Part shown: one piece after another, positions 1 through 43,507 of the stretch | Layout: every line of letters begins with the position of its first letter | Position numbering within the stretch: position 1 is the stretch's first letter | The notes under the pieces: model-generated | What the model saw: only the letters and a program-made list of their open reading frames with translations | The model's database searches: none | What the model was told of the DNA's origin: nothing | Position numbers and translations under genes: made by a program | Virus record (IMG/VR): IMGVR_UViG_3300032278_004270 | Coordinates: 1-43,507 of that record | DNA length: 43,507 bases | Reading direction: 5' to 3' (one strand) | Origin: a virus

Positions 1-888
1 ATGCAACTGTCGTCCCTGTTGGATGTTATGGCCGATTCTCTATCGTGCTCGCCGGTCACGATCCGCGGATACCGGCACCGCATCAACTTCCTGATTCGGC
101 ACGCCGGAGACATCGACCTGTCCACTGTCACGCCTGAATACTTCAAAGCCGTCCGGAAATCGGCATCCGATGAGAACATCGCCGCATCAACGATTGAGGC
201 GTCAATCAGTCAGGTGTTTTCTCTGATCAGCCGGGCCGGGTTCCGCGTCGATACAGGCCAGCCACTGAAGGTTCCGCCGCCGCATGTCGTGTTTGCTGAT
301 CCGGGCCACGTCGATCAGGCCGCGTTGCACGGCTCCGGATGGGTTCCTTGCTTCCTGTCACTGGCCTACGTGACGGGGCTTCGGCGATCTGACCTGCAGT
401 CGATCAGGCCGAGTTCTCTGGGCGATTCGCTCATACGAAAGGCGAACAAGACGCAAAAGATTCAGCGGTTCCCACTGCCGAAGTGGTGCCAGCGTCAGTG
501 CCAGAAGATTGACCGCTTCCCCCGTGATGAGCACGCGATCTATGACGGGATTCTCGCCGCATGCCGTGCCGCGAAAGTTCCGTACTTCACCCCTCAGCAG
601 ATCCGCAGGTTGTCCGCTCGCACATGGGAGCGGGTTCAGCCGGGGCTTGGACCGCTGATTCTCGGCAATAGTCTACCGGGGTGGAATGACGCCACCCGGT
701 ACTACCTCGACCCGTTCGAAGGCCTGTTCAATCGCGTGTGCGACTTTCCGCCGCTTCCGAGCTTGCTGACCACTGAGGAGAAGTGTGCCGCCGAATCGAG
801 ACGGCAACGGTTGATCCGGACCATCGAGCGGCTCACGGCCGAGAAACAGCAGACCCTGCTGACGGTGGCCGAGGGATTAGCGGGCTGA
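1..888 (+). CDS. int: Tyrosine recombinase / phage integrase, degenerate active site
   Basis: Likely catalyses site-specific integration and excision. The 295-residue protein has an N-terminal SAM-like core-binding region (about 1-95). Its catalytic domain shows TGLRRSDL (arginine box, R128/R129), basic residues near K147-K153, IRRLSART (second arginine box, about 201-208) and ATRYYLDP, which supplies the nucleophilic tyrosine (Y234 or Y235). The histidine expected before the second arginine reads as glutamine (TPQQIRR), and the LGH motif reads LGNS, so the site is divergent. It lies at the left edge, opposite in strand to the late genes, as expected for an integrase beside an attachment site. 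The start coincides with base 1, so an upstream start cannot be excluded. The family assignment is firm; activity is inferred. Confidence 0.85.
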   Translation: MQLSSLLDVMADSLSCSPVTIRGYRHRINFLIRHAGDIDLSTVTPEYFKAVRKSASDENIAASTIEASISQVFSLISRAGFRVDTGQPLKVPPPHVVFADPGHVDQAALHGSGWVPCFLSLAYVTGLRRSDLQSIRPSSLGDSLIRKANKTQKIQRFPLPKWCQRQCQKIDRFPRDEHAIYDGILAACRAAKVPYFTPQQIRRLSARTWERVQPGLGPLILGNSLPGWNDATRYYLDPFEGLFNRVCDFPPLPSLLTTEEKCAAESRRQRLIRTIERLTAEKQQTLLTVAEGLAG

Positions 889-970
889 CTTGTTTCTGAA
901 CACCAGGCGGGTTTAATCTGGCATTCTGAACAGATGACTTTGTCGCCGTTGATTCGAGGGAGCTTTGAGA

Positions 971-1207
971 GTGTCAAAATACGTTTGCGCATCATGTGGA
1001 AGCATTGGCAAGACGAAAGTTCAGCATAGGGGGAGCGGATGCCTGCTCATCTTCCTGCTGTGCTGCTTCATCATCCCCGGCCTGTTCTATCTGGCATGGC
1101 AAGCAACGCACACCGAACGCGTGTGTAAGCGCTGCGGTTCGAAGGATATCGTTCCCACGAGCAGCCCACGCGGGAAGCGATTGGTGGCCGAAGCGAAGAA
1201 CGGTTGA
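971..1207 (+). CDS. Small zinc-ribbon membrane protein, LITAF-like layout
   Basis: A 78-residue protein with a CxxC knuckle (CASC) near the N terminus, a hydrophobic segment of about 22 residues (CLLIFLLCCFIIPGLFYLAW) and a second CxxC (CKRC). Two CxxC pairs flanking a membrane-inserted stretch is the layout of LITAF-like zinc domains, which sit on the cytosolic membrane face. GTG at 971 is preferred over the in-frame TTG at 965, because the Shine-Dalgarno GAGGGAG (956-962) is 8 bases from the GTG but only 2 from the TTG. The gene follows the integrase by about 80 bases and converges on the tail genes. Function is unknown; a lysogeny-expressed membrane protein is a guess from position. Confidence 0.6.
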   Translation: MSKYVCASCGSIGKTKVQHRGSGCLLIFLLCCFIIPGLFYLAWQATHTERVCKRCGSKDIVPTSSPRGKRLVAEAKNG

Positions 1208-1978
1208 TCAGGGCCAGTAGGGTTCCACGGAGAACTTCATCGGAACTTCGATGGTGTCCAGCGGTGTCTGCAGCTGCTGCGTGTTCGTGATCACGGCCAC
1301 CATTTCGAATGGATGCCGGAAATCAGGAGCCGGCCCCGTCAGATCCGCCACCGTGTCCGAGATGTAGCTCGATGGCAGATAATAAACCGGCGCGTGTAAA
1401 TCGAAATTCGTCGGGTTGCTGGGATCGTTGAAGAGCGTTCCCGCTTGATTGAGCCGCCCCCAGAGCACTTCCCCGATGAAGTAGAAACTCAGAAGCGGTT
1501 CGCGAATGTCCGGGCTCGGGCTGACTCCTCCCGGCCGGCGAATCAGCAGATTGAACGCGTCCACGGTCTCCTCATAGGTCAGCTGTCGGAACGTCTCGAA
1601 GCTGTCCCACCACCAGGGAGTGTTATTCACTTTCCAGAACGGATAGTGTCTGGACTGCTCCCGGTTGAATGTGACGGCTTCCCGCCAATAGGGAGCCGTC
1701 ATCTCGGTCACCGGCTCGGAGATCAGATATTCCGCATCAGAGCCGGCCTGAACGTAACGCAAGACGAGCTCGGCATCCAATCGATCGAGCACGTTCTCAC
1801 TGCCGTACATCACGAATTCGGCGTGAAACCGGTTGTATTCCTGCTCTTTGGCCCTCACGTTCGGGAACTGCAAATGAGCCTTGAAGTGATGCGGCATGTC
1901 CGGCCGGAGATGCGTTCGGATGTGATGCGTGGCCAGCGGTGAGCCGTGGGGATTCGCGGGGGACAGCAAACTACTCAT
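1208..1978 (-). CDS. Distal structural protein, unrecognised
   Basis: A 256-residue protein I cannot assign to a family. It is rich in aromatic residues (WWW, YWR, PYWP at the C terminus), with no signal peptide or membrane segment. It is the last gene of the late block and its start overlaps the stop of the preceding gene by 8 bases (ATGAGTAG), indicating translational coupling. Being distal to tape measure and the long repeat protein, it is probably a tail-tip or baseplate-associated protein. That role rests on position only. Confidence 0.6.
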   Translation of the reverse strand: MSSLLSPANPHGSPLATHHIRTHLRPDMPHHFKAHLQFPNVRAKEQEYNRFHAEFVMYGSENVLDRLDAELVLRYVQAGSDAEYLISEPVTEMTAPYWREAVTFNREQSRHYPFWKVNNTPWWWDSFETFRQLTYEETVDAFNLLIRRPGGVSPSPDIREPLLSFYFIGEVLWGRLNQAGTLFNDPSNPTNFDLHAPVYYLPSSYISDTVADLTGPAPDFRHPFEMVAVITNTQQLQTPLDTIEVPMKFSVEPYWP

Positions 1979-2669
1979 CGAAATAGCCCACTTCCTGAAA
2001 CCATCGCGGCTCGACGGATGTGATCGATTGCCCGATCCCCGGAATCCAGTTCGTCATGGCGATGACGCCGGCATTCATCGGCGATGGATGCCCCACGGGG
2101 ATGATCGAGTTCACCGGGATCTCGATTGTGCTGCAGGTCATCGGTGTCTGTTCGATCTTCGCCTGAGCCAGCTGCCAGAGCCCGCTGGCCTGAATGATGA
2201 TCTCGGTTCGCTCCGGAGTTCGATCATAGTTCAGCTCGATGAACCAGCGGAGAGGCTGAAACTCGGCCGTGTTCCCCAGGCGAATGGTAATCTCTCCCTC
2301 GGCCAGCTGGCCGGTGGCAATCAATGCGGCTTTGACTTGCGGGCCGGTGGCCAGAGGGGAGAGCAGGGGAGCCGGAACGCCGTTCACGGTGAGCTGGAGC
2401 AGGGGTTGTAATGCGTCGAATTCGCTGAGACTGCCGATGATCGTGAGCATCCACGTGGCCGTGGCATCCGAGGGGATTAACTTGAATGCCCGTGCTGAGC
2501 CGAGGCTGGCCAGAGGCTCGAGGAGAACCACGCTGGCCGGCCCGGCTTCGGATGAAGCCCGAGACGAGCCACCAGAGCCCCCGAGGAGCCCCCGCTTGTA
2601 ATCGCGCAGCAGCCGGCTCAGCAGCTCCCACGTGGTCGGTTTCAATGCTATCAGCTGTTCGTCGGCCAT
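1971..2669 (-). CDS. Probable tail-associated structural protein
   Basis: A 232-residue protein of unrecognised family. Residues about 28-45 form a Gly/Ser/Ala-rich linker (LLGGSGGSSRASSEAG), followed by a beta-rich body. The C-terminal part (IEIPVNSIIPVGHP) resembles the composition of virion proteins. Start and stop overlap the neighbouring genes by 1 and 8 bases, so it is translated as part of the tail operon. A structural role is inferred from this context alone. Confidence 0.6.
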   Translation of the reverse strand: MADEQLIALKPTTWELLSRLLRDYKRGLLGGSGGSSRASSEAGPASVVLLEPLASLGSARAFKLIPSDATATWMLTIIGSLSEFDALQPLLQLTVNGVPAPLLSPLATGPQVKAALIATGQLAEGEITIRLGNTAEFQPLRWFIELNYDRTPERTEIIIQASGLWQLAQAKIEQTPMTCSTIEIPVNSIIPVGHPSPMNAGVIAMTNWIPGIGQSITSVEPRWFQEVGYFDE

Positions 2670-5600
2670 TATGCGTCCTGAGTGATGATCACCCCTGTGG
2701 ATTCAAAGAGCTTCCGGATGTTTGGAAACTCTCCATCGTGGCTGATTGAGCCATTCGCGGCCATTGTGACCTCACCGCCCCGGACATCGCCGCCCCGCTT
2801 GATGATCGTTTTCAGCTTCGCCGCTTCGCCCTCGAAGAACGCGAGGCCCGAATCCCCATCGTAGAACGTGCATCGAGCCAGATCATCATTGCAGATCACG
2901 TTGAGAGCCGGGGCTCCACTTTCGTTTGAGGAGCCGGTTTCGAAAACGGTGAGATCCAGGCTTCCGAACAGAGCATGCAGCCGCATCAGCCCCGAGCCCG
3001 ATTCTTCGCCGCGGCCGATCTCGATTCGCTCCTCCCCGTCCGGATCCATCGCCAGAATCAGATAGCGGTTCCGATATTCGTAGTAACCGGCATCGTTCCG
3101 GAGTGGCAGACCAATGGCCCCGCTGAACCGGTTGAACTGAACCAGAGAATTCAGCAGGGGAGCCACGTAATGCGTTCCGGTCCCCTCATCGGTGATATCG
3201 ACCACGGAGCCCTCAAACGACTCGGAGAGCTTAATCCATCCAGCATCCCGATCGATGGCCACAATGTAATAATCGGTTTCCGCGTCCACGCCGGCCGGGA
3301 GCGTGTCCGAGCTGGCCAGCCGGACAATCTGGCCAGAGCGGAAATCCGCCGCGCAGAACAACCGATTGTTGGCGGTGTCGACGGTGAACGTGGAGGCTTG
3401 GCGAAGCCCGTACAACGGGCCTTCGATGCCGGTCTCGAAAATCACATCATCCCCCTGCTGAGGGATCCGGCCGAGCGTCCAGTTCAGGGGATCATCGTAA
3501 TGCCATTTCCCCCGGGATTCGGTGGCTGTCGTGAATGCCGCCACGCCTCCAGGCTGAGAGGTGGAGATTGTCACCTTACCGTTGGTGATGTCGGTTTCGG
3601 TCACTGCCATCAGATCGACATCGGTGAGCGTCGGATCGAATTCGCAACGAACGCCGATGCCCTGCAGATCCCCCGTACAATCCACGTTCCCGGAGCCGAC
3701 GGCCGTGAGCGCCTCGATGGCCGTCTCGATCTCTGCCGCCGTGCCATCGAAATCGATGGAAGCCGAGGCCTCGGCATCGAGGGAGAGCGTAAACGTGCCA
3801 TAGTGGACATCTTCGGGGACGGTGACCAGCTGAACCTCCCCCTCGGCCGGCTTGCCGTGCTGCAGGGTTTCGACGGAGACAAAGGCCCCCTCGGTTCCCT
3901 CCTGCGTCTGCTCCCAATCGACGAACGTAAGTGAAACGCTGTTGTCGTATGGCTCCAGATCGGATGTCATTCCGATCGTGTAGTCGTTGCCGGCCACGTT
4001 GGTTCCGTTGAGCTCGATCGAATAGCGGTAGAACTCTCCGTCCCCACTGAGTGAGCGGATGCGGAAGTCTCCCACCACGGAGCCGGATATCAGATGTCGC
4101 AGCGTTTCCGGCAAAACGGTTTCGACGGTGTTTGGATAAGCGAAGTTCCGGCTGAGGCCGGACCGCGTGAACCGCAGCGTTCCATATTCGGCCGTATACG
4201 GGATCTTCAATTCGTAAACCGTGTTCCCGGAAGCTGAATAGGCGAGCTCGGTTTCGACCTCGATGACGGGGATCATGCCGGCCAGCGTGTTATTGAACAG
4301 AACCGCCGAGACGCCGTATGAGCCGCTCACGGTGACCGTGCCCCCGGTGGCCGGGTTCCAAGTCACATCGACAGCCGAAGCCCAGGGAAGGGCCTCCAGA
4401 ACAGCCGCCCGCATTGCCGCGCTGGTTGTGCTCGGCGTGAAGGCCACACCGATTCCGTTCAGCTGCAGAATGCCCTGTCCGGTGGTTGGCACTCCTTCGA
4501 TCTTCACCACGATGGTGGAGGTGACCGGGCTCGAGCCGGACACTGTCTGAGAAGTGATCTTGGCCACTACGGTCTGCAGGTTATTGACGGCTGAGAACGT
4601 GACATCTCCGAGCGAATCATCGAACTCGATCCGATAGGCTCCCGGGGATCCCGAGACTTCCACGTTGCCGGCTCCCACGCCGGCCAGACCAGCCAGAGCC
4701 GTTTGCAGCGTGGCCGTGGAGGCATCGAACGGGATTGAGTCCGTGGTGGCACTCCCCACGCGATAGGCCACGGTTCCCCGCCGCGCCTCATAGGTCACGG
4801 AGATGACTTCCCCCTGACCACCGCCCCCGGTGGCTTTCTTCAGCCACTGAGCCACGGGCTCCTCGGGCTCCTCCTGCTCCTCCTGTTCGATCGGATACCA
4901 GCGAACGGTGAGATTCGCCAGCGCGAACGGATCATTTTCGCCGCCGCTGTTCCCCCGGAGCTCCACCTCCCAGGCAGACCATGAGCCACTGACCGGCCGG
5001 ATGATGTAATCGTTCTCCGGGAGCCGCTTCTCCATCAACTCGGTCAGCCCCTCGAGGAATGTCACCGCGTCATCATCACCGGCTTCGAGAGAGCCGATCT
5101 GATCAATCAGCCGCGTTCCCTGCAGCAGTTGCACGGCCCCCAATTCCCACGGCCCGCCGTTCGAATCGAGCGTGTCCAGCTGATAGATGGAATTCAGCCG
5201 ATCCGGATAGAGGAATTCGTTGATCGTCACGGCGTGATCGCTGGCCGCGTAGGTTCCTTTGAGTTCCACCGTGTAGGACAGCAGCCGCCCGGACGATCCC
5301 ACCAGGGGAACATTGAACGTGATGACGAGTTTTGCGCTGGCTTTTTCAAACCAGCGTTTCACCGCATAGTTGGGCGATGTGCACTCGATGACGAAACAGA
5401 GGAATTCGATATCGTCCCACGTTTTGCCGTCCAGGTACGTGTTGATAATGCCGGCCAGATTCGGGGAGTTGATCGGCGAGCCCGTGGCGATGTTCGGGAT
5501 TGACCAGGGAGTTCCGCCCGGTGGTGGATCCGAAGACTCATACGCCGATGCGACATAGAACACCACATCGGTTTGCGAAGCCGATGGATCATTCAGATCG

Positions 5601-6685
5601 AGTTCGTCATTGATCTTGATGATCGTTGAGAGCGGAGTGGAATCGTTTGTCGTGATGGTGGGAGTCAGCACCATATGAGCACTGGTCACGATGGCATTGC
5701 CGGGAATGACCGTTCCGGCCAGCGTGCCGGTGGCCCCCCGGTGGAAAGACACCACGCCATGGCGGTGTCGGCTTTCCTCTTTGCCCACCAGGATGTTCTG
5801 GTTTGAAACGGACTGCCAATAGACCCCATCGGGATCCTCTGAAGCGTAGCCCGTGTGCGTTGCGGCCACGGTTCGCTCACCGGTAACCGATTCGTAATCG
5901 CTGGGAGGGACTGAAACAACGTCGGTCACTTCGTTGTTGGCTTCTCCGAGCTTGGAATCGAACAGAGCCACCAGAGAGGCCTCAGACTGGTCGAACATGA
6001 TCGGAGTGACGATATCCGTGCCATCGATCACGAATTCGTGATAGCCGCTCACGGCCCCTTCGATGTCCACGCGAACCTTTTTGTTCTGAGCTGCTGAATA
6101 AGGCCGGACGGTGGTAACGGTCACCTCGGCCGTTCCGCCGCGAAGATTGCTGTAATCCACGATCAGCGTATCGGCATCGAGCCCGGCATATCGCCCGGTG
6201 AATGTCACTTCGAACAGCCCGGCCGAGATCAGGCTCACGGTGATATCACCCGCTTCGAACACCGAAAGCGCCTCCAGAGCCGCCTGAATCGTGGCCGCGT
6301 TGGCGTTGTATGCCAGAGCCGTGGTTGTGGCCGCCCCGTAGGAGAGCGTGAACGTTCCCCCCGTCGGGCTGTTGCCGATCGTGATCAGCTGTTTTTCCGA
6401 GGTGATGGTGGAGCCACCATAATGAGCCGTGAGCCCGAACGGGATGCCCGGGATGTTCGCCGTGAGAATCACGGCATCTTCTCCGGCCGAAGCGGTGACC
6501 TCGGAGAACTCCGGGAGATCGGACGCGTTCCACGCGTTGGCGATGGCCTCGGCATCGAACTCGGTCCACGTGCCGAGCGTCTTGCCGTTCATCGAGATCG
6601 TGAGCGAAACGCCGGCCGGTGGAGCCGCAATCCGAGAGACTTGGGCCTGATCCGGGGCATCGCCCCGCCATATGTTTTTCGGCAT
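2669..6685 (-). CDS. Giant repeat-containing tail / adhesin-like protein
   Basis: At 1338 residues this is the largest protein of the window and probably forms the fibre or host-contact part of the tail. It contains several copies of a roughly 60-75-residue beta-rich unit. Each copy opens with a GTFTL-like strand, has a helix of the type A.IQ.AL.AL, then a GxGNV..G strand. Clear copies sit at residues about 110-180, 637-695, 769-830 and 963-1028. A Glu/Pro hinge (EEQEEPEEPVAQW, about 607-619) splits the chain. The C-terminal 300 residues lack the repeat and look like a different, possibly receptor-binding, beta domain. The unit resembles repeats I associate with planctomycete surface proteins. 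It lies between a 311-residue structural protein and a 232-residue one. Confidence 0.75.
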   Translation of the reverse strand: MPKNIWRGDAPDQAQVSRIAAPPAGVSLTISMNGKTLGTWTEFDAEAIANAWNASDLPEFSEVTASAGEDAVILTANIPGIPFGLTAHYGGSTITSEKQLITIGNSPTGGTFTLSYGAATTTALAYNANAATIQAALEALSVFEAGDITVSLISAGLFEVTFTGRYAGLDADTLIVDYSNLRGGTAEVTVTTVRPYSAAQNKKVRVDIEGAVSGYHEFVIDGTDIVTPIMFDQSEASLVALFDSKLGEANNEVTDVVSVPPSDYESVTGERTVAATHTGYASEDPDGVYWQSVSNQNILVGKEESRHRHGVVSFHRGATGTLAGTVIPGNAIVTSAHMVLTPTITTNDSTPLSTIIKINDELDLNDPSASQTDVVFYVASAYESSDPPPGGTPWSIPNIATGSPINSPNLAGIINTYLDGKTWDDIEFLCFVIECTSPNYAVKRWFEKASAKLVITFNVPLVGSSGRLLSYTVELKGTYAASDHAVTINEFLYPDRLNSIYQLDTLDSNGGPWELGAVQLLQGTRLIDQIGSLEAGDDDAVTFLEGLTELMEKRLPENDYIIRPVSGSWSAWEVELRGNSGGENDPFALANLTVRWYPIEQEEQEEPEEPVAQWLKKATGGGGQGEVISVTYEARRGTVAYRVGSATTDSIPFDASTATLQTALAGLAGVGAGNVEVSGSPGAYRIEFDDSLGDVTFSAVNNLQTVVAKITSQTVSGSSPVTSTIVVKIEGVPTTGQGILQLNGIGVAFTPSTTSAAMRAAVLEALPWASAVDVTWNPATGGTVTVSGSYGVSAVLFNNTLAGMIPVIEVETELAYSASGNTVYELKIPYTAEYGTLRFTRSGLSRNFAYPNTVETVLPETLRHLISGSVVGDFRIRSLSGDGEFYRYSIELNGTNVAGNDYTIGMTSDLEPYDNSVSLTFVDWEQTQEGTEGAFVSVETLQHGKPAEGEVQLVTVPEDVHYGTFTLSLDAEASASIDFDGTAAEIETAIEALTAVGSGNVDCTGDLQGIGVRCEFDPTLTDVDLMAVTETDITNGKVTISTSQPGGVAAFTTATESRGKWHYDDPLNWTLGRIPQQGDDVIFETGIEGPLYGLRQASTFTVDTANNRLFCAADFRSGQIVRLASSDTLPAGVDAETDYYIVAIDRDAGWIKLSESFEGSVVDITDEGTGTHYVAPLLNSLVQFNRFSGAIGLPLRNDAGYYEYRNRYLILAMDPDGEERIEIGRGEESGSGLMRLHALFGSLDLTVFETGSSNESGAPALNVICNDDLARCTFYDGDSGLAFFEGEAAKLKTIIKRGGDVRGGEVTMAANGSISHDGEFPNIRKLFESTGVIITQDA
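3602..6358 (-). repeat. Protein-level repeats within the giant tail protein
   Basis: Four recognisable copies encode the same fold: 6146-6358 (GTFTLSYGAATTTALAY start), 4601-4777 (GTVAYRVGSATTDSIPF), 4295-4480 (GQGILQLNGIGVAF, most divergent) and 3602-3799 (GTFTLSLDAEASASIDF). The shared pattern is a strand, then F/Y-D/N-A-x-x-A, then I/LQ-x-AL-x-x-L, then V-G-x-G-N/D-V. A partial copy (GTLRFTRSGLSRNFAY) lies near 4180. The copies have diverged at DNA level, so they look like old duplications of a structural module rather than recent DNA repeats. Confidence 0.7.
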
Positions 6686-6696
6686 CCGTGCACCTG

Positions 6697-7632
6697 TTAT
6701 TTGAGGATTGGGAGTTTTGAAAACGGCTTGCGGGGATTGTCCCAGCGATCGATGAAGATCAGTTCTTCTTTCGTCAGCTGAGACTTGATTTCACCGCGAT
6801 AGATGAAGGCCCCGGTGTTCGCGTCCCCGGTTTTCGATTCGCGGATGGCCGAGCCGTTTTTGTCCAGCCAGACCGGTTCATCGACCTGCTCACCGCTGGC
6901 GTTGAGGATCCGCCGTTTCTTCCATTCGATGTTATCCGGGTTGAATCCTCCATCGGTCGCGATGTAGCGTTCGTAGAGCCCTCGATTCGGGATCCGCTGA
7001 ACCCACGTTCGCGGGTTGTACTCCACGACCATCGACATCGGCGCATAAGTGAAAACGTTCTCGGTTTCGGTGTCCCCGATGCTCAGATCGGTAATCAAGA
7101 GCGTTTCTTTCGGCCAGCGAACGCCACCGAGTTTCACCGCCGCATCATTCACGGCCGAGTTGTATTCGAGGATCCAATCGGGCCACGGAACGGGGATGTT
7201 CTTCTCGATGGTCAGTCGCCACGCGGCCAGCTTCTTCTCCGGGAGATCGGAAAAGAAATCTCCGGCCGTGTTCTGGTATGGCTTTCCTTCCGAGTCGAAC
7301 AGTTCCGAATAACCGATCGAGATTGAGCCGAGCGTGTAACGTGGTGGCCGCTTGCGGGGATCCGGCTCTGATGGCCAGTCGTCGGTCCAGTCGATAGTGA
7401 CGGTCCAGATGTAGATATCATCGGCCCCCCGATCAAACTCCATGTCCCGGAGATAGAACCCCTTCCGTTTGTCGTGCTCCTGCCCGTGCTTCCAATCACT
7501 GAACCGGCCGAGAATGGTGAATTCGTCATCAGTGGCCGAAGTGACGGTGACATGCCACACCTCGGAAAAGCTGTGCTCTTCTCCGATGCTGCCGCGCCGC
7601 TGATAGGAAAGTTCCCGTTGAGTAACCGCCAT
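6697..7632 (-). CDS. Structural protein downstream of tape measure
   Basis: A 311-residue soluble protein rich in Trp and Asp (for example WTVTIDWTDDW near residue 76). No family is recognised. It lies directly after the tape measure gene (2 bases between them) and before the giant repeat protein, the slot normally used for distal tail or baseplate hub proteins in siphoviruses. The N-terminal third looks beta-rich (EVWHVTVTSATDDEFTILG). A distal-tail role is inferred from gene order, not motif. Confidence 0.65.
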   Translation of the reverse strand: MAVTQRELSYQRRGSIGEEHSFSEVWHVTVTSATDDEFTILGRFSDWKHGQEHDKRKGFYLRDMEFDRGADDIYIWTVTIDWTDDWPSEPDPRKRPPRYTLGSISIGYSELFDSEGKPYQNTAGDFFSDLPEKKLAAWRLTIEKNIPVPWPDWILEYNSAVNDAAVKLGGVRWPKETLLITDLSIGDTETENVFTYAPMSMVVEYNPRTWVQRIPNRGLYERYIATDGGFNPDNIEWKKRRILNASGEQVDEPVWLDKNGSAIRESKTGDANTGAFIYRGEIKSQLTKEELIFIDRWDNPRKPFSKLPILK

Positions 7633-7634
7633 TG

Positions 7635-9293
7635 CTACCTCCCCACGACCAGAAGTGGATTCTTCTTCAGCAGTTCCCGCACTTTGACGAGCTCATCGGC
7701 CGTCCGCTTCGTGTTCTTCTCGGTCTGCTCCTCGGGACTGCCCGCGAAACCTCCCAGGGCCCGGGCCAGAACGTTCGCCGCCCCGGAGCTCCCCAGCACA
7801 AGCGCCGCGTTCGAGGCCTTGCCGGCTTCCTTGCCGGCCTTCGCTGCCGCGGATCCGGCCGCGTCTTCTGATCCTTCGCCAGCTTCTTCGTCGGCCTGCT
7901 GCTTCGCCGCTCCGAATGCCGCCACGGCGTTCTCATTCAGCTGATTCTGCAGTCGATCGAGCTCCGGGCTCGAGCTGGCGAAGTTCGCTTGGAACTCGGG
8001 TAGCTCTGACAGCCGATCCCGGATGCCGTTGCTGGCCATCTCCAGAGATTTGGACTTCGGCAGCTCGGCCATCGTCGCCTCGAAGCCACTCATGAGCGGC
8101 TTCCAGTTGATGTCGATGCCGTTGGTCCCGCCGCTGGCGATAAAGTCCCAGACTTCGGTGAAGATGTTCTGAATGTTCGTGGCTAGATTCTCGAGAACCG
8201 TCCGCGTGCCATTAGCCATGTCGACAAAGAACTCATACCAGTTCTCTGTGAACCAGCTTCCATATGCCACGATGTCCTCAGCCACCGCTGAAACGAATGA
8301 GGGAAGGCTCTGGAATCCGGTAATCAGGTTTTCAATCTGCCACATCTGCAAATCGACGATGAACATGAATCCGGCCCGTAGCGACTCAACGCCATTCCAG
8401 AACCCGATTTTGATTTTCTCCCAGGCAATCGCCGCGAGAAGAGCCCCGTTGTCCCACGTGAATTTGGCCATCTGCAGATATTGGCTGAACGGCTCTTTCA
8501 TCGCCTGAATGCCGGCGATCGTACTTCGAACCGCCGCCTTCAGATCGAACGTGTCCACGATCATGGTTCCAATCTCAGTCAGCTGCAGGCCCACATTATC
8601 CGAGAGCGTTGACCAGAGCCCGCCCAGCGTGTTCGATTGCGCTTCCATCAGGCCGGCGAATTTGCCGCCCTCCCCGGTGAGATCGGCGATGGCCCGCTGA
8701 AGATGGCCGAAGTTGACCTGACCGGAAGAGACCAGTTCCCGCACTTCATCGGCCGAGACGCCGAACTGTTTGGCCAGCTCGGCCTGAATCGGGATCCCGC
8801 GGCCGGCCAGCTGGTTGATGTCCTCCATGAAGAGACGGCCCGAAACTCGGGCCTTGCCGTAGATTTCAGCCAGCTCACCGATCGGGATATTGAGCCCGGC
8901 CGCCACATCGCCGAGCTTCTTCAACTCGGGCGTAACTTCTCCAGACTCGAACCCGAATGCAATCAGTTTCTTCGCCGCATCGGCCAGCTCGGGGAACTGA
9001 AACGGAGTGGAAGCCGCGAATTGTCGGAGCTCATCGAGCGTCTTTTGACCTTTCGCCGCGCTGCCCGTCAGCACGTTGAACGCCACCGATGTTTTTTCGG
9101 CATCGGCTGCCATCTTCAGCATGCCCGTGATGCCGGCCGTGGCTCCCATCGCGGCCAGGCCGGTGGTCATCATGGCCATCGGCCCGCTGGCAAGCCGGGA
9201 CATCCTCGAGCCCATCGATGAGATCTGAGAGCTGATCGAACCGAAGCCGCGGGACTTCAGTTCGACGAACGCTTCAGCCAGCTTGAAGTTCAT
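7635..9293 (-). CDS. Tail tape measure protein
   Basis: A 552-residue protein that sets tail length and is packed in the tail tube. The N-terminal part carries the conserved tape-measure core: AADAEKTSVAFNVLTGSA, then LRQFAASTPFQFPEL, ADAAKKLIAFGF and LAEIYGKARVSGRLFMEDINQ, followed by GIPIQAELAKQFG. This is the TIGR01760-type pattern. Hydrophobic segments (MAMMTTGLAAMGATAGITGML, residues about 39-59) match the usual membrane-active stretches. At about 0.15 nm per residue the tail would be roughly 80 nm. Its ATG overlaps the stop of the frameshifted chaperone product (TAATG at 9291-9295). Confidence 0.9.
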   Translation of the reverse strand: MNFKLAEAFVELKSRGFGSISSQISSMGSRMSRLASGPMAMMTTGLAAMGATAGITGMLKMAADAEKTSVAFNVLTGSAAKGQKTLDELRQFAASTPFQFPELADAAKKLIAFGFESGEVTPELKKLGDVAAGLNIPIGELAEIYGKARVSGRLFMEDINQLAGRGIPIQAELAKQFGVSADEVRELVSSGQVNFGHLQRAIADLTGEGGKFAGLMEAQSNTLGGLWSTLSDNVGLQLTEIGTMIVDTFDLKAAVRSTIAGIQAMKEPFSQYLQMAKFTWDNGALLAAIAWEKIKIGFWNGVESLRAGFMFIVDLQMWQIENLITGFQSLPSFVSAVAEDIVAYGSWFTENWYEFFVDMANGTRTVLENLATNIQNIFTEVWDFIASGGTNGIDINWKPLMSGFEATMAELPKSKSLEMASNGIRDRLSELPEFQANFASSSPELDRLQNQLNENAVAAFGAAKQQADEEAGEGSEDAAGSAAAKAGKEAGKASNAALVLGSSGAANVLARALGGFAGSPEEQTEKNTKRTADELVKVRELLKKNPLLVVGR

Positions 9294-9924
9294 TATCTCC
9301 AGCCCTTCCGTGACTTCTCATCTGGCCAGATCCGTGGCCCGTGCTCTGGACACCATGCCCCGAGGAGAATGGCCGCCTGATAGAGCGTCATCTCCCCAAT
9401 TTGCTCGAATGTGTAGTGATAGCTTTCCGCTAATCCTTCGTAGATTCGGGCCCAGGGGATCCGGTGTTCTCCGTCATCGATTTCGTCGGAGTCTCCTTCT
9501 CTCCCGGGCCATTTGAGTTTTTTGCGATGTCCTTCTGTTCGGCTTGGTCCATCGCTTCGGAGAGCATTTCGAACGCGTCTTTGCCCTTCGATCGAATCAG
9601 CTCCTCGAAGAGATCCGCAGCCCGCTGAATCCCTTCCTCGATGTTCTCGGTCTGGAACTCGGGATGATTCGGCTTCAGGGCCGACCAGAACCGGAAGAGA
9701 ATTCCCCGCGTGGAATTGTCAAAGGCCTGCTCTTCTTCGAACGTGACATGAGCCCACGTTTTCGATTTTCGATCGGCCTCGGCTCCCCGTTGCTGTCGGA
9801 GTCTGAGGATATAATCCTCCTTCTCTCCGAACTGGCGAAGCCGGCCCGCCGTGAGCGTGTATGTCCGTCCGCAGACGGTCAACGTTGAGGTTCGCGACCC
9901 TGAGACCGCAGAAATGCCGTGCAT
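9293..9924 (-). CDS. Tail assembly chaperone fusion (gpG-T type) made by -1 frameshift
   Basis: A 210-residue fusion: 136 codons in frame 0 from 9924, then after a -1 shift at 9517-9523, 74 codons in the new frame ending at TAA 9293-9295. The T extension begins LKWPGREGDSDE and includes WARIYEGLAESYHY and GEMTLYQAAILLGAW, with the W..LA..Y..T..QI..MT pattern typical of T-type chaperone extensions. The -1 frame stays open for all 74 codons and ends overlapping the tape measure ATG. In lambda-like phages the fusion binds tape measure and recruits tail tube protein, and gene order here is the same. The shift itself has not been measured. Confidence 0.8.
9430..9924 (-). CDS. Tail assembly chaperone, unshifted product (gpG type)
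   Basis: A 164-residue protein read without frameshift. The start ATG at 9922-9924 has a GGAGGAG ribosome site 8 bases upstream. The N-terminal half (LTVCGRTYTLTAGRLRQFGEKE) and the central RGILFRFWSALKPNHPEF resemble tail chaperone proteins encoded between tail tube and tape measure. The last 28 residues after the slippery site are hydrophilic and would be replaced in the fusion product. Position and the conserved frameshift arrangement make the assignment good; sequence alone would be weaker. Confidence 0.75.
   Translation of the reverse strand: MHGISAVSGSRTSTLTVCGRTYTLTAGRLRQFGEKEDYILRLRQQRGAEADRKSKTWAHVTFEEEQAFDNSTRGILFRFWSALKPNHPEFQTENIEEGIQRAADLFEELIRSKGKDAFEMLSEAMDQAEQKDIAKNSNGPGEKETPTKSMTENTGSPGPESTKD
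9449..9510 (-). other. Frameshift-stimulating stem downstream of the slippery site
   Basis: Six bases after the heptamer, GGCCCGGG (9510-9503) can pair with CCTGGGCC (9456-9449): eight pairs including one G-U, enclosing about 46 bases that can also form a small GGAG/CTCC helix. A spacer of 5-9 bases before a stem is the usual layout for -1 frameshift stimulators. Confidence 0.5.
9517..9523 (-). promoter_or_regulatory. Programmed -1 frameshift slippery heptamer A AAA AAC
   Basis: On the minus strand the codons read GCA AAA AAC, giving the canonical X XXY YYZ heptamer in the correct zero frame. Slippage lets the ribosome re-read the final C and continue with CTC AAA TGG in the -1 frame. It is the expected position, late in the G-type gene. 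Confidence 0.85.
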
Positions 9925-9978
9925 GATTCAACTCCTCCGTGAGATGACAAAACGATTCAAAACGTGTCAGCTGTCGGC

Positions 9979-10383
9979 TTACGCGCCGCCGCCTGCCAGC
10001 GCCCCGGTGGGCGTAAGCGCTCCATCGGCTGACCAGTTAATCACCAGCGTATCGACCTGCCCATCGTCCATATTCACGCCTTCAGCCACCGAATCGATGG
10101 TGATGAAGCCCGTGAAGTAGCTGGTAGCGTCATACTTCAGATCGACTTCGAGACGGTCCCCGTCGGCCAGGGCCGGCCGTTCGCCTTCTTCGAGTTCGAT
10201 CTCGATGGTTCCGGTTTCTTCATACGTGCCGTTCACGCTGCGCTTGGCCCGGCTGCCAGACACCGCGTATTTCTTTTTGTTGAACGTCTTGGTTTTTGAC
10301 CACTTCTTGACGTTTTCGTAGTCCGCGCCGCCGGCAATGGAAACGCGTCCCCCGACACCGTTAATCGTGTCCCCTGCAGCCAT
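9979..10383 (-). CDS. Major tail tube protein
   Basis: A 134-residue protein starting MAAGDTINGVGGRVSIAG. The start at 10383 is chosen over a possible upstream one because it has an AGGGAG site and does not run into the preceding gene. The beta-rich body (TGTIEIELEEGERPALADGD, FTGFITIDSVAEG) and the size fit small tail tube proteins whose monomers stack as hexameric rings. It is followed by the chaperone pair and tape measure, the canonical tail order. The sequence family is not certain; context is strong. Confidence 0.75.
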   Translation of the reverse strand: MAAGDTINGVGGRVSIAGGADYENVKKWSKTKTFNKKKYAVSGSRAKRSVNGTYEETGTIEIELEEGERPALADGDRLEVDLKYDATSYFTGFITIDSVAEGVNMDDGQVDTLVINWSADGALTPTGALAGGGA

Positions 10384-10397
10384 GTCTGCTCTCCCTG

Positions 10398-10793
10398 CTA
10401 AGTTAAACCGTAATGCGCAGTCAGTTCGGTGATGAGTTGCCACTCACCATCTTCCTGCTGCTGAGCTTGTTGATTGTCCACAATGCAGAGCCCGACCACG
10501 TAGCCGCCGCCGCTCCATCGCTTGCGGTGGAAGTTCTCCCGGATGGCCGCTTTGATGGCCACCAGTCCCGCGAAATCGGTATCCCAGATCTGAATCCGAA
10601 GATTCGCCCGGAACCGCTCTTTGTGGCTCGTGTGATAGTCCGGCACATCGGCCAGAGATGAAACGTTCGCGGCCGGGAGCTCGATCTCCTCGAGCCGGTT
10701 GTGGTCCCCGGTGATGACTCGGGCCTCGGGAATGAGGTTCGTCAGAGCGGTGATGGCTGACCAGCGATCTTGAATGAACTTCTCGGGCGTCAT
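10398..10793 (-). CDS. Tail terminator / tail completion protein (DUF3168-like)
   Basis: A 131-residue protein starting MTPEKFIQDRWSAI. It resembles DUF3168-like tail completion proteins: a helical N terminus, a central YHTSHKERFRANLRIQIWD strand pair, a helix (FAGLVAIKAAIRENF) and a C-terminal strand pair. The start at 10793 forms an ATGA overlap with the gp10-like gene upstream, which decides it over the longer in-frame reading. In siphoviruses this protein caps the tail tube end that joins the head. Confidence 0.65.
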   Translation of the reverse strand: MTPEKFIQDRWSAITALTNLIPEARVITGDHNRLEEIELPAANVSSLADVPDYHTSHKERFRANLRIQIWDTDFAGLVAIKAAIRENFHRKRWSGGGYVVGLCIVDNQQAQQQEDGEWQLITELTAHYGLT

Positions 10794-11377
10794 CGGACCT
10801 TGCTCCTTCCTGTCTTCAGGAGAGCAATCACCATCTTCAGATGATCGGTCAGAGCCCGAACCATCCAAGGCCGAGCCGCCACGCGCCGCGTTCCCACCTC
10901 GAGGAAGAACATATAAAGAGCGTTCCCGCGGATGCCGTAGCGTCCCACGTTGTTCTGTTCGTCGAATTCGAGCGTGATATTCCGTTGACCGAAGCCGGTT
11001 CGCTTTTTGGGAGGCTCCCCAGGCTTTGACGGATACGGATAAACGCGGATGGACGTTTTGTTGCTGCCCGGCTTCGTTCCTTCGTGGAAGTGGTGGGCTT
11101 CGAACTCCTCATAGGAATCCGTACCTTGGATCTTTCGCCGATGCCTCACCGTGATCAGCCCGGAACGGCTTTCGTCTCCCAGCTGCTCCCGGGCCTGTCG
11201 ATTCACCGATTTGACCGGCACGCTTCGCCCCGTGTTCGGCTTGTTGGTCAACAGCCGCGCTTTATTCCAGCAAAACGTGGTGGCCTGCTTCAGCCCGTGG
11301 CCGGTGGCATTGTGAAGAGCTCGAATCAGCTCCTTATCCCGGACATCCACGCGGACCGTGCTTTCGTTCTTCGCCAT
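10790..11377 (-). CDS. HK97 gp10-like head-tail joining protein
   Basis: A 195-residue protein with the family hallmark near the C terminus, LEVGTRRVAARPWMVRAL, equivalent to the G(T)xxxxARPFxxPA signature of HK97 gp10-like proteins. The basic N-terminal half (NKARLLTNKPNTGRSV) is typical. The protein takes part in joining head to tail and lies between the head-closure gene and the tail terminator gene. Confidence 0.8.
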   Translation of the reverse strand: MAKNESTVRVDVRDKELIRALHNATGHGLKQATTFCWNKARLLTNKPNTGRSVPVKSVNRQAREQLGDESRSGLITVRHRRKIQGTDSYEEFEAHHFHEGTKPGSNKTSIRVYPYPSKPGEPPKKRTGFGQRNITLEFDEQNNVGRYGIRGNALYMFFLEVGTRRVAARPWMVRALTDHLKMVIALLKTGRSKVR

Positions 11378-11380
11378 TGG

Positions 11381-12046
11381 TCAGACCTCCGATGTGTCGA
11401 TCTCGCAATCGACTTCCAAGAGGCCGGCGATATTGTCCTTCTCCCGATAACCGGTGATTCGGTATTTCGTCCCGTTGCTGTCGATGATTCGCTGATCCAT
11501 CGCCGGCTGGAAGCTGGTCATCAGATACGCCGTGAAGCTGGCCGATCGGGACAGCCGGCCCTGATCGACAGACCGGGAAACCGCACTCGGCTGAATCTTC
11601 CCGCGAATGTCGGTGAGCTCGGCCACGTTGGCCCACGTTGCCACCTGTTCGCCGTATGTTCCCTTCGTGTACGTGGCTTTCTGAATCGTCAGCAGCGTGG
11701 TGAGATTCTCCGTGACCACCAGATTCCGGCACGTGAGCCCGTATCGTGTTTCCCGCGTGGCGTGTGCCAGAGCTAGAACAGTCCAGACCGTTCCCCCCGC
11801 ATCGGTGATTGTGTCCCCAGGCACGGGAGCCGGTTCACCCTCGAGGGAATTCACCTTGATGTGAAACCGCCGATCCTCGGCCAGATAGCGGCCATTCGAA
11901 GCCGCTGCTTCCCGCACACCGATCAGCCGGCCGAGAGCCGGGATCTCGGCTTGCTCGATGCCGTCCCGGCGTGTGAGTGTGACCAGCTCGAGCCCATCGA
12001 CGAAATCGAGATCATTGGCAATCTGAAGCCCGAAATTCAGCGTCAT
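11381..12046 (-). CDS. Head closure / head-tail adaptor protein
   Basis: A 221-residue protein. Its C-terminal half (YGEQVATWANVAELTDIRGK, then a strand-rich stretch ending TKYRITGYREKDNIAG) has the pattern of head-tail joining proteins (Phage_H_T_join). The N-terminal half is an extra domain I do not recognise. It lies between the 731-residue fibre-like protein and the gp10-like gene; its start overlaps the stop of the former by one base. Confidence 0.65.
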   Translation of the reverse strand: MTLNFGLQIANDLDFVDGLELVTLTRRDGIEQAEIPALGRLIGVREAAASNGRYLAEDRRFHIKVNSLEGEPAPVPGDTITDAGGTVWTVLALAHATRETRYGLTCRNLVVTENLTTLLTIQKATYTKGTYGEQVATWANVAELTDIRGKIQPSAVSRSVDQGRLSRSASFTAYLMTSFQPAMDQRIIDSNGTKYRITGYREKDNIAGLLEVDCEIDTSEV

Positions 12047-14241
12047 CAGCAGATCCCCCGGGAAGTCTGTTCAACGGGATCCTGACCGGCCATCATGGCA
12101 TCGATGGTGTTGATCTGCTCCAGGAGCAGCCGCTGATAATCAGCCCAGCTGACCGATTGGCCATCGATGTTATAAGTGGGCCGCGTGGTGGCCAGAACGG
12201 ACATGAGACGGGCGTAAAGCTGGCCGCGAATGGTGGCCAGATCCGTGGCCGCATCGCCGGTGAGATCGTCCGGAACGGCGATGCCCGACAGACGCATGGC
12301 TTCGCGAATCTGTACCAGGGATTCGGCCGAGGTGTCGAAATCGTTCCCCTGAATCGCCTGCAGCAGCTCGATGATGGCCGTCTGATTTTCAACGGTGGCT
12401 GTCCCGCCCCCGCTGGCAGCAGGAGCCAGAGCCAGAACGGCCTCCGTGAGCCGGGGAACGCCACCGTTGTTCTCCATGATCACGTTCAGCAGGCCGGCCG
12501 CATCGCCGGGCTTGTTGGCCGGATCATACGCCGCCTGAAACAGCCGGTGGAGGTGGTAATACTCCAGAGCCGCCCGGGCCTGCGTCTGGATCTCAGCCGC
12601 ATCAGGAAGCCCCGCCGCTGTCGTGGCTGCTGCGTTCGCCGATGTGGCCTGATTCTTCGCCGCCGTCGCATCCGCGATGAGTTGGATAAACGTTGGATCG
12701 GCTTTCAATGCCGCCACAATCGCCACGGGGGACGCATCGCCGGCCACCCAATCCTGAGCCACCTTGTCCGCGATGGCCTGCAGCACGGAAGTGGCATCGC
12801 CTTCGTTGACGATGTAGGACTCGACCATCGCGGCCAGCTCGGCCGCTGCGGTGTCATCGAGAGCCGCCCCGGTGAGAACGTTATTCTGAATCTCTCCCAC
12901 GATGGTGGGATCGGTAGAGGCATCGAACCGGCTGAGGTTCGGGAGCTCGGTTTCAATGTTGCCGGCTGAGGTGGCTGCGTTCGTCGCCTGCGTTTTCGCC
13001 GCCGCCGCATCGGCCACCAGCTGAATGAACGTGGCGTTCCCGATCAGAGCTGAAACAATCTCCGAAGCCGCCGAAGCGTCCAGAGCCGTGGCGTCCAGAG
13101 CATTCAGGCCGATCGAACCGACCGAGACAGCCCCGGAAACCGTTCCCACGGTCGTGACGTTGGCCACGGTGTCCGTTGCCGGATCGAAATACTCCTCGGC
13201 CAGCTTGGTTCGGGCATTCACCAGGGAGGTGGTGGCCAGCGTGCCGAGGAGAGCCGTCAGATTCGCCGCATCGAGGCCGATGGCCGTTCGAATGCCGGCC
13301 CCGTCGGGAACGGCTTCGGCTGCGGTTTTCGCGTCCGCGGCATCGGAAGCGAGCTGAAGAAAACTGGCGTTGCCGACCACGGCCGAGGCTATGGCCTGAA
13401 CCGAAAGATCGGATGATTCAAGGTTCGCGGCAATGGCATCGGTCAGAGCCGCCACGAAATCGGTTCCGTCGGCCGCGTTGACCAGGGCCAGATCAATCCC
13501 GGCATAGAGCGTGTTTCGCTCACCAGCCGTCAACGTCATCGCATCGCCGGCCGCTGCGGGGTTCGCTGGCAGATTGATCGTCTTATTGTTGATCCCGGTT
13601 AGCGTCGTGGCTGCGGTGTCCTGCTTCGCCTCCGTGGCCAGTCCGGCGCGGATGGTGTCCACCACGCCCGAAGCGAGACTGTATCCGCTTTTGTCGGTGT
13701 TCGTTCCGACGGTCACGTATCCGCTGGCATTGATCAGCAGCGCGGTGAAGTTCGCCGGGAGTGAGCTGGCCAGAGCGGCATCGTTCGTGCCCCTCATGTC
13801 GGTATTTGCCGTGCACGTATCGACCAGGGTAACGCGGTCAATTCGGCCGTTCGTGGCGTTGATGTGACTGGTCAACATCACGGTATCGAGTTTCGCCGCC
13901 CGCGCGTCTGTCAGCCGCGTATTGACGTTTGCGGCCAGCGTATTCGTGAGCATGGCCACGACCCGGACGGACAGAACGATATCAACGCAATCGGTGATCA
14001 CGATTCGAATGCGGCCGAGCCCCGCGGCCGAAAGATCAGATCCGCTGATCGTGAGCGAATGCTGGCCACTTCCTCGATGGGAGAGCGTTGGAGCCGAAGC
14101 CGTCACGGTGGAGTTGCCAGAAATCTGAATCGTCACCGATGTCAGACTCCCGGAGAGATCGGAGCTCACGGGCTGCAGATCCGAAGCGTCCAGGGGGACG
14201 ATGGGAATCGTGGCCGGTAAACCTTGGAGGAGTTCAATCAC
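12046..14241 (-). CDS. Fibrous virion protein with Ala-rich helical repeats
   Basis: A 731-residue, Ala/Thr/Asp-rich protein with almost no Cys. The N-terminal 100 residues look like an Ig-like or BppU-like beta domain (SLTSVTIQISGNSTVTASAP). The rest is predicted helical and contains three copies of a motif of the type N-A-T-F-I-Q-L-V-A-D-A-A-A-A-K. The composition and repeat pattern suit an elongated fibre or whisker. Gene position, between lectin-like and head-closure genes, suggests a capsid- or neck-attached fibre rather than the tail tip. It overlaps both neighbours. Function is inferred. Confidence 0.65.
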   Translation of the reverse strand: MIELLQGLPATIPIVPLDASDLQPVSSDLSGSLTSVTIQISGNSTVTASAPTLSHRGSGQHSLTISGSDLSAAGLGRIRIVITDCVDIVLSVRVVAMLTNTLAANVNTRLTDARAAKLDTVMLTSHINATNGRIDRVTLVDTCTANTDMRGTNDAALASSLPANFTALLINASGYVTVGTNTDKSGYSLASGVVDTIRAGLATEAKQDTAATTLTGINNKTINLPANPAAAGDAMTLTAGERNTLYAGIDLALVNAADGTDFVAALTDAIAANLESSDLSVQAIASAVVGNASFLQLASDAADAKTAAEAVPDGAGIRTAIGLDAANLTALLGTLATTSLVNARTKLAEEYFDPATDTVANVTTVGTVSGAVSVGSIGLNALDATALDASAASEIVSALIGNATFIQLVADAAAAKTQATNAATSAGNIETELPNLSRFDASTDPTIVGEIQNNVLTGAALDDTAAAELAAMVESYIVNEGDATSVLQAIADKVAQDWVAGDASPVAIVAALKADPTFIQLIADATAAKNQATSANAAATTAAGLPDAAEIQTQARAALEYYHLHRLFQAAYDPANKPGDAAGLLNVIMENNGGVPRLTEAVLALAPAASGGGTATVENQTAIIELLQAIQGNDFDTSAESLVQIREAMRLSGIAVPDDLTGDAATDLATIRGQLYARLMSVLATTRPTYNIDGQSVSWADYQRLLLEQINTIDAMMAGQDPVEQTSRGIC
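12600..13385 (-). repeat. Three-copy helical repeat in the 731-residue protein
   Basis: Copies read NASFLQLASDAADAKTAAEA, NATFIQLVADAAAAKTQATN and DPTFIQLIADATAAKNQATS, each preceded by a short segment ending in a small hydrophobic helix. Spacing is irregular (about 100-130 residues), so this is a repeated motif in a long helical stalk rather than a tandem array. Confidence 0.6.
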
Positions 14242-14984
14242 GATGCCTGTCTCCCCGCCCGGAAGCCCCGGAGATAGTCCGCTTGCCGGCGAAGATGGAG
14301 CCAGTGGCGCGTCATCTCCGTGGAGCTGAGAACCTTGTTGTAGAGAACGGCGTGATCGATGCGCGTGATCGATCCGTTGTAGGTTGATGAGGTGGACACC
14401 TGCCCGAATCTCACTTCACCGATGCCCGCCACGGTTCCCGCACCGCTGGCCGAATGTGTCACTTCCCCCGTGTTCCAATCGAGAGCGGTGAACGTCGCCG
14501 CGTTCGTACCGTTGGAGGTGACAAAGACGATCACCGGGACGGTGAAATTGTCGACCATTGCCGCCGTATACGTGCCGATCTGGCCCTGCAGAGCCCACTG
14601 ATTCGAGCCGCCCGAGGTACGCGTGGCACTGAGCCGCAAATCGTTGCCGCTGAGGGAGCCAGCTGTCTGCAGGAGCCGAAGCGGAGCGACCCAGATATTC
14701 GATGTCACGGCGAAATCATTGCCATGCCAGAGCCCGATGGCCCACGTGAGAGCCGATCCGCTGCGCCTGATATCCGCGTGCGTTGTCGAATGATATTGCC
14801 CGCTGGTCTGAGCGTAGGAAACGCCCTTGCCGATCAGCCCGGGCTTCCACGCCGTGGGGGTTCCCGTGGCCGTGAGCGTATACGTCCCCGATTGATCGGT
14901 GATTGAGCCGCCCACGTTGCCGCGAAAATCAAACGCGGCCACTTTGGCGGATGTCAGCGATGTCGGGACGATGTTGAACGGCAT
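14238..14984 (-). CDS. LamG / concanavalin-A-like lectin-fold virion protein
   Basis: A 248-residue protein with the features of a LamG-type jelly roll: an early AAFDFRGNVGGSITDQSGTY strand set, a central WAIGLWHG/WVAPLRLL stretch, and the diagnostic closing motif ITRIDHAVLYNKVLSSTEM, equivalent to the v.iYnraLs..Ei signature. Such domains bind carbohydrates, which fits a capsid- or neck-mounted protein adhering to host surface polymers. Its stop overlaps the fibre-like gene by ATGA. Confidence 0.7.
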   Translation of the reverse strand: MPFNIVPTSLTSAKVAAFDFRGNVGGSITDQSGTYTLTATGTPTAWKPGLIGKGVSYAQTSGQYHSTTHADIRRSGSALTWAIGLWHGNDFAVTSNIWVAPLRLLQTAGSLSGNDLRLSATRTSGGSNQWALQGQIGTYTAAMVDNFTVPVIVFVTSNGTNAATFTALDWNTGEVTHSASGAGTVAGIGEVRFGQVSTSSTYNGSITRIDHAVLYNKVLSSTEMTRHWLHLRRQADYLRGFRAGRQAS

Positions 14985-15010
14985 GGCTTTTCGATGAGCG
15001 TTTAAGACAA

Positions 15011-15038
15011 CTGCCGAGGCCGCGAACGACCCCGGCAG
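15011..15038 (-). other. Intercistronic hairpin
   Basis: CTGCCGGGG and CCTCGGCAG pair (nine pairs, one G-U) in the 88-base gap between the 76-residue gene and the lectin-fold gene. The following sequence (TTGTCTTAAACG) is only weakly T-rich, so RNA stability or partial termination is more likely than a full stop of transcription. Confidence 0.4.
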
Positions 15039-15072
15039 CTCGAAGGAGTTGCGTCAAATGACCTGTCGGAGC

Positions 15073-15303
15073 TTATTCCGCTGCCACCTCAACGGGCTCT
15101 CCCACGACAATCGGATGATCCGTGGCGATGATGCCGAAGTGGTCCCGAAAGAGCTGTTCCGCCTCGGCTGAAGCGTCTGGACTCTCCAGACGGATCGTAT
15201 GCCGGCCGACTCCCTTGCAATGGCATTCGTAAGCGAACACCTTGGCCGCTTTCGCCTTCTCGTTTTTCTGATCCTTAGCAGGATCGTTCTTCGCGTCAGA
15301 CAT
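15073..15303 (-). CDS. Small acidic/basic protein next to capsid gene
   Basis: A 76-residue protein: a Lys/Asp-rich N terminus (about 20 residues), then FAYECHCKGVGRHTIRLE and a helical segment, ending EPVEVAAE. No family is recognised. It lies just downstream of the major capsid gene; small genes here often encode head accessory proteins, but nothing in the sequence shows it. Confidence 0.6.
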   Translation of the reverse strand: MSDAKNDPAKDQKNEKAKAAKVFAYECHCKGVGRHTIRLESPDASAEAEQLFRDHFGIIATDHPIVVGEPVEVAAE

Positions 15304-15360
15304 CGCGTTTCCTTCGTTCGATGTGGTGGATGAAACAGGTCAGCCCGAGATCACGCCGGC

Positions 15361-16542
15361 TTATGGCGTGTGCTTGTTGCGAACCACGTGCTGCGGATCT
15401 TCGGCCCAGATCTGGCCCCGCTCGGAAGCCCGGTATTGAGCCACGATGTCCTGTTTGAACTCATCGAGGCTGTTCCGGGGAGCCTGAATCACGGTGACCG
15501 GCCAGTTCTCCAGATACTTGAAGGCCTTGGAGAAATCGCCGTGGAACCACCAGTCGAGAACCTGCGTGGAGTTGGCCAGCCCGCCATTGACGATGGCTTC
15601 CTCGAGATACGGAGCCGAAACAAAGTTGTAGCGGCCCTGAATCGGGTTGTCGTAAACAGTGGCCACCGAGTTCGAAGCCCCGTCGCCACGCTGGACATAG
15701 CGAGCATTCAGGATGGAAGCCCAGAGGCTTTCCCGCATTTCGCTGCCGATGATCGTGGTGGGCATCACGGTGATTTTCTCACCGTTGTTGAAGTCCACCA
15801 TTGCATGGAACAACGCTTTCGAGTTGTCAATACACGTGTGATCGTCCACCGGGTTGGCCTGATCGTTGATCCACTTCCCGCTGGTCAAATACGTGTTGTA
15901 AGTGGTCCCCTGCCGCTTATGGTTGTTCAGCAGGCCAGCCACGCCCTGAGCGATGCGCTTTTCCTTGTTGACGTACAGCATGCGGCCCACGCCGGCCGCT
16001 TCGCGAAGCACGATATTGAAGATGTCGAAGAACACCGCTTCCTTCGTGACGGCGATGATGCGGCCGAACTTCTTTCCCTTGGGGGTTTCCAGATAGTCCT
16101 CCCCGACCTGATAGTAGGGATAGGACTGCATCTCTTTGATTTCTTCGAAATCACTCCCAGGGGACTGGATCCCCGGCAACATGCTGCCGTTTCGGTTCGT
16201 CGATTCATTCGGGATCAGGTTCTGAAGAACCAGGCCCTTCCCCTGCCGTTCGGCCATCACCCGAGCCGCCACGATGTTCCGCGTGATCGTGTTGAACGCC
16301 GTCATATCGATGGCGTCGATGGCTTCCGTGTGCGTATCGAACGCCGGGTTCATCGAGTTGATGAACTCACGGCCGTCCGGGATGGTTCCCTCCACAATCT
16401 GATGGAGAGAGAGCTCATTAAAGCTGATGCCCCCGGTTTCGCCCTTCACGCCGCGATCGAGCCACGACTCCACCAGAGTGGCGGTCCCCTGAACGCCGTG
16501 CTTAGAGATGAGACCTTTCCAGTCCCGCGCCTTGAGTACCAT
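15361..16542 (-). CDS. Major capsid protein, Mu-like HK97-fold
   Basis: A 393-residue protein matching the pattern of Mu-type major head subunits. The N terminus (VLKARDWKGLISKHGVQG) is helical. The central part has GRIIAVTKEAVFFDIFN, equivalent to the E-loop/P-domain region. The C terminus has KAFKYLENWPVTVIQAPRNS and ends at EDPQHVVRN, a close resemblance to Mu-like capsid proteins. There is no separate N-terminal delta domain; scaffold is supplied by the upstream protease/scaffold gene. Order (protease/scaffold, decoration, capsid) is conventional. Confidence 0.85.
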   Translation of the reverse strand: MVLKARDWKGLISKHGVQGTATLVESWLDRGVKGETGGISFNELSLHQIVEGTIPDGREFINSMNPAFDTHTEAIDAIDMTAFNTITRNIVAARVMAERQGKGLVLQNLIPNESTNRNGSMLPGIQSPGSDFEEIKEMQSYPYYQVGEDYLETPKGKKFGRIIAVTKEAVFFDIFNIVLREAAGVGRMLYVNKEKRIAQGVAGLLNNHKRQGTTYNTYLTSGKWINDQANPVDDHTCIDNSKALFHAMVDFNNGEKITVMPTTIIGSEMRESLWASILNARYVQRGDGASNSVATVYDNPIQGRYNFVSAPYLEEAIVNGGLANSTQVLDWWFHGDFSKAFKYLENWPVTVIQAPRNSLDEFKQDIVAQYRASERGQIWAEDPQHVVRNKHTP

Positions 16543-16608
16543 GATTCGGATTCCTTCCCGATGGTGATTTGTTGAACGTGTGAAGCTGAGAGCTCGAATC
16601 GTCAGACG

Positions 16609-17079
16609 TTAGGCAGAAGCCCGCGGGCCTCCACCGTTGATCACGGATTCGGTTTCGTAGTGAACCGAGGTGGCCGCCGTGGCCACCTGACGAGAAGCCC
16701 GACCGACAGCCAGATTCGGCGTGGCAACGGCCACCAGCTTCTGATTCTCCAGGGCGTTGCCGCTGGCTTTGGCGAGACCGAGGAGAGTTCCCGTTTCGAA
16801 CGTGGCAGAAGCACAATCGAACTCGAATTCGCCCTGAGTGGCATACGGGATGTCATCGGTGTCACCGGCTGCGGAATCAGCCATTGCGATGCCGAGGTAG
16901 GCATCGTGAAACGCTTCCTGAGTGGCCGCCAGAGAAGCCCCCCAGGCCAGGTCCGAGGCCGGTTTCGCCTTGCCGGTGTCCAGATAAATGTGATCTCCCT
17001 TGCTGATCACCGTGGCCGAATCCACGGCCGCGTGGCGAGGTTTGACATCTCCGGTTCGATAGCGTCCACCGAGAACCAT
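16609..17079 (-). CDS. Head decoration / DUF2190-like protein
   Basis: A 156-residue protein with the short beta-rich layout of DUF2190-like decoration proteins: SKGDHIYLDTGKAKPASD early, then an AYLGIAMADSAAGDTDDI strand block and EFEFDCASATFETGTLLGLA. It sits between protease/scaffold and capsid genes, the standard place for a capsid-stabilising decoration protein. Confidence 0.7.
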   Translation of the reverse strand: MVLGGRYRTGDVKPRHAAVDSATVISKGDHIYLDTGKAKPASDLAWGASLAATQEAFHDAYLGIAMADSAAGDTDDIPYATQGEFEFDCASATFETGTLLGLAKASGNALENQKLVAVATPNLAVGRASRQVATAATSVHYETESVINGGGPRASA

Positions 17080-17133
17080 GATTTACATCCTTCAAAAAAA
17101 CGAATTCGAAATGACGACATCCCGGGGGAACGA

Positions 17134-17592
17134 TTAGCCGCGAAGCTGCCGCAAAACGTCCTGAGCAGGCATCTGCAGGGCTTCGGTCAGATTGTCTGAG
17201 CCACTGGCCGGGGCTTTGCCCGTCTTTGGCTTCGGGGGGAGCTTGGAGCCGTGGGACTGCTCCGATTCGCCGATGAGAGCGGCCCGATCGTCCATCAGGG
17301 CCTTACGTTCTTCCGGCGTGTCGCACTTGAGCAGCTGAGCCATGAAGGCCTCGGAAACGGCCTTGGCATCATTGCAATCGAGGCCGGCATCGGTCAGCTC
17401 GGTCCGGATGGTTTCGACCAGCTGAGTCTGGCGTTCTTTGAGTTCGAACGCCTCGACTTTTTTGGTGGCCTCGGTGAGCTGATTCCGGAGAGTCTCCAGC
17501 TCCGTGGCCGAAGTCTGCTCCTCGGAGATGGCCTTGATGAGATCCGGCCGCGATTCGCGAATCTGTTCAAGAGTCAGTTTGCTCAGATCCAT
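17134..17592 (-). CDS. Nested in-frame scaffold protein
   Basis: An internal ATG at 17590-17592 begins MDLSKLTLEQIRESRPDLI and would give a 152-residue scaffold lacking the protease domain. It has its own GAAGGGA ribosome site 8 bases upstream, better than that of the full-length gene. This repeats the lambda C/Nu3 arrangement, where a separate scaffold is made from an in-frame start within the protease gene. The coiled, charged sequence supports a scaffold role. Confidence 0.6.
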   Translation of the reverse strand: MDLSKLTLEQIRESRPDLIKAISEEQTSATELETLRNQLTEATKKVEAFELKERQTQLVETIRTELTDAGLDCNDAKAVSEAFMAQLLKCDTPEERKALMDDRAALIGESEQSHGSKLPPKPKTGKAPASGSDNLTEALQMPAQDVLRQLRG

Positions 17593-18324
17593 CGTCGATC
17601 CCTTCGATTCGGAGAGTGGAGGAGTGGCGGGGGGTTCTTCCTGAGTGGCATCCATGCCGCCCCCGCCACTTGATTCGGTAAATGTGTTCGTGGTGGCCGG
17701 GTAAACCACGGCATCCACGCTGATGACATCTTCGATCTTCGAGACTTCGCCACGGGCCCGGTCCCGGAGAGCGAGAACGGTCTGGCTCATTCCGGCCTGC
17801 GTGTTGTTCTTCCGGATAATCTCCCGGAGCGTTCGGCCGGCTTCATTGTCGAACAGATCAACATCGCCAAAAACGCCATTTTCATTCAGGCGGGGATTCT
17901 TCACCGTGCCGGCCAGATCCCGAACCGACCGATCCCGCGGGTTCGTGCGATTGGCTGAGTGATCGAGGAAAACGGGCTTGCCCTCATAGAGCTGAATGGC
18001 CTTCTCAAAGGCTTCCCGTGTGTACGTGTAGCCGTTGCGGGAACTGAAGCCGGCCAGCTTGATTCCGGTGATAATGCCGGACTCCGGAGCCTGAATGGAC
18101 TGCCCGGCGAATGATTCGAACTCGATGAACTGTTCAGATTTGGGAGCCGCATCCTTCAGCGCGGCATCGGCAGCAGCCAGAGCCTTCTCACCGGCTTTGT
18201 CAGCGGGAACCTGTTCGGAAAGAGCTTTGTTCAACGCGGCATTGGCAGCATCGACCCACTTCTGAGCCTGAGTTTTTCCCAGGCCCGGATGGCGTTTTTC
18301 TGCATCGGCTGCGGTGAATGCCAT
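17134..18324 (-). CDS. Head maturation protease fused to scaffold
   Basis: A 396-residue protein. Residues about 65-220 form a prohead-protease domain: FSSRNGYTYTREAFEKAI, then KPVFLDHSANRT with the probable catalytic His, and NTQAGMSQTVLAL with the probable catalytic Ser. The C-terminal 150 residues are a charged helical scaffold (LETLRNQLTEATKKVEAF). It would process capsid proteins during head assembly. The ATG lies 14 bases after a terminator T-tract and has no strong ribosome site, so expression requires reading through that terminator. Protease-scaffold fusions are well known in lambda-type and Mu-type phages. Confidence 0.75.
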   Translation of the reverse strand: MAFTAADAEKRHPGLGKTQAQKWVDAANAALNKALSEQVPADKAGEKALAAADAALKDAAPKSEQFIEFESFAGQSIQAPESGIITGIKLAGFSSRNGYTYTREAFEKAIQLYEGKPVFLDHSANRTNPRDRSVRDLAGTVKNPRLNENGVFGDVDLFDNEAGRTLREIIRKNNTQAGMSQTVLALRDRARGEVSKIEDVISVDAVVYPATTNTFTESSGGGGMDATQEEPPATPPLSESKGSTMDLSKLTLEQIRESRPDLIKAISEEQTSATELETLRNQLTEATKKVEAFELKERQTQLVETIRTELTDAGLDCNDAKAVSEAFMAQLLKCDTPEERKALMDDRAALIGESEQSHGSKLPPKPKTGKAPASGSDNLTEALQMPAQDVLRQLRG

Positions 18325-18338
18325 TCGACTCAGTCCAC

Positions 18339-18375
18339 AAAAAAAGCCCGCATCCCCGTTGTGGAGGATGCGGGC
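18339..18375 (-). terminator. Intrinsic terminator before the head genes
   Basis: On the minus strand a perfect 10-pair stem GCCCGCATCC/GGATGCGGGC (18375-18366 and 18355-18346) with a 10-base loop is followed by seven T (18345-18339). It ends the 67-residue gene but sits only 14 bases ahead of the protease start. Confidence 0.85.
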
Positions 18376-18393
18376 CGGTTGTTCCGTTCCCTA
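18371..18393 (-). promoter_or_regulatory. 23-base leader element, copy 1
   Basis: The minus-strand sequence begins TAGGGAACGGAACAACC and runs into the 5' arm of the terminator stem. It is identical to 28718-28740. It contains two adjacent ANGGA motifs (AGGGA, ACGGA). It can fold as GGG-AA-CGG-AACAA-CCG-G-CCC, which uses the CCC of the terminator arm and so excludes the terminator. A weak promoter-like pair (TTGTTT, 17 bases, TAAAAA at 18405-18410) lies just upstream. Confidence 0.6.
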
Positions 18394-18407
18394 TTCAGGC
18401 TGAATTT

Positions 18408-18611
18408 TTACCGGCTGCCGGCGCGGAAAACAAGACTTTTCTTGAATCCGACTTCTAAACGCTGAAGATTTCCCTCCTGAACCAGTCCGGTAATCTCCAG
18501 GGCCCCGAACGATTTGTCCGCTTCGGCTTCGGCAAGAATCTTTGTGATCTGCTCCGAGAGTGTGAGCAGAATATCCGCCACCTTGGGCGGTTTGGCTTTC
18601 GGCCCGCTCAT
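18408..18611 (-). CDS. Small orphan protein of the insertion at 18.3-19.0 kb
   Basis: A 67-residue protein starting MSGPKAKPPKVADILLTLSE. ATG 18609-18611 is chosen because AAGGGA lies 8 bases upstream and the predicted promoter (18643-18670) lies just beyond it; a longer in-frame reading from 18719 would cover that promoter. The centre is helical (LTLSEQITKILAEAEADKSF), and the C terminus (GLVQEGNLQRLEVGFKKSLV) could be a small wHTH or strand pair. No family is recognised. With its own promoter and terminator it is an independent transcription unit inside the head module. Confidence 0.6.
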   Translation of the reverse strand: MSGPKAKPPKVADILLTLSEQITKILAEAEADKSFGALEITGLVQEGNLQRLEVGFKKSLVFRAGSR

Positions 18612-18642
18612 TCGCGAAATCCCTTCGACGAAAGTTTTGAGC

Positions 18643-18670
18643 ACTATATCGGATCCGGTCACTTCATCAA
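18643..18670 (-). promoter_or_regulatory. Promoter for the 67-residue gene
   Basis: On the minus strand TTGATG (18670-18665), a 16-base spacer and TATAGT (18648-18643). The -10 matches sigma-70 consensus at five of six bases. Initiation would fall near 18636, about 25 bases before the start codon. Confidence 0.5.
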
Positions 18671-18699
18671 TTGCGATTTGGGCAGCTTCGGCCGATAGT
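18671..18699 (+). promoter_or_regulatory. Divergent promoter for the 93-residue gene
   Basis: TTGCGA (18671-18676), 17 bases, GATAGT (18694-18699), each four of six to consensus. It abuts the minus-strand promoter back to back, so one bound factor could control both. Confidence 0.4.
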
Positions 18700-18736
18700 A
18701 CGAACAAACAGCCCCGCAATCCCTCGAGGTGATGAA

Positions 18737-19018
18737 ATGAGCGAACCAGTCATGATCCTGATCGGCAAACTTCAGGAGCAGCTTGCCGAGTTCCCGAGTA
18801 TTGGCGTTTCGCTTTACTCGGAGATTCATCACCGGGCTCTGATCGTGGCGATGAGCCGAACCATCAACGGTGAAACGCTGCGGACAAACGTAGCGATCCC
18901 GTATGCGTGCATGAGCTTCGATGGTACGGGGTTTCTGTATCGCTGCGCCGATCGGGCCGAGGAACTGGCCGAGGCAGATCACGAAACCGTGTTGCTCGTG
19001 AAGGCTCAGAAGAACTGA
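18737..19018 (+). CDS. Plus-strand orphan protein inside the head module
   Basis: A 93-residue protein (MSEPVMILIGKLQEQLAEFP) on the strand opposite to all surrounding late genes. ATG 18737 has GAGGTGA just upstream; the in-frame extension to 18671 would cover the promoter. It is a small alpha/beta protein (SLYSEIHHRALIVAMSRTIN, then a C-terminal helix) with no family I recognise. It converges on the zinc-protein gene, ending 12 bases from it. Opposite strand, own promoter and location between head genes fit a lysogenic accessory (moron) gene. Confidence 0.6.
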   Translation: MSEPVMILIGKLQEQLAEFPSIGVSLYSEIHHRALIVAMSRTINGETLRTNVAIPYACMSFDGTGFLYRCADRAEELAEADHETVLLVKAQKN

Positions 19019-19029
19019 CGGCCGCCCCG

Positions 19030-19239
19030 TCACTTCTCGGGCGGGGGATCGTGTCCAGGAGCCAGCTCGAAGCGAATGCCGTTGTCTCCCTTGAACGGCT
19101 TCCGGTGGTCAAAGCCCTCGATGAGAATCTTCCGGGGGATCCCGTCCGGGAACGCTTTGCATGTGGCCGGCTCCCCGACGGGCCGATTTCCGCTGTCGTA
19201 ATGTTTGCAGGCCCCGCAATACCAGTAGACCGGTTTCAT
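19030..19239 (-). CDS. Small Cys-rich zinc-binding protein after MuF
   Basis: A 69-residue protein beginning MKPVYWYCGACKHYDSGN with a CxxC pair, a third Cys in ATCKAFPDGIPRKI and then GFDHRKPFKGDNGIRFE. I recognise this KAFPxGIP...DHRKP..GDNGI pattern as a recurring small phage protein, function unknown. It overlaps the MuF gene by ATGA. Where a MuF protein carries a toxin-like domain, an immediately downstream small gene is the usual place for an immunity protein; that is only a positional idea here, and a zinc-ribbon head accessory is equally possible. Confidence 0.65.
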   Translation of the reverse strand: MKPVYWYCGACKHYDSGNRPVGEPATCKAFPDGIPRKILIEGFDHRKPFKGDNGIRFELAPGHDPPPEK

Positions 19240-21440
19240 TGTTTGTTTCTCTCCTCCAAGAGCTGAACCATCCGATCCCCGATGAACTTGGCGTATTCTC
19301 GAGGCTCCGGATTGTTTTCATATTCCGCCCACGCTTCGGCGAGAATCTCATGATTGTCTGTCCCGGCATAGCGGCAGATGTTCGCCTCGAAGTCTGCCAC
19401 GGTTTTCCCCTTGGCGAAATCTCGGATGACGGGATCAACGAATCCTTTGCCGCGTCGGGCTGCCACAATCTGCAGATGAAAGTCAATCACGTGGCCGATT
19501 TCGTGATCGACGATTGATTTCATCGTATCGCATCCGACCGGATTCCAGTTGATTAGAACGCCCTGAGCGATCTTTGTTTCCGTTTCCGCAATCTTCGAGG
19601 CCTTGGCGTACTTCTCATTCACTCCGATGCCGGCCATTTTCCGGAGCCCGTCCGGATAAGTGTCAAAGTCTGGCCGGGCCACCGCATAGGCATTCCCGGG
19701 AACGGTTGCGTCATAGACTTTCCGGATCCGCTTTTTGGCTTCTGCTCTCCACTGCTTCAGCTGCTCCGGGCTCAACGTGTCGAGAGCGGCTTTGTTCTCC
19801 CGCTCGAGGTTCTTCACTCCCTCCTCGATGCCATATTTGCATTGCTCCTGAATCGACCCGATGAACCGGAAGCCCTCCCGGACAGATGGGAATCGTTGCT
19901 GAATGTCGTAAACCTCCCGATTGATGGTGTTCGCCACGGACACATGGAGTTTCCCATGTGCCACGTGATCGGCCAGATTGAGCTCCCGGGCAATCTGTTC
20001 GGCTTCCTTCGTTGTCTTGCCCTCCCGGAAAGCCGGCCGCGCCTGTTGTGCCGGTTCTTCTGCTTGTGCGGGCTTGGAATCATCAACGGCCGTCGGCTGC
20101 TCTGGCCCGGGCTTCCCGTCCGGCTGCTTCAGCTCCACGAAACCACGTTGGGCCACCTGAGAGAGCATTTCCCGCCGCTTCTCGATGGCTTCCTCAACGG
20201 CTTTCTTTCGCGTGGCCCGCTCCTCATCGGTTTCGGCCTGAATTTGGGCCTTCGTGAGCAGCTTCCCGTTCTCATCAACGAAATCGGTCCACTCCGGTTC
20301 ACGGGAACCGTTCAGCACGGCTTGAACTTCGCGATATCGGCCGGCTCCCACGGCCAGCCGCCGCTGTCCACCATCGGCATTCCGGAACCATTCGGTATAC
20401 GCGCCGGGATCCGGGATGGCAGCCCCCTGAGCGTTCTGGAATTCCGCCCTCAATGCCGGATCGTTCTCGAATTCGGGCGGTGGCTTCATCACGGGAGAGG
20501 AGAAACACCGGCAGTTCGGTTCATCGGGCAGATCGGGGAGCTCCTCAATGCCGGGCTTTCGCCGGCCGTCATAAAAGTAAACCGTTCCATGTCTCAACGC
20601 GTGATGTGGCCGCGTGTTTTCGTCCAGACTGGCAATCACCTGCATGCCGAGCATCAAATCCCGCATCGGTTCCAGGGCCTTCCGGTTCATCTGTTCGGCC
20701 ACGCGAATCGATTCCGTCCGGGCCACGCGTCGGGCCGAGGCCTTCACGCCACCAACAAACGACTCGAGCCGCTTGGAAATGGCCGGGAGAGCTTCGCCGC
20801 TGGCCAGCCCCTTCCCGAGTTCGTCAATGATGCGTTGCGGGCTTGTGATGTGCTTCGAGAGCCCCCGGAGCCGCTCCTCGGTTGTCTGGCCGGCAATCGG
20901 CCGATCGAGGATGGCTTGAACCTCCTGCGGTGTCGGATTCGGAAAGAGAATCTCTTTGAGCAGGGCTTGCCACTCCTCATCGGAGAGCCGCTGTCCCGGA
21001 CTGATGGCCGGACCGGTGACACCAGGAGCATCCCCCTCCGTCGGATCGAGGTTCACGCGTTCGCCCACCAGAACCACCTCGGGAGCCACGGCCCGGAACC
21101 ATCGCCGGGGAACCGTTGTGGCCATGATGCGGACCGTTTCGGCGTGTGACCAGTAGCCGATGGAGCGGACATCCCGGAAGAACCGGGCATTGACCCGCTC
21201 ACCGATCGAGTTGAGCCGCTCGATGGCTTTCCCGCGTAGCTCCTCGGTCAGTTCCCGCCCTCTGGCCAGTGGAGCCAGCATGGCGTAAACCTCATCGGTG
21301 ACCGAATCGATTTCGGCCTCGAGGTTGTACGCCATCCGCTCGGCATAGCGAACGCTGTCAATCTGCTTCTGATGGAGCCGCGCGGCAATCCGCTGATCGA
21401 CGATGGACAGATTCGAACTCAATCCTTCGAGTTTCTTCAC
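19236..21440 (-). CDS. MuF head-morphogenesis protein with C-terminal HExxH metallopeptidase
   Basis: A 734-residue protein. The region about 235-330 is the MuF (SPP1 gp7-like) domain: ARRVARTESIRVAEQMNR, then LDENTRPHHALRHGTVYFYD and LPDLPDEPNCRC. After a charged linker rich in Pro/Gln/Glu (about 455-495) the chain ends in a metallopeptidase-like domain with HEIGHVIDFH (residues 646-655) and a downstream ILAEAWAEYE whose Glu702 or Glu706 could be the third zinc ligand. MuF proteins fused to variable C-terminal toxin-like domains are a known phage family; the protein is packaged in the head and may be injected with DNA. The ATGA overlap with portal confirms the setting. Whether the peptidase acts on host proteins or on virion proteins is unknown. 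Confidence 0.8.
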   Translation of the reverse strand: MKKLEGLSSNLSIVDQRIAARLHQKQIDSVRYAERMAYNLEAEIDSVTDEVYAMLAPLARGRELTEELRGKAIERLNSIGERVNARFFRDVRSIGYWSHAETVRIMATTVPRRWFRAVAPEVVLVGERVNLDPTEGDAPGVTGPAISPGQRLSDEEWQALLKEILFPNPTPQEVQAILDRPIAGQTTEERLRGLSKHITSPQRIIDELGKGLASGEALPAISKRLESFVGGVKASARRVARTESIRVAEQMNRKALEPMRDLMLGMQVIASLDENTRPHHALRHGTVYFYDGRRKPGIEELPDLPDEPNCRCFSSPVMKPPPEFENDPALRAEFQNAQGAAIPDPGAYTEWFRNADGGQRRLAVGAGRYREVQAVLNGSREPEWTDFVDENGKLLTKAQIQAETDEERATRKKAVEEAIEKRREMLSQVAQRGFVELKQPDGKPGPEQPTAVDDSKPAQAEEPAQQARPAFREGKTTKEAEQIARELNLADHVAHGKLHVSVANTINREVYDIQQRFPSVREGFRFIGSIQEQCKYGIEEGVKNLERENKAALDTLSPEQLKQWRAEAKKRIRKVYDATVPGNAYAVARPDFDTYPDGLRKMAGIGVNEKYAKASKIAETETKIAQGVLINWNPVGCDTMKSIVDHEIGHVIDFHLQIVAARRGKGFVDPVIRDFAKGKTVADFEANICRYAGTDNHEILAEAWAEYENNPEPREYAKFIGDRMVQLLEERNKQ

Positions 21441-22975
21441 GTTTCTTCCTCACCGTCCGGGTTTTCATCGTCGGCTTCTTCCGGGGCTTCATCCTCGGGA
21501 TCCGGTTCTGACTCGGGGAGCTCGGGAGCGTTACCGGCCGACATCCCAGGCACGCCGCCCGAGGCTTCGGCGTGGTCCTCGATGTTGCTTTGTTCCTGCT
21601 CATATTCGAGCCCGAACCATGCCGAAGCCGTCTGAGGGGAGAGCAGGCTCAGCCCCGTGAGAATCTGAGCCACCTGAGCGGACTGCAGCTGATCCCGAAC
21701 GGCGATATCGGGCCCCTCGATCTGAATCACGATCTGATCGACCTCTGATTCCTTCAGCAGGCCAGCCGCCACGGCCACCTCGAGAACGTCCTCCATCAGC
21801 TCCTGTTCGGCCATCACCTCGGCCCACTGGATTCGCTGGAAGTTCTTCACGGCCGGCCCCTCGGCTGCCATGAGGGACGCGTAATGAGCGTTATTGGCGT
21901 TGCTGGCGAGCATGAACTCGGGCATCACGATTCGAGCCGCGGCCGAGCGGATTTCAGACTCGAAAGCATACGCGTACTTCGAGGGATCCACGCCCATCGA
22001 CGGAAATTCGTATTCCACGCCGCCGTTCGCGTTCAGGATCGTTCCCGGCTCGAAACGCTGGACATGAGGGATCCCATCGGCCCCCGTTCCCCCTGTTCCG
22101 GTGGGGATGCCGGCCGTGGCCTGCTGCTGCCCCCGCACAAACTTATTGACGGTGGAATCGGTGGCTTTGACCATGCGCCGGATCATGGCAATGGCCGTTT
22201 GGATTTGAGACAGAGCCGACATATTCCGCTGCAGCTTCTTCGCCCGCTTCAGGTTCGGTTCGACCGGGTAGAACGTAGGAACTCCCCGCTTCATCGAGGA
22301 ATCGGCGTTCCGCTTGCGGTGGATGATCTCTTTCGCAGGAACCCAATCCCCTTCCGATGCGATGTAGTAATCGGTCACCGTCTCGATGTCATCGGGATCG
22401 GTCCGGATCCCGAACGTTTCGTTCTCCTTGGCGTTCGATGGAGACTGCAGATCTTCCGGCTCCACGTAGCGAACGCGGAGAATGCCATCCTTGGGAGCGA
22501 ACTTCCGGAGAATCACCTCCCCGTCTCGGTCGCTTCTCTGGTTGTTCTCCTGAGATTTGAGGCTCCACTTATTGGCCTTCAGGAATTCGTCGATCACATC
22601 CTGAACCTTGCGAATCGTCCGCTTCGAGGGACTGGCTCCCCTTCGAGCGGTGACCGTGTACGTGAATCCCCAGCCGTAAACGTAGGATGTCCGGTTCTCC
22701 CGGCCGCTGATGGCGAATTCATTGCGGACATCGAGTTCCCGGCCGATGTCCCGGCATGCTTTCAGCCCGTTTTCGTCGTGATAGACATGATGGGATCGGT
22801 CCCGATCGGCTCCCACAACGTCCCAGAGCTCTTCCCCGTTGCGGTAACGGTCCAGGGGATCAACAAACGACTTGAACACATCGAGCGACTCTTTCAGCGT
22901 CTGATTCATCGCCTCGATCAGCATCAGTTCCCGGGATTCGAGCTCCCGGAGTTGGGTTTGCGCGTCGTTGATCAT
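21437..22975 (-). CDS. Portal protein
   Basis: A 512-residue protein forming the DNA entry ring. Signs are its position between terminase and MuF, a wing region (RENRTSYVYGWGFTYTVTAR), the stem-like ALSQIQTAIAMIRRMVKATD and clip segments, and an acidic C terminus (EPDPEDEAPEEADDENPDGE). Length is normal for siphovirus portals. It overlaps both neighbours by ATGA. Confidence 0.85.
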   Translation of the reverse strand: MINDAQTQLRELESRELMLIEAMNQTLKESLDVFKSFVDPLDRYRNGEELWDVVGADRDRSHHVYHDENGLKACRDIGRELDVRNEFAISGRENRTSYVYGWGFTYTVTARRGASPSKRTIRKVQDVIDEFLKANKWSLKSQENNQRSDRDGEVILRKFAPKDGILRVRYVEPEDLQSPSNAKENETFGIRTDPDDIETVTDYYIASEGDWVPAKEIIHRKRNADSSMKRGVPTFYPVEPNLKRAKKLQRNMSALSQIQTAIAMIRRMVKATDSTVNKFVRGQQQATAGIPTGTGGTGADGIPHVQRFEPGTILNANGGVEYEFPSMGVDPSKYAYAFESEIRSAAARIVMPEFMLASNANNAHYASLMAAEGPAVKNFQRIQWAEVMAEQELMEDVLEVAVAAGLLKESEVDQIVIQIEGPDIAVRDQLQSAQVAQILTGLSLLSPQTASAWFGLEYEQEQSNIEDHAEASGGVPGMSAGNAPELPESEPDPEDEAPEEADDENPDGEEET

Positions 22976-24411
22976 CTGAGCTTCTCCAGAAGGTTATGGC
23001 CGAGGTTGTCATCGGCCACGGTATGGCCGCACAGCTCGAGCCCGAGCCGGAGAGCCATCTCCAGAGCGTCCGGGCCATCATCGTGCTGAGCCAGCGGGAA
23101 CTGTTTGAGCTGATCGACCAGGAGCCGATTGCTGGGAGTGTCCGAGAATCGGAGTTCGCCGCGGCATAGGTAAGGCCCGAGCCGTCGGATGCGAATCTCC
23201 TTCTTCACTTTGTTCTCGATCGTGTAGAGGGGGAGCGGGGGGATGTTCCGCTCTTCACATTGCCGCTGAATCTCGGGCAACAGCAAATCCTGAAACTGGT
23301 TTCCCTCGATCCCGATGGCATCGGCCCGGAATTCGAGAGCGAAATCGATCAGATCGGCAATCATCTGAGGCACCGGACGCCGGCGAATGTCGGCCTCGAT
23401 GTGAATCCTCCCGTTCTCCGGAGCCGCTCCCACAATGGCCGAGTAATCGCCGGATTTGGCATCCCGGCCTTTCGAGGGATCGAGAACCACGACCCGCATG
23501 AACGGATTGGCTGGGAACTGGTTTGGATGAATCCACATCTCGGGCGGAAAGTAGCTGGCCGGCCACTCGGTTCGTCCATGCTGCCCGGGAGTCTGCTGAT
23601 ACATCGACAGCCACCAGAACAGATCGAGGTTCTTTCGCGTGTTCTCCAGAACCTCCCGGTTGTAGCGTTCTGGCCAGAGAGCATCCCCAGGCTGACGGCC
23701 GAGCGGATCGTTCTCCCCAGCCAGAGCCGGGAGCGAAACAACGTCCCACTTTTCACCGGTCTCGGCTGCCCGCTTGCGAATCCGGCCGATCAGGTCATCT
23801 TCGTGCCATCTGGTCATCATCACGAAAACGCCGCCACCGGGCTCGAGACGCGTCAGCGCCGTGGAGTTCCACCAGTCCCAATGTGCTTCCTGAACGGTCA
23901 AAGAGAGCGCTTCCTCGGCATTCTTCACCGGATCATCGACCCCGAGGATGTGGAAGCCCTTCCCGGTGAGCGGTCCGCCCACGCCGGCCGTGTTCATGCC
24001 GCCCGTGTGGCCGCTGATTTGCCAGTTGTCCCGGGCTGATGTTCGCTTCGAGACGTGCACGCCGAACACCGCTGGCCCGAACTCCTCGAGGAGATTGCGG
24101 GCCTTCTCCCCCCAGCTGGCCGCGAATCCCGATTCGTAGCCGACGGTTCCGAAACGCCGATCGGGGAACGTGCCGAGGAACCACGCGGGGAAGAACTTCG
24201 AACAGAGTTCGCTTTTCCCGTGCCGTGGTGGCATCTCGATGATCAGCCGCGAAATCTTGCCCGTGGCCAGTTCGACCAGCTTCCGATTGACCAGGAGCAG
24301 ATGGCGAGCCAGCTTGTAATGGCCTCGGGACACAATCTGAGCGAAACCGGCCGGCGTTCCGGTCAGCTGCAGCAGCTGCTTCTGACGGGGGGAGAGAGTC
24401 ATATTGCTCAT
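22972..24411 (-). CDS. terL: Terminase large subunit
   Basis: A 479-residue packaging ATPase and nuclease. Walker A is PPRHGKSE (residues 61-68); Walker B and coupling region read GGGVFVMMTRWHEDDLIGRI; a further acidic pair is in ILGVDDPVKN. The RNase-H-like nuclease domain shows VVLDPSKGRDAKSGDYSAI (first Asp), DAIGIEGNQFQ and DDGPDALEMALRLG (last Asp). The start at 24411 forms an ATGA overlap with the small subunit stop. All motifs are intact. Confidence 0.93.
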   Translation of the reverse strand: MSNMTLSPRQKQLLQLTGTPAGFAQIVSRGHYKLARHLLLVNRKLVELATGKISRLIIEMPPRHGKSELCSKFFPAWFLGTFPDRRFGTVGYESGFAASWGEKARNLLEEFGPAVFGVHVSKRTSARDNWQISGHTGGMNTAGVGGPLTGKGFHILGVDDPVKNAEEALSLTVQEAHWDWWNSTALTRLEPGGGVFVMMTRWHEDDLIGRIRKRAAETGEKWDVVSLPALAGENDPLGRQPGDALWPERYNREVLENTRKNLDLFWWLSMYQQTPGQHGRTEWPASYFPPEMWIHPNQFPANPFMRVVVLDPSKGRDAKSGDYSAIVGAAPENGRIHIEADIRRRPVPQMIADLIDFALEFRADAIGIEGNQFQDLLLPEIQRQCEERNIPPLPLYTIENKVKKEIRIRRLGPYLCRGELRFSDTPSNRLLVDQLKQFPLAQHDDGPDALEMALRLGLELCGHTVADDNLGHNLLEKLR

Positions 24412-24815
24412 TCGGCATCCCCCTGATCGAGCCGCTTCTCGAGGGACTGAAACAGGGCCTCACTGGTCTCGGGATCGTCCAGAGCCGCCTGTCTGAGTTC
24501 GTGAGAGATGATTTCCTCGGCCGATGAACTCAGATGCTGTTCGTATCGTTGGATGTATCCGCGTTTCCGGCCCTGAGTTTTCAGGAAGAAAATGATGGCC
24601 CGGATATCGCCGCCTTCGATCTTCTGCAGGAGCTTATTCTCGGCCAGATCGATCATGCACTCACGTTGATCGTTGAGGCATGCCCGGAGCTCCTCCGAGG
24701 CCTGAATCCGGTTGTAAAGCGTGTTTCGGTGGCAGCCCATAGAGCGAGCAGCAGCAGCAAGATTCCCCCGCTGCTGCTGAATCGCCTCCATGATCTGCTC
24801 ATCGGTTGGGCTCAT
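24408..24815 (-). CDS. terS: Terminase small subunit
   Basis: A 135-residue DNA-recognition subunit. The N-terminal helix-turn-helix is GNLAAAARSMGCHRNTLYNR. AIIFFLKTQGRKRGYIQR in the middle is characteristic of one terminase small subunit family. A helical C terminus would oligomerise. It is ATGA-coupled to both the membrane protein gene before it and the large subunit after it. Confidence 0.85.
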   Translation of the reverse strand: MSPTDEQIMEAIQQQRGNLAAAARSMGCHRNTLYNRIQASEELRACLNDQRECMIDLAENKLLQKIEGGDIRAIIFFLKTQGRKRGYIQRYEQHLSSSAEEIISHELRQAALDDPETSEALFQSLEKRLDQGDAE

Positions 24816-25048
24816 CGGCCTTCCTGATCACGGTCCCAACTGCCCCGTCCCGCACTGGCCCGCAAGACTTCTTCCCGCAAGACGTTGATAGCCTTTTCGA
24901 GTGAACCGAGAGCCGAGGCCAGCATGGTTTCCGCCCGTTCCTCCCGTTCATCCCGCTTGTCGAGATGCTTGAGAAACGCGAGCACGATCAGGACAAGAAT
25001 GACAAGAGAGGGAACCTGTTTTCCGACCTCAATTAGAACTTCACTCAC
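24812..25048 (-). CDS. Small membrane protein, possible holin
   Basis: A 78-residue protein with one membrane segment (PSLVILVLIVLAFLKHL, residues about 13-29) followed by a charged helix DKRDEREERAETMLASALGS and a coiled-coil-like tail. One segment plus cytoplasmic charged helix resembles some phage holin-like proteins but is not diagnostic. It is the first gene of the coupled packaging/head chain and lies next to the envelope-directed genes. Confidence 0.5.
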   Translation of the reverse strand: MSEVLIEVGKQVPSLVILVLIVLAFLKHLDKRDEREERAETMLASALGSLEKAINVLREEVLRASAGRGSWDRDQEGR

Positions 25049-25095
25049 GGCCGAATCCTTTCAGCACATTGGAACTTCGAAGATGGCTGAAACGA

Positions 25096-25695
25096 CTACG
25101 GTGACAGCGAATAAGGCCGAACGCCGGCGATGATCACATCGCCAATCGGATCCGGAACCGGAATCGGCTTGAACCGTTCTTGAGGCTGAGCATCAGGCTT
25201 CGCCGGCCGGGGATCCGGAGCAGATAGCGGCTTCTCGGGAACGCGTTGCACATAAAGCCGGATTCCAGCTCTGGCACAAACGGTTTTGCAGTTGTCGATT
25301 TCCTCCTCCTCGGCCTTGGTCCCGTGGCTCAGCAGAATGACGGCCGGACACCGGTTCGTTTCGATGCCATAGAAAATCGATTGCCCGATGGACTCATACC
25401 ACTTCAGGGCCCATTCGACTTCCACCGCTTCGCAGCAGGTTAAGATGTCGATCCACTTGCCGGCTCGAGTTTTCACCTCCCGGAACTTGCCGCGTTCAGC
25501 CGGAAGTCCCATCTGAGTGACAATCCATTCGGTCCACTCGGGTTCGTGCATGTCCCCAGGGCTTTCGATGCCCGTGGTGTCGAAGCCGCTGTTGAGTTCA
25601 AATCCGGGATAGCTGGAAATGGCCGTCTGAGCCATCGAGAGGGACGGCATCAGGAAGCCGGCCAGAGCCAGAAGAAAGATGAGTGAGCGTTTCAT
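25096..25695 (-). CDS. Exported protein with PD-(D/E)XK-like nuclease fold
   Basis: A 199-residue protein. Start 25695 (MKRSLIFLLALAGFLMPSLS) gives a clear signal peptide cleaved near MAQ-TAIS, with AAAGGA upstream; a longer reading would overlap the previous gene. The body has FREVKTRAGKWIDILTCCEA, then VEVEWALKWYESIGQSIFYG and RCPAVILLSHGTKAEEEEID. Strand-turn-D...EVEWA.KW.E.IGQ..Y is the layout of a family of small PD-(D/E)XK-like proteins, although the ExK lysine is replaced by Glu-Trp. It would act outside the cytoplasm. A Pro-rich tail follows. Confidence 0.6.
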   Translation of the reverse strand: MKRSLIFLLALAGFLMPSLSMAQTAISSYPGFELNSGFDTTGIESPGDMHEPEWTEWIVTQMGLPAERGKFREVKTRAGKWIDILTCCEAVEVEWALKWYESIGQSIFYGIETNRCPAVILLSHGTKAEEEEIDNCKTVCARAGIRLYVQRVPEKPLSAPDPRPAKPDAQPQERFKPIPVPDPIGDVIIAGVRPYSLSP

Positions 25696-25771
25696 GTGAA
25701 TCCTTTCAGAAACAGAACCGAGGTTTGGAATAGTGGGGGAACGGAACAAACCGGGTTCGGAAGACTCGGGT

Positions 25772-26428
25772 TTACGCGGTGATACGGTTCGGGCTTGCGT
25801 CCGGCCCTTGGGGCTCATCGCTTGGGAGCGGGTTGGCGATGTCCACGCGGTTCTCATCGCCAGCCAGAGCGGTCAGAGCTTCGTGCATCTGCTGCAGGCC
25901 CTGATAAACGCGCATCGAGTCCATTTGAGTGATGAACCGCGTCCGGTGGCGGGACTCCATCCGTGTCAGCTGCGTGATCGTGGTATCGATCGAGTTGAGG
26001 AGCAGCATCCCGACGGGAGCGTTCATCTGAATCTTCGATTGTGGCGGGAAGTTCGAATCAGTCCCGTCGAAGTGGAATGGCAAATCGAATTCCGCGCCAC
26101 TCTGGCCCTGAACCTCATCGCCTCCGAGCGGCTTCTCGGGCGTCTTGATTTCGTCATTCACATCGATGGCTTCGGCCACGATCTGACCCAGATCTTTGTT
26201 ATCCGGGTTGTAGGTCAGTCGCCGGCGAATCCGATCGAGGTTCACGACATGCTTGAGGAAATGGTTCTTCGTGGTGGTGTCGATGCCGCCACGATCTTTG
26301 AAATCATCATTGCTGACCACTTCCTGACGGAAAATCAGCATCTGCATGATCAACGCGATGAAATGGTGGTTCCGACAGCGAACGATTGCGTTGCGGAAAC
26401 TTTCGATTCCCGGGGCTCCGAATGCCAT
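25772..26428 (-). CDS. Unrecognised protein in the envelope-directed block
   Basis: A 218-residue soluble protein beginning MAFGAPGIESFRNAIVRCRN, helical in most of its length (IMQMLIFRQEVVSNDDF, TTTKNHFLKHVVNLDRIRRR) with no signal peptide. Its C terminus is Pro/Asp-rich. It lies between two exported proteins and is co-directional with them. I recognise no family. The gene overlaps the non-coding extension of the downstream reading frame, supporting the shorter start of that gene. Confidence 0.6.
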   Translation of the reverse strand: MAFGAPGIESFRNAIVRCRNHHFIALIMQMLIFRQEVVSNDDFKDRGGIDTTTKNHFLKHVVNLDRIRRRLTYNPDNKDLGQIVAEAIDVNDEIKTPEKPLGGDEVQGQSGAEFDLPFHFDGTDSNFPPQSKIQMNAPVGMLLLNSIDTTITQLTRMESRHRTRFITQMDSMRVYQGLQQMHEALTALAGDENRVDIANPLPSDEPQGPDASPNRITA

Positions 26429-26439
26429 AACTACACTCC

Positions 26440-28041
26440 TTACGAGGTTTGATGAACTGAGAGCGGCGCGGCTCGATCCACTCGATCCCGAACCCTTCTC
26501 AATAGGTTTTCAATTACTGTTCGCGTCTCCGGTGGCGTGTCTACGTCCCCGAGGAGCGACTCTGTTTCGTCTTGGACAAACATTCCGAAAGCTGCGTCCA
26601 ATAGCGGATCATGTCCATCGAGTTGCCCGTGTCGAACAATCTGACGGAGCTCATCAACGTTGCGTCTCGGAACTGCCGTGGTGGGCGTGCGATCGTTCGG
26701 AAATTTGTTCGCATCCGCTGGCTCACCTCCCTTCTGAGCGGCCTCCTGCTGCTTCGTGGGCTGCTCCTCGGCTTTCTTCCGGGACTGTTGCCGTTCGTGC
26801 TCCTCGGCCTTCAGCTTGGCCATGATCTCATCGAGCGAACGGATGATCTGTTTCGAGTCGTCCGGACAGCCGCAATCGGGAACGGATCCCGTGGCCGGCC
26901 TGTCGGGTTTCGGCTGCTTCGGTGGCTCCTCGGGCCTCGGCTTCTCGGGAGCCGCTTGCCGCCGCTTCCTCCATCGCCGGGCCAGCATCCAGCCAGCCCC
27001 CACGGCCAGCCCTCCCCAGCCCGTAGCCGCAATGCCGAGTTCAGCCGCCGTCCACTCAGCCAGAGCGGACCACGCCCACCGCTTGGCGCCATCGATAAGC
27101 GACCCGCCCGGAGCCGATCGAGTTGGCGGTGGCTCAACGGGCGGGTTCCCGGGAGTTCCGGACGTTGGTTCGGGAGCCGGTGAAATCACGATCGGCGTGG
27201 GCGGTGGAATGGCATCAATCCGGCCCTTCAGTCCGATGATGGCCTCATAGAGAACGCGGTCCCGGCGTTCGGCCTCGGCTTTCGCCGCCTCGATGCGTTC
27301 CCGCTCCTCGGCAATCAACAGCTCGGCCTGTTGCCGCGTGTCCGTGGTGGGCTCCTGTGGCTTCTCTGGCTCCTGCTTCTGCTCCGATGGCCGTTCTATC
27401 GCCGGGAGCGGTTCGGGCTCGGCTGGCTCGGTCTGAGGCACGGGAGAGGTGAAGCCGTCCACCTCATATCCCCACGCAATCAGCTGCTTCGCAATCACGG
27501 GAGAGGGAACCACCTCGGAAACACCATCCACGCCACGCGTATGCAGGCCCACCAGGAACCGGCCGTCCCATGTGTAGAGCCCGCCACCGATCATCCCGGC
27601 CACGCCCCGGAATCGGAACCGATGCCAGCGGAAACTGTCGGAGCGATCCCGAACCGTGGGAATGCAGACGAAACCGAACCGCGGGGGCTCGAATCCGCAG
27701 AACTTCACTTGACAGCCGACGGGAACCTCATCCGGGCAGAGCCGAGCCGTCCCGATGTGCGGAAACGGTCCCGCCACATGGAGCAGGGCCAGACTGTTGA
27801 CACCGTCAGCCCGGGCCAGCGTTCCCGCGTGCCAGACTCCATCAATCCACACTCGAAACGTCTGAGCGTTGCCCACGGCGTGGATGCTGGTCAGCACATT
27901 CAGAGACTGGTCAGCTTCATGGCCGACAGCCACGCCGTTGAAGACGGCCGCGCCGTTCACCTGAATCAGCGTCTCATATCCGTGCTGAGCGTGAGCAGCA
28001 GCCGGACAGAGCAGGATGAGCAGCAGGAAAGCCCGCTTCAT
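26440..28041 (-). CDS. Exported trypsin-fold protein, apparently catalytically dead, membrane-anchored
   Basis: A 533-residue protein with signal peptide MKRAFLLLILLCPAAAHAQ. Residues 20-180 match a trypsin-like fold. His is kept (LTSIHAV, H54), but the Asp position reads NSLALL in place of D-x-ALL, and the serine motif reads GMIGGGL (I151) where GMSGGPL is expected, so proteolysis is unlikely. A Pro/Glu-rich segment, a coiled coil (about 239-262) and a hydrophobic helix (AATGWGGLAVGAGWML) with a basic stop RRWRKRR follow, placing the C-terminal third in the cytoplasm. This is an extracytoplasmic binding module tied to a cytoplasmic charged tail. Its stop lies just before the 218-residue gene; its start is ATGA-coupled to the hydrolase. 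Confidence 0.7.
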   Translation of the reverse strand: MKRAFLLLILLCPAAAHAQHGYETLIQVNGAAVFNGVAVGHEADQSLNVLTSIHAVGNAQTFRVWIDGVWHAGTLARADGVNSLALLHVAGPFPHIGTARLCPDEVPVGCQVKFCGFEPPRFGFVCIPTVRDRSDSFRWHRFRFRGVAGMIGGGLYTWDGRFLVGLHTRGVDGVSEVVPSPVIAKQLIAWGYEVDGFTSPVPQTEPAEPEPLPAIERPSEQKQEPEKPQEPTTDTRQQAELLIAEERERIEAAKAEAERRDRVLYEAIIGLKGRIDAIPPPTPIVISPAPEPTSGTPGNPPVEPPPTRSAPGGSLIDGAKRWAWSALAEWTAAELGIAATGWGGLAVGAGWMLARRWRKRRQAAPEKPRPEEPPKQPKPDRPATGSVPDCGCPDDSKQIIRSLDEIMAKLKAEEHERQQSRKKAEEQPTKQQEAAQKGGEPADANKFPNDRTPTTAVPRRNVDELRQIVRHGQLDGHDPLLDAAFGMFVQDETESLLGDVDTPPETRTVIENLLRRVRDRVDRAAPLSVHQTS

Positions 28042-28652
28042 AGCGTTGCGTGCTCCTCATAGATCCCTTCGTTGACCAGGAGCCGCATGAGTCCCCCCGG
28101 CGTGTACAGATCCGGATCATCGAGCTCGAGGATTCCCAGCCGCATCAGGATCGAGGCAATCATGTCGGAGCAAAACAGATGCTCCCGGCTGAATCCGAGT
28201 AAGCTGAGCAAGCGGGAAGTGACTCGAAGCCCGCTGAAGAGAGCCCCGCGAAGATCGTAGGGCGTTCGCTTCTGCAGGAAGGGAAACAGAATCTTCTTCT
28301 GCAGATATTCAGTGGCCACTTCGTCCATGTCATCGTGGGACACCAGCCGATAAATCACGACCTTGCCGCCCCGGCCCGTGTAGTCGGAAGCCCGATCGTC
28401 GATTCGATGAACCTGAACGCCGCTTCTCTGACGATCCCAGAACAGGCATTTTCGGCCGCACATCGTGGTGGATTCGTACCAGAGAAGCCGAGTCCGGTGA
28501 TAATCCGGAGCCACGAACGCCACGTGTGACGGGCTGAGCTTCAGGCCCTTGGGAGCTCGGAGCCGAGCTGTCACCAGGGATATGAACCGGGATTGGAAAT
28601 CAGTCCCCCAGCAAGCCGCAATGTCCCCGGGCATCGGTTCATATTTGGGCAT
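28038..28652 (-). CDS. Permuted NlpC/P60 (YiiX-like) cysteine hydrolase
   Basis: A 204-residue protein. Start 28652 (MPKYEPMPGDIAACWG) is chosen because AAGGAG lies 7 bases upstream. The circularly permuted papain-fold pattern is visible: PGDIAACWG, then SPSHVAFVAPD with the probable catalytic His, and HLFCSDMIASIL with the probable catalytic Cys. These enzymes cleave amide or ester bonds in peptidoglycan or lipids. There is no signal peptide, as for endolysins released by a holin. It opens the late block, 26 bases after a terminator. A lysis role is plausible but not shown. Confidence 0.6.
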   Translation of the reverse strand: MPKYEPMPGDIAACWGTDFQSRFISLVTARLRAPKGLKLSPSHVAFVAPDYHRTRLLWYESTTMCGRKCLFWDRQRSGVQVHRIDDRASDYTGRGGKVVIYRLVSHDDMDEVATEYLQKKILFPFLQKRTPYDLRGALFSGLRVTSRLLSLLGFSREHLFCSDMIASILMRLGILELDDPDLYTPGGLMRLLVNEGIYEEHATL

Positions 28653-28678
28653 CGGGGGGCTCCTTCCCGCATGGCAAT

Positions 28679-28722
28679 AAAAAAAGCCCGGCACGCGAGA
28701 GGGGTTCTCTCACATGCCGGGC
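28679..28722 (-). terminator. Intrinsic terminator before the packaging/lysis block
   Basis: A 16-pair stem on the minus strand (28722-28707 with 28701-28686, two G-U pairs) is followed by seven T (28685-28679). It would stop transcription from the early side, yet the next gene starts 26 bases later. Confidence 0.85.
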
Positions 28723-28740
28723 CGGTTGTTCCGTTCCCTA
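28718..28740 (-). promoter_or_regulatory. 23-base leader element, copy 2
   Basis: Identical to 18371-18393 and placed the same way, overlapping the first bases of the terminator stem. It lies 10 bases after the -10 box of a good promoter (28751-28779), so it would form the very 5' end of the transcript. It holds AGGGA and ACGGA, both ANGGA-type sites, and a possible terminator-excluding hairpin. Confidence 0.6.
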
Positions 28741-28750
28741 AGCTGCCGGG

Positions 28751-28779
28751 ATTATGCGGGCGGGATGTTCAGATTGCAA
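28751..28779 (-). promoter_or_regulatory. Candidate late promoter
   Basis: On the minus strand TTGCAA (28779-28774), 17-base spacer, CATAAT (28756-28751; five of six bases of the -10 consensus). Initiation near 28745 gives a leader that immediately contains the 23-base element and the terminator. Confidence 0.55.
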
Positions 28780-28811
28780 GTTCTTTTTTATTAGTGCCCA
28801 TTGTGCACAAC

Positions 28812-29066
28812 TCAGATGCCCCGCCCGGTGATGGCTTGGCGAAGAACGAGCCAGACATCGGCCGGAATCATCCGCTCACCAGTGGCGTACTTGTCGACGC
28901 TTGGACGACTTTTGCCGAGATGCTCGACGGCGTCCGCTCGGGACCAGCCGAGATGGTCGAGACAGGCGAGGAAGCCCGGAGCCGGGTCGACCATCTCGCC
29001 GTCGATCAGGCAGACTGGTTGCCCGTAGGAGCTGGCGGCGTGCTTGGTGGTGATCTGAATTTTCAT
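28812..29066 (-). CDS. Small helix-turn-helix protein
   Basis: An 84-residue protein from MKIQITTKHAASSYGQPV. After a short strand pair it has an HTH region: GFLACLDHLGWSRADAVEHL, then GKSRPSVDKYATGERMIPAD, the spacing of Cro/CI-type domains. It probably binds phage DNA. It is the last gene before the terminator and candidate late promoter, so it may regulate that switch; this is inferred from position. Confidence 0.6.
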   Translation of the reverse strand: MKIQITTKHAASSYGQPVCLIDGEMVDPAPGFLACLDHLGWSRADAVEHLGKSRPSVDKYATGERMIPADVWLVLRQAITGRGI

Positions 29067-29108
29067 ACGGTCGCTTCCATTGCCTCCACTCACCATGAGC
29101 GTTCTCTC

Positions 29109-29369
29109 TTAGTTGTCATTTTCCAGTTCTTCGGTCCCCATCTCCACATCGCCGATCAGCGCCTGTAGGCAGTCCGCTTTATCGCTGGCGTCCTGTGTCC
29201 AGAACTGAGCCGTGATCACTCGGCAAGATGTGGCGAGCCATTGCCGGCCGGGAGGAGCCCAGACCTCGATGGTGGTCAGCTTCTCCCCATCCACGGGATA
29301 GGTATCGGCTGTTTTAGTCGCCCCAATCCGCATTAATGCCGTGTTGAGCGTGTTCAGCGCGATGCTCAT
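29109..29369 (-). CDS. Unrecognised small protein
   Basis: An 86-residue protein from MSIALNTLNTALMRIGATKT. ATG 29369 has GAAGGGC upstream; the longer in-frame reading would overlap the previous gene and terminator. The body (IEVWAPPGRQWLATSCRVIT) is a mixed alpha/beta fold and the tail is acidic (GTEELENDN). It follows a weak terminator by 18 bases. No family is recognised. Confidence 0.55.
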   Translation of the reverse strand: MSIALNTLNTALMRIGATKTADTYPVDGEKLTTIEVWAPPGRQWLATSCRVITAQFWTQDASDKADCLQALIGDVEMGTEELENDN

Positions 29370-29388
29370 GCCATGCCCTTCGCGAGAG

Positions 29389-29415
29389 AAAAAAGAGAGC
29401 CCCGCCGAAACGGGG
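29389..29415 (-). terminator. Weak intrinsic terminator
   Basis: CCCCG/CGGGG stem (29415-29411 with 29404-29400) with a 6-base loop, five bases, then six T (29394-29389). A short stem and a gap before the T-tract suggest partial termination. Confidence 0.5.
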
Positions 29416-29427
29416 TGGGAGAGTGAC

Positions 29428-29643
29428 TTAGATGCCTGCATCGATTGCGGACATTGCTTCATCAATCCGTTCCTGATCGACCCAGTGGCCCGCCTGTGGC
29501 CCCTCAATCCAGAGGCTGCCGTCGTCGCTGATCTCAACAGTCTGGCAGTTGAAGAACTGACCGAACCAGTCTTCGACGCGAGATTCTTCCGATTCGTTCA
29601 CGCGGCAGTTATCGAGCCATGTTTTGTTGATCGTTCCAGCCAT
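29428..29643 (-). CDS. Small acidic protein under an operator-bearing promoter
   Basis: A 71-residue protein, MAGTINKTWLDNCRVNESEE, acidic, with an Asp/Glu-rich middle and a C-terminal helix (DQERIDEAMSAIDAG). AAGGGA precedes the start. It is the first gene after the promoter at 29692-29720. No family is recognised. Confidence 0.6.
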   Translation of the reverse strand: MAGTINKTWLDNCRVNESEESRVEDWFGQFFNCQTVEISDDGSLWIEGPQAGHWVDQERIDEAMSAIDAGI

Positions 29644-29691
29644 TGTTCGTTCCCTTTTGCGTTGAGTGTTAAACCGTTGCCTGATGATCTA

Positions 29692-29730
29692 AGTATCGTA
29701 CTTTTGTACGCTGGTGTCAATACAATTGTA
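29692..29730 (-). promoter_or_regulatory. Promoter with two palindromic operators
   Basis: On the minus strand TTGACA (29720-29715), 17 bases, GATACT (29697-29692). Two related palindromes of the form TAC-N4-GTA flank the -35: TACAATTGTA at 29721-29730, and GTACTTTTGTAC at 29698-29709 (GTACAAAAGTAC on the minus strand) inside the spacer. Their centres are 22 bases apart, two DNA turns, as for cooperatively bound repressor dimers. Confidence 0.6.
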
Positions 29731-29770
29731 CGCGATTTCAGAAAATAATCAGAAAACAGTTTCGCCGGGA

Positions 29771-30274
29771 TCAGTAACCGGGGAACTCAGCGGGCTTCAG
29801 GTCTGCCCGAAGATAGAGCGGATGTTGAGGATGTCCGGCCTTCGTGACTTTGAGAGCCATTCCCGAGGGAATCAGCTTCGCCACCTCGATGCAACGTTCT
29901 CGATGCGTGCCGTGGCATCCCCACGCGAAAACGGTGATTGCTGCCCGTTCGTGATCCTCGATCAGCCAGCGGTCTGTCTCCGGGCCGACGGGATCGGCCT
30001 GTTCTTTCATGCCTCGGGGATCGGTTGAACGATAGGCGAAGATATTGGACATGATCAGCCCGCCATATCCCCAATCGCCGGCATAGCGGATGCAACGCCG
30101 AACGGTGGGATCATCGGTGGTTTCGTCAGCCGTGGAGGGGTTCAGGCCGATGAACTGGCAGAGCGGCCGGGATGGCTCCCAGATCCTGACCAGGGAATAT
30201 CGATATCGCCGGCACGGTGAAAAGTGAGCCGTGCGGATTTCTTTGACTCGGGGAACTTCGTTGAGAGTTTTCAT
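29771..30274 (-). CDS. DUF1643 family protein
   Basis: A 167-residue protein with the DUF1643 signature: FIGLNPSTADETTDDPTVRR, then CIRYAGDWGYGGLIMSNIFA, YRSTDPRGM and FAWGCHGTHRER. The family is common in phages and mobile elements; its biochemical role is not established. It overlaps the upstream small gene by ATGA. Confidence 0.85.
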   Translation of the reverse strand: MKTLNEVPRVKEIRTAHFSPCRRYRYSLVRIWEPSRPLCQFIGLNPSTADETTDDPTVRRCIRYAGDWGYGGLIMSNIFAYRSTDPRGMKEQADPVGPETDRWLIEDHERAAITVFAWGCHGTHRERCIEVAKLIPSGMALKVTKAGHPQHPLYLRADLKPAEFPGY

Positions 30275-30483
30275 TGTGCTTCACTTTCGTGTTCGTGTTC
30301 CATTGTCGTGATCATGCCCAGCAACGCGAACTGCTGATGTATCGCGGCTTCCTCGAATCCACTTCGCCAGAGCCGGCTGATGTCGGCCCGGAGCTCCTCA
30401 ATCCGATGCTGGATTTGAGCTGGCGTCTGCTCTCCGGTCAGCTGCTGCAGAATCGTGGCCAGCTTCTTCGCTTCGTTTGACAT
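30271..30483 (-). CDS. Small helical protein
   Basis: A 70-residue protein MSNEAKKLATILQQLTGEQT, almost entirely helical. ATG 30483 is preferred over GTG 30492 because AAGGTGA lies 6 bases upstream of the ATG. It overlaps the end of the preceding gene by 86 bases in another frame, an unusually long overlap. It ends in an ATGA with the DUF1643 gene. No family is recognised. Confidence 0.6.
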   Translation of the reverse strand: MSNEAKKLATILQQLTGEQTPAQIQHRIEELRADISRLWRSGFEEAAIHQQFALLGMITTMEHEHESEAQ

Positions 30484-30844
30484 CCGTTTCACCTTGCTTC
30501 TGAATCCCTACAACGCAAACCTCAACGTGTCGCGATGGCCGGCCAGACAACTCGATTTCCCCGGTTCGCAGATCCCGGAGAAGCTGCTCACATCCTTCCC
30601 GTGTTCCGACTTCGTGAAAGCAAAAGATCCGATTATGAGGCCCGCGAATCATTCGCTTCAGGTCAACAATCGTGTACCAGAAATATTCCGTGGAGAGCTC
30701 TAAATCCTCCTCGGCCTCCTCCACTGAGACTAGTCGATTGAGAATCACGAACAGATCGTCCCGGGCCTGTACCGTGTAGGGCTCCGATTCCTCATAGAAC
30801 GTGACCAGATCTCCCACCGCCACGGTTTCAATTGACCTGCTCAA
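30398..30844 (-). CDS. Unrecognised protein with long overlapping tail
   Basis: A 148-residue protein MSRSIETVAVGDLVTFYEES, with a probable small beta-barrel start (GDLVTFYEESEPYTVQARDD) and a body around FWYTIVDLKRMIRGPHNR. The last 28 codons overlap the next gene and are low-complexity (Ala/Asp/Ser-rich), so an upstream stop may have been lost in evolution. It is ATGA-coupled to the TrpF-like gene. Confidence 0.6.
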   Translation of the reverse strand: MSRSIETVAVGDLVTFYEESEPYTVQARDDLFVILNRLVSVEEAEEDLELSTEYFWYTIVDLKRMIRGPHNRIFCFHEVGTREGCEQLLRDLRTGEIELSGRPSRHVEVCVVGIQKQGETDVKRSEEAGHDSAAADRRADASSNPASD

Positions 30845-31575
30845 TTTTCACCTCCCTCGGTCAGAATCTCCGATCGGTCTGCCACGGCCTCCAGAACGGC
30901 CCGGCACTTCGTGAGATCGAACTCCCCATCCGTGAAGAGCTTCGTTTCCATGTCGATCCAGAACGGCCCACGGGCCAGCTCCCGGATCTTCTCGAGCTGT
31001 TCGGCCACATTGTCCGGGCCGAGGCCCCCAGCCCATCCACATTGCATGTCTGTTCGCGGCAATCGCCATTCGCTCGGGAGCTCACCGGCTCCGTGAGACG
31101 CATCGAACAGCCCGGAGCAACGGAAACGGCCATCCGCTTCGGACATGATGGCTTCATTCACGCCATCGAGTTGAAAGATGATCTCCGGTTCCCATGGGTA
31201 GAGACTGCGGAACGCCTTGAGGATGTGCTCTCCGATCCGGCCCTGATATTCAGCATGCCAGTTCAATTGTGCCCGCTGGAATTCGCAGAGCTTCGGGCCG
31301 AGCGCGTTGCGCAGACTCGAATGACCGGTCCGGATTTCGCGGATGTAGACACCGCAGATATGCAGGGAGAGGTTCACCGGGACACCGGCCATTGAGACGG
31401 CCGAAAGTAAATAATCGATCCACGCCCGTGACGGAAATCGCGTGGAGCCCATCGAGCTTCCCACCAGGATTCCCCATTCGACGAACGGGAATTCCCGGGA
31501 GATGTCAATCAGGTCACCGGGAACCACCGAATCATCGGCCCCGGTGAGTGTCACACATCGCAATTCTGGTTTCAT
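30841..31575 (-). CDS. TrpF-like TIM-barrel protein
   Basis: A 244-residue protein from MKPELRCVTLTGADDSVVPG; AAGGAG lies 8 bases upstream. Alternating strand motifs suit a beta/alpha barrel: VEWGILVGSSMG, VNLSLHICGVYIREI, RAQLNWHA, EIIFQLDG, GLFDASHGAGELP, GWAGGLGPDNVAEQL and PFWIDMETK. The GWAGGLGPDNV strand-loop matches the phosphate-binding loop of phosphoribosylanthranilate isomerase (LAGGLxPxNV). The early catalytic Cys position has LRCVTLTG, in place of the usual K-I/V-C-G. Substrate is unknown; tryptophan synthesis is unlikely for a lone phage gene. Confidence 0.65.
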   Translation of the reverse strand: MKPELRCVTLTGADDSVVPGDLIDISREFPFVEWGILVGSSMGSTRFPSRAWIDYLLSAVSMAGVPVNLSLHICGVYIREIRTGHSSLRNALGPKLCEFQRAQLNWHAEYQGRIGEHILKAFRSLYPWEPEIIFQLDGVNEAIMSEADGRFRCSGLFDASHGAGELPSEWRLPRTDMQCGWAGGLGPDNVAEQLEKIRELARGPFWIDMETKLFTDGEFDLTKCRAVLEAVADRSEILTEGGEN

Positions 31576-31634
31576 TGTGCTGCTCCTTCGACTCATGAAA
31601 TATGGAAATCGATTCAGAAAATGGCCGCTTCGAT

Positions 31635-32069
31635 TCAGCTCTCGCTGTTCGTGTACCCCGGATGCTTCGTTTCCATGTGCGCCTGCAGGTCATCGAAATG
31701 CCGGTTGCAGCAGGGACAGATTCCCCGGGCAATCCTGTTTTTCATCCGCGTGGTGACTCCACGCTGAGCGGACAGCTGCCGGCGCGTCGCGTCCCGATCG
31801 GCTCGAAGCTGGTCAGCTTCTGCCGTCTTGCGGGCGGATCGGTTGCGCTCCCGTTCTAACTCCTGCTTCAGTCGATCCTCCTTCGTGTCGCCAAATGTGA
31901 GATGGTGCCCGTTCGGGCAATAGAACGTCTTTCCGTTATTTCGCCGTTCATCAAGCATCGCCACCGGCATCGCGAAGACAGTTCCGCAAGCGACACATTC
32001 CGTAGTTTCGAGCCGGACTGACGTACTGGCTTGGTTCGTTTGACCAAAAACCGCATCGAATACAGACAT
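31635..32069 (-). CDS. Two-domain zinc-finger protein
   Basis: A 144-residue protein from MSVFDAVFGQTNQASTS. The N-terminal zinc site is CVACGTVFAMP...FYCPNGHHLTFG. A basic coiled region follows (RLKQELERERNRSARKTAEA). The C-terminal ICPCCNRHFDDLQAHMETKH is a C2H2-type finger. I recognise this layout from recurring phage proteins of unknown role, probably nucleic-acid binding. Confidence 0.65.
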   Translation of the reverse strand: MSVFDAVFGQTNQASTSVRLETTECVACGTVFAMPVAMLDERRNNGKTFYCPNGHHLTFGDTKEDRLKQELERERNRSARKTAEADQLRADRDATRRQLSAQRGVTTRMKNRIARGICPCCNRHFDDLQAHMETKHPGYTNSES

Positions 32070-32119
32070 CTCCACTCCCTCCTTCGTCAAAAAGAAACCT
32101 GACATATTGCCGCGTGTCC

Positions 32120-32251
32120 TCAGATTCTTCCGTCTCGCACCCTGATCGATGGGGCATCATTGAAGCCGGTCATGTAGCCCTCTTGCCACACCAGGAAGAG
32201 AATCACCAGGGCCAGAACGGCGAAGAAAATCAATCGAGCCGTTCGCTTCAT
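32120..32251 (-). CDS. 43-residue membrane microprotein
   Basis: MKRTARLIFFAVLALVILFL opens the protein: a basic N terminus then one membrane helix, ending in a charged tail (RVRDGRI). Its ATG overlaps the preceding stop (ATGA at 32248-32251), so translation is coupled to the transposase-derived gene. Function is unknown. Confidence 0.55.
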   Translation of the reverse strand: MKRTARLIFFAVLALVILFLVWQEGYMTGFNDAPSIRVRDGRI

Positions 32252-32550
32252 TGCTTCGCCCTCCCCGTCACGATGCCGCTCACCGCCCCGCGGATCCCCC
32301 GGCCGGCCATTTGAGAGAGGAATTCCATCACCGTCTTTTTTGGCGGGAAATCGTGGGGAAGAAATCGAATGCCGATTCGAGTTCGCCACATATACGCCAG
32401 AGCGTTGATCATCTCCCGACGGTCTACGTCGGTCAGCCCGTTCATGATGCCGCTCACGTAGGGCTTGATTCGCTGCCACTGCTCATCGGTGATGTCACTT
32501 GGATAGCGGTCCCGGAGAGCATTGGATTTGCGGCCTTGAAATGTGATCAT
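32248..32550 (-). CDS. Stand-alone transposase-derived domain (IS5-type, DUF4096)
   Basis: A 100-residue protein with the N-terminal domain of IS5-family transposases: DRYPSDITDEQWQRIKPYVS, then DVDRREMINALAYMWRTRIG and RFLPHDFPPKKTVMEFL. No catalytic DDE domain follows, and no inverted repeats are evident. The frame is intact, coupled by ATGA to the next gene, and well integrated with phage genes, so it looks like a domesticated DNA-binding domain rather than a dead insertion sequence. Confidence 0.7.
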   Translation of the reverse strand: MITFQGRKSNALRDRYPSDITDEQWQRIKPYVSGIMNGLTDVDRREMINALAYMWRTRIGIRFLPHDFPPKKTVMEFLSQMAGRGIRGAVSGIVTGRAKQ

Positions 32551-32579
32551 GGTTTGCCTTTCGATGTCGAAAAAAAGAA

Positions 32580-33632
32580 CTATCGGGTTTGGATCCGTCC
32601 ACCGTCGATCTCCTCCGTCAGCTGAGTCTGTTTCGCCATCGTGGCAATGATGAGTCGGTTCCGCGCGGCAAGTTCCTGAGTCTTCAGAAGCACGGCGTGA
32701 ATGCCGGCCCTGCGGATGAACTCCTCGGTCTGCTCCTCAGACCATTGCGACAGAATCGGCCCGAACCGTTCCACCTGAGCGGCCAGCTGGCTGGCCCGCT
32801 TTGCGGCTTCGTCCCGTTCCCGCGTCTCCTGCTGCTGCTTCCGTTCGGCCGATCCTGAAGCCCGTAGCCGGTCCGTGAACTTCGCGGATGGCTTGGGCCA
32901 TCCCTTCTCCGGTGTCTGGTCGGGGTGAAAGTTCTTCACCCGGTGGCACAGAGCGCCCGGTGTCCACGCTTCGGGACATGCTCGGAAGTGTTGAACGATT
33001 CGCTCGATGTCGGTCGGCGTGGCTCCTCGAGCGAACGCGGATTCGACGGCCCGGCTGGGATGCTCAACTCCTGCAGCAATCAAAATCTTTTCCGCCGCCG
33101 CCATCCCGTCCGCGTTCGTCACGCTGTTGGGTGGTGGTGGGGTTCTGTTGGGTTGGGAACTGTTGGGTTGGGTGGGGCTGTCACTTGTCGTGTCAGCTGG
33201 TAACGTTTCCGGTGACAGCTGACGGTCATCTGTCACCGCTTCCGGTGACAACAGATGGCACTTCTTCGACGGGCAGCAGATTGAGGCCGGCCCGTCCGGG
33301 AATTCGACGTTACATTTGCGGTCGGCTCGACCGGTTTTGTAGACATCGAGGAGCTGAACGTATCGTTTGCCGGCAGCTTCATAGCGAACCAGCAAGCCGA
33401 TGGTTTCCAGCTCTTGAATTCGTTGTTCGATCTGATCGATGGTCAGATCCTGCATTCGATGCGTGAAGAGCTTCGCCCAGACGAACGCGGCATCCCCCCA
33501 GAACTGGCCGTGATCATCGCTGGCCGCGATGAGCCGGACGTAAAGGAGCTCGGCCCCCTCGGAGACGGCGTTGATTTTCTCACTGTCGGGATAGGTCTTC
33601 AGCAACGGGTTATATCCAGGGGAACGTGCCAT
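32580..33632 (-). CDS. Replisome organizer / replication initiator-like protein
   Basis: A 350-residue protein from MARSPGYNPLLKTYPDSEKI, with GGAG 9 bases upstream. The N-terminal winged-helix domain has EGAELLYVRLIAASDDHGQF, IEQRIQELETIGLLVRYEAA and YVQLLDVYKTGRAD, the pattern of phage replisome organizer N-terminal domains. A Pro/Ser/Thr-rich linker (about 140-170) leads to a helical C-terminal half with a long charged coil. It probably opens the phage origin and recruits host helicase; no origin iterons were found in it. Confidence 0.6.
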   Translation of the reverse strand: MARSPGYNPLLKTYPDSEKINAVSEGAELLYVRLIAASDDHGQFWGDAAFVWAKLFTHRMQDLTIDQIEQRIQELETIGLLVRYEAAGKRYVQLLDVYKTGRADRKCNVEFPDGPASICCPSKKCHLLSPEAVTDDRQLSPETLPADTTSDSPTQPNSSQPNRTPPPPNSVTNADGMAAAEKILIAAGVEHPSRAVESAFARGATPTDIERIVQHFRACPEAWTPGALCHRVKNFHPDQTPEKGWPKPSAKFTDRLRASGSAERKQQQETRERDEAAKRASQLAAQVERFGPILSQWSEEQTEEFIRRAGIHAVLLKTQELAARNRLIIATMAKQTQLTEEIDGGRIQTR

Positions 33633-33668
33633 GCTTGGCGACTCCATTCCGTAACGGTTTCCGATGAT

Positions 33669-35360
33669 TCAAACGGACAGATTCGCTCTGACCAGCGCTT
33701 CGACCACTTGCGGACAGACGGAGTTTCCGCAGCGGGCCACCTGTTGCGATTTCGTGGCCGGCTTCCCGTTGACGCCGGTTTCAATCACGTAATTCGAGGG
33801 GAAGCCCTGAGCTTTGAAGAGCTCACGGGGAGTGAGCATCCGCATGCCGATATCCACGATCTGAAACGGCTCCCCGCCGATCAGCACAATGCCGAGGCAG
33901 AGCCGGTCCTTCGTCGTGATCGTGGACAGTGGCAGAGTGACGGGATGCGAGTTGGTCCCGCTCCCGTAGTATTTCATGAGGAAGGCCCGGACTTCGGCGT
34001 GATGCGTCCCCTGAGCCACGATTGTTCGCAACGGCTCATTGACATCGAACCACTGCTTTGCACCGTGGTTGTTCTTGATCAGATAGGCTGCACAGATCTG
34101 ATTCTGGCAGCCCTTTGCGGTGATCGTCGGGAACGGTGTTGAGGCTGGAACGCCCACCATGCCGCCGAAGTGTTTGATGAGAAACGCGGACACCAGGGCG
34201 GATTTATTCTCAGCCGTGACGGTCCCCAGGGGGGAGAGAGCATCCGTCCCGATCCCCTGACCGAACATTCGCGAAACGTGAGCCGAGATCAGCCCGAATC
34301 GGTTTTCTGTCGATTGCGTGGGCAGTGGCTCCCGACAATTACGGCCACGATGGCAATGATCACCTTTCGGCCCGTAGTAAGAACTGAGGAACGGTGTCAC
34401 CAGTCCATAGCCGTTCTTTCCGGTCACGGTTCCGAGTGGCTCATCGAGGTTCTGGCCTCGGAAGTGATCCCCGCCATGATTCACCCGAACCACGAACGGC
34501 TCGGACGATTCAATCACATATCGCCGAATCCCCTCAGCAATCCGGGCCAGCGTTTTCTCAGCCAGTGGACGCCGGCAATTCTGAGCTTTCGCCTCCTCGG
34601 GGCTGAGGAAGATCGATGGGCATGGAATCGACCAGTCGATGATTTCGGACGCAGCCCGCCACGGCCGGAGATTCGTTCGGCGTTTCGTTTCGAGCTCCTT
34701 CCGGATCACCTTGGGAGCCGCGTGCGTCGGCTTTGGCCAGACGATCGGCTTTCCATCGCAGCGGGCCACGATGAAGAGCCGTTTTCGCGTGGTCGGTGTC
34801 CCGTAATCACAAGCCCGGAGAACTTTCCATTCGACCTCATAGCCGAGCTCCCGGAGCTTCCAGACCCAGAGCTGAAACGTGATTCCCTTTTTCTCCGGGA
34901 TCGGCCGTTGTGTTTCGCGGTCGACCGGTCCCCACTCCTGAAACTCCTCCACGTTCTCGATGAACATCACGCGCGGCTTGACCAGTTCGGCCCACTTCAC
35001 CACGACCCAGGCCAGCCCGCGAATATTCTTCTTCACCGGCTTCGACCCTCGGGCCTTGCTGTGATGCGTGCAATCCGGAGAGAACCAGGCAGCTTCGACT
35101 TCCCGGCCTTCGCATGTCTCCACCGGATCCACGTTCCAGATGTTTTCGCAATAGTGTTTCGTGTCCGGATGGTTGGCCATGTGCATGGCGATGGCAGCCG
35201 GATCGTGGTTGATGGCCACATCGACCTGTCGGCCAATAGCCGCCTCGAGTCCGACGGAAGCCCCGCCGCCACCAGCGAAACCGTCCACGATAATCGGCCG
35301 CTTCGGGAGTGGCCTGCTGTGCGGCTCATTGAACCAGAATCGTTTCTGAAGAACTTTCAT
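33669..35360 (-). CDS. C5-cytosine DNA methyltransferase
   Basis: A 563-residue protein from MKVLQKRFWFNEP (AGGAGG upstream; ATGA with the zinc-protein gene). Motif I VDGFAGGGGAS binds AdoMet; motif IV is FSPDCTHHS (catalytic Cys in a PDC rather than PPC context); motif VI FIENVEEF; motif VIII YGTPTTRKRL; closing motif CGNSVCPQVVEAL. The large target-recognition region contains about five degenerate repeats of an EPL.T(V/I)T...FL..(Y/F)(Y/F)G type. It probably protects phage DNA from host restriction or alters gene expression. No cognate endonuclease gene was seen. Confidence 0.85.
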   Translation of the reverse strand: MKVLQKRFWFNEPHSRPLPKRPIIVDGFAGGGGASVGLEAAIGRQVDVAINHDPAAIAMHMANHPDTKHYCENIWNVDPVETCEGREVEAAWFSPDCTHHSKARGSKPVKKNIRGLAWVVVKWAELVKPRVMFIENVEEFQEWGPVDRETQRPIPEKKGITFQLWVWKLRELGYEVEWKVLRACDYGTPTTRKRLFIVARCDGKPIVWPKPTHAAPKVIRKELETKRRTNLRPWRAASEIIDWSIPCPSIFLSPEEAKAQNCRRPLAEKTLARIAEGIRRYVIESSEPFVVRVNHGGDHFRGQNLDEPLGTVTGKNGYGLVTPFLSSYYGPKGDHCHRGRNCREPLPTQSTENRFGLISAHVSRMFGQGIGTDALSPLGTVTAENKSALVSAFLIKHFGGMVGVPASTPFPTITAKGCQNQICAAYLIKNNHGAKQWFDVNEPLRTIVAQGTHHAEVRAFLMKYYGSGTNSHPVTLPLSTITTKDRLCLGIVLIGGEPFQIVDIGMRMLTPRELFKAQGFPSNYVIETGVNGKPATKSQQVARCGNSVCPQVVEALVRANLSV

Positions 35361-35578
35361 CGTGCCTCCTGATTGCACTTCGGGCAGGGAATGCCGCGTT
35401 TTGCTTCGGTGATGGTGACCTGTATCCAGTCCGTTTCTTCATCGCAGTGGACGCAACGGAATCGGGCCATGCAGCAATCGGCCAGCGTCTCATCGGGCCC
35501 GGCATCGATCACGTGCATCAGCTTTCGCGGCTTTCGCCGTGGTCGTTTGATTTCTGGGAACAGCTTGTTTTGTTTCAT
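35357..35578 (-). CDS. Small zinc-ribbon protein
   Basis: A 73-residue protein from MKQNKLFPEIKRPRRKPRK. Two CxxC pairs (FRCVHCDEET, GIPCPKCNQEAR) form a zinc ribbon; HVIDAGPDET is a conserved block of this small phage family. It overlaps the RusA-type gene by 89 bases and is ATGA-coupled to the methyltransferase. Confidence 0.65.
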   Translation of the reverse strand: MKQNKLFPEIKRPRRKPRKLMHVIDAGPDETLADCCMARFRCVHCDEETDWIQVTITEAKRGIPCPKCNQEAR

Positions 35579-35987
35579 CTGCCCGCTCTCCAATCGCTGT
35601 CACGTAGACTTCGAGCCCCCCAGGCTTCTGAACTGATCCCCGGCTGATTCGGAGTTCATCGATCTGGGAATCATCCTCCCAGAGTCCCGCGTGTGAGAGA
35701 GCATCGAGTGTTGCTTTCATGAGGTTGTCAAGATCCCGCTTTCGCCGGTCCGGCATGGTGGCGACGATGAGCACCTCCACGCGCCGCGTTGTCGGCTTCA
35801 GCTTCGGCCAGCGTTCACGGACAGCCTGAGCCACCTGAGCCCGGAACTGCTGCCCCCGCTTGCCAACTACCATTTTCACGATCGACTTCCCGCCTCTGCC
35901 CCGGGCCACGTAATGGATCCAGTAATTACCGACCGTTGGTGGCCAGGGCAGATCGAGGGAAACCGTCTTAGACTTCTTCAGAGTCAT
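35490..35987 (-). CDS. rusA: RusA-type Holliday junction resolvase
   Basis: A 165-residue protein from MTLKKSKTVSLDLPWPPTVG. The RusA core is present: LPWPPTVGNYW, RRKRDLDNLMKATLDAL with the first catalytic Asp pair, and GLWEDDSQIDELRISRG with the third. The RusA domain ends near residue 135; the last 30 residues are basic, low complexity and lie over the next gene, so the true end may be a recent extension. It would resolve branched recombination or replication intermediates, fitting its place beside the recombination genes. Confidence 0.8.
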   Translation of the reverse strand: MTLKKSKTVSLDLPWPPTVGNYWIHYVARGRGGKSIVKMVVGKRGQQFRAQVAQAVRERWPKLKPTTRRVEVLIVATMPDRRKRDLDNLMKATLDALSHAGLWEDDSQIDELRISRGSVQKPGGLEVYVTAIGERADETKQAVPRNQTTTAKAAKADARDRCRAR

Positions 35988-36786
35988 CGGCTTCGGTTTC
36001 CTCCGTGTCATTGTCATCGATCTGGTCGAACACATCGCCGGCCTCGGCATCCGCTTCGGCTGCTTCCTCGGAGTCTTCTTCGGTGGACTCCTCGGCTTCG
36101 ATGTCGTCATCGTCATCGTCGAGATCTTCGAGCGTCGGAACCGGGTTCTTCCGTCGCCAGATCTCGAGCTGATCAACCAGCTTGTCCACCTTGGCAGTCC
36201 CGAAGCCCTTTATCTTTTTGTGCCACCAGTTATCGGCCTTCATCTTCGATTCGAGCTCGGCCACGGTGGTGATGTCGTGGGCCACCAGGATCTCGGTTTC
36301 CTTGTCCGACATGCCGAGGTTTGCAATCGGCGTGGTCAATCCGGGATCCGGGGGAAGTTCCTTCTTCGTCGGCTGGTCATCGTCATCGTGCCCGGTGAAC
36401 AGATTCCGCTGATAACATCCGTTTTCGATGTCCTGCAGATCCTTCAGCCGAGCGGAAATCGAATCAACGATTGCGTCCCGCCGATCCTTGGCCCGCTTCT
36501 GCTTCGCCTTCAACTCTGAAATGACCTCATCGACATCGAGCAAATCATCACGGAGCCCGATGAGCCGGTGGCTCACTTCTGCATAAAGGCTCAGCTTGCC
36601 GGCCTTCACCGCTTCAGGGGGATTCGTTTCCGCTGGCTTGGCCTCGGCCTGACTCCCTTCTTCCGTTGCCTCTGTCGGCTCTCCCGGGACTGATTGAGCT
36701 TCATCCACGGGATTCTCGGTTGCGGTTTCCACGGCTTCGGTTGCATCGGCGATGTCCTCCACGGGGGTTTCTACTGCGCTGTCCAT
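35968..36786 (-). CDS. Acidic helix-hairpin-helix protein
   Basis: A 272-residue protein with an acidic N terminus (TEAVETATENPVDEAQS), a coiled region (LLDVDEVISELKAKQKRAKD), a compact helix-hairpin-helix-like segment (ITTVAELESKM...GFGTAKVDKLVDQLEIW) and a long Asp/Glu tail. HhH motifs bind DNA non-specifically. Position between SMC-like ATPase and RusA suggests a recombination accessory. No family is recognised. Confidence 0.6.
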   Translation of the reverse strand: MDSAVETPVEDIADATEAVETATENPVDEAQSVPGEPTEATEEGSQAEAKPAETNPPEAVKAGKLSLYAEVSHRLIGLRDDLLDVDEVISELKAKQKRAKDRRDAIVDSISARLKDLQDIENGCYQRNLFTGHDDDDQPTKKELPPDPGLTTPIANLGMSDKETEILVAHDITTVAELESKMKADNWWHKKIKGFGTAKVDKLVDQLEIWRRKNPVPTLEDLDDDDDDIEAEESTEEDSEEAAEADAEAGDVFDQIDDNDTEETEADDSEEV

Positions 36787-36813
36787 GTGCTCTCCTTTTC
36801 CTTCGTTGGGGAT

Positions 36814-37098
36814 CTAAAAAAGTGATTGCTGTTGATGCTTCTTCCGGCGTTTCTCCTGCTCTTCACGTTCGCGCCGGGCCTTCTCCTCTTTGAGCTGCTT
36901 CTCAAGCTGCTCCTTCACCTGATCGGTTTCGCGGTGAGCTGCCAGAATCAGGAGCCGATCGAACTGAGAGGGGGAGAGCCGGCCCGACTTGCGGGCCTGT
37001 TTCATGTACTTCCGGATCCCCTCCAGTTCGTACGGGCCTGCGTTCTCCAGATCTCCCTGCAGGCTGTCAAAGAAATCGATTTCGGCCGGCTCGGTCAC
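36814..37098 (-). CDS. Small charged coiled-coil protein
   Basis: A 94-residue protein MTEPAEIDFFDSLQGDLENA ending in a Lys/Glu/Arg/Gln-rich helix (REREEQEKRRKKHQQQSLF). It is ATGA-coupled to the SMC-like gene, so it probably works with that ATPase. The terminal QQQSLF-like end resembles sliding-clamp-binding (Q..(L/I)..F) peptides loosely; that is a guess. Confidence 0.5.
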   Translation of the reverse strand: MTEPAEIDFFDSLQGDLENAGPYELEGIRKYMKQARKSGRLSPSQFDRLLILAAHRETDQVKEQLEKQLKEEKARREREEQEKRRKKHQQQSLF

Positions 37099-38381
37099 GA
37101 TGCCGCCTCGGCCAGCTCCTCCACGCCGGCAACGTGGCCGTCTTCGATGACGATCTCACCAGGGATTCCGGTTCCCACGCGTTCCACGATGATTTGGGCA
37201 TCGTGTTCGATGGCCAGAGCGTGCAGCATGGCCAGCGAATCATCATCGAGGAGCGAACCATCCCGAATCAGGATCATCCGGAGCTTCGGATTCTGGCTCA
37301 GCCCGATCGCGGTGGAGATCCTCAGCTGTTCAGCCGAACTGCATTGAGTGAATGGCAGATCATTGAACGTCACGCCTTTCGAGCCGAAGCCGAGCCCTTT
37401 CACGGGCCACTTCGCCGAATCCATCAGAGCCATCCGCCGCTGGCGAAGATCTTCAATCGATTTGGTGAGCGTATCGGCCGCGGTGGTTCGCTCCCGGAGT
37501 TTGGCTTTCGCCCGTTCGCGTTCCCGGTTCGCGCTCACCTGTTCGTTGATGGCCGAAGCGCTGGCAATCTTCGCGCTCAGCGGTTCCGTGTCGATCAGCG
37601 GTTTCTGATCGAGAAGAGCTTTCTTTTCTCTGTAGTCGGTCCGGGCAATTCTGAGATCCTCCTCAGCTTTCTGCAGGGATGCTTTCAATCGTTCGATATG
37701 GTCCTTCAGATCCTCGATCCCGACTCGCTTGCCCTCAACTTCCTCTGACAGCTCGGCCCGAATCGCGTTTTCGTTATTCGCTTCCGTCAGCTCCCGGAGC
37801 AGCTCATCAACATTCACCGGAAGATCGGGAGCATCGAGATGATGCGGCATCGCCTCGAAATCAGCTTTGGCCCGCTCCACATCCCGATTGACGAGCTTCC
37901 GCTCCTCCATCTCTTTGGCAATCGCCTCATCGAGCTCGGCCGTGTCGACTCCCACCAGGGCCTTCAGCAGATCGATCTGTTTGGCCGGTGTCAGCCGCGT
38001 GAATGCCAGCGGATCGAACGCCACCGTTCCCACCAGAGCATCGAGAACCTGCTGAGGCTTCGACACCTTTGACTCGATGTCTCCGTTCTTCTGCGTGATG
38101 GTGAGCGTGGTTTTCCCGTCGGATTTGATACGCCGGACGATCCGGAGCGGTGGCTCCGTGCTGATGGTGGCCTCGATGATCGATTCATCGGAGCCGACTC
38201 TCACCGGCACTTCATCAATCGAGTTCTTTCCGCAGAGAGCGGCCATGATGCCATCGAGGATCGAGGATTTCCCCTGTCCGTTCCGGCCGGCGATGATCAC
38301 CGTTCCGTTGGGTTGGGGCTTCAGTTCAACAGCCGAGAGCCGCTTGAAGTTCTCGGCACGAAATTCGATAAGAGCGGCCAT
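37095..38381 (-). CDS. SMC/RecF-like recombination ATPase
   Basis: A 428-residue protein with Walker A GRNGQGKSS (about 32-40), a ABC-type signature TQCSSAEQLRISTAI near the C terminus and a Walker-B-like MILIRDGSLLDDD; the coiled coil between them (about 180-300) links the two halves. The closing IVERVGTGIPGEIVIEDG fits the D-loop/H-loop region. Phage SMC-like ATPases of this type commonly accompany annealases and exonucleases. Its Walker B lacks a clear DE pair, so hydrolysis may be weak. Confidence 0.75.
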   Translation of the reverse strand: MAALIEFRAENFKRLSAVELKPQPNGTVIIAGRNGQGKSSILDGIMAALCGKNSIDEVPVRVGSDESIIEATISTEPPLRIVRRIKSDGKTTLTITQKNGDIESKVSKPQQVLDALVGTVAFDPLAFTRLTPAKQIDLLKALVGVDTAELDEAIAKEMEERKLVNRDVERAKADFEAMPHHLDAPDLPVNVDELLRELTEANNENAIRAELSEEVEGKRVGIEDLKDHIERLKASLQKAEEDLRIARTDYREKKALLDQKPLIDTEPLSAKIASASAINEQVSANRERERAKAKLRERTTAADTLTKSIEDLRQRRMALMDSAKWPVKGLGFGSKGVTFNDLPFTQCSSAEQLRISTAIGLSQNPKLRMILIRDGSLLDDDSLAMLHALAIEHDAQIIVERVGTGIPGEIVIEDGHVAGVEELAEAAS

Positions 38382-38435
38382 GATTGCAATCCTTCTTCGA
38401 GTGAAAAGAAAACGGGAACGGTTTGGTCAGTGGGA

Positions 38436-39416
38436 TCAGAACGGGTAATCGTCGTCAGTGTCGCCAGATGACATCCCGGCTTCGCCGTTGCGGATGTCGT
38501 CATCGGTGGGTGGTCCGTCGGTGGTTTCTTTGGTGGCTGCTTCCGATTCCGGCTGGCGCTGATTCTTCATTCGCTCGGCCACCTGTTGCGTCCGGCTTCC
38601 CGTGGGCTTCTGAGCCGGCTCATCGGCGCTGATGTCGAAATACTGCTCACGTTGAGCCATGCCGTCCCGGAGCGATCGGGCCACGCCCTTGAGGTTTACC
38701 AGCTCCTGCTCATTGCATGCGGTGATTTTGTGCCCGAGCCGCTTCTCCAGCATCTTCTGAGTGACTCCGAGTTCCCCGAACGCAATCACCATGTCCCGGA
38801 TGCGGTCCTGCAATGGCTTCGTGTTGCCCTCGGAGAGTGTCCGCGTGACTTGAGCGATGGCCGCGTCCTGCACATCACCGGGAATGATCCCGAGAATGCA
38901 GGCCCGAACGCGCCGGGCTCCGAGATTGGCCACCTGCTCATAGATGTCACGGGGATCGGTCAGCAGTCTCGCCGGAGCTTCACGGCGATGGACCTTGTGG
39001 GCCACCGTGAAAACCATCTGCCGGCGCGTGTTCGTTTCCAGATCCCACGCATAGGACATGCAAACCGATTCGCCGTGCTTCTGCTCCAGTTCGATCACGC
39101 CGTAATCGATGTTTCCCCAGGCTTGAGCCATCGCCTCGGCCAGTCGGATCGATGGCCCGTGCACGTTGGTTCCACCTTTCGGATAGGTATACATGGCACA
39201 CTCGGCCAGCCCTCTGCGCTGGCAGCTTTTCAGAATCCGCTGCATACACGCGATTTCATCACGGGGGAATTGTTTGGCGAGGAAGATGGCCGCTTTCACT
39301 TCCTCGGCTTGCCGCGTTGTCGCCAGAGACATCGTCCCGGCGTTGTTCTGATCGGAGAAGGAGAGCCCGTTTCCGGTTCCGTTCCCGTTCACGTGGTTTC
39401 GATCGGATGTCATCAT
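38436..39416 (-). CDS. Putative phage annealase / recombination protein with SSB-like tail
   Basis: A 326-residue protein. The conserved body has GPSIRLAEAMAQAWGNIDYG, the YAWDLETNTRRQMVFTVAHK strand set, LLTDPRDIYEQVANLGARRV and RACILGIIPGDVQDAAIAQV. I recognise this pattern from phage proteins next to YqaJ exonucleases and interpret it as a single-strand annealing protein, by context. The last residues TDDDYPF copy the C-terminal acidic peptide of single-strand binding protein (DDDIPF), which recruits host repair enzymes. Overlaps the exonuclease gene by ATGA. Confidence 0.6.
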   Translation of the reverse strand: MMTSDRNHVNGNGTGNGLSFSDQNNAGTMSLATTRQAEEVKAAIFLAKQFPRDEIACMQRILKSCQRRGLAECAMYTYPKGGTNVHGPSIRLAEAMAQAWGNIDYGVIELEQKHGESVCMSYAWDLETNTRRQMVFTVAHKVHRREAPARLLTDPRDIYEQVANLGARRVRACILGIIPGDVQDAAIAQVTRTLSEGNTKPLQDRIRDMVIAFGELGVTQKMLEKRLGHKITACNEQELVNLKGVARSLRDGMAQREQYFDISADEPAQKPTGSRTQQVAERMKNQRQPESEAATKETTDGPPTDDDIRNGEAGMSSGDTDDDYPF

Positions 39417-40447
39417 TTCGCCACCTTCAGCTTTCGTTGAGTAAGCCGGACATGCCCCCGCCTTTTGAGCTGTCCGACCCGGAATTTGACTTCCCGAACG
39501 TCCTGTTCGGTGAAAATGGAATCAGCAATTACTGACCGCTTGATTTCGATATCTTCGACACCAGGAACGCGGCCGAGCTCAGCCGGCCCGAAGATGTGCA
39601 GGAGCTTGGCTTTCGCCGTTTCGCGTTGCTCCTCAATCTTCTTCTTCAGCTCCCCGAGCCGCTGATATCGCTGCCAGAGCTTCAGGGCTTCGTCATCGAA
39701 CGTCACGACCTTGCCGACTTCGAAGCCGTGCATCTGGCCGAGAACGCGAACCGTGCCGCTGTGCTGCCAGTTCGGTTCCGGGGGATCCCCGGCCACGATC
39801 CGCTCGGCCAGCTCTTTCTCAGCCGATTCGATTTGCTCGATCAGATCATCATTCCGGTCTATGAAGTAAATCCGGAATTCATCGGCATAGACTGGCAAAT
39901 CACACCGTTGCAGCCCGAGAACGGCCAGCTGTTGCTGAGCCTGAAACAGATACTGCGTCGGGATGGCATCGGTCCCGGCTTCGCCGAACTTGTTTTCATC
40001 GATGCCCGATTTGTCGATCATCCGGAAGCTGGTCAGCTTGGCCTCGACGGCCGTATCGTCCGGGCAGATCTCCTCGGCCGTTTCCGGGTTCTCTTTGGCT
40101 ACTCCATCGGGCGTGGCTGCCATGAACGGCAGAACCGGATGAAAGAACATCGGGAGATTTCGGACGGTTTTTTGCTTGGTCCGGATCTCATAGAGATCGA
40201 CCGTGGCCCGCTCGAAGATGTGGCCTTCCTCCATCCGCCGCCGCTGGACTTCGGAGAACTCAGCTTCGAACTCTCCCCGCTTTTCCAGATACAACTGAAG
40301 CGGGGACGAATACGGAGATTGATCGACAGCCGCCGCGGCATCCGAGGCCCCGAAGATCACTGGCCGTTCTCTCCGATCTGGATCGAACATTCTCAGAGCG
40401 AACCATTCATCCGAGTAGGCTTTCGGCCCGGGGATTGGTTGGATCAT
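39413..40447 (-). CDS. YqaJ-type phage exonuclease
   Basis: A 344-residue PD-(D/E)XK exonuclease. Markers: IFGASDAAAAVDQSPYSSPL, QLYLEKRGE, GHIFERATVDLYE (Glu79), PFMAATPDGV (Asp114), AVEAKLTSF (Glu135-x-Lys137) and YLFQAQQQLAVLGLQRCDL. The catalytic set is complete. With the neighbouring annealase it forms a Red-like recombination pair. The C-terminal 120 residues are an added helical domain. Confidence 0.85.
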   Translation of the reverse strand: MIQPIPGPKAYSDEWFALRMFDPDRRERPVIFGASDAAAAVDQSPYSSPLQLYLEKRGEFEAEFSEVQRRRMEEGHIFERATVDLYEIRTKQKTVRNLPMFFHPVLPFMAATPDGVAKENPETAEEICPDDTAVEAKLTSFRMIDKSGIDENKFGEAGTDAIPTQYLFQAQQQLAVLGLQRCDLPVYADEFRIYFIDRNDDLIEQIESAEKELAERIVAGDPPEPNWQHSGTVRVLGQMHGFEVGKVVTFDDEALKLWQRYQRLGELKKKIEEQRETAKAKLLHIFGPAELGRVPGVEDIEIKRSVIADSIFTEQDVREVKFRVGQLKRRGHVRLTQRKLKVAK

Positions 40448-40755
40448 GCGGACACCTCCTGTTCGATCTCAGAGAACTGCATATCAAACGCCCGAGAAAG
40501 AATCAGGGCGCTGCCTAACATTGACACCGGCAAATCGCTCAGATCAGTGAACTTCGCCCACGCGAGAACGTAGATATCCACGCGCCAGAGATCCCGGAAT
40601 CGGTTCATCAGATCGATCGACGGCGATGACTTGCCGAATTCGATATTGCAAAGATGAACCGCGCTGATCCCCAGCAGCTTCGCGGCTTCGCGTTGAGACA
40701 AGCCGTGTGCCATTCTGATCATCCGAGCGGCTTTCCCGAGAGCAGATGGGTTCAA
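40444..40755 (-). CDS. XRE-family transcription regulator
   Basis: A 103-residue protein starting at TTG 40755 (AAGGAGGTG 7 bases upstream; TTGA overlap with the preceding stop). HTH: MIRMAHGLSQREAAKLLGIS followed by AVHLCNIEFGKSSPSIDLMN, the Cro/CI pattern. A short C-terminal helical part could dimerise. It is a candidate for repressor or modulator of early transcription; it is not preceded by an obvious promoter and is expressed from the csrA transcript. Confidence 0.75.
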   Translation of the reverse strand: MNPSALGKAARMIRMAHGLSQREAAKLLGISAVHLCNIEFGKSSPSIDLMNRFRDLWRVDIYVLAWAKFTDLSDLPVSMLGSALILSRAFDMQFSEIEQEVSA

Positions 40756-41030
40756 GATTGCACCTCCTTCACGCGTGCGGCCAGCATCGCATCGGCGAAC
40801 CGATACGCCGCTTTTGCGACGTTGCACGCGAACGCCTTCCGTTCCTGCTCAATGCCCTCGGGACCCCTCGAGACACAAGCGGGGGTTTCCCTGTCGTCAG
40901 CAAGAAGGCCAGCAAGAGCCTGACCGGCGAACCAGTCCCGGAGAGACATGCCGGCTTCGCCTCGGCTCCCGTGAATGGGATGATCTTCGAACCAGGGGAA
41001 CGCGGATGGGTTTGGTTTTCTCGGGCTCAT
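40752..41030 (-). CDS. Unrecognised small protein between csrA and XRE
   Basis: A 92-residue protein from MSPRKPNPSAFPWFEDHPIH. ATG 41030 overlaps the csrA stop (ATGA), deciding the start. SLRDWFAGQALAGLLADDRE and AYRFADAMLAARVKEVQ are helical and recur in small phage proteins I know only as hypothetical. No function is claimed. Confidence 0.6.
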   Translation of the reverse strand: MSPRKPNPSAFPWFEDHPIHGSRGEAGMSLRDWFAGQALAGLLADDRETPACVSRGPEGIEQERKAFACNVAKAAYRFADAMLAARVKEVQS

Positions 41031-41200
41031 GCTGCGTCCTCCTGCTCTTCCACCTCGGCGCGGACAATTCGCCACTTCTCCGAGGCCTCGATTCCGATTC
41101 GGGCCTTCTGATCGGTTGTTCGTGTCACCCTCAGACGGATCGTTTCGGTTCCGTCGGTGATCACGATTTCTTCCCCTTTACGCCGTGCTAAAACCAGCAT
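41027..41200 (-). CDS. csrA: CsrA/RsmA translational regulator
   Basis: A 57-residue protein beginning MLVLARRKGEEIVITDGTE and continuing IRLRVTRTTDQKARIGIEAS, then EKWRIVRAEVEEQ. It matches CsrA across its length: MLVL-x-R start, strand IVI, RIGIEA and VRAEV, with the RNA-contacting Leu4, Arg6 and C-terminal Arg in place. CsrA dimers bind GGA motifs in mRNA leaders and change translation or transcript folding. AAGGAG lies 10 bases before the ATG and is itself an ANGGA site, so self-regulation is possible. ATGA coupling to the next gene ties it to the XRE regulator. Confidence 0.9.
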   Translation of the reverse strand: MLVLARRKGEEIVITDGTETIRLRVTRTTDQKARIGIEASEKWRIVRAEVEEQEDAA

Positions 41201-41233
41201 CGTGCTTTAACTCCTTCGAGAGTGTTGAAAAGA

Positions 41234-41291
41234 GCCGCTCGGGAGTGGAACAGGTTTGCTGTCGACGAGACAACGGACCTTCCCGAGCGGC
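41234..41291 (-). other. Long hairpin in the csrA leader
   Basis: An 11-base perfect inverted repeat (GCCGCTCGGGA at 41234-41244 and its complement at 41281-41291) encloses 36 bases. On the minus strand it is followed by TCTTTTC and then, 19 bases later, the csrA ribosome site. The 234-base interval 41201-41434 carries no credible gene; it also holds a CCTCAGC/GCTGAGG hairpin near 41380 and a GC-rich GCCCGGC/GCCGGGC one near 41400-41425. It is likely a structured leader with attenuator-like elements. Confidence 0.5.
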
Positions 41292-41434
41292 CAGAGACCG
41301 CCCGAACCTTGTCGATTTGGCCAAAATCACTCCTACGGGGAATGTTTCAACTTCGGACGGCCCCGCCTCAGCTACGCCGCTGAGGTGGTTCAAAGAGCCC
41401 GGCCCCGGGCCAGCGGAAAGCCGGGCTGGCCTGA

Positions 41435-41908
41435 CTACGTCGCCAGGCTGTACGCGTCGATCATTTCCACGATCCCATCGATGGCTTTGAGTCGCTCGAT
41501 GATCCCATCAGATGGAGTCCAGAGGCTTTGTCTTCCAGAGCACGGAATCGGCTCATCGAGCTTCTGAACGTTGCAGAGAACCCAGCAATACGGGCCCTCG
41601 GAATGTTTGTGGCTGGCCACCTGCTGAGCCGAATAGGGCCCGATGGAGGAATAGGGCCCCCGCTTCTGATCGTCCTGAGCAATCCGCTTGATGCGGTGAA
41701 GCGTTTTGCAGGCCACCAGCTCGGCCACGGCCACAATGCAGCCGGTGGGATACTTCGCCAGATCGGCCGAGCCGAGATATTGCGAACCCTTGCCGGCATG
41801 AATCACCAGCGGGCCCCGGTGGGAGGTTTGCCAGCGTCGATTCTCCACGAACTTCTCGCCGTTCGCGATGAGCGTTGCATATGGCTGGCTGATCGTCAGA
41901 GCTTTCAT
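41435..41908 (-). CDS. ASCH-domain protein
   Basis: A 157-residue protein. MKALTISQPYATLIANGEKF, ENRRWQTSHRGPLVIHAG and IVAVAELVACKTLHR follow the ASCH (PUA-related) signature exactly (MKaLTI.qPwA.lI..G.K..E.R.w). ASCH proteins bind RNA or modified nucleosides; some are nucleases. It lies upstream of the csrA leader. The substrate is unknown. Confidence 0.85.
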   Translation of the reverse strand: MKALTISQPYATLIANGEKFVENRRWQTSHRGPLVIHAGKGSQYLGSADLAKYPTGCIVAVAELVACKTLHRIKRIAQDDQKRGPYSSIGPYSAQQVASHKHSEGPYCWVLCNVQKLDEPIPCSGRQSLWTPSDGIIERLKAIDGIVEMIDAYSLAT

Positions 41909-41945
41909 GGTTTCCCCTTCGAGAGAAAAGAACCTCGGGCCGATA

Positions 41946-42266
41946 TCAAGCCGCGTAAGCCGCGGCTTCCTTCTCCTGCTGCTCCTGAATCATCAGAACG
42001 AATCGATCGAGCTCAGCATCTACCAGCTCCTGAAGATCGGACTTCAGGTCACCGTGGCAGTCCTCCACGGCGATCGGGAACCATTTCCCGCTCACGGCAA
42101 TCATGCGGGCTTCGATGACATCCTGAACGCGGACATCGACGATTTCAGATGAGGAAAGATTGCCCCGGTCCGTGGGGCAATCGGCGTTGTCGACTCCATA
42201 GGCAAGTTCGAACTTCGCCCACAACGCCGCGTCCTCGAATTCGAAATGAACGGTGATCGTTTTCAT
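41946..42266 (-). CDS. Unrecognised small protein
   Basis: A 106-residue protein from MKTITVHFEFEDAALWAKFE, mixed alpha/beta with a helical C terminus (DLQELVDAELDRFVLMIQEQ). GAGGGC lies before 42266; an in-frame ATG at 42302, overlapping the previous stop as TGATG, would add 12 residues and is the alternative. No family is recognised. Confidence 0.55.
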   Translation of the reverse strand: MKTITVHFEFEDAALWAKFELAYGVDNADCPTDRGNLSSSEIVDVRVQDVIEARMIAVSGKWFPIAVEDCHGDLKSDLQELVDAELDRFVLMIQEQQEKEAAAYAA

Positions 42267-42301
42267 TGCTCTGCCCTCAGTAAATGTTGCCATAGTCGCC
42301 A

Positions 42302-42421
42302 TCACATCCACGGCTTGAAATCGTCGTCATCGATTCCACCAGTTCGCACACACCAGATGCCGACGGTGATGATCACGACAATGGCCAGCAATCCATTGAG
42401 ATCGGGAGGAAGTGAATCCAT
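42302..42421 (-). CDS. 39-residue membrane microprotein
   Basis: MDSLPPDLNGLLAIVVIITV begins a short protein with a membrane helix (GLLAIVVIITVGIWCV) and an acidic tail (GIDDDDFKPWM). The stop forms TGATG with the next possible start. Short length lowers certainty, but hydrophobicity, coding strand and coupling support it. Confidence 0.5.
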   Translation of the reverse strand: MDSLPPDLNGLLAIVVIITVGIWCVRTGGIDDDDFKPWM

Positions 42422-42455
42422 TCGAGTTCTCCATAAACCGCGATAATGGCTATGA

Positions 42456-42941
42456 TTAGACGTGCTTCCACGTCTTTCCGTGAATCAGACTCGCAATCGT
42501 TACGTCGCTGACTCCCACCAGCTTCGCGATTGCATACATTGACCAGCCCTCTGAGTGAAGCCGGCGAATCATGGGAACCTGTTGTTCTGTCAGCTTCGCC
42601 GATGCAATGACCACGTCGCCGCGCTCACTGGCATCCCGCATGTTCTCCGATGACGTGCCGAGAGAAAGGTGGTCTGGATTGACGCATTGCCGGCAATCAC
42701 ACGAATGCATCACCAGTTGGCCAATCGGCACGGCAGCCCCGTTATTGGAAATCCGCCACGCCGCCACATGAGCATCCACCTTGCGGCCATTGAGCTTGAA
42801 TGCTCCATAGCCGGTGCCCTTACTGACAGAGCCAGTCCAGATCCAGCAATCGGCCTCATCGGCTCGTACCCACTTTGAGTTGAACCGCTCCAGAAGAGCC
42901 GGCGTCACTTCGAATTCTGGTCTAAGAACGCGAGTCGACAT
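42456..42941 (-). CDS. HNH endonuclease
   Basis: A 161-residue protein from MSTRVLRPEFEVTPALLERF. The HNH motif is CWIWTGSVSKGTGYGAFKLN, AHVAAWRISNNG and MHSCDCRQCVNPDHLSLGTS, with the catalytic His-Asn-His and zinc Cys pair present. The C-terminal helix-turn-helix (MYAIAKLVGVSDVTIASLIH) is typical of homing-type enzymes. It has GAGGGA before the ATG and lies just downstream of a strong terminator. Confidence 0.85.
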   Translation of the reverse strand: MSTRVLRPEFEVTPALLERFNSKWVRADEADCWIWTGSVSKGTGYGAFKLNGRKVDAHVAAWRISNNGAAVPIGQLVMHSCDCRQCVNPDHLSLGTSSENMRDASERGDVVIASAKLTEQQVPMIRRLHSEGWSMYAIAKLVGVSDVTIASLIHGKTWKHV

Positions 42942-42954
42942 GAATCCCTCCAAC

Positions 42955-42994
42955 AAAAAAACCCGCCGCAAGCATTATCTGCTCGCGACGGGTT
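42955..42994 (-). terminator. Strong intrinsic terminator
   Basis: A 15-pair stem (42994-42980 with 42974-42960, two G-U) with a 5-base loop leads to seven T (42961-42955). It insulates the small DNA-binding gene from the HNH gene, whose start is 13 bases further on. Confidence 0.85.
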
Positions 42995-43016
42995 AAATTT
43001 ACGTTGTCGTAAATTT
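42995..43016. promoter_or_regulatory. Palindromic operator 1
   Basis: A perfect 22-base palindrome AAATTTACG-N4-CGTAAATTT, between the stop of the small DNA-binding gene and its terminator. Its core TTTACG-N4-CGTAAA recurs in the promoter at 43241-43269. Confidence 0.7.
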
Positions 43017-43020
43017 GGTG

Positions 43021-43233
43021 TCAATCCCCGTTGGTTGGTTTTATTTTGTTTCTCGTAAATTTTCGGATACGCTCAATATCCTGCTTGGTCAGAGCCCATA
43101 CTCCTGCAAACTTCTGCCCGATGCTGTGCTCGATGCAGATTTGCTGAATACGTGTAGAGCTTTTCAGCCCGAGCATTTCAGCTGCTTCTCGGGTCGTAAA
43201 AAAGTCCGATTGCTGTTTCAGTGCCATTGACAT
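43021..43233 (-). CDS. Excisionase/MerR-type DNA-binding protein
   Basis: A 70-residue protein beginning MSMALKQQSDFFTTREAAEM, or 68 residues from the second Met at 43227. The winged-HTH pattern DFFTTREAAEMLGLKSST...GVWALTKQDIERIRKF is the small excisionase/MerR-like type. The operator TTTACG-N4-CGTAAA in its promoter, and a larger copy after its stop, suggest it binds its own gene. The predicted transcript start is within a few bases of the first ATG, so the mRNA may be leaderless if this promoter is used. Confidence 0.7.
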   Translation of the reverse strand: MSMALKQQSDFFTTREAAEMLGLKSSTRIQQICIEHSIGQKFAGVWALTKQDIERIRKFTRNKIKPTNGD

Positions 43234-43240
43234 GTCCCCC

Positions 43241-43269
43241 ACTTTACGTTCTCGTAAATCGCGTGTCAA
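43241..43269 (-). promoter_or_regulatory. Promoter with embedded operator 2
   Basis: On the minus strand TTGACA (43269-43264), 17-base spacer, TAAAGT (43246-43241). The palindrome TTTACG-N4-CGTAAA (43243-43258) covers spacer and -10, so a bound protein would block polymerase. Confidence 0.65.
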
Positions 43270-43291
43270 CAAGTGTTGCCGCGAGGTAGTG

Positions 43292-43507
43292 CTAAAATTC
43301 TTCTTCAATGGAATCCTGAGCCAAATCCAAATCATCGGCTGTTGAATTTGGCTCAACGTGCTCGTCAATCGCCTTGTAGATAGCTTGGGCAAGATCCCGA
43401 ACATCTTTGGCAAGGTCTCTGAGATTCGGCTCGCAGCCCGGCCCTGGGATTCTGCGGCTGATCACATCAGCGGTATTTGCGAGATCTAGAAGACGATCAT
43501 TTGGCAT
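43292..43507 (-). CDS. Small acidic helical protein at the window edge
   Basis: A 71-residue protein MPNDRLLDLANTADVISRRI, helical (NLRDLAKDVRDLAQAIYKAI) with an acidic end (DDLDLAQDSIEEEF). Its ATG is the last three bases of the window, so a longer reading cannot be excluded. No family is recognised. Confidence 0.55.
   Translation of the reverse strand: MPNDRLLDLANTADVISRRIPGPGCEPNLRDLAKDVRDLAQAIYKAIDEHVEPNSTADDLDLAQDSIEEEF

Follow-up and report, generated by a model that had tools for sequence, protein, structure and literature searches.

A phage-borne CsrA heading a RecE/RecT recombination operon, and its linkage to recE in related viral loci

The IMG/VR virus record IMGVR_UViG_3300032278_004270 (43,507 bases, analyzed whole and called the window here) carries a 57-residue CsrA-family protein whose gene opens a run of overlapping reading frames that continues into a RecE/YqaJ exonuclease and a RecT-like protein. 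CsrA proteins are small translational regulators that bind RNA. Across 12 viral loci with this RecE family, csrA lies upstream of recE, on the same strand and within 2.3 kb, in 10 (the window and 9 of the 11 others). On balance we favor, with modest confidence, a reading in which a working phage CsrA heads an early recombination operon and exerts post-transcriptional control over early phage genes.

The window has the terminase, portal, head, and tape-measure genes of a tailed phage, all on the minus strand; the left end of the window holds an integrase gene and the right end an excisionase-like one. From csrA onward, the genes for a 92-residue ORF, an XRE regulator, the exonuclease, and the RecT-like protein are joined by 4-nt stop/start overlaps: ATGA at 41030-41027 between csrA and the ORF, TTGA at 40755-40752 between the ORF and XRE, ATGA at 40447-40444 between XRE and recE, and 4 nt at 39416-39413 between recE and recT. 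The leader, the run, and the gene that follows it are as follows.

41201..41434, minus strand: non-coding leader of 234 nt between an ASCH gene and csrA, with a GC-rich hairpin, TCTTTTC, and then the Shine-Dalgarno sequence AAGGAG.
41027..41200, minus strand: csrA, 57 aa, ATG start; identified by PF02599, PHROG_9500, and AlphaFold2 with Foldseek.
40752..41030, minus strand: 92-aa ORF, its start overlapping the csrA stop (ATGA); the C-terminal part corresponds to PHROG_2201 (no assigned function).
40444..40755, minus strand: XRE-type HTH regulator, 103 aa, TTG start in the overlap TTGA, Shine-Dalgarno sequence GGAGG; PF01381, 34 bits.
39413..40447, minus strand: RecE-like/YqaJ exonuclease; PHROG_434, E 4e-50; PF09588, 75.5 bits.
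38436..39416, minus strand: RecT-like protein, overlapping the recE stop; PHROG_3657, E 7.5e-101 (function unlisted in PHROG).
37095..38381, minus strand: SbcC/RecF-like AAA ATPase, after recT; PHROG_1499, E 1.8e-90; PHROG_77, E 4e-19; PF13476.

A phage homologue of the RecT-like protein is annotated as 'RecT-like ssDNA binding protein', and a relative of the 92-residue ORF is also found close to csrA in one of the related loci (L005). The sequence-only reading of this DNA had described csrA as coupled to an XRE regulator gene. The XRE gene does belong to the same overlapping run; because the 92-residue ORF intervenes, however, it is the second gene after csrA rather than its direct partner, and any coupling is indirect. 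Nor is XRE a conserved neighbor, a position held instead by the RecE/YqaJ exonuclease and the RecT-like protein. Searches of the window returned no Rfam RNA and no tRNA. Farther along, a DNA methyltransferase gene (569 aa, 33669-35378) directly precedes the replication-initiation gene.

The csrA product (MLVLARRKGEEIVITDGTETIRLRVTRTTDQKARIGIEASEKWRIVRAEVEEQEDAA) is translated from a start codon with the Shine-Dalgarno sequence AAGGAG ahead of it (preceding sequence, CGAAGGAGTTAAAGCACG). PF02599 covers the protein from end to end at 52.3 bits (E 5.5e-14), compared with a curated cut-off of 27 bits, and PHROG_9500, 'CsrA-like regulator', matches it at E 2e-8. Both scores are far above chance and bear out the earlier assignment of the entire 57-residue frame to CsrA. 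Structure prediction, proposed in that reading as a check, agrees: the AlphaFold2 model, a single chain computed from 33 viral CsrA sequences, has a mean pLDDT of 93 and is composed of beta-strands followed by a helix at residues 48-56, and its 13 top PDB matches in Foldseek are all CsrA, RsmA, or RsmE chains (TM 0.60-0.79), RNA-bound RsmE among them. The equivalents of L4, R6, R7, and R44 are the established RNA contacts of the CsrA family. Alignment of the window protein to 32 other viral CsrA proteins, and separately to what we take to be the E. coli and B. subtilis CsrA reference sequences (the E. coli one matches PDB 1y00 over the compared stretch), shows all of them retained, with R47 as the equivalent of E. 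coli R44. The RNA-binding residues that the sequence-only reading had reported are thus in place, and the loss of Arg/Leu contacts that it had named as counterevidence is not seen in the alignment. The protein does have features of its own, namely a 3-4-residue insertion in the beta2-beta3 loop after residue 15, a change of the A-P-K motif to A-S-E with loss of the Pro, and a short C-terminal tail. A CsrA-family protein that keeps its RNA-contact residues, it is predicted to bind RNA.

The window CsrA used directly as a query drew no match from the viral contigs, and tblastn gave 0 matches in 50,697 phage records. Relatives were therefore gathered by querying with RecE, RecT, and other CsrA proteins. 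Viral contigs were scanned with the window RecE, the window RecT, and a RecE alignment, so that csrA was not the bait for the set of 12 loci, in which near-identical pairs were counted once. In five loci (L004, L005, L006, L023, and L026) csrA abuts or overlaps recE; the distance is about 90 nt in L024, about 0.3-0.4 kb in L027 and L025, 0.6 kb in the window, and 2.1 kb in L002. The two exceptions are L028, whose contig carries csrA at another place, and L029, which lacks it. Clustering of all ORFs flanking recE made CsrA the commonest neighbor family, present in 10 of the 12 loci. The RecT-like family came next with 8, while 3 others have an alternative RecT-type family, and every upstream family apart from CsrA occurred in three loci at most. 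Contigs selected by RecT instead show csrA in 4/4 with a YqaJ exonuclease, two of which (L006 and L007) are near-identical, versus 0/4 without one. The linkage is still seen among RecE proteins as little as about 31% identical, and the divergence of csrA correlates with that of recE over the 10 linked loci (Mantel r 0.49, p 0.006), which are not independent trials because the RecE relatives share ancestry. The phage backbones around these genes differ. The window terminase is found in 0/11 relatives and a terminase of the same PHROG in only 2/11; several contigs may be fragments, which makes the absence of a terminase match weak for any one of them. From these differing terminases, the recombination cassette seems to pass from one phage backbone to another, taking csrA along. 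That otherwise different viruses nearly always keep csrA just upstream of these recombination genes suggests that it serves the phage during its life cycle and is not a host gene picked up by chance.

Several further observations concern individual loci. The window terminase (22972-24411) has a single relative detected in the viral contig scan, at 20% identity, so the virion module of the window is poorly sampled. The RecE-linked CsrA at L027:5455-5661 lacks R6 (MLNLSGK) and may have altered RNA binding or none. L002:3867-5710 and the near-identical L003 have one or two extra frames between csrA and recE, one of them ParB-like by eye. Three RecE-linked loci encode, upstream of csrA, members of a small protein family with a motif of approximately 'V..A..LL....W..D.A...L' (L004:3882-4283, L005:4417-4761, and L006:3688-3900).

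A RecE relative is detectable in eight phage records, three of which also carry csrA: Pseudomonas phages D14H, D14P, and BR153a. The gene order in D14H is csrA, three small ORFs, YqaJ exonuclease, and RecT, and phi297 follows a D14H-like plan with a PD-(D/E)XK nuclease and RecT; csrA is 1.1-1.3 kb upstream of the exonuclease and RecT in these two phages. In D14P and BR153a, a YqaJ gene lies 1.4-2 kb downstream of csrA. The cultured Pseudomonas phages are a looser version of the csrA-recE-recT arrangement. The CsrA of P. aeruginosa phages runs to about 123 aa and combines a CsrA domain with an uncharacterized C-terminal half (L065, L066, L070:5001-5372; PHROG_5527 length). Contigs selected by CsrA itself carry a YqaJ gene in only 2/29 cases, which rules out the idea that csrA is specific to YqaJ exonucleases. 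One of these contigs, L047, has the order csrA, one ORF, RecE, and RecT, L055 places csrA ahead of an exonuclease VIII-type gene, and in several csrA is followed downstream by RecT, exonuclease VIII, or replication-initiation genes, a tally with no control set for comparison. In Vibrio phages, csrA stands ahead of small genes without assigned function. Among RecE relatives in Pseudomonadota chromosomes, csrA is near in 1/10 within the short stretches examined, and a genome scan gave only an Advenella prophage with a RecT relative at 47% and no csrA in the stretch examined.

CsrA target sites were sought in the window RNA. The leaders of csrA, the 92-aa ORF, XRE, and recE contain no hairpin with ANGGA in its loop, and the GGA of the csrA Shine-Dalgarno sequence falls outside any hairpin loop. 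Over 50 window gene starts, likely ANGGA loops numbered 3 compared with 1.8 +/- 1.2 in shuffles, which is no excess. The csrA leader does fold into a long GC-rich hairpin at about 41232-41293, followed by TCTTTTC (z = -1.9, with 7/200 shuffles as good). This hairpin resembles a terminator but is no stronger than chance, the one weak terminator-like match not rising above shuffles.

How might such a protein act? In the reading that we favor, the window CsrA would form the usual CsrA dimer and bind GGA-containing sites at ribosome-binding regions, controlling post-transcriptionally how much of each early phage protein is made or when, with the exonuclease-annealase pair foremost among the targets. 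The coupled frames could perhaps bring CsrA synthesis under this control too, and host mRNAs may be targets as well. Three results weigh against an early-gene role: structured CsrA sites are not in excess, most RecE relatives in Pseudomonadota chromosomes have no csrA within the short stretches examined, and a YqaJ exonuclease is missing from many viral contigs that carry csrA. A more ambitious proposal, which we put at slightly less than an even chance, is that csrA-recE-recT constitutes a class of cassette with a phage-owned CsrA as a core component; this CsrA would control translation of the exonuclease and annealase, and the genes would move as a unit between unrelated backbones.

A serious rival places the main targets of the phage CsrA among host mRNAs, or has the protein compete with host CsrA for sRNAs, so that the cell is reprogrammed during infection or lysogeny; the position ahead of recE-recT would then be simply an early-expressed slot. 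Plasmid-borne RsmQ exerts such control in Pseudomonas fluorescens (PMC9928087), phages often put csrA in early regions before varied replication and recombination genes, and a cis target was not found in the window. An early slot alone, however, does not explain why csrA is retained with recE across differing virion modules. Since csrA stays with recE and other upstream genes do not, control of phage early genes is somewhat likelier, and a mainly host-directed role strikes us as possible but doubtful. Alternatively, csrA could be a passenger, or moron, inherited with recE in one cassette lineage and functionally untied to recombination. The shared RecE ancestry of the 10 loci would fit such an origin, as would Burkholderia phage JC1, in which csrA is next to the capsid gene and was termed a moron even though RecT and YqaJ genes are present (PMC9144972). 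We find this improbable, given that the linkage persists to such low RecE identity and is tighter than that of any other upstream gene, and that csrA also precedes RecE/RecT in L047 and in Pseudomonas phages and an exonuclease VIII-type gene in L055. Finally, the lost Pro, the loop insertion, and the short tail might indicate a CsrA fold that does not bind RNA and works by protein contact, as in PDB entries with CsrA bound to CesT and to a flagellar assembly factor, but retention of every one of the four RNA-contact residues makes this very improbable.

Phage csrA genes have been counted before and mostly regarded as cargo of uncertain use. With a conserved position in front of recombination genes, they acquire a function that can be tested, and post-transcriptional control would join the means by which phages are known to manage their recombinases. 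If CsrA does tune RecE/RecT output, the finding would bear on recombineering tools derived from such operons.

Phage-borne csrA was already known, with 30/2517 phage genomes reported to carry it in 2020 (PMC7366521). Our literature search covered open-access papers, and in these no description turned up either of csrA as a conserved member of a recombination cassette or of an arrangement headed by csrA and trailed by an SbcC-like gene. The window protein is thus a new member of the phage-borne CsrA proteins in a new, conserved arrangement. It resembles the CsrA/RsmA/RsmE family (PF02599) in fold, length, and RNA-contact residues, whereas relative to E. coli CsrA it is 30% identical, has the loop insertion and the altered A-P-K motif, and is carried by a phage. 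Like other phage-borne CsrA proteins (PHROG_9500, PHROG_5527, and RsmM of P. aeruginosa phages) it belongs to a tailed phage, and some P. aeruginosa phages likewise place csrA upstream of an exonuclease-RecT pair, although their protein, at about 123 aa, contrasts with the 57 aa of the window CsrA. RsmQ of plasmid pQBR103 is also a CsrA homologue on a mobile element and is able to act on the host (PMC9928087), yet it resides on a conjugative plasmid, with no recombination cassette described. The window operon follows the RecE/RecT recombination operons of phages in placing the exonuclease before the annealing protein, and it differs from them in having csrA at its head and an SbcC-like ATPase after.
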